A program made the translations under genes and the position numbers. Positions 1-64,000 of a stretch of DNA of 64,000 bases are shown piece after piece (position 1 is the stretch's first letter; every line of letters starts with the position of its first letter). The notes beneath the pieces were generated by a model that was not told the DNA's origin, made no database searches, and saw nothing but the letters and a program-made list of their open reading frames with translations. The DNA is from Pseudomonadota bacterium. Lineage in GTDB: Bacteria; Pseudomonadota; Gammaproteobacteria; Acidiferrobacterales; Acidiferrobacteraceae. The stretch lies in the NCBI GenBank assembly GCA_021827145.1, contig JAKAXK010000002.1:21484-85483 (forward strand), given 5' to 3'.

Positions 1-1320
1 ACCGAGGCCCTCGCGGTCGCCAATCGCGAGCTCGAATATTTGGCCATGCACGATCCTTTGACCGGGCTGCCCAACCGCATCCTCCTGCAAGACCGCTTGC
101 TGCAGGCGATACGCAGCGCAAGCCGGGAGCCCGCGCCGTTCGCGCTCTTGGTCATCGATCTCGACGGCTTCAAGGATGTGAACGACAGCCTGGGGCACCA
201 GGCCGGCGACAGCCTCCTGCAGGAAACGGCGACGCGCCTTCTGCGCGAGCTCCGTCAGTCCGACACCGCCGTGCGTCTCGGCGGGGACGAATTCGCAGTC
301 CTGTTACCGACGGTGGCGACCAAGGAGGCCGCAGAAACCGTCGCCCGCAAGCTCTTGCGGGCCCTGGCGGAGCCGGTCTTGCTTAAGGATACGAGCGTGC
401 GCGTTGCGGCCAGCTGCGGCGCGGCGCTGTTCCCGGTGCATGGTGACGAGGTGGGCGACCTCTTGCGGCGCGCCGATCGCGCCATGTACGAGGCCAAGCG
501 TGCACGGCAAGGTTTTTCGCTCTTTGCGCCGCACATGGAAGAGGAGGGAGATGACCGCCTGCGATTACAGGCCGATCTGGAGCGCGCAGTCCAACACGAA
601 GAGCTGGTCTTGTATTATCAGCCCAAGATCGACCTTCTGACGGGCAAAGTCTCGGGGGCCGAGGCCTTGGTCCGCTGGAATCATCCGACACTTGGTCTCC
701 TCGCGCCCGTGCGTTTCGTCCCCTTGGCCGAGCGCACCCGCCTCATAGGGCCCTTGACCCTGCGGGTTCTACGCCTTGCAGTCGCCCAGGCACGGGCGTG
801 GGCCGATCAGGGGCGGCCGCTGCCGATTGCGGTGAACGTGTCGGTCGCCAATCTCGATGACGAGGAATTCGTAGGCCAGGTGAAACACACCTTGGATGAG
901 TCGGGCGTCTCGTCCGATCTGATTGAGATCGAGGTCACGGAGACCGCGTTGATGCGCGACCCCAAGCGGGCGGACGCGGCCATACGTGCCCTGAGCCATC
1001 TCGGGATGCGCGTCTCTATCGATGATTTCGGCACCGGCTATTCATCGATGACCTATCTCCGCAAGCTCGCGGTGGCCCAGATCAAGATCGACAAGTCCTT
1101 CGTGATGGATATGGGCATCAGCCGCAACGACAGCGTCATCGTACGCTCCATTATCGATCTCGGTCACTCCCTCGGGCTCAAGGTCGTGGGGGAAGGTGTC
1201 GAGACCGCGGAGTCCATGGCCGCGCTCGCGAGTCTCGGCTGTGACTATGCGCAGGGTTACCATCTCTCGCACCCCCTCGATCCGGAGGCCTTCGACGCGT
1301 GGTTGCGGGCAAATCCTTAA
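1..1320 (+). CDS. Diguanylate cyclase/phosphodiesterase (GGDEF-EAL), 5' truncated by window edge
   Basis: Frame open upstream of the listed Met; RLGGDEFAVLL, GAEALVRWNHP and DDFGTGYSSMTYLRKL motifs. Confidence 0.95.
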   Translation, partial: TEALAVANRELEYLAMHDPLTGLPNRILLQDRLLQAIRSASREPAPFALLVIDLDGFKDVNDSLGHQAGDSLLQETATRLLRELRQSDTAVRLGGDEFAVLLPTVATKEAAETVARKLLRALAEPVLLKDTSVRVAASCGAALFPVHGDEVGDLLRRADRAMYEAKRARQGFSLFAPHMEEEGDDRLRLQADLERAVQHEELVLYYQPKIDLLTGKVSGAEALVRWNHPTLGLLAPVRFVPLAERTRLIGPLTLRVLRLAVAQARAWADQGRPLPIAVNVSVANLDDEEFVGQVKHTLDESGVSSDLIEIEVTETALMRDPKRADAAIRALSHLGMRVSIDDFGTGYSSMTYLRKLAVAQIKIDKSFVMDMGISRNDSVIVRSIIDLGHSLGLKVVGEGVETAESMAALASLGCDYAQGYHLSHPLDPEAFDAWLRANP

Positions 1321-1339
1321 GGGTGGCGCGGATCGCGTT

Positions 1340-1939
1340 CTAATGCCCGTAGCCCAGGGTCACGAGTACCATGTCGGCATCCCGATAGCCGAACTTCGCG
1401 GATCGCTGGAAGGTGATGTGGTTCCAGCGTATGCCGACCCGCCATCGCCGCGAAAGCCGTTCGAAGGCGGACAGTGACACGAGGAGCGAGGCGTGGTAGC
1501 CGTTGGTCCTGACGCCGGGGCGGATGTCGTAGGTCGTATTGAGGATTTCGGGCCCCAGGGCCAATGTCACGAACAGGTGTTTGGTCACGCTGCGCGTGAG
1601 CCGGTATTGGGCGAAGATCCCATCGGTGCCGTGATTGACGCCTTCGTTCAGATAGCCCGCCTCCCAGACGGACCCCGCGTAATAGGTCATGGCCGCCACG
1701 CCGAACTTCTTCCCTGGCTCGTTGGCGATGCCGAGGCCGCCCCCGAGTACCAGCGCCGCATGCGCCACGACCGGGCCGATGAGCCACGCGAGCAGCAGCA
1801 AGAGGCGGGGCCCCGTGGCAGGTCGGCGCCCCCCACGGCGCGAGTTCGCGCCCGTCTCACGGTCCCGCCCCAGGGCGGCGATTGTTCGCTTAGCAAACAA
1901 ATTGTAGCGCAAACTAACGGTGTGATCAGACTTATCCAT
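1340..1939 (-). CDS. Small outer-membrane beta-barrel protein, possibly PagL/acyloxyacyl-hydrolase-like
   Basis: Hydrophobic export segment LLLLLAWLIGPVVAHA; alternating beta strands; RWNHITF...ADMVLVTLGY end resembling PagL-type C-termini. Confidence 0.5.
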   Translation of the reverse strand: MDKSDHTVSLRYNLFAKRTIAALGRDRETGANSRRGGRRPATGPRLLLLLAWLIGPVVAHAALVLGGGLGIANEPGKKFGVAAMTYYAGSVWEAGYLNEGVNHGTDGIFAQYRLTRSVTKHLFVTLALGPEILNTTYDIRPGVRTNGYHASLLVSLSAFERLSRRWRVGIRWNHITFQRSAKFGYRDADMVLVTLGYGH

Positions 1940-2129
1940 CGGGGAGCTCCCTAAAACTCTATTGAATTTCAGCTAGTTTTGACAAGGGCGAACAGTGGCT
2001 TTGACCGGATGCGCCCGCCCGCAGTTTCGGGCAAGGCCTACGTCCTGTCGTCACCGAGGGGGCCGTTTGTCGGGCGCCGACCGCCAGGCTCATCTTCCTT
2101 TCATACCGACGCCCAGGTATCCTCGGCGC

Positions 2130-2786
2130 ATGACTCAAGACGACATGAAGAAGGCGGCGGCCGAGGCCGCCCTCGAATTCGTGCCCCGCGGGGGCGTGAT
2201 CGGCGTGGGGACCGGAAGTACCGCCAACCACTTCATCGATTGCCTGGCGACCGTGAAGGGCCGCATGGACGGTGCGGTGGCGAGTTCCGTGGCCACCGCC
2301 GAGCGCCTGAAGCGGCACGGCATCCCGGTCATGGACCTGAATGAGGTCGGGACGCTCGCCCTCTATGTCGACGGCGCCGATGAGGCGACTACCCATCGCG
2401 CCCTGATCAAAGGCGGGGGCGGGGCCCTTACGCGCGAGAAGATCGTGGCCGCGGCCAGTCGCTCGTTCGTATGTATCGCCGACGAAAGCAAAATGGTCGA
2501 GGTCCTGGGCCATTTCCCGCTGCCCATCGAAGTGATACCGATGGCGCGCGGTTTCGTCGCGCGCGAGCTGGTCGCCCTAGGTGGCGAGCCCGTCTTGCGC
2601 CAGGGCTTTCAGACCGACAACGGCAATATCATCTTGGACGTTCATGGGCTCAAGATACTCGATCCGGTGGCACTTGAACAACGCTTAAATAATATCACCG
2701 GCGTCGTGACCAACGGTCTCTTCGCGCGCCGTGGCGCCGATATCCTCTTACTTGGGACCCCCCAGGGCGTACACCGCCTGCCTTAG
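2130..2786 (+). CDS. rpiA: Ribose-5-phosphate isomerase A
   Basis: [38 protein letters not shown] motifs; ATG at 2130. Confidence 0.96.
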
Positions 2787-2817
2787 GTGTGGGGCTTGAG
2801 CAGCCCCGGAGAGCCCC

Positions 2818-3831
2818 GTGAGCGAGATCTTTGAGGCCTATATGATCGACCGGGGCGCGAACGAAGCGCTCGAAGCCGGCCTCATGCGGCGCGCTGTGCG
2901 CGAACTCGGCTCGTCCGGCGTTCTGATCCGTGTCTCCTTTTCCAGCCTCAATTACAAGGATGCGCTCGCGGCGCGTGGCGCAGCGGGCATCGTCAAGCGC
3001 TTCCCGCATGTGCCAGGCATAGACGCCGCCGGGCGTCTGGTCGACGATCACGAAGCGCCACCCGTGCTCGTGACAGGCTACGGTCTCGGCACCGAGATAT
3101 GGGGCGGTTGGGGCGATTATGTGCGGGTTCCGCCGGAGTGGGTCCATACCATCCCCGCCGGCCTTACGATGCGCGAGGCCATGATCCTCGGCACCGCGGG
3201 GCTCACGGCGGCCTTGAGCGTCGAGGCCCTTTTGCAGGCCGGTGTCAATGCCGCCGGTGGCGAGATCCTGGTTACTGGCGCCACGGGCGGGGTTGGCACG
3301 ATGGCAATCATGCTGCTCGCGCGCCTCGGGTTTACCGTCGTGGCCCGCACCCGCAAACCGGCGCAAGAGGCCTATCTCCGGAGTCTGGGCGCGGCTGCGA
3401 TCCTGCCGCTGGCCGCCGACGACGAAACGACCACGGGCAAGGCCCTCTCCAAGGCCCGCTTCGCCGGGGCGATCGATACCGTCGGCGGTCCGATCCTGGC
3501 CGGCGTCTTGAAGGAGATCGCCTACGGTGGGGCGGTGGCGACCTGCGGCATGGCCGCCGGGACGCGCTTCGAGGGGTCGGTGTTTCCCTTCATCTTGCGC
3601 GGCGTGAAGCTCCTCGGCATCGATTCCGTACAGTGTCCACGCGCGGTCCGCGAGACCCTGTGGACGCGCCTTGCGACGACCTGGAAACCGGCCGATCTCG
3701 CGGTGGCCGCGCGGGCAATCGACCGTCAGGGTCTGGGATCGGCGATCACCGAGATGTTGGCGGGTGGGCGGACCGGGCGCACCCTGGTGGTCCTGGACCC
3801 GGACGAGGCCCGCTCGTCCCCTCAAGAGTAG
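2818..3831 (+). CDS. YhdH/AcuI-type quinone oxidoreductase / acrylyl-CoA reductase family MDR protein
   Basis: SSLNYKDALA, PGIDAAG, VTGATGGVGTMA; GTG start. Confidence 0.9.
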   Translation: MSEIFEAYMIDRGANEALEAGLMRRAVRELGSSGVLIRVSFSSLNYKDALAARGAAGIVKRFPHVPGIDAAGRLVDDHEAPPVLVTGYGLGTEIWGGWGDYVRVPPEWVHTIPAGLTMREAMILGTAGLTAALSVEALLQAGVNAAGGEILVTGATGGVGTMAIMLLARLGFTVVARTRKPAQEAYLRSLGAAAILPLAADDETTTGKALSKARFAGAIDTVGGPILAGVLKEIAYGGAVATCGMAAGTRFEGSVFPFILRGVKLLGIDSVQCPRAVRETLWTRLATTWKPADLAVAARAIDRQGLGSAITEMLAGGRTGRTLVVLDPDEARSSPQE

Positions 3832-3915
3832 CGTAGGCCGGGCGTGTTCGGCATATGCCGCCTGCTCATCTAGACTTGCAAGACCGGCGGCCGTGGTGGC
3901 CGCGGAGGAGTTCTC

Positions 3916-4095
3916 ATGCGCATCGCCTCTCTCGCCTTCGGCCTCATTTTTCTGAGTGGTCCCGTGTTCGCCCTTATGCCGACGTCCGTCGCACGCCACA
4001 ATGACCGCCTATATCAGAGCGCGAACTCGGGGTCGTCCCACCACAAGCCCCCACATGCCCGATCCTCTAGAGATGGGGAGCGATCCAAGCCTTGA
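3916..4095 (+). CDS. Small secreted protein (59 aa), hypothetical
   Basis: GGAGGAG RBS 5-6 nt before ATG; MRIASLAFGLIFLSGPVFA signal-like N-terminus; convergent 3' overlap with trxC; below the ORF track length cutoff. Confidence 0.45.
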   Translation: MRIASLAFGLIFLSGPVFALMPTSVARHNDRLYQSANSGSSHHKPPHARSSRDGERSKP

Positions 4096-4495
4096 GGCGA
4101 CCGGCGTCCATGGCCCCGGCCGTACGAGCCACCTCGCGGCCGCCTTTGAAGACCGCAAGCGTGGGAATGCTACGTACGTCATAGCGGCCCGCGAGCGCCT
4201 GGTGTTCCTCGGTATTGACCTTCACAAAGCGCGCCTTCAGTTTCAGGTCGGCGGCTGCTTGCGCGAACACCGGGGCCATCATGCGGCATGGGCCGCACCA
4301 GGGGGCCCAGAAATCGACCAGAATCGGCAGGTCGTCGCCTGCGACCAGGCGCGCAAACGACAGATCGTTCGCGTTGATGGGCTCCGCCAGGACGAGCGGC
4401 TTATGACAGGCCCCACATCGCGGGTTTTGGGCCAGGCGTTCCGCGGGTAGCCGATTTTTTTGGCCACAGTGCGGGCACACGAGCTGCTTGATCAT
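4067..4495 (-). CDS. trxC: Thioredoxin 2 with N-terminal zinc ribbon
   Basis: CPHCGQKNRLP...CGACHK zinc ribbon and WAPWCGPCRMMAP active site. Confidence 0.95.
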   Translation of the reverse strand: MIKQLVCPHCGQKNRLPAERLAQNPRCGACHKPLVLAEPINANDLSFARLVAGDDLPILVDFWAPWCGPCRMMAPVFAQAAADLKLKARFVKVNTEEHQALAGRYDVRSIPTLAVFKGGREVARTAGAMDAGRLKAWIAPHL

Positions 4496-4565
4496 GATCG
4501 TCTTCCTCCGGGATCACTCCCCTGCCTGCCTCTGTGGGGTCGGGAGGCGTGACTTTCCAGCCCCT

Positions 4566-5048
4566 CTAGTCGCCACCCGCGAAGCCGTGCTGTCGCCAGG
4601 CCTCAAAGACCGCCACCGCTACACTATTGGAGAGGTTCAGGCTGCGGTTGCCGGGCTGCATCGGTAACCTGAGTCGCTGTTCGTCCGGCAGCGACATCAG
4701 CAAGTCCTCGGGCAGGCCTCGGGTCTCGGGCCCGAACAGCAGGGCGTCCCCCGATTCGTAGCGGGCGTCGGTGTAGAGCCGGTGAGCGCGCGTCGAGAAG
4801 GCCCAGATGCGCCGTGGAGCGGCATCCCGCAAAAAGGCCTCCATGTGCGGATGGACGCTGAGCGTCACCCACTCGTGATAATCGAGCCCAGCGCGGCGCA
4901 GCAGCCGGTCTTCGAGGGTAAACCCCAGAGGCTCGATGAGATGGAGCTGCGCCCCGGCATTGGCGCAGAGTCTTATGACATTGCCGGTATTCGGCGGGAT
5001 TTCGGGCTCGAAAAGGACTACGTGGAAGGCGGGGCCGGCGTTTGGCAT
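4566..5048 (-). CDS. trmL: tRNA (cytidine(34)-2'-O)-methyltransferase
   Basis: SPOUT motifs EPEIPPNTGNVIRLCAN, LFGPETRGLP, NRSLNLSNSVAVAVFEAWRQ. Confidence 0.93.
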   Translation of the reverse strand: MPNAGPAFHVVLFEPEIPPNTGNVIRLCANAGAQLHLIEPLGFTLEDRLLRRAGLDYHEWVTLSVHPHMEAFLRDAAPRRIWAFSTRAHRLYTDARYESGDALLFGPETRGLPEDLLMSLPDEQRLRLPMQPGNRSLNLSNSVAVAVFEAWRQHGFAGGD

Positions 5049-5247
5049 AAGTGTTCGCTATCACTATAAACCGGGTTCATGATAATGTCGTGTTCGCCGG
5101 GTCCGTTAGTCGGGGTGCCGAACGCGACTTGAGGGCTGGGGCCTCTTATCAAGTGTACCTTGTTCCTGGGCGATCCCGGCTTCCGGGAAGCGGCATCATT
5201 CCAGGGGTGAATGTCGGATCGCACCAGAAGAACGCGAGAAATCGTTC

Positions 5248-5263
5248 CGGCACATTTCCTGCA
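5248..5263 (+). promoter_or_regulatory. Candidate sigma-54 (-24/-12) promoter upstream of major pilin
   Basis: CGGCACATTTCCTGCA: GG-N10-GC spacing and CAC core; about 100 bp upstream of pilin ATG. Confidence 0.35.
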
Positions 5264-5365
5264 TAGGTAGAGGCAGGTCGTTGGTGGAGCGACGGCAATG
5301 CTTGCCGCCTCCGAGGCCGACACTCAAGGTTGTTCATCACGCATTATGGGATAGGGGGATTGGAT

Positions 5366-5863
5366 ATGAAGCGGCAACAGGCGGGCTTTACCTTAATCGA
5401 ATTGGTGGTGGTCATCATCATCCTGGGAATCTTGGCGGCGGTCGCCTTGCCGAAATTCATGGGCCTGAGCACCGATGCGCGGGTGTCGGTGGTAAACGGC
5501 ATGTCGGGTTCCGTCGCGGAGGCCGCGGACATGGTCCACGCCCTGGCCGAGGTTCAGGGTAAGACGGGAGCGACCGGCACCGTGACCTTGCCGGATGCCA
5601 CCACGGTGTCGGTGGTGTACGGCTACCCCGATGGCAAATCAGGCGGCATCTTGGCGGCCTTGCAAGACGCGCCCGCCGGCCCCTCGCCCACCACGGCCAC
5701 CAACAACTTCCCGTTCATATTCACCTCGGGTGCGCCCGCGACCTTCGCTTATGCACCCGCCGGTGGTAGCGCGATATCGAGCACGGGCTGCGTCGTGGAC
5801 TATACGGCGCCTACCAACACCGGTGCGGAGCCGACTGTCACGAGCCTGACGGGAAGCTGTTAA
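5366..5863 (+). CDS. mshA: Type IV prepilin, MshA-like
   Basis: MKRQQAGFTLIELVVVIIILGILAAVALPKF class III prepilin signal. Confidence 0.85.
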   Translation: MKRQQAGFTLIELVVVIIILGILAAVALPKFMGLSTDARVSVVNGMSGSVAEAADMVHALAEVQGKTGATGTVTLPDATTVSVVYGYPDGKSGGILAALQDAPAGPSPTTATNNFPFIFTSGAPATFAYAPAGGSAISSTGCVVDYTAPTNTGAEPTVTSLTGSC

Positions 5864-5873
5864 GACTGTCCCC

Positions 5874-5905
5874 GGGCCCCGGGATTCCCCGGGGCCCCTG
5901 TTTTT
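5874..5905 (+). terminator. Intrinsic terminator / attenuator after major pilin
   Basis: GGGCCCCGGG-ATTC-CCCGGGGCCC perfect 10-bp stem followed by CTGTTTTT. Confidence 0.8.
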
Positions 5906-5912
5906 CTCGCCC

Positions 5913-6455
5913 ATGGGCACGCGAATGGCTGGACTCCCGGATGTGGATCGCGACGGCTGCCCGACTAGGCCCGGTCGAGGGACGGCCGTCCCCATCGTTG
6001 CGACCGCGGGCTACACCTTGCTCGAGCTTGTGGCGGTCCTCATAGTCGTTGGCGTCCTCATGGCGGTGCTTGCACCCCGATTCATCGATGCCTCCGGGTT
6101 CAGTGGCGCTACGACCGCCGATAAGCTCCTCGCGGCCGCCCGCTATGCCGAGACCTTGGCCCAGAATCAGGGGGTGACGACCTCGCTTGTGGTCGGCCCC
6201 GCCACCTTCTCGGTGACCCAAAACGGGGTCGCGGTAGCGGACCCCGCCTTGCAGTCCTCGACATATGTGACGCCCATTCCGTCCGGGATCACGATCAGCC
6301 CGCAGACGACCGTGTCTTTCAGTCGCACGCAATCATCCCAATCCGTGACGGTACCGACGACATTCGCCATCACGGGCCAGGGCATTACCGCATCCGTGTA
6401 TGTGCTCGCGACAGGCTATATCTATGAATGCCTGAGCGGGGCCTCTTGCCCATGA
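5913..6455 (+). CDS. Prepilin-like protein (MshC/GspH-like)
   Basis: GYTLLELVAVLIVVGVLMAVLAPRF prepilin N-terminal helix. Confidence 0.8.
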   Translation: MGTRMAGLPDVDRDGCPTRPGRGTAVPIVATAGYTLLELVAVLIVVGVLMAVLAPRFIDASGFSGATTADKLLAAARYAETLAQNQGVTTSLVVGPATFSVTQNGVAVADPALQSSTYVTPIPSGITISPQTTVSFSRTQSSQSVTVPTTFAITGQGITASVYVLATGYIYECLSGASCP

Positions 6456-6859
6456 GACGCGGGACGGTCGCCGTTTATCGCCATGCGCGAGGTGTGAGCC
6501 TCATCGAGCTCATTGCCGCCATCGTCTTATTGGGGGTCCTCGCTGTCGGCTTCCTGTCGATGTACGCGGATGTCTCCCGCCGTAACGCGATGGGTGTCCA
6601 GATCGCACCCATGACCTGGCTTGGCCAAGGGGTGATGGACATGGAGCTCCTGCAAACAGACCCTTCAGTCGGTTCCTCCCCGTCCAATTTCGGTCCCACG
6701 ACCATCGGGCCTTACGTGGTCGGTGCCACCGTGTCGCAGACCCAGATCCAGGCTTCGACCGGGACCTACTACACTTATCTCATCGCGGTCACGGTCAGCT
6801 GTGTGACGGGACCCTGTACCCCGGTGAGGTTTACTGCCCATGCTTACACGATCCACTAG
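6452..6859 (+). CDS. Minor prepilin (MshD-like)
   Basis: GVSLIELIAAIVLLGVLAVGFLSMY; ATGA overlap with upstream gene. Confidence 0.8.
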   Translation: MRRGTVAVYRHARGVSLIELIAAIVLLGVLAVGFLSMYADVSRRNAMGVQIAPMTWLGQGVMDMELLQTDPSVGSSPSNFGPTTIGPYVVGATVSQTQIQASTGTYYTYLIAVTVSCVTGPCTPVRFTAHAYTIH

Positions 6860-7331
6860 CGCGGGTTTCACGCTCATCGAGATGGTGGTCGTCATCGTGG
6901 TGACCGCGATCCTTATGGCCATGGCCGCGCCCCTGATCGTGCACCTCGTCGACAGCTACGAGGTGAGTGCCGAGGGCGCGGATATGGCGTCGGCCGTGGG
7001 CCCCGCGATTTGGCAGATCCAGTGGGATGCGCGCAACTCCAACAATCTGAACGTCAACAACGGTAAGACGTCCTGCACCTTGATCCTGCGGCAGTCGCCG
7101 AACGACAACAAAGTGAAGTATGAGTACGATTACAGTACGGGCGAGATATTCCAGCGGCTCCCGGGCCTTACACCCACGCTGATATTGGCGCACTTGACGG
7201 CCGCCAGCGGTAGTTGCCCCTTCGTGAAGAAGACTAACTACCTCGCAATGTACGACATGTGGTACCAAAAGCCCGGAACTCCGGGACGCATCGCGATCGA
7301 GGGGGCGCTGCCGGCTTATGGTCGCCCGTAA
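6840..7331 (+). CDS. Minor prepilin (MshO-like)
   Basis: GFTLIEMVVVIVVTAILMAMAAPLI; overlaps upstream gene. Confidence 0.8.
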   Translation: MLTRSTSAGFTLIEMVVVIVVTAILMAMAAPLIVHLVDSYEVSAEGADMASAVGPAIWQIQWDARNSNNLNVNNGKTSCTLILRQSPNDNKVKYEYDYSTGEIFQRLPGLTPTLILAHLTAASGSCPFVKKTNYLAMYDMWYQKPGTPGRIAIEGALPAYGRP

Positions 7332-7836
7332 ATTCCCATCCCGCCACCAAGGCTTCGTGCTCGTCACGCTCATATTCCTGATGCTGGCCGGCGTCCTGCT
7401 GCTGGCCGCCATGGCCTATCTCTACGGGACGGTCAACACGGGGCAAGCCCTACAGAACGGGGGCGCGCAGGCCTTCGTGTCCGCCGAAAGCGGCGACCAG
7501 TATGGTGTCTATTGGCTTGAGACTCAGCACGACACGCCGCCCAAGATTCTCACGAACGGCGGCCCCTGGCATCCCGTGCCGCCGCTCGACAACGCGTCTT
7601 GCCCCGCGCAGGTGACGGTCACGTATGCGGGGAAGACCGCGCAATGCACGCGACAATTCGGGAAGAGTTATACTTATACCTATGTCACGGGGTCGACGAG
7701 CCTCTGTAGCGCCTCCGGCGCGCGCGCGACCGTCGCTCGCACGGTTTGTGCAAGGAAAGGAAAAGGGCAGGGGAAAGGGCAGGGGAAAGGGCAGGGGCAG
7801 GTGCAATATCGCCTTTACGGTTGGGCCGAGCAATGA
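7318..7836 (+). CDS. MshP-like pilus assembly protein with GKGQ repeat tail
   Basis: GFVLVTLIFLMLAGVLLLAAMAYLYGTVNTGQA N-terminus; position after MshO-like. Confidence 0.75.
   Translation: MVARKFPSRHQGFVLVTLIFLMLAGVLLLAAMAYLYGTVNTGQALQNGGAQAFVSAESGDQYGVYWLETQHDTPPKILTNGGPWHPVPPLDNASCPAQVTVTYAGKTAQCTRQFGKSYTYTYVTGSTSLCSASGARATVARTVCARKGKGQGKGQGKGQGQVQYRLYGWAEQ
7762..7797 (+). repeat. 12-bp tandem repeat (aaagggcagggg x3)
   Basis: Three exact tandem copies, in frame, coding GKGQ units. Confidence 0.95.
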
Positions 7837-7920
7837 GGGTGTGTGTCCGTGCGTCGCGCCGCCCTCGTTTTCTTGCGGATGGTTCGCTATACCTTAGACT
7901 AGCCACGCGGCGCGTAACAG

Positions 7921-9654
7921 ATGACAACTGAGGCGACCATGATGGAATCCACACCGGCGGCGCGACCGCGCAAGGCGCGTCTCGGCGATCTCCTTGTGGA
8001 AAACAAGGTGATCTCGAAGGAGCAGCTTGAGACCGCGCTCGACGACCAGCGCAAGAGTGGCCGGCGTCTTGGGCGTGTCTTGATCGAGAATGGCTACCTC
8101 ACCGAAGACGCGCTGCTCGATTTCCTGTCACGCCAATTGCGCATACCGTACGTCGATCTGCGCCGCTACACCTTCATGCCCGAGGTCGTGCGTCTGATCC
8201 CCGAGGCCTATGCCAGGCGCTTCCGGGCCGTTGCCTTGCGCGAGGAGGATGGCGCTATCCTCGTGGGGCTTGCCGACCCGATCGACATCTTTGCCCATGA
8301 CGAGATTGCGCGGCTCGTCCAGAGACCTCTGAAGCTCGCGGTCGTGAAGGAGAGTGATCTCCTGAAGGCCCTGGATGTGGTCTATCGGCGCACCGAGGAG
8401 ATCAGCGGGCTTGCCGCCGAGCTCGAGCAGGAGTTGTCGGCCTATGATATCGACCTTGGGATTACGGTCGCGGCCGAGGCCGTCAACGACGCCCCGGTCG
8501 TCAAGCTTCTGCAGACCATCTTCGAAGATGCGATCCAGGTGAATGCCTCCGATATTCATATCGAGCCGGACGAGAGCGCGGTGCGGGTACGATTCCGCAT
8601 CGACGGGGAACTGCGCATACAGACCACCGCTGATCGCAGGATCGCCCAGGCGCTGGTGTCGCGTCTGAAACTCATGGCCTCGCTCGACATCTCCGAGCGC
8701 AGGCTTCCACAGGATGGTCGCTGCCAGGTGCGATTCCGCGAGACCGTCATCGACGTCCGCCTCTCCACGGTGCCCGTGCAGCACGGCGAATCGGTCGCTA
8801 TGCGTCTCTTGAATCAGTCCAACGGCATTCTCGAGCTTGATCGGCTCGGCATGCCGGACGATGTGCTCGGGCGCTTGCGCGCCATGATCCATCAGCCCCA
8901 CGGACTCGTGCTCGTCACGGGTCCTACGGGTAGCGGCAAGACCACGACCCTTTATGGTGCCCTGAAGGAGCTCAATGTGCCCTCGGCGAAGGTCTTGACC
9001 GTTGAGGACCCGGTCGAGTACAGGCTTGCGGGCGTCAATCAGGTCCAGGTCAACCCCAAGATTGACCTGTCGTTCGCGCGGGTGCTGCGCGCCTTTTTGC
9101 GCCAAGACCCGGATATCATTCTGATCGGCGAGATGCGTGACACCGAGACCGTGGAAATCGGACTACGCGCCGCCATGACCGGGCATCTCGTTCTCTCGAG
9201 CCTCCATACCCATGATGCGGTATCGAGTGCTTTGCGCCTCATGGATATGGGGGCTGAGCCTTATCTCGTGGCCGCCTCCTTGCGCGGTGTCGTGGCGCAG
9301 AGGCTCGTGCGCCGCGTGTGCGATAGTTGCGGGGAGCCGGTTGCGCCGACGCCGGCGGAAAAGGCGCTCTTCGAGGCCGATCTAGGCGCCGACATACCTC
9401 TGACCCTGAAGCGGGGTCGCGGTTGCGCCTTTTGTCAGCACACGGGTTTTCGCGGGCGGGTCGGGGTCTATGAGATTCTCGAGATCGATGAGGCATTGAT
9501 GTTCGCCCTGCAAAAGCGCGACCCCGAGGCCTTCTCGCGTGCAGCGCTTGCGGCCCCCCACTATCGGAGGTTGCGTGCCGAGGCCCTTGGGCAGGCGGCG
9601 CGCGGTGTCACCACCGTGGAAGAGGCCATGCGCGCCGTGTACGGGACCGGCTGA
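7921..9654 (+). CDS. mshE: GspE/PilB-family ATPase (MshE-like)
   Basis: MshEN-like N-terminus; GPTGSGKTTTLYGAL Walker A; DPDIILIGEMRDTET; zinc-binding Cys tetrad. Confidence 0.92.
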   Translation: MTTEATMMESTPAARPRKARLGDLLVENKVISKEQLETALDDQRKSGRRLGRVLIENGYLTEDALLDFLSRQLRIPYVDLRRYTFMPEVVRLIPEAYARRFRAVALREEDGAILVGLADPIDIFAHDEIARLVQRPLKLAVVKESDLLKALDVVYRRTEEISGLAAELEQELSAYDIDLGITVAAEAVNDAPVVKLLQTIFEDAIQVNASDIHIEPDESAVRVRFRIDGELRIQTTADRRIAQALVSRLKLMASLDISERRLPQDGRCQVRFRETVIDVRLSTVPVQHGESVAMRLLNQSNGILELDRLGMPDDVLGRLRAMIHQPHGLVLVTGPTGSGKTTTLYGALKELNVPSAKVLTVEDPVEYRLAGVNQVQVNPKIDLSFARVLRAFLRQDPDIILIGEMRDTETVEIGLRAAMTGHLVLSSLHTHDAVSSALRLMDMGAEPYLVAASLRGVVAQRLVRRVCDSCGEPVAPTPAEKALFEADLGADIPLTLKRGRGCAFCQHTGFRGRVGVYEILEIDEALMFALQKRDPEAFSRAALAAPHYRRLRAEALGQAARGVTTVEEAMRAVYGTG

Positions 9655-10889
9655 TGCCCGCCTTCCGCTACAAGGGGCGCAATGGCCGTGGCGAGGCGGT
9701 TGCGGGGCTCATGGAGGGGGCGAGCCCGGACGCGGTGGCGAGCCACCTCTTCAATCTCGGCATCACACCCATCGACATCCGCGGGACCGCAACCAAATCG
9801 CAAGCCTTGTGGCTCCGCGAGCTCGGCCGCTCGCGCGTCGACCTGACCGATCTCGTCCTGTTTTGTCGGCAGATGTACACCCTCCTCAAGGCGGGTGTAC
9901 CCATCATGCAGGCCTTGCAGGGTCTGCGCGATTCCACGCACAATCGCACGCTCGCCTCCGTCATCGGGCAGCTCAACGACGCCCTGGACGCGGGTCTCGA
10001 CTTGACCGCCGCCGTGAAGCGTCATCCCAAGATCTTCTCGACCTTGTTCGTGGCCTTGATCCAGATCGGGGAGACGAGTGGCACGCTCGATCAATCGTTT
10101 CTGCAGCTCGCGGGTTATCTGGAGCGTGACCGCGAGACCGAGCAGCGCGTCAAATCGGCTACCCGTTACCCCAGTTTCGTCGTAGTCGCCCTGGTTCTCG
10201 CGGTCTTCATCATCAACATCTTTGTCATTCCGGCCTTCGCCCATGTCTATGCCGGCCTGCACGCCAAACTGCCGCTTGCCACCCGCATCCTGATCGCGGC
10301 GTCCAATTTCACGGTGCATTATTGGTACGAGGTCCTGGGCGCGGTCGCGCTTACCGTGCTCGGGGTGCGCGCTTATGTGCGCACGACCGGTGGACGTTAT
10401 CGGTGGCACAGACTGCGTCTTAGGCTTCCGATCATAGGGCCCATTCTGACCCGCGCCCTGCTCGGGCGCTTTGCGCGCGCCCTTGCCATCACCGTGAAAA
10501 GCGGCGTACCGCTGATACAGGGTCTCACCGTCATAAGCCGGGCGGTCGACAATGACTATGTGGCCGCGCGCGTGCTACAGATGCGCGATGGCGTGGAGCG
10601 CGGCGAGACGCTTGCACGTGCGGCGCAGGCCACGGGAATGTTCCCTCCGCTCGTGCTGCAAATGGTGACGGTGGGTGAGGACAGCGGCGCGATCGACAGC
10701 CTCATGACCGAGGTTGCGGATTATTACGAACGCGAGGTGGACTACGATCTGCGCAACTTGAGCACCGCCATAGAGCCGCTGCTGGTGGTCGCCATGGGGA
10801 TCATGGTCTTGATATTGGCGCTCGGCGTGTTTCTGCCGATGTGGGATCTGGCCCATGCGGCCTTTCAGAGAAACGGGGGACAGGTATGA
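9654..10889 (+). CDS. mshG: GspF/PilC-family inner-membrane platform protein (MshG-like)
   Basis: FCRQMYTLLKAGVPIMQAL, IGETSGTLD, VGEDSGAID repeats; ATGA overlap with mshE. Confidence 0.92.
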   Translation: MPAFRYKGRNGRGEAVAGLMEGASPDAVASHLFNLGITPIDIRGTATKSQALWLRELGRSRVDLTDLVLFCRQMYTLLKAGVPIMQALQGLRDSTHNRTLASVIGQLNDALDAGLDLTAAVKRHPKIFSTLFVALIQIGETSGTLDQSFLQLAGYLERDRETEQRVKSATRYPSFVVVALVLAVFIINIFVIPAFAHVYAGLHAKLPLATRILIAASNFTVHYWYEVLGAVALTVLGVRAYVRTTGGRYRWHRLRLRLPIIGPILTRALLGRFARALAITVKSGVPLIQGLTVISRAVDNDYVAARVLQMRDGVERGETLARAAQATGMFPPLVLQMVTVGEDSGAIDSLMTEVADYYEREVDYDLRNLSTAIEPLLVVAMGIMVLILALGVFLPMWDLAHAAFQRNGGQV

Positions 10890-10909
10890 GGCGCGTTGGT
10901 GAACGCGGT

Positions 10910-10949
10910 GACCTCGCCGTCCGGCGAGGTCGGAAAAGTGCGGTTTTTT
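10910..10949 (+). terminator. Hairpin with downstream T-run between mshG and mshI
   Basis: GACCTCGCCG-TC-CGGCGAGGTC palindrome; T6 run begins 12 nt downstream, so not canonical. Confidence 0.35.
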
Positions 10950-11058
10950 GGGGGTGACGACCCGGGTTGTGCGTGCTACTGTCGGCAAAAGAGCGGCCGG
11001 CGGGGCTTGAACCCGCTTACAGGGTGGTCTCATAAAAGCTCGGTGATAAGGGGGGAGT

Positions 11059-11973
11059 ATGTGGGGACGCTTAAGGCGCGAGCGCAAGGGTGCCGGTCTG
11101 TCCGGCATCGGCGTGCATGCGTCGGGGCTTTCCTATGTGAGCGTCACCCGTCATCCACGGGGACCGGCGCGCGTGGAGGCCGCTGAATTCCGGCCCTTCG
11201 ACGGCGTGGAGCCCGCCCGGGTCCTGGCGCGGCTCGTGCTGGACCACGACCTCAAGCGCCGCCCCTGTACCACCCTTTTGCGGGAAGGCGAATATCGGCT
11301 CTTGCAGACCGAGGCGCCGGAGGTAAAGTCCGAGGAACTGCGTGCCGCGCTGCGCTGGCGCATAAAGGACTTGATCGATTTCCATGTCAATGACGCGACC
11401 ATAGATGTCTTCGATGTGCCCGTGCGCATGCCGGGACGGCCCGCGCTCGTTTATGTGGTCGTCGGACGCAATGAGGCGATACGCGAGCGCGTCGATCTCA
11501 TGCACAATGCCGGCGCGGCCCTCGACATCATAGATATCCCGGAGCTTGCGCAACGCAATCTGGCGCAGCTCCTCGCGCAAGACCAGGAAGGCGTGGCGCT
11601 GCTCACGCTGACGGAAGACGGTGGTTTTATCACCATTACGCGCAAGGGCGAGCTCTATCTGTCACGCGCGATCACCGACACCCCGGCGGCGCTCGCCGAT
11701 GCTCGGGGATTTGAGCGTCTACTGCTCGAGTTGCAGCGCTCTTTGGATTATTTCGAAAGCTCCTTTCGGCAGAGCCCCATCATGCATGTCGTCGTGGCGC
11801 CCGCGTCGACCCGCACCGAGCCGCTCGTGGCCTTCCTGCAGACGCACCTCGTCCAGCGCGTCGTACCTTGGGAGGCGGGGCACTACGGAGACGTCGAACT
11901 AGCCGTCCCTGTCCCGGAGACCTGTCTCCTGACGTTGGGCGCGGCCCTGCGCCATGAGAAGGTGGTCCTATGA
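11059..11973 (+). CDS. mshI: MshI-like (PilM-type) biogenesis protein
   Basis: LRAALRWRIKDLIDFHVNDATIDVFDVP; LLLELQRSLDYFESSFRQ; gene order. Confidence 0.82.
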   Translation: MWGRLRRERKGAGLSGIGVHASGLSYVSVTRHPRGPARVEAAEFRPFDGVEPARVLARLVLDHDLKRRPCTTLLREGEYRLLQTEAPEVKSEELRAALRWRIKDLIDFHVNDATIDVFDVPVRMPGRPALVYVVVGRNEAIRERVDLMHNAGAALDIIDIPELAQRNLAQLLAQDQEGVALLTLTEDGGFITITRKGELYLSRAITDTPAALADARGFERLLLELQRSLDYFESSFRQSPIMHVVVAPASTRTEPLVAFLQTHLVQRVVPWEAGHYGDVELAVPVPETCLLTLGAALRHEKVVL

Positions 11974-12617
11974 GCGCTCAGCAGATCAACCTTTACCACC
12001 CCATCTTTCGCCGCGAGCAAAAGCTGTTCTCGGCCGTCACCATGATGCGCGCATGGTTTGCTTTACTCGCGGTAGGGGTTGCCGCGGCGGCATTCGACGC
12101 CTGGCAAGTCCACGGGCTGGCCGGGGCGCTTGCAAACGCTCAGCGCACCGAGCAGGCCGCTCAGGCGCAGCTGGTATCCGCCGAGCACATTTTTGGTGTA
12201 GGTCACGCCCGCGCACAACTGGCGGCACTGGAGGCGCGCGAGCGGGCCCTGAAGGGGGTCGCGCGTTTCTTGCGCGAGAGCCGGCGTGCCGAGGTGGGGC
12301 CCGCCCCCGTGCTGCTTGCCATGAGCGACGCCATCGTGCCCGGAGTCTGGATCACGCGCTTCTCGCTGGACCGCAAGCGCCACGCCTTGATACTGGCGGG
12401 CCATAGTATGCGTCCCGCGCAGGTGCCACTTTTCCTGCATCGCCTCGTAGCTCGTCCCACGCTTGTCGGCTACCGGTTCCGAACGTTTGCCATTACACGC
12501 CCCCGTCATGCCGCGCATTACAGGCCCTATGTGGACTTTACGGCGAGTACGGCAGCCTCGAAGTCGAAGGCCGCGATGAAGTCGGACGCGCCACGTTCTG
12601 CCAAGGGGGCGACATGA
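11970..12617 (+). CDS. PilN-like assembly protein
   Basis: QQINLYHPIFRREQK N-terminus, single TM, order after MshI. Confidence 0.8.
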   Translation: MSAQQINLYHPIFRREQKLFSAVTMMRAWFALLAVGVAAAAFDAWQVHGLAGALANAQRTEQAAQAQLVSAEHIFGVGHARAQLAALEARERALKGVARFLRESRRAEVGPAPVLLAMSDAIVPGVWITRFSLDRKRHALILAGHSMRPAQVPLFLHRLVARPTLVGYRFRTFAITRPRHAAHYRPYVDFTASTAASKSKAAMKSDAPRSAKGAT

Positions 12618-13252
12618 ACGTGAAGGCGTTGTTTGCGACTGGGCAGGAGCGGATCGACGCGCTCACCTTGCGCGAACGCATTTTACTCTTCGCGGCCATC
12701 GTGGCTGTCACCTATGGGCTCGTGGTGGCGGTCGCGATCCATCCACTCGAGGTCCGCGCGCAGGTCGTCAAGACCGATCTTGTGAAGACCCGCGCCCAGA
12801 CGGCCGTCGTCAATACCCGACTCGAGACCTTGCTGGCGCCCGGCACGCGGGCCCGCGAGCACGCGGAGCGCAAAACCTTGAGTCGCCAGATCCGTGTCCT
12901 GAGAAGGCGTCTTGCGCGCCTCACAGGGGCTTTGGTGCCGGCGCGCGAGATGCCAGCGCTCTTGCGTGAGGTGCTGGCCCGCACGCCAGGAGTGACGCTC
13001 GTGGCGCTGACGAATCGAGGCACGATCGCCATGCGCCGTAGCCCGAAGGCCAAACCGTTCATCTATCGGCACGAGATGGCGCTGGTGGTGCGCGGACCCT
13101 ACCGGGCTTTGGTCCATTACCTGACGGCGCTTGCCCACACCAAGAGGCACGTGCTGTGGGGTCGCGTGACCCTCACGGCGGATCACTACCCCTTTTCCAC
13201 GCTGCGGTTGCGCGTCTACACCCTGAGTTCCCATGAGGCCTTGCTCGAATGA
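12614..13252 (+). CDS. mshJ: MshJ-like (PilO/GspM-type) protein
   Basis: Single TM, coiled-coil, VRGPYRALVHYLTALAHTKRHVLWGRV; ATGA overlap. Confidence 0.8.
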   Translation: MNVKALFATGQERIDALTLRERILLFAAIVAVTYGLVVAVAIHPLEVRAQVVKTDLVKTRAQTAVVNTRLETLLAPGTRAREHAERKTLSRQIRVLRRRLARLTGALVPAREMPALLREVLARTPGVTLVALTNRGTIAMRRSPKAKPFIYRHEMALVVRGPYRALVHYLTALAHTKRHVLWGRVTLTADHYPFSTLRLRVYTLSSHEALLE

Positions 13253-13620
13253 TTGGCACGGTCCTTGTATGGTATCGGAGCATGAATAGAAAACGATTCA
13301 TAGCAATGGTGCTCGTCGCCTTGGCGCAAGGCGCCCCGGCCTATGGTTTGACGGACCCGACGCGGCCCCCGTGGCTCGCGCCGATCGACCCCCGGCCCGC
13401 GCACGCGGGTCTCCAGGCGATTTTGCGCGATGGGCCGCGGCAGCTTGCGATCATTGACGGGCGACTGTCGGCCGTGGGGGCGCGCGTCGGGATCGATCGT
13501 CTGGTCGCTATCCGCAGGAACTCGGTGGTACTTTCCGGACCCCATGGGACACGTCGGTTGTTCCTGGGCTCGCAAGGCGGAATCAAGAAGACGGCGATTT
13601 TAAAGGAAGGCGCTTCATGA
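13249..13620 (+). CDS. mshK: MshK-like protein
   Basis: DPTRPPW motif, LQAIL...AIIDGR; between MshJ-like and secretin. Confidence 0.78.
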   Translation: MIGTVLVWYRSMNRKRFIAMVLVALAQGAPAYGLTDPTRPPWLAPIDPRPAHAGLQAILRDGPRQLAIIDGRLSAVGARVGIDRLVAIRRNSVVLSGPHGTRRLFLGSQGGIKKTAILKEGAS

Positions 13621-15332
13621 GCTATGCGTATCCGCGGTGGTTTATGGCGAGCATGTTGCTCGCGTTAGGGGCTTGCGCTCCGCGCGGATTCGACAAGCCG
13701 CTTACGGCGCGCATGCAGCACAAGCTCGCATCCGCCGCGCGTTCACAGAACAAGGTCGCGATCCCCGCCGCTGTGGCAAGCGCGCTCGTACCGCCGGTCA
13801 CGATCCGGCTCCCGCGTGCCCGCGCATTGGCCGTTCCGAGCCGTTTCGATTTCAATACAGACAATGCGCCCGCCGCGCAGGTATTCACGCAACTCGTGCG
13901 TGGCACATCCTATAGCGTCGCCTTGCCGAGCCGTCTCGCGGGGCGTATCACCGTGCATTTGAAGAATGTGACGGTGCCCGAGGCGATGCGTGTCATACGC
14001 ACCGAGAACGGTTATCAGTATCGGCGTCGCGGACACCAGTATTACATTTTGCCACCGGGTCTCAGGACCGAGATCTTTCGGGTCCATTATCTTGATATCG
14101 TGCGCACCGGCACTTCGGAGACGCGGCTCACGGGCCAAAGCCTCACGAGCGTTGGGACGAGCGGCGGCATGACGGGTGGTGCACCCATGCCTTCGAGCGG
14201 TCAGCGGACCACGGCCCCCACGATTTCCGTGAAGACCACCTCGCGCAGCGATTTTTGGAAGACACTTGCGACGACCGTGACGGCACTCGTCGGCAAGGGG
14301 CCGGGGCACGAAGTCATCGCCAATCCTCAAGCGGGTCTGCTGGTGGTGCGCGCCGGCCCCCGGACCCTTTACACCGTGAGCCGCTTTCTGCGTCTCACGC
14401 AGGCCAGCGTGGATCGCGAGGTCGTCATCGACGCCAAGATCCTCGAAGTCGACCTGAAGAGCGGCTACCAGAGCGGTATCGACTGGGCGAAGCTCGGCAA
14501 CGTCGCCGGCGCCCAACTCATGGGCGCGCAAACGGGAGGCAGCCAGCTCCTGTCTTCGGGGGTGTCGACCATAGGCGGTAACGCCGGCAACATCAATCCC
14601 GCGACCGGCACTCCGAATCCATATGGGCCAAGCGCCTACTCGCCCATCGACAATACCGCCGTGTCGGCCTTTGGCGGCATCTTCAGTCTCGCGCTGCATG
14701 CTGGTAACTTCGCTGCCTTCATTCAGCTTCTAAACACCGAGGGGCGCGTCCAGGTCCTATCGAGTCCGCGCGTGTCTACGATGAACGAACAGAAGGCCGT
14801 CATTAAGGTCGGAGGCGACCAGTTCTTCGTGACCGGGGTCACGAACACCCAGTCTCTGGTCGGTATCTCTCCCGTCAGCACGCCGGCTGTCGAGCTTTCA
14901 CCGTTCTTCTCAGGCATCGCGCTCGATGTGACACCCGAGATCGATGGTCATGGATCGGTGGTTCTTTACATCCACCCCTCGGTGAGCCAAGTCACGCAGA
15001 TCAATCAGCAGTTCAGCGTCTCGGGGCAGGCCTTCAATCTGCCGCTTGCCTCAAGCTCCATCCAGGAGTCGGATTCGGTGGTGCGCGCGCAGAGTGGCCA
15101 GGTGATCGTCATCGGCGGCTTGATGAAAGAAGGGTCGACGAACAACAATGCCACGGTGCCCTTGCTCGGCAACATCCCGATCCTCGGGAATCTCTTCAAG
15201 GATAAAAAGGTGGTGAGGGTCAAGAAGGAACTTGTGATCCTTCTGAAGCCGACGGTCGTGAACTTAGGTGAGCCGTGGCGGCAGGAGCTGTCGCGCGCCC
15301 AGAGGCAGATTACGCGCATAACGGGACATTAA
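13617..15332 (+). CDS. mshL: Secretin, MshL-like
   Basis: Lipobox-like LLALGAC; secretin C-domain VLSSPRVSTMNEQKAVIKVG, GQVIVIGGLMKE, PLLGNIPILGNLFK. Confidence 0.93.
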   Translation: MSYAYPRWFMASMLLALGACAPRGFDKPLTARMQHKLASAARSQNKVAIPAAVASALVPPVTIRLPRARALAVPSRFDFNTDNAPAAQVFTQLVRGTSYSVALPSRLAGRITVHLKNVTVPEAMRVIRTENGYQYRRRGHQYYILPPGLRTEIFRVHYLDIVRTGTSETRLTGQSLTSVGTSGGMTGGAPMPSSGQRTTAPTISVKTTSRSDFWKTLATTVTALVGKGPGHEVIANPQAGLLVVRAGPRTLYTVSRFLRLTQASVDREVVIDAKILEVDLKSGYQSGIDWAKLGNVAGAQLMGAQTGGSQLLSSGVSTIGGNAGNINPATGTPNPYGPSAYSPIDNTAVSAFGGIFSLALHAGNFAAFIQLLNTEGRVQVLSSPRVSTMNEQKAVIKVGGDQFFVTGVTNTQSLVGISPVSTPAVELSPFFSGIALDVTPEIDGHGSVVLYIHPSVSQVTQINQQFSVSGQAFNLPLASSSIQESDSVVRAQSGQVIVIGGLMKEGSTNNNATVPLLGNIPILGNLFKDKKVVRVKKELVILLKPTVVNLGEPWRQELSRAQRQITRITGH

Positions 15333-16193
15333 ATGTACGAGCGCTACTTCGGGCTTCGCGAACTTCCCTTCGGGCTTACGCCGGATACCGAGTACTATTT
15401 TGCCCATGCGCGCCACCAAGAAGCCTTGAATATGTTGCTCGCCGCCGTGCGTATGGGCGAGGGTTTTCTGAAAGTGACGGGCGAAGTGGGTACGGGTAAG
15501 ACGCTTCTTTGCCGCAAGTTTCTCGCCGTCCTTGCCGCCGACCCGGAATTTATCACGGCCTATATTCCTAACCCCGCGCTCGAGTCCGTCGCGCTGTTGG
15601 AGGCCATCGCTGCCGAATTGGGGCTCCCGGCGGTCGCTGGCGCCAGCCCTCATGCCCTCATGCGCGCCCTGAGCGAACATTTGATTGCAAGCTGCGCGCA
15701 AGGGCGCCGCGTGATCCTCTGTCTGGATGAGGTCCAGGCGATGCCCATGGAGACGCTGGAGTCTCTGCGGCTCATCAGCAACCTCGAGACCGAGAAACGC
15801 AAGCTCCTGCAGATCGTGCTGTTCGGCCAACCGGAGCTCGACGTGCGCCTCGAGGAGCGGCAAGTTCGCCAATTGCGCCAACGCATCGCCTTCTCCTGCC
15901 GTCTTGCGCCTTTGTCACTGGCCGACACGGATGACTATTTGCGGCACAGGCTGCATGTGGCGGGCTACGAAGGCCCTGCGCTTTTTGGGAAGGGCGCCTT
16001 GCGTGTCCTCTACCGGGCGTCGGGTGGCGTCCCGCGGCTCGCCAACATCCTCGCCCATAAATCGCTCATGGTCGCCTACGGTGAAGGGTCGGCGCAGGTG
16101 CGGGCCCGGCATATGCGGCTTGCCTGCGCTGACACCGAGGCCACCCGCGGTCATGCGGGCCTTTTTGGTTTCCTGCCCTGGGGGCGTCGATGA
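15333..16193 (+). CDS. mshM: MshM-like AAA ATPase (ExeA family)
   Basis: YFGLRELPFGLTPDTEYYFAHARHQEALN; GEVGTGKTLLCRKF. Confidence 0.92.
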   Translation: MYERYFGLRELPFGLTPDTEYYFAHARHQEALNMLLAAVRMGEGFLKVTGEVGTGKTLLCRKFLAVLAADPEFITAYIPNPALESVALLEAIAAELGLPAVAGASPHALMRALSEHLIASCAQGRRVILCLDEVQAMPMETLESLRLISNLETEKRKLLQIVLFGQPELDVRLEERQVRQLRQRIAFSCRLAPLSLADTDDYLRHRLHVAGYEGPALFGKGALRVLYRASGGVPRLANILAHKSLMVAYGEGSAQVRARHMRLACADTEATRGHAGLFGFLPWGRR

Positions 16194-17230
16194 GTCTCAT
16201 CAATAAAGTCCTGCGTGATCTCGAGGCCCGTGAGCGCGACGAGCAAGCATCACAGTCGCGCCCGGTGCTGACCGATCTGCGCGCTGCGCCCGAATCGCCC
16301 GAGCGCTCGGGGGTCCCGCGCGCGACATGGCTGCTGCTGGCGGTGGCAATCGTCGCCATCGCTGTGCTTGTAGCCTGGGTGGTCGGGCGCGGGCCCGCGC
16401 GCGCCCCGGCCGCCAGGGTCGTCCACGCCTCCGTCGCGCCCCCGAAGGGGGTGCGCGTAGCGCCGGTGGCCGTCGCGCCGCCCAAGACTAAGGCGTCACC
16501 GGCCGGTGCGCGCGCAAGATCGGTTGTGAAGCCTGTCCCTTCCCGCGCCTTCGTCTCCGCCGCCCACCCGCCGATCGCACCGCATAGGGTCACGCGTAGG
16601 ACACGAGCCGGATCTGCCGCCATATCCCGGCATCGGAAGCCCTTGACGGCGGTCGAGCAGGCGCAGAGCGCCTACCGTCGCGCCGTGCAGGCCTTGCAGG
16701 CCGGGGACACCGCGCAGGCGCGCGCGGCCTTGCGCGCGGCACTGCGTGCCCGTCCGACGAGTCTGCGGGCGGCACTGCTGCTGGCGACCCTCGATATCCA
16801 GGGGGCGCATCTGCGTGGCGCCCGCCACATCTTACGGACCACCTTGCACGCCCATCCTCATGCGCTGCCAGCGGTGATGTTGCTCGCACAGGTCGATCTG
16901 CGGCGCGGTCGGCCGGCGGATGCAGCCCGCACCCTTGGGCGCGCGCAGCCCTTGGGCGCGGCCAGTCACTCTTATTGGGCCTTGCTGGCCGCCTCCCGTC
17001 TGCGCGCCGGGGATCAAGCCGGGGCGCTTTCCGCCTACCGCAGCGGCCTCAAGCGATTTCCTGGAGACGGTTCCCTGTGGGTGGGCGAGGGGATCGTGGA
17101 GTCCCGGAGGGGACATACCCGGCGCGCACGCCTCGCGTGGCGCCAGGCCTCGCATTGTCCCTTGACTCCGGTGCTCGCTCGTTTCGTGCAGGCCGAGTTG
17201 CAGGGGGGTGGGGCGGCTCAGAAGCGATAA
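16190..17230 (+). CDS. mshN: MshN-like TPR protein
   Basis: MSLINKVLRDLEARE N-terminus, TM, TPR-like C-terminal half. Confidence 0.88.
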   Translation: MSLINKVLRDLEARERDEQASQSRPVLTDLRAAPESPERSGVPRATWLLLAVAIVAIAVLVAWVVGRGPARAPAARVVHASVAPPKGVRVAPVAVAPPKTKASPAGARARSVVKPVPSRAFVSAAHPPIAPHRVTRRTRAGSAAISRHRKPLTAVEQAQSAYRRAVQALQAGDTAQARAALRAALRARPTSLRAALLLATLDIQGAHLRGARHILRTTLHAHPHALPAVMLLAQVDLRRGRPADAARTLGRAQPLGAASHSYWALLAASRLRAGDQAGALSAYRSGLKRFPGDGSLWVGEGIVESRRGHTRRARLAWRQASHCPLTPVLARFVQAELQGGGAAQKR

Positions 17231-17871
17231 CCGATGCTCAACGAGGCGACCGGATAGGCCCGCAGACGGCGGGCCTGATGCTGGATCTGGGCGCGGACAG
17301 ACGCGATTTCGGCGGCCACCGCTGGGTTGGAGGCGGACCCCGGGGCGTTCAAGGTGGTCGTCGGCCGATCCCATAGGACACCCAGATCCACGGCGTAGGC
17401 GAAACCAGCCCGCATCCGCGCGTCATTGCTCAAGCCCAGCCCGAGATAGGGCGCGAAGCGCTGATACGTCACATTGCCGGTGATCGGTCCGACCGCGGAC
17501 GCGGGTATGCTGTAGCCGCTGATGTCGTAATAGCCGTTGACCGGGGTCGCGCTCAGATCGACGCGATTGTCGTCGTAATAGACGCCGGCCGTGAAATGGA
17601 AGACACCGCGGAAGGGATAGACATCGGCGAGCAGGGCCGCATTACGAAAGCGCGCGCGTGCGCGGTAGTTGAGCCCCTGGGTCGTTTCGCGGCGTGTGAG
17701 GCGGCCGTCGTTGGCGAGTAGTCGCGCATCGAGCCTATCCGCTACCAGCGGGAGCGAGAGCGTGGCGCCCACCCCTAAGGTGCCCGCGCCGACGCTTAGA
17801 CCTATGCCCGCCCAGGCGGGCACAACGACCGCGCCTGCCATCAAACCCCCCATTGCAAGTGTCCTGATCAT
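17218..17871 (-). CDS. Outer-membrane beta-barrel protein (OmpW/porin-like)
   Basis: Signal peptide MIRTLAMGGLMAGAVVVPAWA; YLGLGLS and terminal SIGYRF aromatic; convergent overlap with mshN. Confidence 0.65.
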   Translation of the reverse strand: MIRTLAMGGLMAGAVVVPAWAGIGLSVGAGTLGVGATLSLPLVADRLDARLLANDGRLTRRETTQGLNYRARARFRNAALLADVYPFRGVFHFTAGVYYDDNRVDLSATPVNGYYDISGYSIPASAVGPITGNVTYQRFAPYLGLGLSNDARMRAGFAYAVDLGVLWDRPTTTLNAPGSASNPAVAAEIASVRAQIQHQARRLRAYPVASLSIGYRF

Positions 17872-18013
17872 GATCGTAGTCCTCCCAGGATGCTCCGGCG
17901 CTTGGACGATATTCCAGGGCCGGCACTGATCCAACGGTCCTTAGGTCGCTCCAACCTTTATCGGCCGCGCGCCGCCACGTATGCTTGCGCTTCGAGAATC
18001 GAGACCTGAGTCG

Positions 18014-19183
18014 ATGGCAGGGAATCCCTTTGCAAGCCTATTGGAGCCGCTCTTCGCGCGTGCCCGCGCCCGGGACCTGTGGCGCCGCCGCGAGATCCGC
18101 ACATCTCCCCAGGCCCCCGTGATAGAGGTCGGGCACGAGACATTGCTGTCCTTCGCGAGCAATGACTATCTAGGCCTCGCCAGCGATCCGGGGGTCGTGG
18201 CGGCCTTGTGCGCGGGGGCCCGGCGCTACGGCGCCGGCGCCGGCGCCTCACACCTGCTCGGGGGTCATACCAGCGCTCACCATGAGCTCGAAGACGCCCT
18301 GGCCGCCTTTACGGGCGCGCCCCGGGCGCTGCTCTTCTCCACGGGTTATATGGCCAACCTGGCGCTTCTGACCACCTTGTGTCCGCGCCACGGAGGCGTC
18401 TTCGAGGATAGGCGCAATCATGCCTCCTTGTTGGACGCGGCAAGCCTCGCGCACGCGCGTAGGCATCGCTATCGGGATATGGGGGCACTACGCGCCGCAC
18501 TCGCGGCGGCGGGTCCCGGCGGTCTCATCGTCAGCGACGGCGTCTTCAGCATGGACGGCGACATGGCCGATGCCCCGGCGTTGCTGGCGCTCGCCCAGGC
18601 CCACGGCGCAGGACTCATATTGGATGATGCCCATGCCTTCGGGGTGGTGGGTCCGAGCGGACGTGGCACGCCGGCCGCCCATGGCCTGAGCTACGATCCG
18701 ACCCTCATCCACATGGGGACCCTCGGCAAGGCCTTCGGCGTTTTCGGCGCCTTCGTTGCCGCCGATAGCGACGTCATCGAGGCTTTGATTCAGCGCGCGC
18801 GGCCCTACATCTATACGACCGCCTTGCCGCCGGCCCTGGCGACATCCGCAAAGGTGGCCCTCGATCTCGTCATCGCGGGCGACCACAGACGTGCGATGCT
18901 GTTCGATCGCATCCGTCAGTTTCGTGAGGGCGCCACCGCCCTTGGCCTGCCATTGCTCCCCTCCTCCACCGCCATCCAAGCGGTGGTCTTCGGTGAGGCA
19001 TCGCGCGCGATCGCGGCCAGCGCCTTCCTTCGAGATCGCGGCTTGTATGTCCCGGCCATACGCCCGCCCACGGTCCCGCAAGGCAGCGCCCGTCTGCGGG
19101 TGGCCTTGTCGGCGGCCCATGGCACCGATGATGTCGACCGCCTGCTCGAGGCCCTCGCGACCTTGCCTAGGGACACGACCTGA
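18014..19183 (+). CDS. bioF: 8-amino-7-oxononanoate synthase
   Basis: SFASNDYLGLA, GAGASHLLGGHTSAHHELE, DDAHAFGVVG, GTLGKAFG motifs. Confidence 0.95.
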   Translation: MAGNPFASLLEPLFARARARDLWRRREIRTSPQAPVIEVGHETLLSFASNDYLGLASDPGVVAALCAGARRYGAGAGASHLLGGHTSAHHELEDALAAFTGAPRALLFSTGYMANLALLTTLCPRHGGVFEDRRNHASLLDAASLAHARRHRYRDMGALRAALAAAGPGGLIVSDGVFSMDGDMADAPALLALAQAHGAGLILDDAHAFGVVGPSGRGTPAAHGLSYDPTLIHMGTLGKAFGVFGAFVAADSDVIEALIQRARPYIYTTALPPALATSAKVALDLVIAGDHRRAMLFDRIRQFREGATALGLPLLPSSTAIQAVVFGEASRAIAASAFLRDRGLYVPAIRPPTVPQGSARLRVALSAAHGTDDVDRLLEALATLPRDTT

Positions 19184-19899
19184 TGATGTTTCTTCTTCAC
19201 GGCTGGGGCTTGAATCGACGCGTGTTCGCGGGCTTGGAGCAGGCCCTCGGCGTGCCCGCCCGATCCCTGGATCTCCCGGGTCACGGGGAGGCCCCCTATG
19301 AACCCGGCGCACTCGACCCCGATCGGCTCGCCGCACGCCTTGCCGTTTCCCATCCAGGGGCTCACGTTTGGCTCGGCTGGTCGCTTGGCGGGCTTGTAGC
19401 CCTGTCGCTGGCGGCCCGTCACCCGCAGTGCGTGAGTCGGCTCGTTCTCGTCGGGGCCACGCCGCGTTTCGCGCGCGCGCCCGACTGGCCGTGCGGCACC
19501 GAGCCCGCCGTCCTGCAGGCCTTCGCCGACCAACTGAGGGTCGACCACGCGGCCACCGTTCGACGTTTTCTGACCCTGCAGGCGGGGCCCGGGGCACGGG
19601 CGGAAACCCGCGCCCTCATGGCCCATCTGCAAGACGGTGGTATGCCGCAGGCCGCGGCGCTTGCCGAAGGACTCGCGATCCTTGAGGGGAGCGATCGGCG
19701 CGCGCTCCTGCCATCGATCCGCGTGCCGGTCTTGTTCGTGCATGCGGCCACTGACACCATCGTACCGATCGAGGCCGCGCGCGCCGCCTCGCGTCTCGTG
19801 CCGGACGGACGGCTTCAAGAGGCGGGCCGTGGGCATGCGCCCTTCCTGAACGCCGAGGATGCCGTTGCCACCCTCATACGAGATTTCCTCCGTGATTGA
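19183..19899 (+). CDS. bioH: Pimeloyl-ACP methyl ester carboxylesterase (alpha/beta hydrolase)
   Basis: LHGWGLNRRVF, GWSLGGLVAL nucleophile elbow, C-terminal GHAPF; between bioF and bioC. Confidence 0.92.
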   Translation: MMFLLHGWGLNRRVFAGLEQALGVPARSLDLPGHGEAPYEPGALDPDRLAARLAVSHPGAHVWLGWSLGGLVALSLAARHPQCVSRLVLVGATPRFARAPDWPCGTEPAVLQAFADQLRVDHAATVRRFLTLQAGPGARAETRALMAHLQDGGMPQAAALAEGLAILEGSDRRALLPSIRVPVLFVHAATDTIVPIEAARAASRLVPDGRLQEAGRGHAPFLNAEDAVATLIRDFLRD

Positions 19900-20743
19900 T
19901 CTGAACCAGGACGCCATTCGTCACAATTTCGACCGCGCCGCGCGCAGCTACGACGAGGGTGCGGTCTTGCAACGCAAGGTCGCCGATGAGCTTCTGAGTC
20001 GCTTCCAGTGGCTGCGCACGGAGCCTGTGACCTTGCTCGATGTGGGGACCGGGACCGGCTATGCCATCCCTCACCTCCGCCGCCGCTTCCGCAAGAGTCA
20101 GGTCCTTGCCTGCGATATCGCCTTGTCCATGGCGCGCGCCGCCCGTCGTCATCGGGGCCTCTGGCGTCCGACACCGGTGTGGGTGGCCGATGGTCATGAA
20201 CTGCCCTTGCGTTCAGAAGCGCTCGATTGCATCTATTCGAGCCTCGCACTTCAATGGATGGATATACCACGCGCCTTTGCAGAATTCCGTCGTGTGCTAC
20301 GGCCCGATGGTCTGTTGACATTTGCGACATTCGGGCCCGATACATTGCAGGAGTTGCGGGCTGCGTGGGAGCAGGTCGATGATCGCCCGCATATCCATAC
20401 TTTCGTGGATATGCATGACTTGGGCGACACCTTGGTGGGTGCCGGATTTGCCGATCCCGTACTTGATGTCGAACGCTATACCCTTACCTATGGCTCGCCG
20501 CGCGATGCCTTGCGTGACTTAAAGCGCATCGGAGCGCACAACGCCGCCGCGGGCCGTTTTCAGGGGCTCACCGGCAAGACCCGCTATCAGCGCTTCGAAG
20601 AGGCCTGCGAGGCGTTCCGTCGTGACGGGCGCTTGCCCGTCACCTACGAAGTCGTCTATGGGCAGGCCTGGGTGCCCCAGCATGTGCCGCGTCCATTCAC
20701 CCCACCTCGGGGGCGCGCCGTGATCCCCATTCGAGGCGCTTAG
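19892..20743 (+). CDS. bioC: Malonyl-ACP O-methyltransferase
   Basis: FDRAARSYDEGAVLQRKVADELL, LLDVGTGTGY, SSLALQWMD; GTG start at 19892. Confidence 0.93.
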   Translation: MIDLNQDAIRHNFDRAARSYDEGAVLQRKVADELLSRFQWLRTEPVTLLDVGTGTGYAIPHLRRRFRKSQVLACDIALSMARAARRHRGLWRPTPVWVADGHELPLRSEALDCIYSSLALQWMDIPRAFAEFRRVLRPDGLLTFATFGPDTLQELRAAWEQVDDRPHIHTFVDMHDLGDTLVGAGFADPVLDVERYTLTYGSPRDALRDLKRIGAHNAAAGRFQGLTGKTRYQRFEEACEAFRRDGRLPVTYEVVYGQAWVPQHVPRPFTPPRGRAVIPIRGA

Positions 20744-21055
20744 GCGATTGTAATAATGGGTGGTATGGGGCCCCTTCGTTCTAATGGTGTAAAGCGGTCT
20801 ATGCGCCTCAGTCTCCGCGACTTCGACGTTCCTTTATATACTTGTGTCGTCATCGGTATTTTGCGTTGTCTGCGCGCACCGCGGCATCACTAGCGCGTCC
20901 TCGCGCCGGCTTGTCCGCGCCCATGATCACGATGGCGAGCGCAAGACCCTTCAATGTGCCGCTACCCGTGAATTTCCGGTATAACCCCTCCATTTAACGA
21001 ATAGCGCCAACGCTTCGCTAGCCGTATCGTGCCTGCCATCAACGGAGGCACGGAA

Positions 21056-21358
21056 ATGAAAATACCGATATCACTGTTCCTGTGCGCGGTAAGCCCGGCA
21101 GCTATGGCCATCATGCGCCTGCCGGGATACGCCGAGGGGTCGGATCTGCGCATAACGATTGAAGAGCGGGCACACGCGATAACCGATGTCATAGCACTGA
21201 TCGTCAGCATCCTCGCAATCATAGGGATATTGATAGGAGCGGGATATTTTGCCATCGGGCAGGGCGAGCGTGGCAAGAGTTACGTCATCGGCAGCGTCCT
21301 GGGACTGGTCCTTGCGGCGAGCGCCTATGGGATCGCGGCCTTGGTGGTGGGGGCGTGA
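21056..21358 (+). CDS. VirB2/TrbC-like pilin
   Basis: Signal-like N-terminus, two hydrophobic helices split by GQGERGKSYVIG loop; first gene of a T4SS-like operon. Confidence 0.7.
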   Translation: MKIPISLFLCAVSPAAMAIMRLPGYAEGSDLRITIEERAHAITDVIALIVSILAIIGILIGAGYFAIGQGERGKSYVIGSVLGLVLAASAYGIAALVVGA

Positions 21359-21624
21359 TGGCCTTCAACAAGCGTCTCGCGCCCCCGCGCATCCTGGGAC
21401 TTCCCTTAGGAGCGGCCATTGCGGGTCTGGCGACCATGACGGGGGCGCTATTTTCGGTGGTCTTACCAAGCCCCGAGGGCTTGGCCGCGATGCTGGCGGC
21501 GATTGCCGTGATGCCGTTCGGAATTGCCGCGGCACTGATCGGCGATGACGTGACATTCGTGCGCGTCTATTGGCAGTCAAGGCGCGAACGCCGCATTGCG
21601 GCACGGGAGGGGCTATGGCTTTAG
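21355..21624 (+). CDS. VirB3/TrbD-like membrane protein
   Basis: N-terminal KRLAPPRILGLPLG then two TM helices; between VirB2- and VirB4-like genes. Confidence 0.7.
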   Translation: MMAFNKRLAPPRILGLPLGAAIAGLATMTGALFSVVLPSPEGLAAMLAAIAVMPFGIAAALIGDDVTFVRVYWQSRRERRIAAREGLWL

Positions 21625-23927
21625 GGGCACGTCGTTATTGCGACGTTTATACGTGGTCGCATGGTTTGAGTGAAAGCGTGGTCGCGCACGGCGACGGGGC
21701 TACGTCGCTGGCCATCCTTTGGGACGGGCTCGATGGCGAATTCGAGGACCGCGTCGGCCGTAATCGCGAATGGGCCACGATAGAGAGGGTCCTCGATCGC
21801 CTGCCGGAACAGTATTGGTTGGAATTCCATTTGTGGCGCGAGCGGCGCGCGGACGCGGCGCGTGACTATATGGCGCATTACGAAGAGGCGACTCGCAAGA
21901 GCCCGTTTGCGGCCGCTATGCGGTCGGCGATCGCGGACCATTTGGCCCCTTGCTTTCTTGTGAATACCGTCGCGCTTATCGTCGGGCGCCTGCCTCGGAT
22001 GGAGGCGGGCGTACGTCGCGCCTTGAACGGCCAGGCCCGGCGCGCGGAGGAGCTCGAGGCGCTGGGGGCGGAGCTCGCCGCCCTGTTGCCTGGCGGCCGC
22101 ATCGCCACGGTTCACGAATACGCGGCCCTTGTGCAGCGCAGCTACGACCTGGGCCCGCCCTTCGCGGCCTTCGATCCCTGGCTGTCGCTTGCCGAGCAGC
22201 TGGTGGTGGTGCCCCCAAAACCTCAGAAGCGCGCCCTGGACATCGATGGGCGACTGGTGCGCATGTACTATCTCCACCTCTATCCGGAGGTCGATGCCGC
22301 GTGGATCCTCCCCAGCGTCTCGGGCTCTATCAGCTTGCACGTCTCGCAGGTCATCATGCCGGCCGCCACCGAGCAGGCGCTGCGTGCCTCGGAGCGCGCC
22401 GATAGGCTTGCGCAGGGCGGTCTTGCCCACAAGGGCCGGGAGCGGCAACTGGCGGTCCTCAAGGAGATGCAGGGCTTCCGTCTGGAGGTGGCCGAGCACG
22501 ACTGGCGCGTGCACCGCAACGCCTACATGGTTTGCGCGGAAATAGAGGGCGTGCCGGCGGCTGCCTTGAGTCGACTCGTGGAGGGCTTGCAGGGCAAGGG
22601 TGGGCGCGTGCGCGACGACGACTTCGTGCAGCTGCCATTTTTCCGGGTATCTCAGCCTGGGCAAGGTTACCAGGCACCGATCTGGCGGCCGGATCATGCC
22701 GCGCTGATAGCGGCCATGGCCCCAACGCAGGTCTTTCGCAAGGGTTGCCACTACCCCGAGTCCTTACGTTTAGGGCTGGCCTCCCAGCCGATCCACTTCG
22801 ATTACAGTCACCAAGTCGTGGCGCATGGCTTCACGGTCGCGATGACGGGTGCGGGCAAGGGCGTGGACAAGGTCGCGTCCATGGTCGAGACCTACCCTTT
22901 TGGCGTGGACTGGTATGTGCTGGAGATCGGTTCCACATACCGCTGGGCGATCGAGGGGCTTGGTGGTCGCTATACGAGGATCGACCCGGGCACGGCCGCA
23001 GTTAACCCTCTGCCCCCGCGGAGCGCGGCCGCGGGAGGCCTCGACCCGCTGCTCGCTTCCGGCACCATGAATATTTTGGCCTTCATCCTGACCGACGGCC
23101 GCACGCTCCTCGACTTTCATGAGCAAGCGGCCGGCGCCACGGCGCTTACGCGCCTTTATGGCATGGAGTCCCTCACCGATCCAGGTTTATCCGATCTCTT
23201 GGTGTCTCTCGAAGGGTTGACTGACGTGATCCCGGAACAGCGGCGCGCGGCGCAGGTTATGGCCGCAAATCTGCACAGTTTTCTCGAAACCCCAGAGGGG
23301 CGGATATTTGCGGGGCCAGACAATGTCCAGCTGAGCCCGGGTATATGCGGCGTCGATTTGAGGGATGTGGATAGGGCGAGCCCGAAATTGCTCACCTTCT
23401 ATCTCGTGTTTCTGTGCCTGCGCTTCCTGAATCTTGCCTTTGCCAACCGCAATCAGGCCCGCGTCCTACTCGACGAAATCCATCGTTTCGTGGCCCATGC
23501 CCCAGCGGTCTTGGCGCGCCTCGTATCGGAGATCGCCCGCATGGGGCGCAAGGAAGCGGCGGCTATCGATATCGTCACACAGGGGCTCGCTGAGATCGAT
23601 CTCATGGAAAAAGAGATCGTCAATTCCATGCCGCTGAGGTCGCTCCTCTACCGTAACGATGGCTGGGAGGAAATCGCCACTCGTATTGGGATGCCGGAGC
23701 GGGCGCTCGAGCTTTGGAAGCGCCTGCCTTTTCCCCTGAATCTTCCCTGGCGCCCGGCGATTCGATCCGTGGGGCCTGAGTATTTCGGTTTGCGATTGAC
23801 CTTCCCGCGCACGCTCCTAGCCTTGGCCGATACCACCCCGGCGGGCTTGGCGCGCAAGGAGCAGCTGGGCACGGAGTTGTCGGATCCTCTCGCGCGCCTG
23901 GCCCGGTATCTGGAGGAGGGGCCATGA
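21615..23927 (+). CDS. VirB4/TrbE-like T4SS ATPase with degenerate Walker A
   Basis: PIHFDYSHQVVAHGFTVAMTGAGKGVDKVASM, ARVLLDEIHRF Walker B-like, IARMGRKEAAAIDIVTQGLAEID. Confidence 0.82.
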   Translation: MALGARRYCDVYTWSHGLSESVVAHGDGATSLAILWDGLDGEFEDRVGRNREWATIERVLDRLPEQYWLEFHLWRERRADAARDYMAHYEEATRKSPFAAAMRSAIADHLAPCFLVNTVALIVGRLPRMEAGVRRALNGQARRAEELEALGAELAALLPGGRIATVHEYAALVQRSYDLGPPFAAFDPWLSLAEQLVVVPPKPQKRALDIDGRLVRMYYLHLYPEVDAAWILPSVSGSISLHVSQVIMPAATEQALRASERADRLAQGGLAHKGRERQLAVLKEMQGFRLEVAEHDWRVHRNAYMVCAEIEGVPAAALSRLVEGLQGKGGRVRDDDFVQLPFFRVSQPGQGYQAPIWRPDHAALIAAMAPTQVFRKGCHYPESLRLGLASQPIHFDYSHQVVAHGFTVAMTGAGKGVDKVASMVETYPFGVDWYVLEIGSTYRWAIEGLGGRYTRIDPGTAAVNPLPPRSAAAGGLDPLLASGTMNILAFILTDGRTLLDFHEQAAGATALTRLYGMESLTDPGLSDLLVSLEGLTDVIPEQRRAAQVMAANLHSFLETPEGRIFAGPDNVQLSPGICGVDLRDVDRASPKLLTFYLVFLCLRFLNLAFANRNQARVLLDEIHRFVAHAPAVLARLVSEIARMGRKEAAAIDIVTQGLAEIDLMEKEIVNSMPLRSLLYRNDGWEEIATRIGMPERALELWKRLPFPLNLPWRPAIRSVGPEYFGLRLTFPRTLLALADTTPAGLARKEQLGTELSDPLARLARYLEEGP

Positions 23928-24550
23928 GCCGCTTGGGTGTCGGGCTTGTTTTGTGGGTGGCCGCGATTGCGCCCGCGTGGGCCTTCCTTGGTGTGGGCGA
24001 TGTCACCTTCGATCCGCCAGTCCACGCGGAGTTGGTCAGTCTCCTGGATCAGACGCTGGCGATCTACCGGACGGCCTTGCGCGAAGTACGCAGGCTACAG
24101 ACCGTCGAAGCGACCCTGCGCGAGGCAAATCGCGACGCGCGGGCGATCGCCAACGGGGATCTCGTGCATTACGAGGAGCGTGGCCTGCCCCACGGTCTGC
24201 CGCAGGGCCTCAGGGCCTTGCTCGCAGACACGGGCGCGGCGGCGGATAACGCGGGTGATTACGGCGGCTATCTGCGCCAACAAGCGCATCGTTTCGGGCG
24301 GCTTGCGCGCCTGCGTTGGTTGCGGCGCGGCGTGCGGCGCGATGCACGGCTTTCGGCGACGAGTCTCGGTATGCGTACGAGCGGCGAGGTCACCGCGCGC
24401 TCGACTGCGACCCTCGCGGACCTGGCGGCCGTTCGTGCGCGCTCGCGGGAGCGGCGAGCTATACGCCGGGCCGCCGAACGACGCAATGCGCGTCACCTGC
24501 CGCGGGAGGCGGCATCCCTGTATCGAGCCTTTGGAGGAAGCCATGACTAG
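23924..24550 (+). CDS. VirB5/TrbJ-like exported protein
   Basis: Signal peptide ending AWA; GVGDVTFDPPVHAELVSLLDQTLAIYRTALREVRRLQ resembles TrbJ/VirB5 N-terminus. Confidence 0.6.
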   Translation: MSRLGVGLVLWVAAIAPAWAFLGVGDVTFDPPVHAELVSLLDQTLAIYRTALREVRRLQTVEATLREANRDARAIANGDLVHYEERGLPHGLPQGLRALLADTGAAADNAGDYGGYLRQQAHRFGRLARLRWLRRGVRRDARLSATSLGMRTSGEVTARSTATLADLAAVRARSRERRAIRRAAERRNARHLPREAASLYRAFGGSHD

Positions 24551-25631
24551 CGCATCGCTCGTAGCTCATCTCTTGGCGTACTTGGCGCCTGGCAGCGTGT
24601 ATCGGGCCGCCGCCCCGGTGGCGGACGTCTTGGTGCGCACGGTCACCCCATCGCTGTTTGTGATCGCCCTGTACACGCGGCTACTCGAGGCACAGATGGA
24701 TTCTGTGTCGGGATTTGGGCAGCTTGCCCGCGCGATCCGCGACATCGCCGTATGGGGTGTCGTGCTGGTCGCGTATTTCGCGGCCGGCAATCTGCTCATT
24801 CATTACTTGAACGCCTTGTACGCGGCCATGGGTCGCATAGGATCGCTGCGGGCGGTGGCCAAGCAGATGGCGGCTTTGCTCGACATCGCCGCCAAGGGTC
24901 CGAGCGGCGTGTGGGGCACCCTCAAAGAGATCAACGCCTTGCCCTTGCGTTTTGCGACCATCTTTATCTACTACACGACCCTTGTTATGACCACCTTCCT
25001 CGAGGCGCTGCTGCGTATCGCCCAGGCGATAGGGTATGAGTTTGCCTTTCTCTATGGGCTCATCGCCATCCCGCTTGCCCTGAGCCGGACCCTCTCTCTG
25101 GTGCGTGGTTTTGTAAAGCTCATGGGGTTCTTCATTCTTTGGCCCGTCGTGCAAGCCCTCTTGCTTGCCGTGTTCTCGCCGCTGTTCACGCACGCCGTGG
25201 CCGATCTCGAAGGGCTGCTTGGGCCGGCGGCTTACATGACCGTGTATGCGCACATGCTTTTTACCATTCTAAACATGATCTTGTGTGCCGTGCTGCTCGC
25301 CGCTCCTTACATTACGGCAGGGCTTATCGAGAACGCGGGTGCCGCCCAGCCCTTACTGGCCCCCTACCTAGGGGGGCTGTCCTCGGTTGGTGCGACGCTT
25401 GCCATGGGCGTCGGTCATGGGACCGCGCGGGCCGTCAACTACTACCTCTACGGTCCAGACGAGGATGTCCTTTCGGTGCCCCCGCGGCGCATGCCGGAGC
25501 TGCATGTGCCGCGCGATCCGGACTTCATCCCAAGCGGCCTGGACGGCGGCGCCGTGCATACGAACTACCTCAATCCGCAATACGACGGGCCACCCAGCAA
25601 TGATCAATCCGATGACTTTTCGCGACGCTGA
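24543..25631 (+). CDS. VirB6/TrbL-like polytopic membrane protein
   Basis: Multiple TM helices, ATG after RBS, operon position; longer upstream ORF overlaps the previous gene out of frame. Confidence 0.65.
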   Translation: MTSASLVAHLLAYLAPGSVYRAAAPVADVLVRTVTPSLFVIALYTRLLEAQMDSVSGFGQLARAIRDIAVWGVVLVAYFAAGNLLIHYLNALYAAMGRIGSLRAVAKQMAALLDIAAKGPSGVWGTLKEINALPLRFATIFIYYTTLVMTTFLEALLRIAQAIGYEFAFLYGLIAIPLALSRTLSLVRGFVKLMGFFILWPVVQALLLAVFSPLFTHAVADLEGLLGPAAYMTVYAHMLFTILNMILCAVLLAAPYITAGLIENAGAAQPLLAPYLGGLSSVGATLAMGVGHGTARAVNYYLYGPDEDVLSVPPRRMPELHVPRDPDFIPSGLDGGAVHTNYLNPQYDGPPSNDQSDDFSRR

Positions 25632-26238
25632 GGCGTGGGGCCGCCACGGCCCCCGGGGACTCTTGATGCAGCGTCTGGCGCGCTATGCGCTTCTTGGCTG
25701 GGCGCTGTTCGCCTGTGCGGCCGCCGCGTTCGTGGTGCTTGCGGTCGCAGCCGTGTGGCGCACGCCGCCCATAATCGCCATCGACCGCTCGGGAGCCGTT
25801 CTCGGGCGCATGCAATGGCTCGGCGCCGTTCATAGGTCGCGTCGCGAGGTTATGGCGGCATCCATGCGCTTCCTCCGCGACTACTTGAGCGCGAATGCCG
25901 CGACCGTGGTCCCGGACTATATCGAGGCCCTGGATATGATGGCGCCCGCACTCCGAAGCAGCACCGTAGCCGCACTTCGCAAGACGGCCTATCTCGCGCG
26001 GATCCGCGCGGCGCGTATGCGCTCGTGGCTCAGCTTCGCCAAGAACCCTGGCCACTCGCGCGTGGTGCGTAAGGGCGCACGGGAATTCCTGGTGCGCCTG
26101 CAGGGAACCCTCCATGTCGTTTTACCAAATGGGCGACGTTACCGTGAGCATTTCGCCTACCTTTTGACCGAGACCGCCGTGGCGCGCCGTCGCCACGACA
26201 CCGCTGGCTTACGCATCGAAGGAATCAACCCCCTATGA
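25600..26238 (+). CDS. VirB8/TrbF/TraE-like bitopic protein
   Basis: Single N-terminal TM then periplasmic domain beginning RTPPIIAIDRSGAVLG; operon position. Confidence 0.55.
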   Translation: MINPMTFRDAEAWGRHGPRGLLMQRLARYALLGWALFACAAAAFVVLAVAAVWRTPPIIAIDRSGAVLGRMQWLGAVHRSRREVMAASMRFLRDYLSANAATVVPDYIEALDMMAPALRSSTVAALRKTAYLARIRAARMRSWLSFAKNPGHSRVVRKGAREFLVRLQGTLHVVLPNGRRYREHFAYLLTETAVARRRHDTAGLRIEGINPL

Positions 26239-26993
26239 CAGCCCACTTGCCTAGCCTTTTGCGGCCCCTTGCGCCCCGCGCCCGCGTGGTGATTTTGCGA
26301 CCCTACCGTGCGCTTTCGGCCACGATCGTGCCCAACCTCGGCTTGCGTCTCGTGTTTCCCCATGGCGCGCAGGCGGCCCGCTTCGCGATTACCAACCCGG
26401 TGTTCTCCGCGGCGAGGCTTGGCCGGCGCGCCATCTTGATTACCGTGGCGCACGGTCTTGCGCGACGCTATTGCGGGAACGCATACATGGATTGGCAAGG
26501 GTTCTATGTGTCTTTGCTCGTTTGCACGAGCGCCCGCGGACGACGTTATACGAGTGACATCCTTTTTCGGCGCCCTAAGACTCTCAAGCCTCCGATGGTG
26601 TCGCGTCCCACGCCCCCCTCGCCTTGGGCCATGGCCATGGCCTACGCGGCCTTCGGGCCCGTCCCGCGGGTCACGATCCGCAAGCGTGTGGTATTGAGGC
26701 AGGGCGCAAGGGTTGCGGTGTTGCGGGTGCGACGTATGTGGCTCTTGCCGCGCCGCGTCATCCTCGGCTTTGCGCTTTCGCAAACGAGTGGTCTGCCGGA
26801 CGCCGTCGACAGCGCGGTTCTCTATCGTGGTCGCCGCCGCTGGCGGCAGGTTCCGGCGGCACTGAGTTGTGTCACGAGCGCCGCGGCAAGCGGGAGAGCG
26901 TGCGCGTTGGCGTTGGTCCGGCCCCAGGGCCCTGTGAGGCGTTGGCACTTGGTCGTCATGACCACCTTGGGGCCCGCGCGCCTGTCATGGTGA
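26235..26993 (+). CDS. Putative VirB9/TraK-like T4SS component
   Basis: Position between VirB8- and VirB10-like genes; VVILRPYRALSATIVPNLGLRLVFPHG segment; no clear signal peptide. Confidence 0.4.
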   Translation: MTAHLPSLLRPLAPRARVVILRPYRALSATIVPNLGLRLVFPHGAQAARFAITNPVFSAARLGRRAILITVAHGLARRYCGNAYMDWQGFYVSLLVCTSARGRRYTSDILFRRPKTLKPPMVSRPTPPSPWAMAMAYAAFGPVPRVTIRKRVVLRQGARVAVLRVRRMWLLPRRVILGFALSQTSGLPDAVDSAVLYRGRRRWRQVPAALSCVTSAAASGRACALALVRPQGPVRRWHLVVMTTLGPARLSW

Positions 26994-27709
26994 TCGCGAC
27001 TATGCCCACGCCGACAGCCATCGTGCATCGCCTCATGAGCGCGCGGCCGGCGGCGCCATCGATGCTTCATCGCCTACTGGCGTTGACCGGGGGCCGACGA
27101 CGGCCATCGATGCGGCGAGCGCCTGTCAGGCACCCGACTGCGGTGCCGCCGTTTGCCATGGTCCCGGCGCGTGGCAGGCCGGTGATATTGGCCGATGCGC
27201 CGCATGGTCTCGGCATCCGCGCCGGCACATGGATCGAGGTCGCGCTACGCCGCGGCGTCACCGATGTCGATTCGATGCTGGTCGTTTTGCATGTGGAGTC
27301 GCCCGTGCGGGGGCTGTGGGGCGTTTTACCGATGGGCACGCGGCTCTTGGGGCGGGTGGAAGGGCGTGCCTTGGGGCGCATTCGCATCGCCGTAAACGAA
27401 GCGATTACGCCGCGCGGTCGGCGTGTGCCGCTCGACGCGGCGGCCTTCGGGGCTGATCGAGACCCGGGCCTGCCGGCCTATGTCGTGGGGGGGCGCCGCA
27501 AGACAGTCCTCGCGGCCTTTGCCTCATCGGTTGTGGAGGGTGTCGACGCCCTCATCGGGTCGGCCGCGGCGCAGGGTTCGGCGCAGGCGGCGGCGCTCGG
27601 GCAGGTGGGCACGACCACTCTGAATGCGGCGGCCTTCGGGCGCGCCCCGCGCCGGATTCTTTATGCCCCGGCGCAGAACGCTTATGTCCAAACACAAAAG
27701 GGGTCGTGA
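26987..27709 (+). CDS. VirB10/TrbI-like protein, C-terminal domain only
   Basis: LPMGTRLLGRVEGRALGRIRIAVNEAITPRGRRVPLDAAAFGADRDPGLPAYV matches VirB10 C-domain pattern; no N-terminal TM. Confidence 0.7.
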   Translation: MVIATMPTPTAIVHRLMSARPAAPSMLHRLLALTGGRRRPSMRRAPVRHPTAVPPFAMVPARGRPVILADAPHGLGIRAGTWIEVALRRGVTDVDSMLVVLHVESPVRGLWGVLPMGTRLLGRVEGRALGRIRIAVNEAITPRGRRVPLDAAAFGADRDPGLPAYVVGGRRKTVLAAFASSVVEGVDALIGSAAAQGSAQAAALGQVGTTTLNAAAFGRAPRRILYAPAQNAYVQTQKGS

Positions 27710-28263
27710 TGAAGGCATGGATGAAGATGGGATGGCTGGCCGTGGCCTTAGGGCTTCCGGTCTCCGGCAGCGCGTGGCGCCTGTCCGTGGGCGGGGGTCT
27801 CCTGGGGGGCCTCGTGCCGGCGTCGTCGCCGACGGGAACAGCTCTCGGGTGGCAGTTTGCCGGTCAATGGACGCGCGAGAGCTATGTGGGGCAGCGGTGG
27901 CTGGTCGATCTGACAGCGGGCCAATTCGCGACGCGGCCTGGATCCGGCGGATTGCTGGAGCGGGGACGCGCGTGGGGTGGGCTGGTCTTGTGGGAGCACC
28001 GCGTCCCGTTCAGCTACACGTTTCGGCCTTGGCTCGGAATAGGCGCGGGTGTGACGCGCTATCGCTTCGACGATCGGCTGCGCTTGAATCGCGATGGCTA
28101 CGCGGTGGGCGCCTACCCAGATCGTTCGCAAAGCGATTGGGATCTCGGTATCGGCGCGAGTATCCCCCTTAACCGTTCGTGGTCCATAGGGATCACGGCG
28201 CAAACCGGTTTCCCGACACATATATCGATGTTCGGTGTGACCGTTCTCTGGAGGCTATTTTGA
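27706..28263 (+). CDS. Outer-membrane beta-barrel protein
   Basis: Signal peptide (WLAVALGLPVSGSAW), alternating strands, terminal aromatic; overlaps preceding stop. Confidence 0.65.
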   Translation: MMKAWMKMGWLAVALGLPVSGSAWRLSVGGGLLGGLVPASSPTGTALGWQFAGQWTRESYVGQRWLVDLTAGQFATRPGSGGLLERGRAWGGLVLWEHRVPFSYTFRPWLGIGAGVTRYRFDDRLRLNRDGYAVGAYPDRSQSDWDLGIGASIPLNRSWSIGITAQTGFPTHISMFGVTVLWRLF

Positions 28264-29678
28264 ACACGAGAAATCCTACTCTCTGGATGATTGTTGCGGG
28301 CCTGGCTCTGAATGGGTGTCGCTTGGGCAGCCCGGCGTCGCCCACCGCCCTGCCTTCGGGCTTGATCGAGGGTTATGTGGTGAGCGGCGGTCCGGTGGCG
28401 GGCGCATCAGTCACAATCACGGGTCCGGAAGGCCCTTTGGGTGCCACGCGCACGGATGACAGCGGCCGCTTTGCGCTGGAAGTCCAAAGTCTTGATGCGA
28501 CGCTCGAGGTTTCCGCAAGCGGTGGCTCCTATGTCGGGGCGGGCGGCGCCACTGTGACATCCAGTGTCTTGCGCGGCATCTTTTCTTACCAAAACGGAAG
28601 TGGCGTCCAGGTGGCGGTCGATCCCCTGACCACGGCCATGGTCGCCTATGACGGCTATCTCCGGGGCCAGGGCACTGACGTCCCCGCGGCTGCGGCGCAG
28701 GCCCGGGGCGCCTTTGTTGGCTGGTTAGGCTTCGACCCCACGACCACGCAGCCCGTGTTGCCGGCAGACGTCGGTACCGCCCCGACGCTCGGGGTCGACC
28801 TGCGCTACGGCCTCGTGCTCGCGGCGTTTTCGCGCCTGGCGCGCGCGAACGCCACTACGACCGCGTCCGCCGCGTCCGTCATGACCGACGATATCGGCTA
28901 TGACGGGGTGCTGAACGGCGTGGGGGCCAACGGCCCCTTGAGGTTCGGCACCCTGCCCTTGTCGACGTCGGTGTATCGACAGGGGATCGCCGAGGCCTTG
29001 CTGCAAAGTGCCGCGGCGGCCAAGCCGGTGTCCGCCGACGCGCTCCCGGGACCCAATGCGGCGGCCCTTCTTGCCTACGCCAAGACGCTCGCGCAATCCA
29101 CCTCGCCCGTATTCGGGTTGGCGCCCGCGCCCACCTTTCCCGGTAGCAGCCTTTCCTTGTCGTTGTCGCCGTGGCCCGCCTGGACGCATGGGTCGGTGAC
29201 GATAAGCGGATCCACAAGCGACCCCTACGGCTTGCCCGTCGCGGTCACGATCGCTATTGATCACAAGCCCTACCAGACCCTGACGGCGGCGCCTGCCTTC
29301 GCCTTCGTGGTGAACACGAAGGCGTTCGCCGATGGTACTCATGTGTTGTCGGTGAGCGCCGATGACGCGGCCGGGGAGACTGCGTCCTACGATGGGCCGC
29401 TTGCCGTCGACAACACGCCGCCGCTCGCCTGTCTGTCCGTGATCCAGCCCACTCTGGGAGGCGTCCTGCTCGCCGGGAGTTGGCAGGATCTTTCCGGAGT
29501 GACCGCGGCGAGCGCCGACGGGGCTGCGCTCTCCATAGGCTCCAGTGGTACCTGGCAGGGCGAGGTGCCGACGCCATTGCCACCGTCCACGGCCGTCACT
29601 TTTGTCGATGCCGCCGGCAACCAGCGGGACTATTCGTGGGCCTTGGATGGCCAGAGCAACCCGGCGCCTTGCCCATGA
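28260..29678 (+). CDS. Lipoprotein with CarbopepD_reg/Ig-like domains
   Basis: LALNGC lipobox; GLIEGYVVSGGPVAGASVTITGPEG...TDDSGRFALEV; two Ig-like segments; TTG start overlaps upstream stop. Confidence 0.65.
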   Translation: MNTRNPTLWMIVAGLALNGCRLGSPASPTALPSGLIEGYVVSGGPVAGASVTITGPEGPLGATRTDDSGRFALEVQSLDATLEVSASGGSYVGAGGATVTSSVLRGIFSYQNGSGVQVAVDPLTTAMVAYDGYLRGQGTDVPAAAAQARGAFVGWLGFDPTTTQPVLPADVGTAPTLGVDLRYGLVLAAFSRLARANATTTASAASVMTDDIGYDGVLNGVGANGPLRFGTLPLSTSVYRQGIAEALLQSAAAAKPVSADALPGPNAAALLAYAKTLAQSTSPVFGLAPAPTFPGSSLSLSLSPWPAWTHGSVTISGSTSDPYGLPVAVTIAIDHKPYQTLTAAPAFAFVVNTKAFADGTHVLSVSADDAAGETASYDGPLAVDNTPPLACLSVIQPTLGGVLLAGSWQDLSGVTAASADGAALSIGSSGTWQGEVPTPLPPSTAVTFVDAAGNQRDYSWALDGQSNPAPCP

Positions 29679-29731
29679 TCGCCGGCCGCGGCTGATTGAC
29701 GGGCCTTGATCGCTCCGGTAGCGTCAATGCC

Positions 29732-30961
29732 ATGCTCGACACGGATGTCGGGCGATGGCCTCAAATCAAGGATGAATTCGGTATGGAAACTCTCGCCATT
29801 CCATTGCCCGCCAACCTTCCACCGGATGTGTGCACGGAGATATCCAAGCGCGCGTGCTATTGTGATACGTCGATCCTGAAGTCTCGTTACCGGCAGGACT
29901 CCAATTGTCTGGAAGTCGATCTGCAAGGTCCTAGTGCCAACGGCGATGTCGCCGCCAAGCTCGAGCACTTGATCGGAAAGATGCAGGGCGAGCGGCTCGC
30001 CGTGACGCCGCGGGTTCTGCGCGATCGGACACGCGAGGTGAGTGATTTCGTGCTGACCGCTTACGACCAGCTTGTGACTCGCGGTGATGTCTGGACCTCC
30101 GGCGGGTCCGGGGTGGTCGGCCGTAGCGGTGCGTTCATGCGGCTCCTGGGCCGCTTGGACGCAGCCCTAGAGCGTCTCGCGGTGCGCGATTTTCGCGCTG
30201 TCCCTCAGTCCTATAACTCGCTCGTTCCGAGCGATTGGCTGAGGCGCGCGGGTTACTTCGGCTCGTTTTCCCATTCCGTCACCTTCGCGGTCCACCTGAA
30301 GGAGGATTTCGAGGCGATCGAGCGTTTTGGGAAGCGCCATCGTCAGGGGGAGAGTCCCACGTTCGAGGACATAAGGGAGCTTGCGCCCCCCGAGTATTGC
30401 CTGTCGCCGGCCGTGTGTTATCACACCTACGGCGCGCTCATGGGGCAAAGCCTTTCCGTGAGGACGGTCTCGGCTTTTACCGGGCACGGGCGATGTTTCC
30501 GGTATGAGTCGAAGAATCTCACGGGCCTTGATCGCCTATGGGAGTTTTCGATGCGCGAGATCGTATGGCTCGGCGACCGTGAGGCGGTGCTCGGCGCGCG
30601 CGAGGCGGCTATAAACGCTGTGTGGAGACTTGTCGATCTCCTCGATCTATCGGCGCGCCTCGAGACTGCCTGCGACCCGTTTTTTGCGAACGATTTCCCG
30701 TCCCTGCGTTTTTTTCAGCTCGCCTATGACCTGAAATATGAGTTGCAGGTGGATGTGGCGCCGGGCACTTCGATCGCGTGCGCGTCCTTCAATTACCACG
30801 ATCGGTTTTTTGGAAATCGATTCGAGATCACCGCTCAGGGTGATGTCGCCCATACGGGGTGCGCCGCGTTCGGACTCGAGCGCTTGCTGTATGCGTGTTT
30901 TTGCCAGCACGGGCTCGAGCGTGCCGAGGAGCTGGTTGAGAACGCGGTGAGCCGTCTCTAG
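29732..30961 (+). CDS. Amino acid--[carrier protein] ligase-like protein (SerRS-like class II aaRS homologue)
   Basis: LSPAVCYHTYGAL, CFRYESKNLTGLDRLWEFSMREIVWLG (motif 2-like), DPFF, ACASFNYHDRFFG, AHTGCAAFGLERL (motif 3-like). Confidence 0.8.
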   Translation: MLDTDVGRWPQIKDEFGMETLAIPLPANLPPDVCTEISKRACYCDTSILKSRYRQDSNCLEVDLQGPSANGDVAAKLEHLIGKMQGERLAVTPRVLRDRTREVSDFVLTAYDQLVTRGDVWTSGGSGVVGRSGAFMRLLGRLDAALERLAVRDFRAVPQSYNSLVPSDWLRRAGYFGSFSHSVTFAVHLKEDFEAIERFGKRHRQGESPTFEDIRELAPPEYCLSPAVCYHTYGALMGQSLSVRTVSAFTGHGRCFRYESKNLTGLDRLWEFSMREIVWLGDREAVLGAREAAINAVWRLVDLLDLSARLETACDPFFANDFPSLRFFQLAYDLKYELQVDVAPGTSIACASFNYHDRFFGNRFEITAQGDVAHTGCAAFGLERLLYACFCQHGLERAEELVENAVSRL

Positions 30962-31041
30962 GCCCCATCGCGATTGCCGTTATAAGTTATCGTCTGCGAC
31001 AGGAGGAGCGGGTTCGGCGCAAGCTGGCCCCGGTGACGCTT

Positions 31042-32043
31042 ATGAATATTCAGCCCATGGAGTCTTTCGATGAGGTGGTGAACCCTGACCTGGATGAAGT
31101 GAGCGCGCTTATGCGCGCGAACTGGACACCGCCATGCTGGCTCTACGAACGGGAGCTGTTGGCCATGCATATCATGAGGCCTACCGCGGATCCGACCATG
31201 GCGGTGGGGCTGCGCGCCAAGAATGGCGAACTCGCTTCTTATCTCGCGTTCGTGCCGATGCGCCTGCGGGTCCACGGGCGCATCTACAAGGCCGTGTTCG
31301 CAAGCTTCTTCACCGTTTCCAGCCATTTCCGGCGTCACCGTCTGAGCGATCACCAACAGGGGCTCATGGTGGACCGCGCGCGCGACCGCGGCTACGAGGT
31401 CTACACCGCCATCACGGTCGCCGGGACGCCCGCCAATCAGACGGTGGCACGGGCGTTCGGGGCGCGCGGGCTTCCCGTGCGCGCCGCGCACAACTTTCGC
31501 TATCTCGCGGGGACGGGAGCCATCGTGGCGAGTCGTCTTGGGTCGAGCGATAGGGATCATGTGCGACCTTATGCACCCAGCGACGACGGGGCGGCGTTCG
31601 CGCTGCTGTCAGCGGCTGCTGCTCGCGCACCGCTCGCCCACGTGGTGGAGCGCGAGGATATCGATTTCTCTCTGCGGGGCCGACCCCGGGTCAAGACCTA
31701 CGTCTACGAGAGTGATGGCGCCGTCACGGGCCTCATAAGCATGTCCTTGCTCCCGGTCGTGTCGGGGCAGGTGGGTCTGAATGCCTATGTGGAGGCGCTC
31801 GCGCTCGGGCGCCTGGAGTCTTCGGCGCGCACGGCCTTCGTCGATACGGTGCTGCGCTCGGTGCTTGCCGAGGGCGCGCAGGCGGTCATGGTGCCGGATA
31901 CGGGCTGTGGCGATCAGGAGGTGTTCAGGCGCCTCGGATTCCGCGCCGCTCCGCGCAAGCTGCGGCTCCTGCTGGCGCCTTTGCGTTCCGATGTGACCGA
32001 CCTGCCGGACACCGTGGATGGTTTCTGTCTCGACGTGTTTTGA
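31042..32043 (+). CDS. GNAT-like acyl/aminoacyltransferase
   Basis: AVGLRAKNGELASYLAFVPMRLRVHGRIYKAVFASFFTVSSHFRRHRLSDHQQGLMVDRARDRG GNAT-like core. Confidence 0.55.
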   Translation: MNIQPMESFDEVVNPDLDEVSALMRANWTPPCWLYERELLAMHIMRPTADPTMAVGLRAKNGELASYLAFVPMRLRVHGRIYKAVFASFFTVSSHFRRHRLSDHQQGLMVDRARDRGYEVYTAITVAGTPANQTVARAFGARGLPVRAAHNFRYLAGTGAIVASRLGSSDRDHVRPYAPSDDGAAFALLSAAAARAPLAHVVEREDIDFSLRGRPRVKTYVYESDGAVTGLISMSLLPVVSGQVGLNAYVEALALGRLESSARTAFVDTVLRSVLAEGAQAVMVPDTGCGDQEVFRRLGFRAAPRKLRLLLAPLRSDVTDLPDTVDGFCLDVF

Positions 32044-32044
32044 T

Positions 32045-32617
32045 ATGGCTAATGGTCTAAAGGAGGGCTTGCGGGCGCTGCTTGCGGGGCTTGGGACCGT
32101 TATTGCGCTGCCCGCCTTGGCCCTTTCCGTCTGGGGTCGGTCGGACGAGGGCTTCGTCTGGGGCGGTCAGGCGCTGGCCCTGGTGCCGGGGGCCGTGGGC
32201 AACGCCGCGCGCGCAGCCTTTTATGGACGCACGCTGGCGCTCTTCGAGCCCGGCGCGACGATCCATTTCGGCAGCTATTTCTCGAAGCGCGGCGCGCGGG
32301 TCTCTGCCGGCGCCGGGATCGGGGCGTATTGCATCATAGGTCTGGTGGATCTCGGTCCCCGGGTAAGGGTCGCAAGCCGCGTATCCATCACCTCGGGTCT
32401 TCATTACCACGGGAGCGCCGCTTGCGGCGTCGGGGGTCGGGATGTGGTCGAACGCGTAACCATCGGTGCCAACACCTGGATCGGAGAGGCGGCGGTCGTT
32501 GGCGCCAATGTGGGCGCCAATTGTATCGTCGGCATGGGCTCGGTGGTGGTGCAGCCGGTCCCGGACGACTCCACGGTCCTGGGCAATCCCGCGCGCCGCA
32601 TTCCGTCGGCGGCGTGA
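32045..32617 (+). CDS. Left-handed beta-helix (hexapeptide) acyltransferase
   Basis: Hexapeptide repeats VTIGANTWIGEAAVVGANVGANCIVGMGSVVVQPVPDDSTVLGNPARRI. Confidence 0.8.
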   Translation: MANGLKEGLRALLAGLGTVIALPALALSVWGRSDEGFVWGGQALALVPGAVGNAARAAFYGRTLALFEPGATIHFGSYFSKRGARVSAGAGIGAYCIIGLVDLGPRVRVASRVSITSGLHYHGSAACGVGGRDVVERVTIGANTWIGEAAVVGANVGANCIVGMGSVVVQPVPDDSTVLGNPARRIPSAA

Positions 32618-32621
32618 CCGC

Positions 32622-33491
32622 TCAGGCGGGCTCGGCAGGCTGCAGAAAGCCTTTCATGGTATCGAGGGCCTTTTTCTCGATCTGGCGGATGCGTTCGGCG
32701 GACACCCCGTATTCCTGCGCCAATTCATGCAAGGTCGGTTTCTCGTTCGCGAGCCAGCGTCTGCGGATGATGTCCTGGCTGCGTCCATCCAGGGCCACGA
32801 GTGCGTGTTGCAGGCTATCCTGTTGCGAGCTTTCGGTGTCGGCCCGGGTCAGCAGGCTCTCCGGGTTGTAGCGCATGTCCTGGAGATAGCCGGCTGGTGA
32901 CGAGCGGAATTCGTCCTCATCGCCCTCGTCTTGTGCATCGAAGGGCACGTCCGTGCTGGCCATGCGCGATTCCATCTCTTTGACGGTCTCGGTCGGTACA
33001 TCGAGGTCCGTCGCCAGGTTCGCGATCTCGCTCTCGTTCATCCAGCCGATACGGGCGCGTGACTGGCGGAGGTTGAAAAACAGCTTGCGTTGGGCCTTGG
33101 TCGTGGCGACCTTGACGATGCGCCAGTTGCGCAGGATGTAGTCGTAGATTTCGGCGCGTATCCAGTGAATGGCGAACGACACCAAGCGCACGCCGTGCGC
33201 CGGATCGAAATGCTTGACGGCCTTCATGAGGCCGATATTGCCCTCTTGGATGAGATCGGCCTGCGGCAGACCATATCCTGCGAAGGCGCGGGCAACGCGA
33301 ATGACGTAACGGAGCTGGGACAGCACGAGCTGCCGCGCGGCCTCGAGATTATCGTGCTCGCGATACTCGATCGCCAGCTGCCGTTCCTGTTCGGCGTCCA
33401 GCAGGGGTGCGGCATTGGCGAGGCGCATGTAATGCGAGAGCCCGCCTTCGGCGGCAATATTGACGGCGACTGGTAAGGTTTGTGTAGTCAT
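32622..33491 (-). CDS. rpoH: RNA polymerase sigma-32 factor
   Basis: DLIQEGNIGLMKAVKHFDP, RLVSFAIHWIRAEIYDYILRNWRIVKVATTKAQRKLFFNLR RpoH signature. Confidence 0.96.
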   Translation of the reverse strand: MTTQTLPVAVNIAAEGGLSHYMRLANAAPLLDAEQERQLAIEYREHDNLEAARQLVLSQLRYVIRVARAFAGYGLPQADLIQEGNIGLMKAVKHFDPAHGVRLVSFAIHWIRAEIYDYILRNWRIVKVATTKAQRKLFFNLRQSRARIGWMNESEIANLATDLDVPTETVKEMESRMASTDVPFDAQDEGDEDEFRSSPAGYLQDMRYNPESLLTRADTESSQQDSLQHALVALDGRSQDIIRRRWLANEKPTLHELAQEYGVSAERIRQIEKKALDTMKGFLQPAEPA

Positions 33492-33521
33492 TGTCCGACC
33501 CCCTCTCGACTGGGACGAATT

Positions 33522-33548
33522 TTAGCATTCTCGGCTTGAGAGTGCTAA
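33522..33548. promoter_or_regulatory. CIRCE-like (HrcA operator) inverted repeat upstream of rpoH
   Basis: TTAGCATTC-N9-GAGTGCTAA; one mismatch to TTAGCACTC-N9-GAGTGCTAA; 31-57 bp upstream of rpoH start. Confidence 0.8.
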
Positions 33549-33584
33549 TCCTCGTAAAAAGTTCCGGTGGCGGGCGGCTGGGTC

Positions 33585-34481
33585 TCAGATCTCGCCTTGG
33601 CGCAGCGCCCGGGCGACCGCGATGCGCGCCCCAAGCCAGCCGAGCGAAGCACCGAGAACCAGCAGCGCCAGGGCCTGTCTGAGACTTAGGCCGGCGAGGC
33701 GGTAATGGGCCCCGTAGGCGCGATTCAGGGCCGCCACCGGCCCCGCCAGCGCGATCAGACCCACCTCAAGGACCAGGAGTGCACACAGTGCCCCCAAGCC
33801 CCCGGTCAACGCGCCGATATAGAGGAAGGGACGCCGAATAAAGGCATTGGTTCCCCCGACCAAGCGAATGACCGAGATTTCGGTGCCACGGCTTGCCACC
33901 GTTGCGCGGGTCGTGTTGGCGAGAATCAAGACGAGGGCCAGGCCCAGGGTCGCGGCGAGGAGCGTCACCAGGCGCCGCCCGACGGCCAGCGCGGCATCCA
34001 GACGCTCAACCCATACCAGGTTCGACTGGACATGCGTGACATCGGGCAGGCCCCTCAGTCGTGTGGCCAACAGCGCAACCGAGTGGGGTCCGGGCCGCGC
34101 CGGGGCGACGATGACGACGCCTGGCAAAGGGTTGTGCCGGCCGAAGAGGCCCATGCCCCTGAGTCCCGACGCGGTCTTGAACTCCCGCAGGCCCCGGGTG
34201 GGCGAGACATAGCGCACCGTGGCGACCCCCGGGACGCGGCGGATGGTGGCCACCGCCTCGCGGTCGGCGCCGCCCTTCTTCAAGTAGACCGAGAGCGAGC
34301 CGTGCGGCCGCCACCCCTGGCTCAGCCTTTGCAAATTCAGGAGTCCGACATAGAGACCGGTCGGCAAGGCCAGGGTCAAGCCGATTAACATCACAGTCAT
34401 CACGGTGGGCGTGGGGCTGCGCGCGAAGTCGCCGAGGGTCCTCATGAAGACTTGCGCGTGACGTGTGAAGTAGGCCTTCAT
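33585..34481 (-). CDS. ftsX: Cell division permease FtsX
   Basis: FtsX topology and motifs; overlap with ftsE. Confidence 0.93.
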   Translation of the reverse strand: MKAYFTRHAQVFMRTLGDFARSPTPTVMTVMLIGLTLALPTGLYVGLLNLQRLSQGWRPHGSLSVYLKKGGADREAVATIRRVPGVATVRYVSPTRGLREFKTASGLRGMGLFGRHNPLPGVVIVAPARPGPHSVALLATRLRGLPDVTHVQSNLVWVERLDAALAVGRRLVTLLAATLGLALVLILANTTRATVASRGTEISVIRLVGGTNAFIRRPFLYIGALTGGLGALCALLVLEVGLIALAGPVAALNRAYGAHYRLAGLSLRQALALLVLGASLGWLGARIAVARALRQGEI

Positions 34482-35137
34482 GCCGCCCCCAGCATGTGCC
34501 CGGCGCCCAGACGGATCACGCGTTTTTTCAGGCGATCGATTTGGCGCAGGTCATGAGTGGCGATCAGGACCGTGACCCCGTGGTCATTGAATTCGCGGAA
34601 CAGGTCGATGATGTCGTCGGACAAGGCCGCATCGAGATTGCCGGTCGGCTCGTCGGCGATGAGCAGCGGTGGGCGGTGGACCAGCGCGCGAGCAATACCC
34701 ACGCGTTGCTGTTCGCCGCCGGACAAGGCCAGCGGAGAGCCCCGTTCCCGGCCCCTGAGCCCCACCTTGTCGAGGGCCGCGAGCACGCGCTTACGGACTT
34801 CATCTCCCGTCATGCCCGCCACCACGAGCGGCAAGGCCACGTTGTCGAAGACGGTGCGCTCGTTCAAGAGGCGGTTATCCTGGAACACCACGCCGATCTG
34901 GCGCCGAAAGTAGGGCAGCCGCCGCGTAGGCAGTCGCACGAGCTCATGTCCATTGACTGTGATCTGACCGCGCGTGGGCCGCTCGAGCAGGCAGATGAGT
35001 TTCAGCACGGTGCTCTTGCCGGCCCCCGAGGGTCCGGTCAGGAAGGCCATCTCGCCTTTCGCGAGCGTAAACCCGACATCGCTCAAGGCCTCCGTTCCCA
35101 GCGGATAGCGTTTAAAGACGTGCTTAAGCTCGATCAC
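34478..35137 (-). CDS. ftsE: Cell division ATP-binding protein FtsE
   Basis: LTGPSGAGKSTVLKL, LSGGEQQRVGIARAL, LIADEPTGNLD; GTG start. Confidence 0.95.
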   Translation of the reverse strand: MIELKHVFKRYPLGTEALSDVGFTLAKGEMAFLTGPSGAGKSTVLKLICLLERPTRGQITVNGHELVRLPTRRLPYFRRQIGVVFQDNRLLNERTVFDNVALPLVVAGMTGDEVRKRVLAALDKVGLRGRERGSPLALSGGEQQRVGIARALVHRPPLLIADEPTGNLDAALSDDIIDLFREFNDHGVTVLIATHDLRQIDRLKKRVIRLGAGHMLGAA

Positions 35138-36098
35138 TGAGGAGTTCCGCCGGCAGGACTGCGTCGACGAAGGAGCGGGCGTCGAAGGGGCGCAGATCGT
35201 CGACGGATTCACCTACCCCCACGAAATAGATGGGCAGCCCGAAGCGTTTGGCGAGTGCGAACACGACGCCGCCCTTGGCGGTCCCGTCGAGTTTGGTGAC
35301 GCAGAGGCCGGTGACCCCCACGGCCTTGTGGAATTGCTCGACTTGCGTCACGGCGTTCTGGCCTATGCCCCCGTCCAGGGTCAAGATGATCTGATGGGGG
35401 GCGAGTGCATCGAGGCGCCCTAGCGTGCGCTTGATCTTGGCGAGTTCGTCCATCAGTCCGGTCTGTGTGTGCAGGCGGCCGGCGCTATCGATAAGGAGCA
35501 CGTCCACGCCACGCGCCCGCGCCGCTTGCAGGGCATCGTGGGCGACCGCTGCGCTGTCCGCGCCGCGCGGCTGGCTGATCATCGCCACGTCCGAGCGTTT
35601 GGCCCATTCGCCGAGCTGTTCGATGGCCGCGGCACGAAAGGTATCGCCAGCCGCAAGCAGTACTGAACGGCCCTCGCCCCGTAGTCGCGCCGCGAGCTTG
35701 CCGATGGTGGTGGTCTTGCCGGCGCCATTGACGCCGATCATGAGCACAATTTCGGGCTTGTGGGTGGCGGGCCAGGGTTTTTCGCAGGGTTGCACGATCT
35801 CGTAGAGGATCGTGCGCAAGGCGCCATAGACGGCGTCAGCGTCATCGAGCTCCTTGCGGGACACGCGGCGAGTGATGTCGTTCATGACTGCCGTGGCCGT
35901 ATCCACGCCGAGGTCGGCCGTGATGAGCGCCGTCTCCAAATCTTCGAGCAGCGCCGCATCCAGAGCGCGCTTGCGCTTCAACAGTTCGCCGACGTTGTCG
36001 CTCAGGGCCCGTCTGGTGGCGGCGAGGCGTTCGCCAAGGCGGGCGAAGACCCCCGGTTTCTCGCTCTTGTCGCCTGACGTCTTACGAAAGAGCGCCAT
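35124..36098 (-). CDS. ftsY: Signal recognition particle receptor FtsY
   Basis: GVNGAGKTTTIGKLA, AAGDTFRAAAIEQL, TKLDGTAKGG, YFVGVGESVDDLRPF. Confidence 0.96.
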   Translation of the reverse strand: MALFRKTSGDKSEKPGVFARLGERLAATRRALSDNVGELLKRKRALDAALLEDLETALITADLGVDTATAVMNDITRRVSRKELDDADAVYGALRTILYEIVQPCEKPWPATHKPEIVLMIGVNGAGKTTTIGKLAARLRGEGRSVLLAAGDTFRAAAIEQLGEWAKRSDVAMISQPRGADSAAVAHDALQAARARGVDVLLIDSAGRLHTQTGLMDELAKIKRTLGRLDALAPHQIILTLDGGIGQNAVTQVEQFHKAVGVTGLCVTKLDGTAKGGVVFALAKRFGLPIYFVGVGESVDDLRPFDARSFVDAVLPAELLSDRA

Positions 36099-36104
36099 CG
36101 GCGA

Positions 36105-36870
<766 letters not shown>

Positions 36871-36873
36871 CCC

Positions 36874-37437
36874 TCACGACGTGGGCGCGGCCAGACCGAA
36901 GGCGACGTTGCCCGCCCGCCCGCGCCTGTGCCATTGCAGGTCGGGCGGCAGATCGAAGCCATCGGCGGCCGCGCTTTCGATATAGACGAGCCCTGTCCCC
37001 GCGAGGATGCACCGCGCGCGGATCGTGGTCAAGGCATCGACCAGGAGCCCGGCCGCGAAGGGTGGGTCGAGAAATATGACATCGAACGCCCCTGCGTGTT
37101 GGGTGGCCAGGAAGGCAAGCGCGCCGGACGCCACCACCTGCGCCTCGCAGCCGAGCCTCTCCCGGTTTTCCCGCAAGGCCGCGACCACCTCGGGGTTGGT
37201 CTCCACCAAGGTCACGCTGGCCGCCCCGCGCGACAAGGCCTCGAAACCGAGCGCCCCGGAGCCGGCGAAGAGGTCCAGGCAGCGGGCCCCGGGGAGCCAG
37301 GGGCCGAGCCAGTTGAAGAGTGTCTCGCGTACGCGGTCGGGTGTCGGCCTCAGACCGGGTTCCGGGGGAAAGGTCAGCAGTCGCCCGCGCCAGTGTCCGG
37401 CGATGAGGCGTACGCGCGAGCCCTTAGGCGGGGCCAT
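36874..37437 (-). CDS. rsmD: 16S rRNA (guanine966-N2)-methyltransferase
   Basis: RLIAGHWRGRLL, RPTPDRVRETLFNWL, CLDLFAGSGALGFEALSRGA, FLDPPF. Confidence 0.94.
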   Translation of the reverse strand: MAPPKGSRVRLIAGHWRGRLLTFPPEPGLRPTPDRVRETLFNWLGPWLPGARCLDLFAGSGALGFEALSRGAASVTLVETNPEVVAALRENRERLGCEAQVVASGALAFLATQHAGAFDVIFLDPPFAAGLLVDALTTIRARCILAGTGLVYIESAAADGFDLPPDLQWHRRGRAGNVAFGLAAPTS

Positions 37438-38755
37438 CGTAGTCCTTGGCCGAGATCGTCTTGTCCTCGGCGCGCGCCGCGAAGCGGGCGGCCAAGCCCT
37501 GATAGATGGCTTCCCGACACAGTTGCCGGGAAACCAGCGCGGCAATGAGGGCCGCGGCCATGAGCGGAAACAGCATGGCGTTGTTGGCGGTCATCTCCAT
37601 GACGATCACGAAGGCGGTGATGGGCGTCTGCACGACCCCGCTCAGATAGCTCACCATGCCCAGGATGACCGCCGCCTGCAGCGGGGCCTCAGGGAAGAAT
37701 CGGCCGATGTCGGCCCCCAAGCCGGCGCCGGTGGCCAGCGCCGGGGCAAAGAGGCCGCCGGGGATACCGCTCAGGTAGGAGACGAGGCTGGCCAGCCATT
37801 TGGTGAGCGGGAAGGCCCAGGGCAGATGGGCTCCGCCCACGACCAGTGCCCGCGCCTGCGGGTAACCGGTGCCGAAGGAGTTGCCATGCGAGAGCGTCCC
37901 CAGGATCGCGATCAAGAGACCGGCGGCCAGGGCCATGCGGTAGGGGTAGCGCGCGAGGGTCTCGCGCAGGCGCAGACTGAGGTCGAGCACCAGCCGACTG
38001 AAGAGCCCGCCAGCAAGCCCGCCGACGATACCGCAGGTCGGCACCAGCAGCCATTGACGCGGCGCGAGCGCCGCCTGCGTCACGCCGAAATAGGTGTAGT
38101 TTCCTTCGAGGGCGACCGCGGTAAGCCCGGCGATGAGGATGGTTATGATGATGGTCCCCGTGGCGTGTTCCTCGAAGCCTCGCGCAAGCTCCTCGATCGC
38201 GAACATGATGCCGGCGATGGGGGTGTTGAAGGCGGCGGCGATACCGGCCGCGCCACCGGCCATCACAAGCGCGCGCTCGAGCCCGGGTCGTTTGAGGCCC
38301 GCCAGGCGTCCGGCGGCGGCGGTCAGCGATGCCCCGACATGGACCGTCGGGCCCTCGCGTCCGATCGAGGCGCCGGAGAACAGCCCAAGGGTCGTGAGCA
38401 GGATTTTACCGATCGCGATGCGTACCGACAGCAGCCGTGAGGGCGAGTCGCCGGTCCGTTGCGACAGGGCGGCGATGACCTGCGGTATGCCGCTTCCCTG
38501 AGACCCGGGAAAGAATCGGCGCGTGAGCCACAAGGACAGGATGATGCCGGCTGGACTGACCAGGAACGGCGCCCACGGCCAGCGCTGGTAGAGGGTGAGG
38601 AAGCTTGTGTTCGCGAGGTTTCCGAGTTGGGTCAAGGCGACGGCCGAGAGACCCACCAGGACCGCGCCGCCCCAAAAGGTCGCGCGTAGCGCCCAGCGCC
38701 GGCCCCGCAAAAGACTGCGGACTCGGCGTATCGGACGCCGCAAATGCTGGCGCAA
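37424..38755 (-). CDS. ClC-family chloride channel/transporter
   Basis: GSGIPQV, GREGPTVHVGA, NTPIAGIMFAIEEL, GIPGGLFAPALATGA selectivity motifs. Confidence 0.94.
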   Translation of the reverse strand: MRQHLRRPIRRVRSLLRGRRWALRATFWGGAVLVGLSAVALTQLGNLANTSFLTLYQRWPWAPFLVSPAGIILSLWLTRRFFPGSQGSGIPQVIAALSQRTGDSPSRLLSVRIAIGKILLTTLGLFSGASIGREGPTVHVGASLTAAAGRLAGLKRPGLERALVMAGGAAGIAAAFNTPIAGIMFAIEELARGFEEHATGTIIITILIAGLTAVALEGNYTYFGVTQAALAPRQWLLVPTCGIVGGLAGGLFSRLVLDLSLRLRETLARYPYRMALAAGLLIAILGTLSHGNSFGTGYPQARALVVGGAHLPWAFPLTKWLASLVSYLSGIPGGLFAPALATGAGLGADIGRFFPEAPLQAAVILGMVSYLSGVVQTPITAFVIVMEMTANNAMLFPLMAAALIAALVSRQLCREAIYQGLAARFAARAEDKTISAKDYDGPA

Positions 38756-38768
38756 GGCCGCCGCGCCC

Positions 38769-40697
38769 CTAAGGGGCCGCGTTCAGTTGAGCGCGGATCT
38801 GGCGGAACGAGGCGTGCGCCACCCGGTGCTGGTCACCGATCTCCTCCAGCACCTGTTTGAGTTCGGCCATGCGCGCCTCGAGGGTGTCGCTCGCCTGGTG
38901 GATGCGTTTGATGCTTTCGAGCCGGCGTCGCAGTTGCGCCTGATGCTCGCGCACCTGCGACTCCATCGGCGCCATCATGTCGCGCAGCCAGTCGTCGGCA
39001 TCGCGATTGGCGCTTACATAGATGGCGCGAACTTTACTGACCGCCGACTCGAAGAAGCCGCGCACGACCGCCTTTTGTTCGGTCATGATGAGCGATAGGC
39101 CGCGCATGAACTGTTCGTGCTTATCCTGCAGGCGCTTGATCTCGCGCGTGTAGCGCATGACCGAGAAGGCTGCCGGCTTGATGTTGGCGAGGCCGTGTTC
39201 CTCCTGGAACTTGCGGTACACCCCATCCATCAAGGTCTTGATCTGTCCGCTGTCGGCGGCCGCCTCGTCCATGCGTGAGCGCGCATACCCGAAAAACGTC
39301 TGCATGGCCGTCTTCAGTCCTGCGGTCGTAAGGCAGGTCTGCATGTTCCTTTTGGTCTCGGCGATCAAGGCATCGAGTTGCCGCAGGCTGATCTTGGCAT
39401 ATAGGGCGGCGCTTTGTTGCGCGAAGATCGTGCGCGTGGCGTGGAAGCGCTGCATGCTACGGTCGAAGTCGGTCTTGTCGGCCCGCACCTTGGTCATCAT
39501 GTGTTCGATGACGTCCATATTCTTGCCGTTCAAGCCGCTCAGTTCGCCCCAGTGTTCACGCAGACCCTGGAGCCTTTGACCGATGACGCGCTCTACGCTG
39601 GTCTCGACCTCGTCGAATTCGCGGCCCACGGTCTGGGCGACCAGACAGCCCTTGCCCGGCAGGAGTTCTTCGGCGAGCGCCCGTTCGAGCGCGCCTATAC
39701 CGCTGCGTTCCTCGAGATCTCGGTCGCCGCGCACCTTGCCGGCCAGCGCCTTTTGCGCGGAAACCGGATAGACGCGTTCGGCGGCAACGTCCAGGTAACG
39801 CGCGGTTTCGTTCACCTGCCGCGTGACCTCACGTTCCAGCTCGCCGGCCTTCTTCATGTCGTCCCACAGCCCGTCAACCTTATTCAAGACCACGAGACGG
39901 CCCTTATGACTGTCGGCCACATGGTCCCGCCAGACCGAGATCTCCGATTGTGTGACGCCGGTGTCGGCGGCGAGCACGAACAGGATGGCGTGGGCGTTCG
40001 GTAGGGTGTTCAGCGTGAGTTCCGGTTCCGCGCCCAGCGCGTTGAGGCCCGGGGTGTCCAGGATCACGAGCCCGTCGGCGAGCAGGGGGTGCGGAAAATT
40101 GATGAGCGCATAGCGCCAGCGCGGAATCTCGACCTCGCCTTCGGCGTCCACGGCGGCCCCGGTCTTGGCGATGTCGTCGGTCACCGTGAGCCCGAGGGCG
40201 CGCGCCTCCTCGGCCGACACATGCTTGATTTCGGCAATGTGGGCCAGGGCGGCAGCCATGGCTTCCGGGTCGTCGACATCGAGCGGTAGGGTCTGCCATT
40301 CATCGCTGAATCCCTTGAACTCGGCGACCGTGGCGCCGTTACGGCGCGTCTCTATCGGCAAGAGCTTGATACTCGCCGGCTTGTCGGCTTCATAAAAGAG
40401 TTCGGTCGGGCACATGGTGGTGCGTCCCGCGCTGGACGGCAGGATGCGTCGCCCTTGACCGGCGAAGAAGATGGCGTTGATGAGTTCGGATTTGCCACGG
40501 GAAAACTCGGCGACGAAGGCGAGATACAGGCGGTCGTCGCGCAGTGCGGTCTGCATGCGTTCTAGGTGGGCGTCGCTTTGCGGCTGGTTCAGTCCTTGCT
40601 CGGCAAGCCATGCGCGCAGATTGGACAGCGCCTGCGCCAAATCCCGCCGCCATAGCCCGTAGGCCTCGAAGCGCTGCTCAATCGCCGTCTGCGTCAT
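38769..40697 (-). CDS. Dynamin-family GTPase
   Basis: VAEFSRGKSELINAIF P-loop, LVILDTPGLNALGAEPEL, VLNKVDGLWDD; long C-terminal helical region. Confidence 0.88.
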   Translation of the reverse strand: MTQTAIEQRFEAYGLWRRDLAQALSNLRAWLAEQGLNQPQSDAHLERMQTALRDDRLYLAFVAEFSRGKSELINAIFFAGQGRRILPSSAGRTTMCPTELFYEADKPASIKLLPIETRRNGATVAEFKGFSDEWQTLPLDVDDPEAMAAALAHIAEIKHVSAEEARALGLTVTDDIAKTGAAVDAEGEVEIPRWRYALINFPHPLLADGLVILDTPGLNALGAEPELTLNTLPNAHAILFVLAADTGVTQSEISVWRDHVADSHKGRLVVLNKVDGLWDDMKKAGELEREVTRQVNETARYLDVAAERVYPVSAQKALAGKVRGDRDLEERSGIGALERALAEELLPGKGCLVAQTVGREFDEVETSVERVIGQRLQGLREHWGELSGLNGKNMDVIEHMMTKVRADKTDFDRSMQRFHATRTIFAQQSAALYAKISLRQLDALIAETKRNMQTCLTTAGLKTAMQTFFGYARSRMDEAAADSGQIKTLMDGVYRKFQEEHGLANIKPAAFSVMRYTREIKRLQDKHEQFMRGLSLIMTEQKAVVRGFFESAVSKVRAIYVSANRDADDWLRDMMAPMESQVREHQAQLRRRLESIKRIHQASDTLEARMAELKQVLEEIGDQHRVAHASFRQIRAQLNAAP

Positions 40698-40753
40698 CTT
40701 CTTGCTCCCCGCCGCCTGACTATTACCCCTGCCCAGTATAGGCCATTTCGCCC

Positions 40754-41572
40754 TTAGCGTTGGCACTTAGGACAATAATAGCTGCTGCGCCCGCCCGCCA
40801 ATAGCCGCGCGACGGGGGTCGTGCAGCGTGGGCACGGTCGGCCTTCCCGGCCATAGACCCGTAGCTGCTGCTGAAAGTATCCCGGCCGCCCATCGCTCCC
40901 GGCGAAGTCTTTGAGGGTCGTGCCCCCGGCCTCCACGGCGCGCGACAGGACCGCGATCACGGCCTGCGCCAGGGCCTCGTAGCGGTCGGCCCCTATGCGT
41001 CCGGCGGCCCGCCCCGGATGGATGCCGGCCTCAAACAGCGCCTCGTTGGCGTAGATATTGCCGATCCCGGCCACGATATGGCCGTTCAACAGCAGGTCGC
41101 GGATGGCAATGCGGCGCCCGTGCGAGCGCGCGCGCAGATAGGCCCCGCCGAATCCCGGTTCCAGGGGCTCGGGGCCGAGGGGGGCGATGAGCGGGTGGCG
41201 GAGGGGGTCCTCGCTAAAAAGGAGCGCCCCGAAGCGCCGGGGGTCGCGCATGCGCACGGCCATGGCGGATTCCCCTGCGAGCACGAGGTCAAAGGGCTCG
41301 GAGGATCCGGGCCTGATCCCTGGGCCCACGATCCTGAGACTGCCCGACATGCCGAGGTGGATGATGAGGGCGCCCTGTTCGAGCGAGACGATCAGGTATT
41401 TGCCGCGCCGCGTGAGGTCTGTGACCACTTGGCCGCGCAATCGCGCGGCCAGATCGCTTGCGATCGGCCAGCGTAGCCGCGATTCCCGGACGATCAAGTC
41501 GGCGATGGTCGCGCCGCGCATCCAGGGGATTAGTCCGCGACGGGTGGTCTCGACCTCAGGGAGTTCCGGCAT
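40754..41572 (-). CDS. mutM: Formamidopyrimidine-DNA glycosylase
   Basis: MPELPEVETTRRGL, GIGNIYANEALF, C-terminal zinc finger CPRCTTPVARLLAGGRSSYYCPKCQR. Confidence 0.97.
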   Translation of the reverse strand: MPELPEVETTRRGLIPWMRGATIADLIVRESRLRWPIASDLAARLRGQVVTDLTRRGKYLIVSLEQGALIIHLGMSGSLRIVGPGIRPGSSEPFDLVLAGESAMAVRMRDPRRFGALLFSEDPLRHPLIAPLGPEPLEPGFGGAYLRARSHGRRIAIRDLLLNGHIVAGIGNIYANEALFEAGIHPGRAAGRIGADRYEALAQAVIAVLSRAVEAGGTTLKDFAGSDGRPGYFQQQLRVYGREGRPCPRCTTPVARLLAGGRSSYYCPKCQR

Positions 41573-42458
41573 GGGCGGCTAAGGCGAGCAGGTGCTGACC
41601 GACTTCCTGCGGGAAGTGGTACTCGAGCCCCTGGTCGGGCCGCAGCAGCACGAGTTCGGGTTGTGTGGCGAGGATATCGATGATGAGCGTGTGCCTGGAT
41701 GCGACCTTTTTGGCGCGCTGTTCATTGTAATGAATCGCGATCCGTCCCAGGGGCGGGGCCCCGTGATAGCGCGTGACCGACAGCGCCCGGGCGTAGCGCC
41801 AGGCGTCCACGAAGGCGTTGATGCGGTCATTCGAGACGTGCGCGGGGGTCGGTGTGACGTGCCAGATGCCGTGGTGGCGGGTGATGGAGAGCCGTGGCAG
41901 GGCGAAGGCTACGGGGTGGATGCGATCCCCGAGCAGCTTGGTGCTCAAAAAGCTGTCGGTCGTGAGTCGGCGCGGATGGATGCTCTCGGCTGGCACGAGC
42001 GCGATCGAGTGTCCGATGAGGACGTAGCGGAGATTCCCAAAGGGGCGACGGCGCCCCACCAGGATGCGTTCGTGGTTCAGACTCACCGTCGCCCGCGGCG
42101 GCGCCAGACCAAAGGCGGTCAGAGAGCCCTTGGGGATCGCGAATTCATCGTGCGGCTTAGCGGCTACGATGTCTGTCAGGGCCTCGACCCGAAAGCGGTC
42201 GGCGCGCGCCTTGAAGGGGTGCAGCAGGCGCCAGCCCGTGCCGTCACGTTGCAGCCGTATGACCGGCCGGCCCGGACGCGCGATTGTGATGTCGGTTATG
42301 GTCGCGCCGCGCACGGGTGCGAGCCGCGCCGGTGGCGCCGCCGGCGGCGACGCGGGCTTATGCCACAAGACCCACGCCAGGACCGCCGCTACGATCAGCA
42401 GGGCGCTGTTTGCGAGGCCGCGCCTTGGAAGGTTCACAGTCTGCGCCTCCGCCACCAA
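41556..42458 (-). CDS. DUF4340-type protein of Gld ABC cluster
   Basis: N-terminal TM, DUF4340-like sequence (GTGWRL..PFKARADRFRVEALTDI); adjacent GldG-like gene. Confidence 0.8.
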   Translation of the reverse strand: MVAEAQTVNLPRRGLANSALLIVAAVLAWVLWHKPASPPAAPPARLAPVRGATITDITIARPGRPVIRLQRDGTGWRLLHPFKARADRFRVEALTDIVAAKPHDEFAIPKGSLTAFGLAPPRATVSLNHERILVGRRRPFGNLRYVLIGHSIALVPAESIHPRRLTTDSFLSTKLLGDRIHPVAFALPRLSITRHHGIWHVTPTPAHVSNDRINAFVDAWRYARALSVTRYHGAPPLGRIAIHYNEQRAKKVASRHTLIIDILATQPELVLLRPDQGLEYHFPQEVGQHLLALAAHAGTP

Positions 42459-43762
42459 ACACGCAGTGCGCCCGCAAACAGTAGGATAGGCAGGCCGAGC
42501 AGGAAGCCGTAGGCGATGGCCTCCTCCTCGCCACCCGTCAGGGTCAGAGTGAGATCCGGCGAGGCCCGATTCGGGAGATTGATAAAAGCGTCATCGTGCG
42601 CGAGCCAGTTCGCCAGATTCATCGCGAGCGTGAGATTGCCGCCCTCCCCAATATAGCTATTGGCGACGAAGTCACTGTCGCCCACGATCACTACGTGCTG
42701 CCGACCGCCCTTGAAGGGACGCTCCAGCGCCGCGCCGATCGTCAGCACCGCCGGGCTTGTGCCGGCGGGCGGCGTCACCAGCCCTGCAAGCGGCTGCGTT
42801 TGTCTCCAGGCGTCGTTCCCGGTGGCGAGGATGGGTACGGGTTTTAGCCCATGGACCGGCGTGAGGGTGAGCGCCGCGGTCGTCGGAAACACGGTCACGA
42901 GATGCATGCCGCGCACGGGGCCGAGCGCCGGATAGTGGCTGATGGCGATGAAGTCGGGGTTCGTGCTCGTGAGCAGACTCGAAGCCGGGTCGACGACGAA
43001 GCCCTTGCGGACGCGTACGCCGAGCTGCGCAAGCATCGGGCCTAGGCCAGCCGTATGACCCGGCTCCAGCATGAGCAAGAGATTGCCGCCGTGTTTTACG
43101 AAGCCCTCGAGCGCATGGACCTCCCCCGGCAGGAAACGCACGCGAGGGTCGGCGATGACGAGCACGCCCGCTTTGTGGGGTAAGGCTTGGCCGGTGCCGG
43201 GGTCGAAGGACCCGACCGTGAAGCCGCGCGCGCGTAATTGGCGGGCCCACGACGAAAGGCCCAGCCCCGAGCCGTCCTGTGGTCTGCGCTCCTGATTGCC
43301 CGTCAGGAAGGTGAGGTGGCGGATGCCTGTGCGTTCAAGACGCGCAAGCTCGTTTGTCACACCGGTCTCGGAGGGGCTGGAGACCAGTGCGCGCCGTTTC
43401 CCGTAACGGATCTCGAGCTCCCCGTTGAAACCGACGTTGAGGCGCCGCACCAGCGCCGGATGCTTGTCGGGATTGACGAAGCTGAGCTGGATCGCCGGAT
43501 CCACCCGCCGGTATTTGGCGATGAGCGCGCGCACGGATTGGCGTACGGCCGCCCCATGCGCGAAGGCCACGATGTGCACGGGGCCGCGCAGGGCCCGGAC
43601 CACGTGGATGCTTGGCTGACTCAAACTGTTACGGCCGGTGGCCGACCAATCGGAGACGGTGGGAAAGCGGGCGGCCGCGTACAAGCCGAGACCCGCGACC
43701 GTAAGCCAGAGCACGACGAACAGGCCCCGTCTGCCGATTGTGGTGATCCGTTCGCGGTTCAT
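42434..43762 (-). CDS. GldG-like ABC-type auxiliary protein
   Basis: N-terminal TM, LTGNQERRPQDGSGLGLSSWARQLRARGFTV, GGNLLLMLEPGH, C-terminal TM. Confidence 0.85.
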   Translation of the reverse strand: MNRERITTIGRRGLFVVLWLTVAGLGLYAAARFPTVSDWSATGRNSLSQPSIHVVRALRGPVHIVAFAHGAAVRQSVRALIAKYRRVDPAIQLSFVNPDKHPALVRRLNVGFNGELEIRYGKRRALVSSPSETGVTNELARLERTGIRHLTFLTGNQERRPQDGSGLGLSSWARQLRARGFTVGSFDPGTGQALPHKAGVLVIADPRVRFLPGEVHALEGFVKHGGNLLLMLEPGHTAGLGPMLAQLGVRVRKGFVVDPASSLLTSTNPDFIAISHYPALGPVRGMHLVTVFPTTAALTLTPVHGLKPVPILATGNDAWRQTQPLAGLVTPPAGTSPAVLTIGAALERPFKGGRQHVVIVGDSDFVANSYIGEGGNLTLAMNLANWLAHDDAFINLPNRASPDLTLTLTGGEEEAIAYGFLLGLPILLFAGALRVWWRRRRL

Positions 43763-44514
43763 TGCGTCGTCAACCGGTCGGCCTCGAGCCTGCGGATGCT
43801 CAAGAGCAGGCAGGTCGCCGTGAGGACCACGTAATACGCGACATTCGAGGTGTTGAAGAGTCCGCGCAGGAAGGGCTCGTAATGGTTCACGATCGACAGG
43901 TAGGCGACCACGGCGCCCCCGGCACCGTGCCCGTGTCCCGCGTAGTCGACGATCCAGAGAAAGAACACGACTCCGAAGGTCCCCATGGCCGCCACCGCCG
44001 GGTAGCGCGTCAAGCTCGACATGAAAAGCCCGATGGCGGCGAGACTTGAGGCGAGTAAGACAAGCCCCAGGATGCCGCACGCGAAGGTGCCCCAGTCGAG
44101 ACGTCCGCCCACCAACAAGGACAGCGGCATGGCCAGACTCATGAGGATGATGAGGGCGTAGAAGCCGAGGATGCCGAGGTATTTGCCAAGCACGAGTTCG
44201 GTGAGCGACACGGGTGAGGAATAGAGGAGCGTCAAGGTCCTGTTGTGGCGCTCATCGGCGATGAGGCGCATGGTGGCAAGCGGCGTGATGAGTAACAGCA
44301 GGACGCCGGCGTTGCCGAGTAGCGGGGCCGCCACTAGGCTTGTGAGCCCAGGCGCGTTCGGGAGTGTCGTAAGCCGTCCCTGGATCATGAGAAACAGGTT
44401 GACGTGGCCCAGGAACAGGCGCGCGAGGATGATCTGCACGACCCCCAATATGACGAAGGCCAGCGGCGACAAAAAGAGCGCCCGCCATTCCCGCCACGCG
44501 ATCGCCCGGATCAC
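43759..44514 (-). CDS. ABC-2 permease (GldF-like)
   Basis: Six TM pattern; PLATMRLIADERHNRTLTLLYSSPVSLTELVLGKYLG. Confidence 0.88.
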   Translation of the reverse strand: MIRAIAWREWRALFLSPLAFVILGVVQIILARLFLGHVNLFLMIQGRLTTLPNAPGLTSLVAAPLLGNAGVLLLLITPLATMRLIADERHNRTLTLLYSSPVSLTELVLGKYLGILGFYALIILMSLAMPLSLLVGGRLDWGTFACGILGLVLLASSLAAIGLFMSSLTRYPAVAAMGTFGVVFFLWIVDYAGHGHGAGGAVVAYLSIVNHYEPFLRGLFNTSNVAYYVVLTATCLLLSIRRLEADRLTTQ

Positions 44515-45452
44515 GCGGCCTCCGGCGATTCACCGGTTAATTCGGCGAAGATGGTTTCGAGCGAGGAGTGCTCGGGGTTGATCTCTCTGAGCCCCCAGTC
44601 CTGCTCGAGGGCGAGACGCACGATCCCGTCCGTGGGATCGGCGCCGGGGTCGTGGAAGATACGCAGTCGCCGCTCGTCTTCAACCATCACCGATCGTACC
44701 AGCGGCAGCGTTTCGATGGCATGGGCGTCCGGGGCTTTGCGAAAGACGGCGACGAGCACCTGGGATTCCATGCGCGCCATCAGCGCGTCTATCCCCTCGT
44801 TCAACACAAGCTTACCTTTATGGATGATCTGTACCCGGTCGCAACTCGCCTGCACCTCGGGAAGGATGTGCGTCGAGAGGATCACGGCGCGATCCTGGCC
44901 GAGTTCGCGGATGAGTGCACGGATCTCGCGAATCTGGTTGGGGTCGAGACCCACGGTCGGTTCGTCGAGAATGACCACATCCGGTTCGTGGATGATGGCC
45001 TGCGCAAGACCCACGCGTTGTTGGAAACCTTTTGACAAGTTGGCTGTCAATCTGCCACCCATGGTGGCAAGACCGCACCGCGCCTTGGCGCGCTCGCGCG
45101 CCGCGCGCCGGCCCTTACGCGGGACGCGCCGCAAGGCCGCGGCATAATCGAGATACTCGTCGACCGTAAACTCCCGGTACAGGGGCGGATGTTCGGGCAG
45201 GTAACCGAGATGCGCCTTGGCCTTCTCGGGAGCGGTGCGCATGTCGAAGCCGCCGACCAGAACGCGTCCCGCGGAGGGCGCGAGGTTGCCGCTCAACATC
45301 TGCATCGTGGTGGTCTTGCCGGCGCCGTTGGGTCCGAGAAACCCCAGCACCTCGCCCCGCCGTATGACGAAACTCATGTCCGACACCGCCGCGTTCCGCC
45401 CGTAGAAACGGCTGACCGCATCGGTCTCGACGAGGACCTCGGGATTGCTCAT
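44511..45452 (-). CDS. ABC transporter ATPase (GldA-like)
   Basis: GPNGAGKTTTMQML, NLSKGFQQRVGLAQAI, VVILDEPTVGLDPNQ. Confidence 0.92.
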   Translation of the reverse strand: MSNPEVLVETDAVSRFYGRNAAVSDMSFVIRRGEVLGFLGPNGAGKTTTMQMLSGNLAPSAGRVLVGGFDMRTAPEKAKAHLGYLPEHPPLYREFTVDEYLDYAAALRRVPRKGRRAARERAKARCGLATMGGRLTANLSKGFQQRVGLAQAIIHEPDVVILDEPTVGLDPNQIREIRALIRELGQDRAVILSTHILPEVQASCDRVQIIHKGKLVLNEGIDALMARMESQVLVAVFRKAPDAHAIETLPLVRSVMVEDERRLRIFHDPGADPTDGIVRLALEQDWGLREINPEHSSLETIFAELTGESPEAA

Positions 45453-45676
45453 GATCTCTCCTGGGCCCTGCTCTTCATAGCCGGCATTAAAGGCCGGGGG
45501 CGGCTTTTTGTCAACGGCGCGCAGTGCGGCGCAGGGGCGCCGTTCGCGACGGCGCGCGCCGATCGGCGCCATGACAGTCGAGACGCAGCATGCTGCGCGC
45601 GACACCCTTTCGCCCGCCCGCGCTTTTAGCGACAATAGGGCCCTTGAGTCTTCGCCATAACAAGGGGTCGCCGTCC

Positions 45677-46699
45677 GTGAATGTCCGAATCGAGCCAAGC
45701 GGTCACGAGTTTGAGACCGCCCCTGGAGAGACATTGCTCGAGGCCGCGTTGCGTGAGGGCTTCCATCTGCCCTACAGTTGTCGCAATGGTGCATGCGGGA
45801 CATGCAAGGGGCGCATCGTATCAGGGACTGTTCGTCACGAGCCTTACGAGGCGAAGGCCCTGAGCGAGGCCGAGAAGGCCGCGGGGATGGCGCTTTTTTG
45901 CCGGGCGGTACCCGAGGGCCCGGTGGTTGTCGAGGCGCGCGAGATTGGGGTTGCCAAGGATATCGTCATAAAGACGATGCCATGCCGCGTGGTGCGCATG
46001 GAGAAGCTCGCCCCCGATGTTATGCGGCTTTTTCTGAAGCTTCCGCAAAACGAGCGGCTGCTGTTTCTGGCGGGTCAATACATCGATATTCTTTTGAAGG
46101 ATGGGCGCCGCCGGGGCTTTTCCATCGCCAATGCGCCGAGCGCCGACGAATTCCTCGAGCTCCATATCCGCCACGTCCCGGGCGGTTTTTTTTCGGGGCA
46201 CGTCTTTGGCGCCATGCAGGAACGCGCGCTGCTGCGCTTCGAGGGGCCGCTTGGCACATTCTTCTTGCGCGACGACACCGACAAGCCCGTGATTCTCATG
46301 GCGGCGGGCACGGGCTTTGCCCCGATCAAGGCGATCGTCGAGCAGAGTTTGACCACTGATTCCGAGAGACCGCTCCATCTTTATTGGGGGGGTCGGACGC
46401 GAGCCGACCTCTACCTCCATGACCTCGCGCTCGGCTGGGCGGCGCAGCACCCGCGTATCCGCTATACCGCCGTGCTCTCGCGGCCGGCCCCCGAGGATGG
46501 CTGGGAGGGTCGCACGGGTTATGTGCAAGATGCGATCGTGGCTGACTGGCCGGATCTGTCCGGTTTCGAGGTCTATGGAAGCGGGCCGCCGCGCATGATC
46601 GAGGCGGCCAAAGGGGTGCTGGCGCAGCAAGGGTTGCCGATGGACGCTTTTTACTACGACGCCTTCGAGCACGCCAAGGACCCTGTGTCATTGCCATGA
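45677..46699 (+). CDS. CDP-6-deoxy-delta-3,4-glucoseen reductase-like 2Fe-2S flavoprotein
   Basis: CRNGACGTCKGRIVSG...CRA 2Fe-2S motif; GQYIDILLKDGRRRGFSIANAP; AAGTGFAPIKAIVE. Confidence 0.9.
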   Translation: MNVRIEPSGHEFETAPGETLLEAALREGFHLPYSCRNGACGTCKGRIVSGTVRHEPYEAKALSEAEKAAGMALFCRAVPEGPVVVEAREIGVAKDIVIKTMPCRVVRMEKLAPDVMRLFLKLPQNERLLFLAGQYIDILLKDGRRRGFSIANAPSADEFLELHIRHVPGGFFSGHVFGAMQERALLRFEGPLGTFFLRDDTDKPVILMAAGTGFAPIKAIVEQSLTTDSERPLHLYWGGRTRADLYLHDLALGWAAQHPRIRYTAVLSRPAPEDGWEGRTGYVQDAIVADWPDLSGFEVYGSGPPRMIEAAKGVLAQQGLPMDAFYYDAFEHAKDPVSLP

Positions 46700-47649
46700 G
46701 CGGGAATCACGCGCACTCGGGACATGGGCATCACCACGACGGCCACGATCATCACGATGGGCACGGGGTCGACGGCCGCGGCCTATGGGTGTCGCTTGGG
46801 CTCACCGCGATCTTCGCGTGCGTCGAGGCCGGCACCGGACTCTTTGCCCACTCGCTTGCGCTTTTGAGCGATGCCGGGCATATGCTGTCGGATACGCTCG
46901 CCCTGGCCTTGTCGCTCTTCGCTGTGTGGATGGGCCGCAGGCCACCCTCGGCGCGTCACTCCTACGGGTTCGCGCGCACCGAGATCATCGTCGCCTTCAT
47001 CAACGGCCTTGTGCTGCTGGCTGTGGTTACGGCGATCGTGATCGAGGCCGTGCGCCGTCTCCAGCAGCCCGAGCCGGTGGCTGGTGGAGCGGTCATGATC
47101 GTGGCGGCGCTCGGCATCCTCATGAACGGTGGCGTGGTGTATGCCCTGAGCCGCGAGCGCCACACTCTCAACACGCGCAGCGCCATCCTCCACGTCCTGG
47201 GCGATCTTCTGGGGTCGGCCGCGGCGCTCGTGGCGGGCGCCGTTGTGTACTTCACCGGCTGGTATCCAATCGACCCCATTCTGTCGCTTGTCATCTCCGG
47301 GCTCATTCTTTACTCGACGGTGCAGCTCTTGCGCGAGACCCTGAACGTGCTCATGGAGGGGGTGCCAAGCCACGTCGATCTCCGCGCGGTCGGTCGCGCG
47401 CTCGCCGAAGTGCCAGGCACGATCTCCGTGCACGATCTGCATATCTGGACCCTTTCTTCGGGGACGCTCGCGCTCTCCGCGCATGTGGTGGTGCACGATC
47501 TCGATCGTTGGGGCGGGCTGCTGGCCGTCATGCAGGATCTTCTGCACGATCGCTTCGACATCGACCACGTGACGCTGCAGCCCGAGACTCTGGATACGGG
47601 GCTGGCTCGGGGCCGCCCCGTCATTCCCATCCACCCGCAGTCACGGTGA
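46696..47649 (+). CDS. CDF-family divalent metal transporter
   Basis: His-rich N-terminus; LALLSDAGHMLSDTLAL; HDLHIWTLSSG. Confidence 0.95.
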   Translation: MSGNHAHSGHGHHHDGHDHHDGHGVDGRGLWVSLGLTAIFACVEAGTGLFAHSLALLSDAGHMLSDTLALALSLFAVWMGRRPPSARHSYGFARTEIIVAFINGLVLLAVVTAIVIEAVRRLQQPEPVAGGAVMIVAALGILMNGGVVYALSRERHTLNTRSAILHVLGDLLGSAAALVAGAVVYFTGWYPIDPILSLVISGLILYSTVQLLRETLNVLMEGVPSHVDLRAVGRALAEVPGTISVHDLHIWTLSSGTLALSAHVVVHDLDRWGGLLAVMQDLLHDRFDIDHVTLQPETLDTGLARGRPVIPIHPQSR

Positions 47650-47975
47650 GCAATCGATGTGCGGGTGCAGGCCTTAAGGCGAGCCTCGGCGTCGGCTAGG
47701 GGGCCTGGCCGTTAAGACCCAATCCATAAAGGGTCCATTTCGGCCCCGTCGCGGGACCGTGTGTCGGTGTGCCGACGGCGTCCGCCTTGGTCGGCCGTGA
47801 CATGCCCGGTTCGGGAGTCCCGCGTCGACGACGCAGAGAGCGGGTGCGAGACGCTCTCGATCCCAGCCCCATGCTTCTCGACCCCTCACGCTTAACTTCT
47901 AATCATTCGGGCGCAGACTTCTAATTATCATATAAAAGTCTTCTCATCATCTGAGCGCATATGTACCAATGATTC

Positions 47976-48558
47976 GTGGAACGGCGGGTGGAGGAGGCGC
48001 TTTCCGATACGCCGGTCGTGCTTATCGTCGGCTCGTGCCGCGTCGGCAAAACCGCCATCGTCCGCAAGATGACGGAGGCGGGCCAGACTTATCCTAGTCG
48101 CCGCCTTGCCACCTTGGTATACAAACGCACTGAAGCGGATCACCAAGACCCCGAAGCTACATTTCCCGGATTCAGGCGTGCTCGCCGCTGTGCGCGGGCT
48201 TACATCTGTCCGCCTAAGGGGGCAGCGTGATGCCTTTGGCGCGCTTCTCGAGACCTTTGTTTTCTCCGAGATCTTGAAGCTTATGGCAGCGTCCGATATG
48301 CAGCTTACGCTGTATCATTTTCGCGATCATCAGATGCGCGCAGTGGATATCGTGGTGGAACGTGATGATGGCCTGATCGCTGGGGTCGAGATCAAGGCGT
48401 CGGCCACCGCGGGGTCGGGCGATTTCGGGGGTCTGCGAACACTGGATCAGACGTGCGGGAAGCGATTCGCTTACGGTGTCGTACTTTATGATGGCACAGA
48501 CGTCGTGCCCTTTGGTGAGCGGTTGGCCGCCGCGCCCTGGTCTTCCTTGCGGATATGA
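47976..48558 (+). pseudogene. AAA ATPase/DUF4143 remnant with internal deletion and frameshift
   Basis: P-loop fragment LIVGSCRVGKTAIVRKM (frame of 47976 ORF) and DUF4143-like KTPKLHFPDSGVLAAVRGL...GALLETFVFSEILK (frame of 48106 ORF). Confidence 0.75.
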
Positions 48559-48669
48559 GAATACCTGTTGATTGCGCTATCGGCAGGCGTGCTTGCCGAA
48601 TGAGGAACGTGCGAGCCATGCGGGGACAGATACGGATCTGCACAGGCGCGGTGAAGGCTATAACCGTGC

Positions 48670-49173
48670 TTACTTGGGCGGCTTGGGTCTGGAAGGCGAC
48701 CTTAACGCATGACTCGCTGATCCATGGCGTTTATGGAAAAAACGCATAGAGGCATTATTTCGACTTGTATCTGTTGTCAGATCGCGGGAAGTTTCTGCAA
48801 AGGTGGGCGGAACGCCCCACGAAGCGGCCCATTGCGACGGAATGCCCATGCCGCCTTGTGTGATGGAGGTGGCCTCACGGGCATCCTTTTGCGTAAAATG
48901 CTTGCGAGCCGTAGAGCCGCTTGCTAGGGCATCCGGATATCGGGCGATGGAGAAGTGATCGAGCTTTATGGCCCCGCGCTCCTCCCATCCCCCCTCGATA
49001 GGCACTATCGCGGAAAGTTCCTCTATGGCGTGGGTCTTCGGAATATGGCCGTTCGCTACCAACAAGCCCTCGAAGGCCCTCTCGAGGGCTTGTTGCGCAT
49101 GAAGGCGTGCTGCGCAGCACGCCTTGCTAGGCCGGAATCCGAGCGACGTCCCTATCATCCTCCGCGGTATCAA
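48670..49173 (-). pseudogene. HEPN-domain protein, probably truncated/degenerate
   Basis: AARLHAQQALERAFEGLLVANGHIPKTHAIEELSAIVP...ARYPDALAS...TQKDAREATSI; unrelated-looking C-terminal tail. Confidence 0.55.
49060..49125. repeat. Two adjacent perfect inverted repeats
   Basis: CAACAAGCCCTCGA-8nt-TCGAGGGCTTGTTG (49060-49095) and 24-bp palindrome AAGGCGTGCTGCGCAGCACGCCTT (49102-49125). Confidence 0.9.
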
Positions 49174-49209
49174 ATCCGCGGGCGCTTTCCTCGAGTTGGT
49201 CGGACAGGC

Positions 49210-49503
49210 TTATACGAGTCTATCCTTTTCAGTCCACGGATCTCGAAAAAAGAGGTTGCCGGATCGCAGTTTATCGGCGATCTCCTCGGAGGAGGGTGGG
49301 ACAATGTCAGAGCTGAAGGGCAGCCGCGCCGCATGACACGCCGCGAAGGCTAGGCTCATTCGATCGAGGAAGCGATTTTGGCCAATGTGGTCTCCGACCT
49401 CGACCAGAATGTCGGCGTCGGGACCCTCCACGGCCTCGCCGCGCGCCCGCTGCGCGAGCAAGCCAAATGGCCAAATCTCCTTAGCCTCCAGGGCTTCAGC
49501 CAA
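49210..49503 (-). pseudogene. MNT-type nucleotidyltransferase remnant, partner of HEPN gene
   Basis: EIWPFGLLAQRARGEAVEGPDADILVEVGD...SSDIVPPSSEEIADKLRSGNLFFRDPWTEKDRLV; GS motif altered; N-terminus in other frame. Confidence 0.5.
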
Positions 49504-49808
49504 GGGCGGGGCGAGGCGTGCCTTGTATTTATTCCAAAGGGTCTGCGAATGCCGGCTGAGTGCGCCACTAAGATGGCCCGGTCAGCTGCGGGAAGCGCAG
49601 CTGCGTCTTTTGCTTCTCGCTCATGCGCGCAGTATTGCGCCGACGCCTGCTGCACGAACGGCCGCGCGGCCAATCCGCAATGGCCCTGGGAATGAGACAG
49701 GCCCGCATCGAGGGCCTCCAAAACGGTGGGGCGACATTGACGATGTGCGCCTTGCACCATTCCGTCCGCACTGAAGTGTGCGACGTGGGCATGCCTGCCT
49801 GTCTATGG

Positions 49809-51032
49809 CTACGGGAGCGGTAGGAACAAGGTCTCCGGCGATCGGTTGTTTTCTCCCTTGGTCTTCTGGAGATCGAGCCCGCGCCGGCAGTATTCGCGGG
49901 CCTGCGCTTGGTCGCCTAGACGTTCCATGAGGAGCGCGAGTTCCCCATAGATGTCGGAGGGGGGGTTCTGGCGGGCACAGCGCTCGGCGTACTCGCGGGC
50001 CTTACCGGGGAGGTTGGCGGCCAGCGCGAGCTTGGCAAGCGCCAGGAGGAGCGGATTGCTCTGCGGGGAGATCTTGAGCCAGTTTTCGGCCTGCGACAGA
50101 TAGTGTAGCGCCTGATCGCCCTGCAGATCCCCGTAGGCGCTGTAGAGCTCGTCCGTGGGTTCGTGGCGTAAAGCCGGGGTCAGCAGGCGCTCCGCCGCGT
50201 CGGTTTCTCCCCTACGGATCAGGGTGCGGGCATAGAGCGCGATCAGCGTCGGATGCTGGCGGTGGGTCCTTGGGATGGCACGCCATACGGCTTCCGTATC
50301 CGCTTGCGCGTGGGTGGCGGCGAGTGCCAGCAGCTGACGGTGGGCGTCGCGTTCCAGATCGTCGATGGCGGCCGCCTCCATGGCCTTGTAGCGGCGCAGC
50401 TCAGGCGCGAGCTGGGTTACCGTGGTCCAATCCCGCAGGCCGCGCGCCCGCTGCGCGAGCAAGCGCAGCACCGTGCGATTTCCCGGATGCGAGATACGCA
50501 ACGCATTCAGAGTGGCGAGACTGCGCTCATATTCCCGGGCCGCTTCGTGCAGATAGGCTTGCAGGAGGCCCGCCGCAAGCCCAAGCCCCGGCACGCGCTG
50601 GGCTTGGGTGAGGTATTCGTCGCGTTCCTCGCGGTGCCCTTGGCCCTGGGCGGTGCAGGCCGCGACCAGATAATGGATACCCGGCACATCCTCGGCCTTG
50701 AAATCGCCCACGAGATCCTTTTCGGCGCTCGCGTAGTCACCCTCCAGGAACTTGATGAGACCGACATGGAGGCCCTTTTGTTGATGGCGCAGACGACGGT
50801 CCAGTCGCCAGCGGCCCACGTCCCGGGGGATCCGTAAAAGACGCATGGTCATGTGCAGCAGGGTGTAGAGCAGGACCACCGCCGCGACCAACAGCAATAC
50901 AAAGAGCGTGAGTGGCATTTCCACGCTCCACGGGCTGCGCTCGATCAGCACATAGCCCGGGTTATGTAGGGCCGCCAGGGTCACGAGGGTCGTGGCCACG
51001 AGCAGGAGGACGATGCCCGACAGGATCTTCAT
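49809..51032 (-). CDS. hemY: HemY-like heme biosynthesis-associated TPR protein
   Basis: Two N-terminal TMs, HNPGYVLIERSPWSVEMPL, TPR-rich; hemCDXY order. Confidence 0.92.
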   Translation of the reverse strand: MKILSGIVLLLVATTLVTLAALHNPGYVLIERSPWSVEMPLTLFVLLLVAAVVLLYTLLHMTMRLLRIPRDVGRWRLDRRLRHQQKGLHVGLIKFLEGDYASAEKDLVGDFKAEDVPGIHYLVAACTAQGQGHREERDEYLTQAQRVPGLGLAAGLLQAYLHEAAREYERSLATLNALRISHPGNRTVLRLLAQRARGLRDWTTVTQLAPELRRYKAMEAAAIDDLERDAHRQLLALAATHAQADTEAVWRAIPRTHRQHPTLIALYARTLIRRGETDAAERLLTPALRHEPTDELYSAYGDLQGDQALHYLSQAENWLKISPQSNPLLLALAKLALAANLPGKAREYAERCARQNPPSDIYGELALLMERLGDQAQAREYCRRGLDLQKTKGENNRSPETLFLPLP

Positions 51033-52033
51033 GAGGCGTCGCGCGACAGTCGATGCAGGAGGTGCAGGGACTGTGAGATGTCGGGCCACTTCAAGGCCTG
51101 GCTCTTGTGTTGGAGGTCTTGAAGTTTCGCGAGGACCGCTTGGGTGGAGCGCGCCTTGACATCAAAGTAGCGCTTGATCCAGTGATCGGCGGCGTCCAGG
51201 TCGGCGGCGACCAGCGGTGGGCGGTGCTCGAGTAGGGCGAGCTGTGCGCCATAGAGGCGGACCTGCAGGTTTTGGCGCACGAAGTAGGCACGCTTGGGCG
51301 CCAACAGCGCGCGCTCGTGGACAGGCTCTTTGCGGATCCGGATGAGTCCCCTGAAATCCTGCCAGATGCCATTGACCGCGCGGCGCCAGAAGGGGAGCGG
51401 GGCCGATTTCGCGGTCGCGGCGGTCTTTTCGGGGAAGCCGTGCGGCAGGGCGAGTGGCAAGGTTCGGACGCTATGGGCCAAGGCCATGAGCTCGAGCGCC
51501 ATGGTGGAGGTATGCTGGCGACGCAGTGACTTCAGGCGCAGGATCTCCTGGAGGATGGCCTTGCGCACCGGCAGGAGTCGGGGGTCGCCCTCGCGACGCA
51601 GTGCGCGTTGCGCCTGTTGGAGCGCGAGCAGCGCGAGCGGAACGTTATGTTGGAAACGCAGCTGCTCATTGGCGATGAGCAGCAGATCGGCTGCTGCCCG
51701 CACACGCCAGTGACGCCCAGGACGCTTGGCGGCGGCAAGCGATGCTTGGCGCTGCGCGAGATCGGCCATGGCCTTGCGGTTCGCGGTCACCGCCTGTTCC
51801 AGGGAGGCGATCTTCGCATTCTGCTGGAGCAGCGCCTGACTTTGCGCCTGAAAGCTCCGCGTTACGTCCAGGCCCACGATCTGGGCCTTGTAGGAGAGCA
51901 GGTACCAGACGTAGCCCAAGCCGATCAGGGTCACCAGCGACAAGAGCAGCGCAAGCCCTCCGGCGACGGAACGCGCGCGCCGCGGCGCGAGTGAAGGTGC
52001 GGAGGGGCTGGTCTTCTCGGTGTCGTCGGTCAT
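51029..52033 (-). CDS. hemX: HemX-like protein
   Basis: N-terminal TM, coiled-coil, DLLLIANEQLRFQHNVPLALLALQQAQ; gene order. Confidence 0.92.
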   Translation of the reverse strand: MTDDTEKTSPSAPSLAPRRARSVAGGLALLLSLVTLIGLGYVWYLLSYKAQIVGLDVTRSFQAQSQALLQQNAKIASLEQAVTANRKAMADLAQRQASLAAAKRPGRHWRVRAAADLLLIANEQLRFQHNVPLALLALQQAQRALRREGDPRLLPVRKAILQEILRLKSLRRQHTSTMALELMALAHSVRTLPLALPHGFPEKTAATAKSAPLPFWRRAVNGIWQDFRGLIRIRKEPVHERALLAPKRAYFVRQNLQVRLYGAQLALLEHRPPLVAADLDAADHWIKRYFDVKARSTQAVLAKLQDLQHKSQALKWPDISQSLHLLHRLSRDAS

Positions 52034-52057
52034 GGTGACTCTTAAGGGTTTAGGCGA

Positions 52058-52843
52058 TTATAGGAGGTTTTTGTCGGCACGCCAGGCAAGGAGTGCCGCG
52101 ATCAGCGCTTCGTCGTCGGCGCCTGTGGCGACGACGAGGGGGCCTTTGAGGCCCAGGGCGAGACAGGCGTCCCTGAGGCGTGTCCCGACCACGACCAGCG
52201 GGGTCTTCGTAAGCCACTGGCGGCCGACCTGTCCCAGCGCATCGTAGAGGTGATGCAGGCCCTCGACGCTGGTCACGATCACCGCATCCAGTCCGTTGCG
52301 GGCCCATGCCCGCAGGAGCCCCGAGACGTCCGCCGAGGGCGCCGCGCGCCGGTAGCATTCGGCATATTGGACAAACGCCCCACGGGCCTTCAGGGTGTCC
52401 CCGAGGAGCTCCCGGCCGCCCTCCCCCCGAAAGATAATGACGCGGAGGCTATCCGCATCCTGAAAGGGATCCATGGATAGTAATGACTCACTATCGAACC
52501 GACCCTCAGGTACCAGGATGTCCGTGAATCCGAGGCGTTTCAGTTCGCGGGCGCTGCCGCGGCCGATGGCCGCCATGCGCAGCTTCGTGGGCCACTCCCG
52601 CCCAAAGCCTTGCATAAGGTTGAAGGCGTGGGTGACTGCGTTCGGGCTGATGAAGATCGCCCAGTCATAGCCGGGCAGGTCGGCGACAACCGCCTTGAAG
52701 CTGGCGATGTCCCGAGGCTCCACGATCTCCACGGCCGCGAAGTGGATGGGTTTGGCGCCTAGGGTCGTGAGCTGGTCCATCAGGCCCTGGCTTTGACCTG
52801 TCGGTCGAGTGACGAGGATTTTGAGCCCTGCGAGCTCGCTCAC
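52058..52843 (-). CDS. hemD: Uroporphyrinogen-III synthase
   Basis: ILVTRPTGQSQGL, FISPNAVTHAF, IFRGEGGRELLGDTLKARGA, VTSVEGL. Confidence 0.93.
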   Translation of the reverse strand: MSELAGLKILVTRPTGQSQGLMDQLTTLGAKPIHFAAVEIVEPRDIASFKAVVADLPGYDWAIFISPNAVTHAFNLMQGFGREWPTKLRMAAIGRGSARELKRLGFTDILVPEGRFDSESLLSMDPFQDADSLRVIIFRGEGGRELLGDTLKARGAFVQYAECYRRAAPSADVSGLLRAWARNGLDAVIVTSVEGLHHLYDALGQVGRQWLTKTPLVVVGTRLRDACLALGLKGPLVVATGADDEALIAALLAWRADKNLL

Positions 52844-53772
52844 GCCCCGTCCTTCAACAGACGCTCGATGATGGCCCCGGCGCCTTGCGACAGGAGACCC
52901 TCGGCGACCGCGCGCGCGAGCTGTGCCGGCTCCGCGGCCGGCCCCCGCCGGGTGTCGGTGAGCAGCCGGCTCCCGTCAGGCTCGCCGACCAGTCCGCGCA
53001 CGGTCAACTGGCCCGCCTCCAGGGTGGCAAAGGCCGCAATCGGTAGTCGGCATCCGCCCGCCAGGGTCGCCGTGACGATACGCTCGGCCGCCACGCAGAG
53101 CGCGGTGTCCGGGTGGTGCAGGGGATCTATGAGCGCGCGGGTCTTGGTGTCATCGAGTCGGCATTCGATACCGATGGCGCCCTGCGCGGCCGCTGGCAGA
53201 CTCACATCGACCGACAAATAGCCGCTGATGCGATCGGCGAGGCCTAGGCGCTTCAATCCAGCCGCCGCCAGGATGATCCCCGAAAACTCGCCGGCGTCGA
53301 GCCGCGCCAGGCGGCTATTGACGTTCCCACGCAGATTCTCGATGCGCAGATCGGGCCGCCTCTGCCGGATCTGACAGGCGCGGCGCAGACTCGCCGTTCC
53401 GATGACGGTCCCCGCGGGCAGCGCCGCCAAATCCGATGCCGCCAGCGGGGACACCAAGGCATCGCGCGGGTCCTCGCGTTCGAGGATGGCGCCTATCGTG
53501 AGACCCTCCGGCAGTTCCGCCACCACGTCCTTCATGGAATGAACGGCGAGGTCGATACGTCCTTGTGCAAGAGCCTGCTCGAGCTCTTTCGTAAAGAGCG
53601 CCTTGCCGCCGGAGGCCACGAGCGGGCCGGAAAGCTGTCGGTCGCCTTCGGTCGTCATTGGGACGATGGTGACTGTAAGCCCCGGGTGGAGGGCCAGGAG
53701 CCGATCGCGGACGTGCGTTGCTTGCCATAAGGCCAGGGCGCTCTTGCGGGTTCCAAGGTGCAGGGTCGTCAC
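52840..53772 (-). CDS. hemC: Hydroxymethylbilane synthase
   Basis: LGTRKSALALWQA, KALFTKELEQAL, AVHSMKDVVAELP, GTASLRRACQIR. Confidence 0.97.
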   Translation of the reverse strand: MTTLHLGTRKSALALWQATHVRDRLLALHPGLTVTIVPMTTEGDRQLSGPLVASGGKALFTKELEQALAQGRIDLAVHSMKDVVAELPEGLTIGAILEREDPRDALVSPLAASDLAALPAGTVIGTASLRRACQIRQRRPDLRIENLRGNVNSRLARLDAGEFSGIILAAAGLKRLGLADRISGYLSVDVSLPAAAQGAIGIECRLDDTKTRALIDPLHHPDTALCVAAERIVTATLAGGCRLPIAAFATLEAGQLTVRGLVGEPDGSRLLTDTRRGPAAEPAQLARAVAEGLLSQGAGAIIERLLKDGA

Positions 53773-54336
53773 GGAGAGTCCGAATGGTGGAGTGTAAGGG
53801 CTGTCATCCTAAGAAATTGACGGGACTTACGCAAACGGCGGTCTTTGGCGCGCGGGGCGTCCGCGCCCGTCTTGGGCGGCGCCCTCGTGTGGGCACGCCG
53901 CCGCGCGCGAGTTTGGCTGTGTCGGGGTGCATGTCTTCGGTCCCTATTCTCCGAATCACCCTTTCACTCCGCGCGCCCGCCTCCGCCGGGGGTTTTCCTT
54001 CCCCAAAGGTCGCCACCAATGCGTCGCGCTTTCGAGGAGGGCTCGCGCGATCCTCCTCTGCTCAGGCGAACCGCAGCCCGCACTTCCCCAACCGAAGCGG
54101 GCGCACATACCAACACCGCTTTCTGTTTCCTAGGAGCCCTCTTCCTGCTATAACGTCCGTTGATGCGCAAGGAAATAAAGCTGCCCCGAAGGATCCGGAC
54201 GCCCCGGTCCCTTTTGCCGCGCATCACGAGCGTCGACACGGCACCCGAGAGGGGCTGATGGCGACCCGCCGACAGGAATACGAGGGGCCGATAATAAATG
54301 GATATTTGTCAAAACCCACCAGAGGAGCACTGTGAT

Positions 54337-54786
54337 ATGACGTATAAAGCGGTTTACCACCGGTTTGTGTCGGCATTTGCCGCCTTGGCGTTGTTGGCAT
54401 TTGCCGCGCCCAGCTACGCCGGCACCCAAAGCCACGCGTTCGCAACGCATCGCGTCGTCTTCCAGATCAGCAATGGCTCCGCCCAAGAGCAACAGCTTGT
54501 CTTGGCCAATGCCGCCAATGTGTTGAAGTACTTTGGGCCGACCAAGCTGCAGATGGAGATCGTGGCCTTCGGTCCCGGCTTGCGCCTGCTCTTGAAGAAT
54601 AATGTGCATGCGAAGATGATTCAAAGCCTGCATGCCGAGGGCGTCGAGTTCGCGGCCTGTCACAACACGATGGTGAAGCTACATTTGACGAAGGCGGATC
54701 TGAATCCGGTGGCACATGTGGTGCCGGGCGGCGTGATCGAAATCATGCGTCGCGAGAGCCAAGGTTGGAATTACATCCGTCCGTAA
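54337..54786 (+). CDS. Periplasmic DsrE-family protein
   Basis: Signal peptide ending SYAG; VVFQISNGSAQEQQLVLANAANVLKYFGP...LHAEGVEFAACHNTM. Confidence 0.8.
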   Translation: MTYKAVYHRFVSAFAALALLAFAAPSYAGTQSHAFATHRVVFQISNGSAQEQQLVLANAANVLKYFGPTKLQMEIVAFGPGLRLLLKNNVHAKMIQSLHAEGVEFAACHNTMVKLHLTKADLNPVAHVVPGGVIEIMRRESQGWNYIRP

Positions 54787-54848
54787 GCGAAGGTGCCGCG
54801 GTCGGCATAACAAGACATTAAAAAAGCAGTCCCATCTAGGAGGAGTTC

Positions 54849-56267
54849 ATGAAAAAGCAATCCTTGCTGACGGCGGCAGTGGCCGCCGCCTGTTTTGCGG
54901 GCGGCGCGCACGCCACCAACTGGTTACAGCTCCAAGGTACGGAACCCAGCGGCATCGCCGCCCCCGTGCATGTCTTCGGATTCATACAGCCCACTTATCA
55001 GGATGCGGGCGGCTCGGCGGTGAACGGGCTCGTGGGCCTGCCCAACCAGCCAGGCAACACCAGCGACCCGTATAACTACAACGGCGCGGTCCCAAAGTTT
55101 AACCAGGTCGCCCCCCAGGGCACCTCGGCGAGCAGCTTTAACATGCAGCGTGCGCGTATCGCCGTGCGCGGCACGGTGTTGCCGATCAGCAACAAGATCG
55201 ACTACTTCATCATGGCGGAGTTCGGGAATAACGGCTACACCTACGGCAATGGCAGTTATACGCCCCGGCTGACCGACGCCTCCGTTACCTTCAACGAGAT
55301 CCCGGGGGCGCGCGTGCGCGTGGGCCTCTTCAAGACCCCGGGCCCCGAGGAGGTCTTGCAGGGCATACCGGACTTCGATTACATCAACTTCACCAACGTC
55401 AGCGCTCAGTTGATCCAGAATCAGTTTATCGGTTCCGGTCCGGTGACTGCTCTGGCAGGCGGCGCCTATTTGGTGCAATCAGCCCCGATCGACGCCGGCC
55501 GCGACCAGGGCGTGCAGCTCTTCGACTGGTTCAACAACGGCCCCTGGCAGTTCGCCTACGCGGCCATGATCGGTAACGGCGCCCCGCTCTATGCCAATGC
55601 CCAGTCGAACAGCGCCAGTTACTATGGGCGCCTGCAGGAGTCCTACATCTTCAATCATAGCAAGGGTCCCCATCAGGCCGGCGTCACGGCGTGGGTGTGG
55701 GATCACCTCGGGCACCAGACCTTGGATGTCCCTGCGACAACTGGCTACACCCGCCAGCACTACACCTTCAAGCGCTATGGGGCCGGTGCCCAATATCGTA
55801 GCGGCTTCATGAAGCCGGGCGCCTTGCGGGTGACGGCCGAAGTCATGCGTGGCACCGGCTGGATACTCTCGGGCGCCCCCTTCTCGGGCCCGACGAACGG
55901 TGCCGCTTGCACCGCCGCATCGCCGCTTTGCAACGAGACCTTGTATCCGGGCGCCAATAATGCGGCGGTCGGCGGTTATGTCGAGACCGGCTTCTTCGTG
56001 ACCAAGCACTGGGACCTCGAGGCCCGCTACGACCAGTATGATCGCATGACCAACAACCCCGGGGCGGAGCGCATCTTCAAGACCACCACCTTGGGCGTGC
56101 AGTACTACATCTCACCCATGGCGCGCATTACCTTCAATTACGGGATTAATCGTATCGATATCCCGCACTTGTCGTCGGTGGGCCCCGCGCCCGCGCAACA
56201 CAATGCGTCGGCCATCGCGAGCGCCAAGGACAATACGATCGCCTTGCAGACGACGCTGATCTTTTAA
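54849..56267 (+). CDS. Outer-membrane porin (OprO/OprP-like)
   Basis: Signal peptide; RARIAVRGTVLPISNKIDYFIMAEFG; C-terminal IALQTTLIF. Confidence 0.8.
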   Translation: MKKQSLLTAAVAAACFAGGAHATNWLQLQGTEPSGIAAPVHVFGFIQPTYQDAGGSAVNGLVGLPNQPGNTSDPYNYNGAVPKFNQVAPQGTSASSFNMQRARIAVRGTVLPISNKIDYFIMAEFGNNGYTYGNGSYTPRLTDASVTFNEIPGARVRVGLFKTPGPEEVLQGIPDFDYINFTNVSAQLIQNQFIGSGPVTALAGGAYLVQSAPIDAGRDQGVQLFDWFNNGPWQFAYAAMIGNGAPLYANAQSNSASYYGRLQESYIFNHSKGPHQAGVTAWVWDHLGHQTLDVPATTGYTRQHYTFKRYGAGAQYRSGFMKPGALRVTAEVMRGTGWILSGAPFSGPTNGAACTAASPLCNETLYPGANNAAVGGYVETGFFVTKHWDLEARYDQYDRMTNNPGAERIFKTTTLGVQYYISPMARITFNYGINRIDIPHLSSVGPAPAQHNASAIASAKDNTIALQTTLIF

Positions 56268-56291
56268 AGGACCCAATTGACAGGAGGTTTT

Positions 56292-56804
56292 GTGAAAAAA
56301 GGCGCTTTATGGACAGCCCTGTCCTTTCTGGCGGTAAGTACGCCGGCTCTGGCCGTGCAGGGGAATCTGCACTGGCACACGATCCATATCCAGATCCCGG
56401 TGCACTTGAAGCAGGCCAAGGTGGTCTTCAATATGGACCACCCGGTGTTCATTCCGCATACGCGCGAGCCCGTGGGCCTGTCGCAGTTGCGGATGATGCT
56501 GGCGAAGTTCACGCGTGACCACACGCACTGGAAGATCGATGCGGTCTTCCAGGGGGCGGATGGCTATATGTTGCTGAACGACAAGGCCTACGACCAGTTC
56601 ATGCACGTGCGTACCGGTAATCCCTACCGGGGTCAGATCGAGGCCCTGTTCCATAAGGGCATCGACATCGAGGAGTGCGGGGTCACCATGCGCGCCCATC
56701 ACTGGGGCAACAAGCAGCTCTTGCCCAACGTGAAGGTGAATGGTGGGGCGGTCGCCCGCATCATCTGGCTCCAGCAGCACGGCTACATCGAGGTCAATCC
56801 TTAA
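56292..56804 (+). CDS. Periplasmic DsrE-like protein
   Basis: GGAGG RBS + GTG start; signal peptide; KVVFNMDHP..., IEALFHKGIDIEECGVTMRA. Confidence 0.72.
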   Translation: MKKGALWTALSFLAVSTPALAVQGNLHWHTIHIQIPVHLKQAKVVFNMDHPVFIPHTREPVGLSQLRMMLAKFTRDHTHWKIDAVFQGADGYMLLNDKAYDQFMHVRTGNPYRGQIEALFHKGIDIEECGVTMRAHHWGNKQLLPNVKVNGGAVARIIWLQQHGYIEVNP

Positions 56805-57601
56805 CGGATGCGGTAACGCGGCGTTCCGTCGCGGGTAAGGATCTGGGCGAGGGTCGGCACGACCTCGCCCAATCTTTTTTTGAGGCCGTAGGGCGGGTTG
56901 AGGATCACAAGCCCCGAGCCGTTCAGACGGTTCTTGACGTCCGGCGGCCAGGTCAATAGCTCCACGCACAAGCTTTCTTCCCCGAGGGCCGCTACGGCCC
57001 CGACCAGCCGATCCGCGTCGTGTTTGTCCTTGATCGGGTACCAAATGAGGTAGACCCCCTGACGGAAGCGCTCGAGCGCGGTTCGCAAGCCTGTCAAAAG
57101 GGCACTGCGCTCCGTCACGCGTTCATACGGGGGGTCGATGAGGATCACGCCCCGGCGCTCTTTCGGCGGGAGCAGGGCCTTCAGCGCATGGTAACCATCC
57201 CCCAGAAAGAGTTGGCTCTGCTCCGAACGCAGGATTTGCTGCAAGGTGTCATGGGTCTCGCGTGCCCCCTCTACCGCAACGAACCGGTCTTGCGGCCGCA
57301 GTTGCCCGGCTATGAGCAGCGGCGAGCCCGGATAGTCTCTGAGCTTGGGCCCGTTGAAGCGGCCTACCGCCTCGAAGTAGCGCGCCAAGGCCGGCCACTC
57401 GGCGCGACGATCCCAGAGGCGCCGGATGCCCTCATCGGCCTCGCTTTCGGCTTGCAGGCGATAGAGTCCCTCGCCCGCGTGCGTGTCGAGCACAAAGAGG
57501 GGTTTCGGTTTCTGAAAGAGGCGCTCGAGGGTCTCCAGCAGCACCACATGCTTCAAGACATCGGCGGCCGATCCGGCATGGAAGGCGTGGCGATAATTCA
57601 C
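56801..57601 (-). CDS. rlmJ: 23S rRNA (adenine2030-N6)-methyltransferase
   Basis: MNYRHAFHAGSAADVLKHVVLLETLERL; LDTHAGEGLYRL; VILIDPPYE. Confidence 0.95.
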   Translation of the reverse strand: MNYRHAFHAGSAADVLKHVVLLETLERLFQKPKPLFVLDTHAGEGLYRLQAESEADEGIRRLWDRRAEWPALARYFEAVGRFNGPKLRDYPGSPLLIAGQLRPQDRFVAVEGARETHDTLQQILRSEQSQLFLGDGYHALKALLPPKERRGVILIDPPYERVTERSALLTGLRTALERFRQGVYLIWYPIKDKHDADRLVGAVAALGEESLCVELLTWPPDVKNRLNGSGLVILNPPYGLKKRLGEVVPTLAQILTRDGTPRYRIR

Positions 57602-57948
57602 TGGTAATCCGTGTATTTGCGGGCACTACCGCGCACCTTGTCGGCCGGATATTTGGCGGCGTTTTTCTCGATCTTGGCCCACGCTGCTTGCTCCAGGTCG
57701 ATGCCGAGTCGATCACAGAAACGCAGCAGATAGAGGAGGACGTCGGCGGCTTCTTCGCTCACCGCCTGGCGCTGCGCCTCCGGGAGCGCGCGGCTGTCCT
57801 CTTCGCTCAGCCATTGCAGCTGCTCGACGAGTTCGCCCGCCTCGACGATGAGTGCCATGGCCAAATTCTTTGGGGAATGGAATTGCTCCCAGTCGCGCTC
57901 TTTCGCGAATTGCGCGAGACGTTCGGTCAGTTCCTGAAAGCCGCTCAT
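57598..57948 (-). CDS. MazG-like nucleotide pyrophosphohydrolase
   Basis: HSPKNLAMALIVEAGELVEQLQWL; EEAADVLLYLLRFCDRLGIDLE. Confidence 0.93.
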   Translation of the reverse strand: MSGFQELTERLAQFAKERDWEQFHSPKNLAMALIVEAGELVEQLQWLSEEDSRALPEAQRQAVSEEAADVLLYLLRFCDRLGIDLEQAAWAKIEKNAAKYPADKVRGSARKYTDYQ

Positions 57949-58154
57949 GAGGTCCTCCGTGCAGGGCGGGATGGGCGCCCGCGCCCTGATGCAAAGGCCG
58001 CCAGTCTAGCGGATTTTGGGGACCGCGTCCGGGGGCGGGGTCGCGGAAAGCCCGTGCCAGGGGTCCTCATCCTGTCCGCGCTTGAGCGCGGCACGCGCAA
58101 GGCGCGAGAGGGCGAGGAGGATGTCAAGGCAACGTCCTATCGACCCCGCAGATC

Positions 58155-58361
58155 ATGGGTCTGCTGGCGCCGCACGCGAGCCCCATGCAGGCCACCGCCT
58201 GGGCGCTCATGGTCTTTGCCGCCGCGGCATTGCCCGGATATCCCGCCTCCATCCTGTTGATGGATTGTATCGGCCCCGGCCGTCTGCAAATGATCGGCTT
58301 TGCGGTCATGGCCCTCAGTTCCGGACTCACCGACAGCGAGCCTTGCTGGTGCGTGCCGTAA
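58155..58361 (+). pseudogene. MFS transporter fragment
   Basis: LPGYPASILLMDCIGPGRLQMIGFAVMALSSGL resembles the MFS D-R-I-G-R loop plus TM; no rest of gene. Confidence 0.5.
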
Positions 58362-58409
58362 TGAAAACGTATACACTAGGTAATGATTTACGCCTAGGAT
58401 GCCTGAGCC

Positions 58410-58688
58410 ATGTCAAAAGAAGCGGTGTTCACGATGAAGCTGGAACCCGAACTGCGTGCCGAGTTCATGGCTGAAGCGGAGGCTGCCCACCGGCCAGCCT
58501 CCCAGGTATTGCGCGAACTAATGCGCGAGTTCGTCCAACGGCAGCGCGAAACGCGGGAATATGACGAGTTTCTGCGCCGTAAGGTCGAGGCAGGCCGAGC
58601 TTCGATGCGCGCTGCCGTGGGACGGTCGAATGAAGAAGTGGAGGCGGAATTCGCTGCGCGGCGCGCTCGTGTGACGAACGAAGCGTGA
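58410..58688 (+). CDS. ParD/CopG-like antitoxin
   Basis: FTMKLEPELRAEFMAEAEAAHRPASQVLRELMREFVQRQ RHH-like N-terminus; overlaps a ParE-like reading frame. Confidence 0.75.
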   Translation: MSKEAVFTMKLEPELRAEFMAEAEAAHRPASQVLRELMREFVQRQRETREYDEFLRRKVEAGRASMRAAVGRSNEEVEAEFAARRARVTNEA

Positions 58689-58969
58689 GAGTTATTTGGA
58701 CCCCAGGAGCGCGCCAAGACCGCGCCGACATCTGGGACCACATAGCGACCCACAACCCGCGGGCCGCGAGCCTTATGGATGAACTTTTTAGCGCCGCGGC
58801 TGCCCATCTGGCGACTCATCCTTAGCTCGGTAAGCCGGGGAAGATTCCCGGCATGCGCGAGCTTATCCCCCATGAGAGCTATCGCTTGGTATACGAAATC
58901 GACGATGACGCGGTGTGGATGCTCGCCTTAATCCATACGGCCCGCCAATGGCCACCGATGCAGGAATAG
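58685..58969 (+). pseudogene. ParE/RelE-like toxin interrupted by one in-frame TAG
   Basis: VRVIWTPGARQDRADIWDHIATHNPRAASLMDELFSAAAAHLATHP*LGKPGKIPGMRELIPHESYRLVYEIDDDAVWMLALIHTARQWPP; TAG at 58823-58825, otherwise open. Confidence 0.85.
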
Positions 58970-59259
58970 AAGAGTGGCGGGGCCAACCATAAACTCATAT
59001 ATGGACGCCCTCTACGTCGCAAGCACGTATTCACGCGTATTCAGCGGCTCAAGGGTCCCCGGGGTCGAGACGTGTCTTAGGCGGCCCGTCGCGGCGTCCT
59101 TGCGCTCTTCATTGCCTGCGCTCGCCCCGGTTGACTTGCCTCGGTCCTCGCGCTTAGGGTAAAGCTTGCGCCCGGCGGAACTTGGGCGGCTTTACCCAGT
59201 CTGAGTGGGACAGTTTCGGCCAGTTCGGCCAGAAATCTCTTTTTTTGAGGGGAAACGCG

Positions 59260-59655
59260 ATGGACTATCAGCAGGCACAAAACCAGTTGGCGCTCGTACA
59301 GCAGCAGAACCAGACGGCCCTGCAGACGCTGCAGGCCCTCGCCCAGAAGCTCGCGGCGGCGGCGCCGGATCCGACGACCGGGCGTGAATGGGCGATGGAT
59401 CTGCGCGAGGCGGCGATGGCGATGCAGACCCAGGCTCAGAGCACGACCATGCTGATTCAGCAGATGGCCCAATACATACAGCAGCTCGAGGGGGCCCTGG
59501 CCACCCACCCGAACGCCCCCGTGCGGCCGACCGGCTGGGCCAATCAGCCCTCCGCGGGCGGCGGTTTCCTGGGTTCGCTCGTGGGCGGCCTCGGCATGGG
59601 GGCCGGCTTCGCGGCGGCCGACAATATCGTGAACGATATCTTCGATCTGTTCTAA
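59260..59655 (+). CDS. Hypothetical protein, Gln-rich helical region with glycine-rich DUF2076-like tail
   Basis: [44 protein letters not shown] after GAGGGGAAA. Confidence 0.6.
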
Positions 59656-61055
59656 GCGGTCTTACCGTCCAGGTCTGCGAGGCGGGTCCGCCCGCGCGCG
59701 ACCGCCTCGTACACCTGCCGGGGAGCGGTGCCGCCGAGGTGGTCGCGTGCGGCCAGTGACCCTTCCAGGGTGAGCACTGGGAAGATGTCCGCCTCGATCA
59801 GGGCCGAGCAGGTCTTCAGTTCGGAGAGTGGCAGTTCGGCGAGATCCACGCCGCGGTCTATGGCTAGCCGCACGGCACGCCCGGCGGCCTCATGCGCGTC
59901 ACGGAACGGCAGGCCCCGTCTCACCAGGTAGTCCGCGAGGTCGGTTGCGGTCGGGTAACCGCGGCGCGCCTCCTCACGCATGCGTTCCCTATGAAAGGTG
60001 GTCGCCGGCAAGAGTTCGGTGAGCGCACGCAGGGAATCGCGAACGGTGTCCAGGGTATCGAAGAGCGGCTCCTTGTCTTCCTGGTTGTCCTTGTTGTAGG
60101 CGAGTGGCTGTCCCTTCATGAGGACCAGCAGGGCCGTGAGGTGACCTATGACGCGGCCGCTCTTGCCGCGCAGGAGCTCGGGAACGTCCGGATTCTTCTT
60201 CTGGGGCATGATCGATGAACCGGTGCAAAAGCCGTCGGCCAGCTCTATAAAGCCGAATTGGGGCGTCGACCAGAGCACGAGCTCCTCGGCGATGCGCGAC
60301 AGGTGGATCATGATCAAGGCCGCGGCCGCTGTGAATTCTATGACAAAGTCCCGATCCGAGACCGCGTCGAGCGAGTTTTCGGTCGGGCGCGTGAAGCCCA
60401 GGGCTTGGGCCGTCATCTGCCGGTCTATGGGGAAGCTCGTGCCGGCTAGGGCCCCGGCCCCAAGCGGCATGACGTTCAGTCGCCCGCGGGCATCCATGAG
60501 ACGCCCCGCGTCGCGCAGGAACATCTCAAACCACGCCAACACATGGTGGCCCAGTGTCACGGGCTGCGCCACCTGCAGATGGGTGAAGCCTGGCATGATC
60601 GTCTCGGCCTCGCGTTCGGCCAGCATGAGGAGTACGGAACCGAGTCTCTGAAGCTGACCCACGAGCCCGTCTAGGCCGTCACGCAAATAGAGACGCACCG
60701 CGGTCGCCACTTGATCGTTGCGTGAACGGGCGGTGTGCAGCTTTTTGCCGACCTCGCCGATGCGTTCGATCAGGGCGGCCTCGATATTCATGTGGACGTC
60801 TTCGCGGCCCACGGACCAGGTGAAACGGCCCGCGTCGATGTCCTTTTCTATGGCCGACAACCCCTCAGCGATGAGCGCGGCCTCGCTTTCCTGGATGATG
60901 CCCACCGCCGCGAGCATATGCGCGTGCGCGATCGAGCCGCGGATATCATGGCGGTAGAGCCTTTGGTCAAACCCGACGGAGGCCGTGAAGGCCTCCACGA
61001 AGGCGTCCGTGGGCTCGGTGAAGCGGCCTTTCCAGGCCTTTTCGGTAGGAGACAT
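59652..61055 (-). CDS. argH: Argininosuccinate lyase
   Basis: [54 protein letters not shown]. Confidence 0.97.
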
Positions 61056-61356
61056 GCGCGCGCTCGACGAAGGAAAAGGCGTCCATGGTACCGAACTGCG
61101 GGCGCGTCGTTAAGGGCGGTCGGTATTTGCCACTTGTCCGTCGACGCCTTCCGATCATCGGTGGTGGGTTGAGGGAAATCCAAGCGTCGACTAGAGTTTC
61201 CTCCGTAGTGCCTGGGCCGGACTCTCCTTATGCACCCCCACCCCGAAATGCCGGCTCAGGGTTGCCGGGCCCACGAGCATGACTCGGGGCCCTCTTTTTC
61301 CTGCTAGTCTAGTGTCTGTCCCGATCCCCCGGGGCCCAGCCTCGTAATATTAAAAG

Positions 61357-62442
61357 GTGGTCATGAAGGACTCGACGAGCTATTTTCTGCCCGACTTCGG
61401 TTCTCTCGCCATTGCCGCCAAGGTGCTTCTCATGGCCGAGGCGATCGCCGTGATATTCACGATCGCCGGAAGTGACAGTCTGGGACCGTCTATGGCCCGC
61501 CATTTCCTGTTTCTCTCGGCCTATACCCTGACCATAGCCCTGGTGAGCTTGGGCTTATGGCGGCTTGTCAACCGCGGGTTGCGCCAGTTGTCGGCCATGG
61601 TGGGCTCGTTGCTTGTCATCGCGCTCATGATCGTGGCGGTGGTGGCAGTCACCGAGGGCTTCATAAACGGGCTCTACGCGCTTGGCATCATTCCCAACCG
61701 GTCCCCCCTGTGGCAGCTCACCGTTCTGGTCCACGGCGTCCTGATCGGTACCGTGGTGATGTTGCTGGGCCTGCGCTACCTCTTCGTGTCACACAAGGCG
61801 CAGACCGATGCCAAGCTCGAGCAGGAAGCTCGTATCCAGGCCCTGCAGTCGCGCATTCGACCGCACTTCCTCTTCAATAGCATGAATAGTATCGCGAGCC
61901 TCACGCGCAGCGATCCGCCGCGTGCCGAGGCCGCGCTTCAGGATCTCGCCGACCTGTTCCGGGTGCTGCTCGCCGATGCCCGTAAACTCGTGCCGATCTC
62001 GGCTGAGCAAGAGATATCGCGCCAGTACCTGGAAATCGAAAAGCTGCGGCTCGGCGACCGGCTCAATGTGCAGTGGACCGTGAGTAACGTTCCCCGCAAT
62101 GCGCTGATTCCCACGCTGACCTTGCAGCCACTCCTCGAAAACGCCATATATCACGGCATCGAACCACGGTTTGGCGGGGGCACGGTCAAGGTCGAGCTTT
62201 GGGGCGATAACGCCGAGACCTTGAACGTCCTCATCAGTAATCCGATTCCGGAGGTTCGCAAGCACGCCCATGGACGCGGCAACAAGATCGCCATGGATAA
62301 CATTCGTCAGAGGCTTGCTTCGCACTTTTCGGACGCCGCCACCTTGCAAACGTTCGAGGAAGGCGATCAATATCACGTCAAAATAAAAATGCCTATTGTG
62401 AGGAATCAGGGGGGCAGCTACTTAGCGGAGAGTTCACGATGA
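61357..62442 (+). CDS. algZ: LytS/AlgZ-type sensor histidine kinase
   Basis: ALQSRIRPHFLFNSMNSIASL (His_kinase family) and LQPLLENAIYHGIEP; TM N-terminus; divergent from argH. Confidence 0.88.
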   Translation: MVMKDSTSYFLPDFGSLAIAAKVLLMAEAIAVIFTIAGSDSLGPSMARHFLFLSAYTLTIALVSLGLWRLVNRGLRQLSAMVGSLLVIALMIVAVVAVTEGFINGLYALGIIPNRSPLWQLTVLVHGVLIGTVVMLLGLRYLFVSHKAQTDAKLEQEARIQALQSRIRPHFLFNSMNSIASLTRSDPPRAEAALQDLADLFRVLLADARKLVPISAEQEISRQYLEIEKLRLGDRLNVQWTVSNVPRNALIPTLTLQPLLENAIYHGIEPRFGGGTVKVELWGDNAETLNVLISNPIPEVRKHAHGRGNKIAMDNIRQRLASHFSDAATLQTFEEGDQYHVKIKMPIVRNQGGSYLAESSR

Positions 62443-62480
62443 AAGAGCCCGGGGCACCAGCTGAACAGAGGAGGGACACA

Positions 62481-63212
62481 ATGAAGGTCCTGATCGTAGA
62501 CGACGAAAAACTGGCGCGCGATCGGTTGCGAGAAATGGTGGGAGAGATCGGCGAACACACGGTGGTGGGCGAGGCCATGAACGGTAACGAGGCTATTGCG
62601 CAGACCGAGCGCCTGAACCCCGACGTGCTGCTCATGGATATCCGCATGCCGGGCATGGATGGCCTGGAGGCGGCCATGCATCTCATGGGGCTCGATACAC
62701 CTCCTGGCGTGATCTTCACGACCGCCTACGACCAGCATGCCCTCGATGCCTTCGAGGTCAATGCCGTCGATTACCTCCTGAAGCCGATCCGTAAGGACCG
62801 CTTGGCCAAGGCCCTGAGCAAGGCCGGCAAGCTGAGCCTGCAACAGCTCCAGGACTTGAATCAGGCGCAGGACTCACCCATCGTCCGCACCCACTTGAGC
62901 GTCCATCTCCGTGGCAATATCCGGCTGGTCCCGGTGCAGGACGTCTTGTATTTCCTGGCGGACAACAAGTACGTGACGGTGCGCACCGCCAGCGAGGAAC
63001 ACCTGATCGAGGACTCGCTCGTGAATCTTGAGCGCGAGTTCGGCGAGAGCTTTCTGCGGATCCACAGAAATGCCCTGGTCGCCACGCCCTATATTAGCGG
63101 CATCGAGAAGGACACGAGCGGCACCTGGCATGTCACGCTGAAGGGTCTCGACAAGCGACTCGCGGTGAGTCGGCGGCACGCCGCAGCAGTCCGTCGCTGG
63201 GCGCGCCGCTAG
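62481..63212 (+). CDS. algR: LytTR response regulator, AlgR-type
   Basis: MKVLIVDDEKLARDRLREMV receiver; LYFLADNKYVTVRTASEEHLIEDSL LytTR domain. Confidence 0.9.
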   Translation: MKVLIVDDEKLARDRLREMVGEIGEHTVVGEAMNGNEAIAQTERLNPDVLLMDIRMPGMDGLEAAMHLMGLDTPPGVIFTTAYDQHALDAFEVNAVDYLLKPIRKDRLAKALSKAGKLSLQQLQDLNQAQDSPIVRTHLSVHLRGNIRLVPVQDVLYFLADNKYVTVRTASEEHLIEDSLVNLEREFGESFLRIHRNALVATPYISGIEKDTSGTWHVTLKGLDKRLAVSRRHAAAVRRWARR

Positions 63213-63216
63213 CCGG

Positions 63217-63732
63217 TCACATGCGCCAGAGGGCCGCGAGCGGCCGCTCACTATAGTCCGCGGATGCGAGCGGCAGGCGGTGCTGGCGGATGTCATCCAA
63301 GGCCTCGGCGACGCGCGCAAAGTCTTGCTGGAGCCGCCAGTAGACGCGAGCGCGTTCGCTATGCCTCTCGAAGTCGGCTGTTTGCCCAAAGGCGCTGCGT
63401 CCGTGATCGGCGTAGTAGGATAGCTGTCCGCGCGAACGCAAGCGCTCCCGAAAGAAGCCGCTCATGAAGAGCGCGTATTCGGCCATGTGACGCACGATGA
63501 TCATCTCGCGGGCCCGGTCCTGCTCCTGGGCGGCCCTTTGTTCGCTGAGAAACTGCACCAGGGTGGTGAGTGGGCGCTTTTCATGGTCGTTCAGTGGATA
63601 GAGGGCTTCGGTGCGCGCGAAGCGGGCGAGAAGATCGCTGACATAGGCTACGGTGGCGGGCTCTCCAATCCCCGCGCGCCGGAAGCCCTGCTGGATATGG
63701 CGATGAAAAAACTGAGAGAGAGTCGGCGTCAC
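63217..63732 (-). CDS. Conserved hypothetical protein
   Basis: Intact 171-codon ORF with ATG start, no overlapping better ORF. Confidence 0.6.
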   Translation of the reverse strand: MTPTLSQFFHRHIQQGFRRAGIGEPATVAYVSDLLARFARTEALYPLNDHEKRPLTTLVQFLSEQRAAQEQDRAREMIIVRHMAEYALFMSGFFRERLRSRGQLSYYADHGRSAFGQTADFERHSERARVYWRLQQDFARVAEALDDIRQHRLPLASADYSERPLAALWRM

Positions 63733-63968
63733 GATGACCTCCTAACACGAGCCCCTACACCTCATTATAGTAAGAGAGTCGCGCGAGGCTACCCATCCCC
63801 TGAGGGGGATGGCGCGAGCGTCACCGAAGGCGTGCGCACAAGCGGTGGCGCGGCTCCCCGGTGACCACGGGCGCCGGGCGGTCGCGCCCCTATTTGAACG
63901 TCCCCGAGGCTTTCTTTTCCGCGGTTCTTGCGCGAGTATTGTCCGCGCCCCGGCCCTCGTGACGAACG

Positions 63969-64000
63969 ATGGCGCTGGGTTATGACCAGGACCAGATCGG
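63969..64000 (+). CDS. Possible start of a CDS truncated by window end
   Basis: ATG then MALGYDQDQI open to window edge. Confidence 0.25.
   Translation, partial: MALGYDQDQI

Follow-up and report, generated by a model that had tools for sequence, protein, structure and literature searches.

The question posed by this locus is what an amino acid:carrier protein ligase homologue would load when no carrier-protein gene lies beside it, and to what end; the role of carrier loading by such ligases was called unknown in a 2022 review (PMC9437257). The window, meaning the whole 64-kb stretch of DNA analysed here, had been described preliminarily as encoding a SerRS-like ligase homologue that would act on a non-canonical acceptor. 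The ligase gene and its N-terminal domain are located as follows.

29783..30961, + strand: putative N-extended SerRS-like amino acid:carrier protein ligase (392 aa), assigned from profile and PDB matches, alignments and a tree
29783..30052, + strand: N-terminal domain of the ligase, residues 1-90, containing RACYCD and common only to other N-extended ligases

The ORF is genuine and occurs once in its 2.8 Mb draft genome, and most congeners of the window's genus (Acidiferrobacter, by inference) encode a 69-87% identical protein at a locus. Translation more likely begins at the ATG at 29783 (METLAIPLP...), which is preceded by AAGGA, than at 29732, since in several congeners in-frame stops lie just 5' of that Met. 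A class II SerRS-like catalytic core is indicated by PRK07080 (148 bits) and by Bll0957, the best PDB match (E 4e-26 from the sequence alone, 2e-41 from the family profile), which supports the family assignment of the preliminary description; the motif 2- and motif 3-like segments and the Cys motifs that it named (AVCYHTY and AHTGC) are likewise found in the ORF. In the profile search it had recommended, the NCBIfam model PRK07080 (aa--[ACP] ligase) scores 147.8 bits, as compared to 87.5 and 67.3 bits for archaeal-type SerRS models, and the resemblance to a ligase is therefore not due to chance. The score is nevertheless far below the PRK07080 equivalog cut-off of 357 bits in NCBIfam. On sequence grounds, the protein is filed here as belonging to a sister clade of the Bll0957-type ligases, not as an equivalog.

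Three positions of Bll0957 (C131, E176 and C279), which we take to be its zinc ligands, have aligned Cys, Glu and Cys equivalents that are invariant across the window ligase's family:

30416..30418, + strand: C212 of SPAVCYH, aligned with Bll0957 C131
30557..30559, + strand: E259 of MREIV, aligned with Bll0957 E176
30860..30862, + strand: C360 of AHTGC, aligned with Bll0957 C279

The N-terminal region, which the preliminary description had put at about 100 residues, is genuine and conserved across phyla: it is kept from Zixiibacteriota and Myxococcota to the window's genus, and also in a second ligase group. The domain of ~90 residues, predicted to fold as beta-alpha-beta-beta-alpha-beta (whole-ligase model, pLDDT 78), finds a match in most of the relatives whose profile scores (~240 bits or more) clearly exceed those of the Bll0957-type ligases. 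The Bll0957-type ligases lack it, and their matches begin near profile position 90-110 or later. No relatives of the domain were detected in Pfam or the PDB. Foldseek and profile alignments extend slightly N-terminal of the ligase core, and descent of the domain from the archaeal SerRS N-terminus was considered; it found no support, as a domain-only profile scored the one SerRS fragment covering this region no higher than shuffles.

In a ligase tree rooted with two archaeal SerRSs, the Bll0957-type ligases form one clade (support 100/99), separate from a second that holds the N-extended ligases together with other divergent ones (base support 92/67, with some long end branches).

Search of the window bears out the statement that no carrier-protein ORF fits the gaps flanking the ligase: there is none anywhere in the 64 kb, and none adjoins the ligase in any congener examined. 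The genome encodes four PP-binding proteins, and an orthologue of the carriers that accompany this ligase in other phyla lies on another contig:

G000:C127, match 28537-28773 (L002 1456-1716): in-trans carrier candidate, orthologue of the cassette carriers

This protein shows 46-55% identity to the cassette carriers and has in common with them an invariant phosphopantetheine-bearing Ser in G-x-x-S-x-N. Against a cassette-carrier profile of seven rows, one of them the window genome's own copy, it scores 131 bits, as compared to ~30 bits for the ordinary ACP of the same genome. Each of the genus's 13 ligase-bearing genomes has such a carrier (109-131 bits versus ~30 for ordinary ACPs), and the position of the carrier locus is conserved, adjoining a gene for a REC-GGDEF protein. 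The carrier gene is thus adjacent to the ligase gene in other phyla and in trans in the window's genus, as expected of a dedicated carrier.

The sole congener without the ligase, G013, has also lost the carrier gene from its own locus, with the flanks intact. In this genome the ligase operon is missing between equally intact flanks, a lipoprotein gene and the sigma-factor gene found at window 32622. Since carrier and operon are unlinked, the loss of both argues that they serve one pathway, although it is a single event. Sequence comparison presents the ligase, the carrier and the two genes that follow the ligase as one conserved unit, lost together once. Against a single pathway, the sister genus (G014, G016 and G017; three of three genomes) has the carrier without the ligase and without the gene that follows it, and the carrier can therefore exist without a ligase of the window type. 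There (L067-L069) it is retained beside the REC-GGDEF gene, and two of the three genomes have Asp in place of the S-x-N Asn that never varies among the cassette carriers.

These observations bear on two other accounts of the ligase. One takes it for a true tRNA synthetase, or for a SerRS paralogue acting on tRNA. Archaeal-type SerRSs are indeed its next-best PDB sequence matches after Bll0957 and among its best fold matches; however, the aa:CP ligase model outscores those of SerRS, no sequence similarity to the SerRS N-terminal region is detectable in the N-terminal domain, and relatives carry a carrier gene adjacent to the ligase. The placement with true aminoacyl-tRNA synthetases that would have told against the preliminary description is not seen, the two archaeal SerRSs falling outside all ligases on the rooted tree. 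On scores and tree a true synthetase is rejected, and activity on tRNA in any form is barely credible. The other account, put forward in the preliminary description, is that a ligase without a carrier aminoacylates a non-canonical acceptor such as the product of a neighbouring gene. This would fit the lack of a carrier ORF in the window and beside the ligase in the congeners examined, but every ligase-bearing congener has the dedicated orthologue in trans, the same carrier is adjacent in other phyla, and it was lost with the operon in G013. The C127 orthologue disposes of the idea of a missing carrier, and its discovery elsewhere in the genome was the very outcome that the preliminary description had named as contrary to its proposal. 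A non-canonical acceptor is accordingly very improbable, and the ligase probably loads the C127 carrier with an amino acid, as judged from the orthology.

What becomes of the loaded carrier is suggested by the genes that follow the ligase. Judged by homology, the N-extended SerRS-like aa:CP ligase gene opens an operon of three genes. The ligase gene (29783-30961) is followed after an 80 bp gap by 31042-32043 and, 1 bp further on, by 32045-32617:

31042..32043, + strand: second operon gene, NMT-like protein of two predicted tandem GNAT domains, 333 aa
32045..32617, + strand: third operon gene, putative hexapeptide-repeat (LbH) acyltransferase, 1 bp after the NMT-like gene

In a scan of GTDB genomes, Zixiibacteriota, GN15 and Myxococcota yield full-length ligase orthologues that are 37-54% identical. 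ORF clustering shows a conserved cassette order in Zixiibacteriota, GN15 and one Myxococcota genome: carrier (~77-80 aa) directly upstream of the ligase, then the NMT-like protein ("GNAT", 333 aa) and the LbH protein (200 aa). The window's genus retains the last three genes in the same order, with the carrier on another contig. The NMT-like gene occurs in exactly 12 of 60 relatives, those with a complete ligase gene of the window type; G012, whose ligase contig ends inside the gene, falls outside the 12. In the Zixiibacteriota phylum the NMT-like gene is found in only 6 of 134 genomes, and all six carry the cassette, L174 being the sixth copy. The NMT-associated ligases form a clade (100/99) that spans three phyla, a distribution that points to the cassette having moved horizontally.

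Several arrangements depart from this order. Some Myxococcota carrier-ligase pairs have no NMT-like gene, a point against the pathway proposed below; one such operon (L175 6883-9799) reads carrier-ligase-LbH-LbH. One cassette (L030 8001-11227) has two tandem NMT-like genes, and its ligase is interrupted by an in-frame stop within the N-terminal domain. Upstream of the window operon, a conserved gene block (24543-27706) that includes a TrbI-like (conjugation) protein is also upstream in congeners and present in the operon-less sister genus.

Sequence and model both indicate that the second operon gene encodes a full-length bacterial relative of eukaryotic N-myristoyltransferase (NMT). The predicted structure (pLDDT 92, with low values at the last residues) has NMTs as all of its top 50 Foldseek matches in the PDB (E ~1e-22, TM ~0.8), as expected of the tandem-GNAT NMT fold. 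In a sequence-profile search of the PDB only NMTs are significant; the best match (E 1e-7) covers residues 31-310 and thus both halves, and the next GNAT follows at E 0.085. The Pfam NMT model gives the window protein 24.0 bits, just under the gathering threshold of 25, and both NMT and NMT_C match several members of the family.

The likeness may extend to the catalytic elements. Human NMT1 uses its C-terminal carboxylate as catalytic base, with an oxyanion hole made by Phe247-Leu248 (PMC7048800). The window protein has an aligned F-L strand at the position of NMT1 Phe247-Leu248, together with an aligned Tyr, and it ends in a conserved FCLDVF at its very C-terminus. The last residues of all 18 NMT-like proteins read (L/M)(D/E)(V/L)(Y/F)-COOH, where NMT has its catalytic carboxylate, and this conservation would fit a base of the kind described (PMC7048800). 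The two-domain tandem GNAT fold is matched over nearly the whole length, but the neighbour differs from eukaryotic NMT in being bacterial, in its ~15% identity, in its operonic association with an aa:CP ligase and in leaving the N-terminal loop region of NMT unmatched. Prokaryotes are stated to lack NMT (PMC5868815), and a search of the open-access literature for bacterial NMT homologues or a ligase/NMT-like cassette returned nothing relevant.

In the scheme that follows, we infer from these relationships which amino acid is used, in what order the steps run and what the final acceptor is. The window ligase resembles the Bll0957-type (PRK07080; PDB 4h2w, 3mey) in catalytic core, zinc ligands and a dedicated carrier protein, and by analogy it is expected to transfer an aminoacyl group to phosphopantetheine in an ATP-dependent manner. 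It differs in its extra N-terminal domain, separate clade and sub-equivalog score, in its operon partners, one NMT-like and the other an LbH acyltransferase, and in its in-trans carrier. The ligase would activate a small amino acid with ATP, probably glycine by analogy with Bll0957 (or Ala), and load it onto the phosphopantetheine of the carrier encoded in trans. Next, most likely, the NMT-like enzyme would acylate the amino acid on the carrier at its free amino group, much as NMT acylates an N-terminal glycine; this step, taken alone, is offered as a tentative proposal with somewhat less than even odds. The LbH enzyme could then pass the product on to an envelope glycan or lipid, at a hydroxyl or an amine. 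GN15-type cassettes (L027 and L174) sit within exopolysaccharide-type gene clusters, with surroundings that read as UDP-glucose dehydrogenase-, epimerase-, glycosyltransferase- and polysaccharide-deacetylase-like genes, and this lends slight support to an envelope acceptor. LbH functions are broad, and the window's LbH partner could be an ordinary O-acetyltransferase. The complete sequence, in which an NMT-family member acylates the ligase-tethered amino acid and LbH attaches the product to the envelope, would be a previously undescribed route and is a possibility put forward with caution. It would work like DltA-DltC and AlmE-AlmF, where an amino acid is activated, put on a small carrier and used to decorate the envelope. 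DltA and AlmE are presumably not SerRS homologues, nor their transferases NMT-like.

The steps could instead run in another order, with the aminoacyl-S-carrier as donor, the NMT-like enzyme moving the aminoacyl group to an amine or peptide, and LbH acting as an independent acetyltransferase. The phosphopantetheine arm is common to CoA and the holo-carrier, GNATs take their acyl groups from CoA, and the N-terminal GNAT half is well conserved in its thioester-carbonyl (F-L) strand, all of which speak for such a donor role. Against it, NMT itself acts on the amine of a glycine (PMC7048800), in keeping with a glycyl-carrier as acceptor, and the cassette contains no conserved gene for a peptide or amine acceptor. 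We regard use of the aminoacyl-carrier as donor as the less likely of the two orders, and favour acylation of the carrier-bound amine.

If acylation of the carrier-bound amine is correct, the resulting N-acyl-aminoacyl-carrier route would be a possible bacterial origin or sister of NMT chemistry. The cassette links the question of what these ligases are for with the stated absence of NMT from prokaryotes, in that it points to the carrier, to the enzyme of the following step and to the likely last enzyme, and the NMT-like operon partner suggests a testable answer to the purpose of amino acid loading.

A second group of N-extended ligases is found in Pseudomonadota (L107-L116, L119 and L120). 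Here, a PP-binding carrier is encoded directly downstream in several loci (for example, L112 7919-8167, - strand), and a GNAT-like protein of ~370 aa is often nearby. The pairing of these ligases with carriers and GNAT-type enzymes may thus be general.
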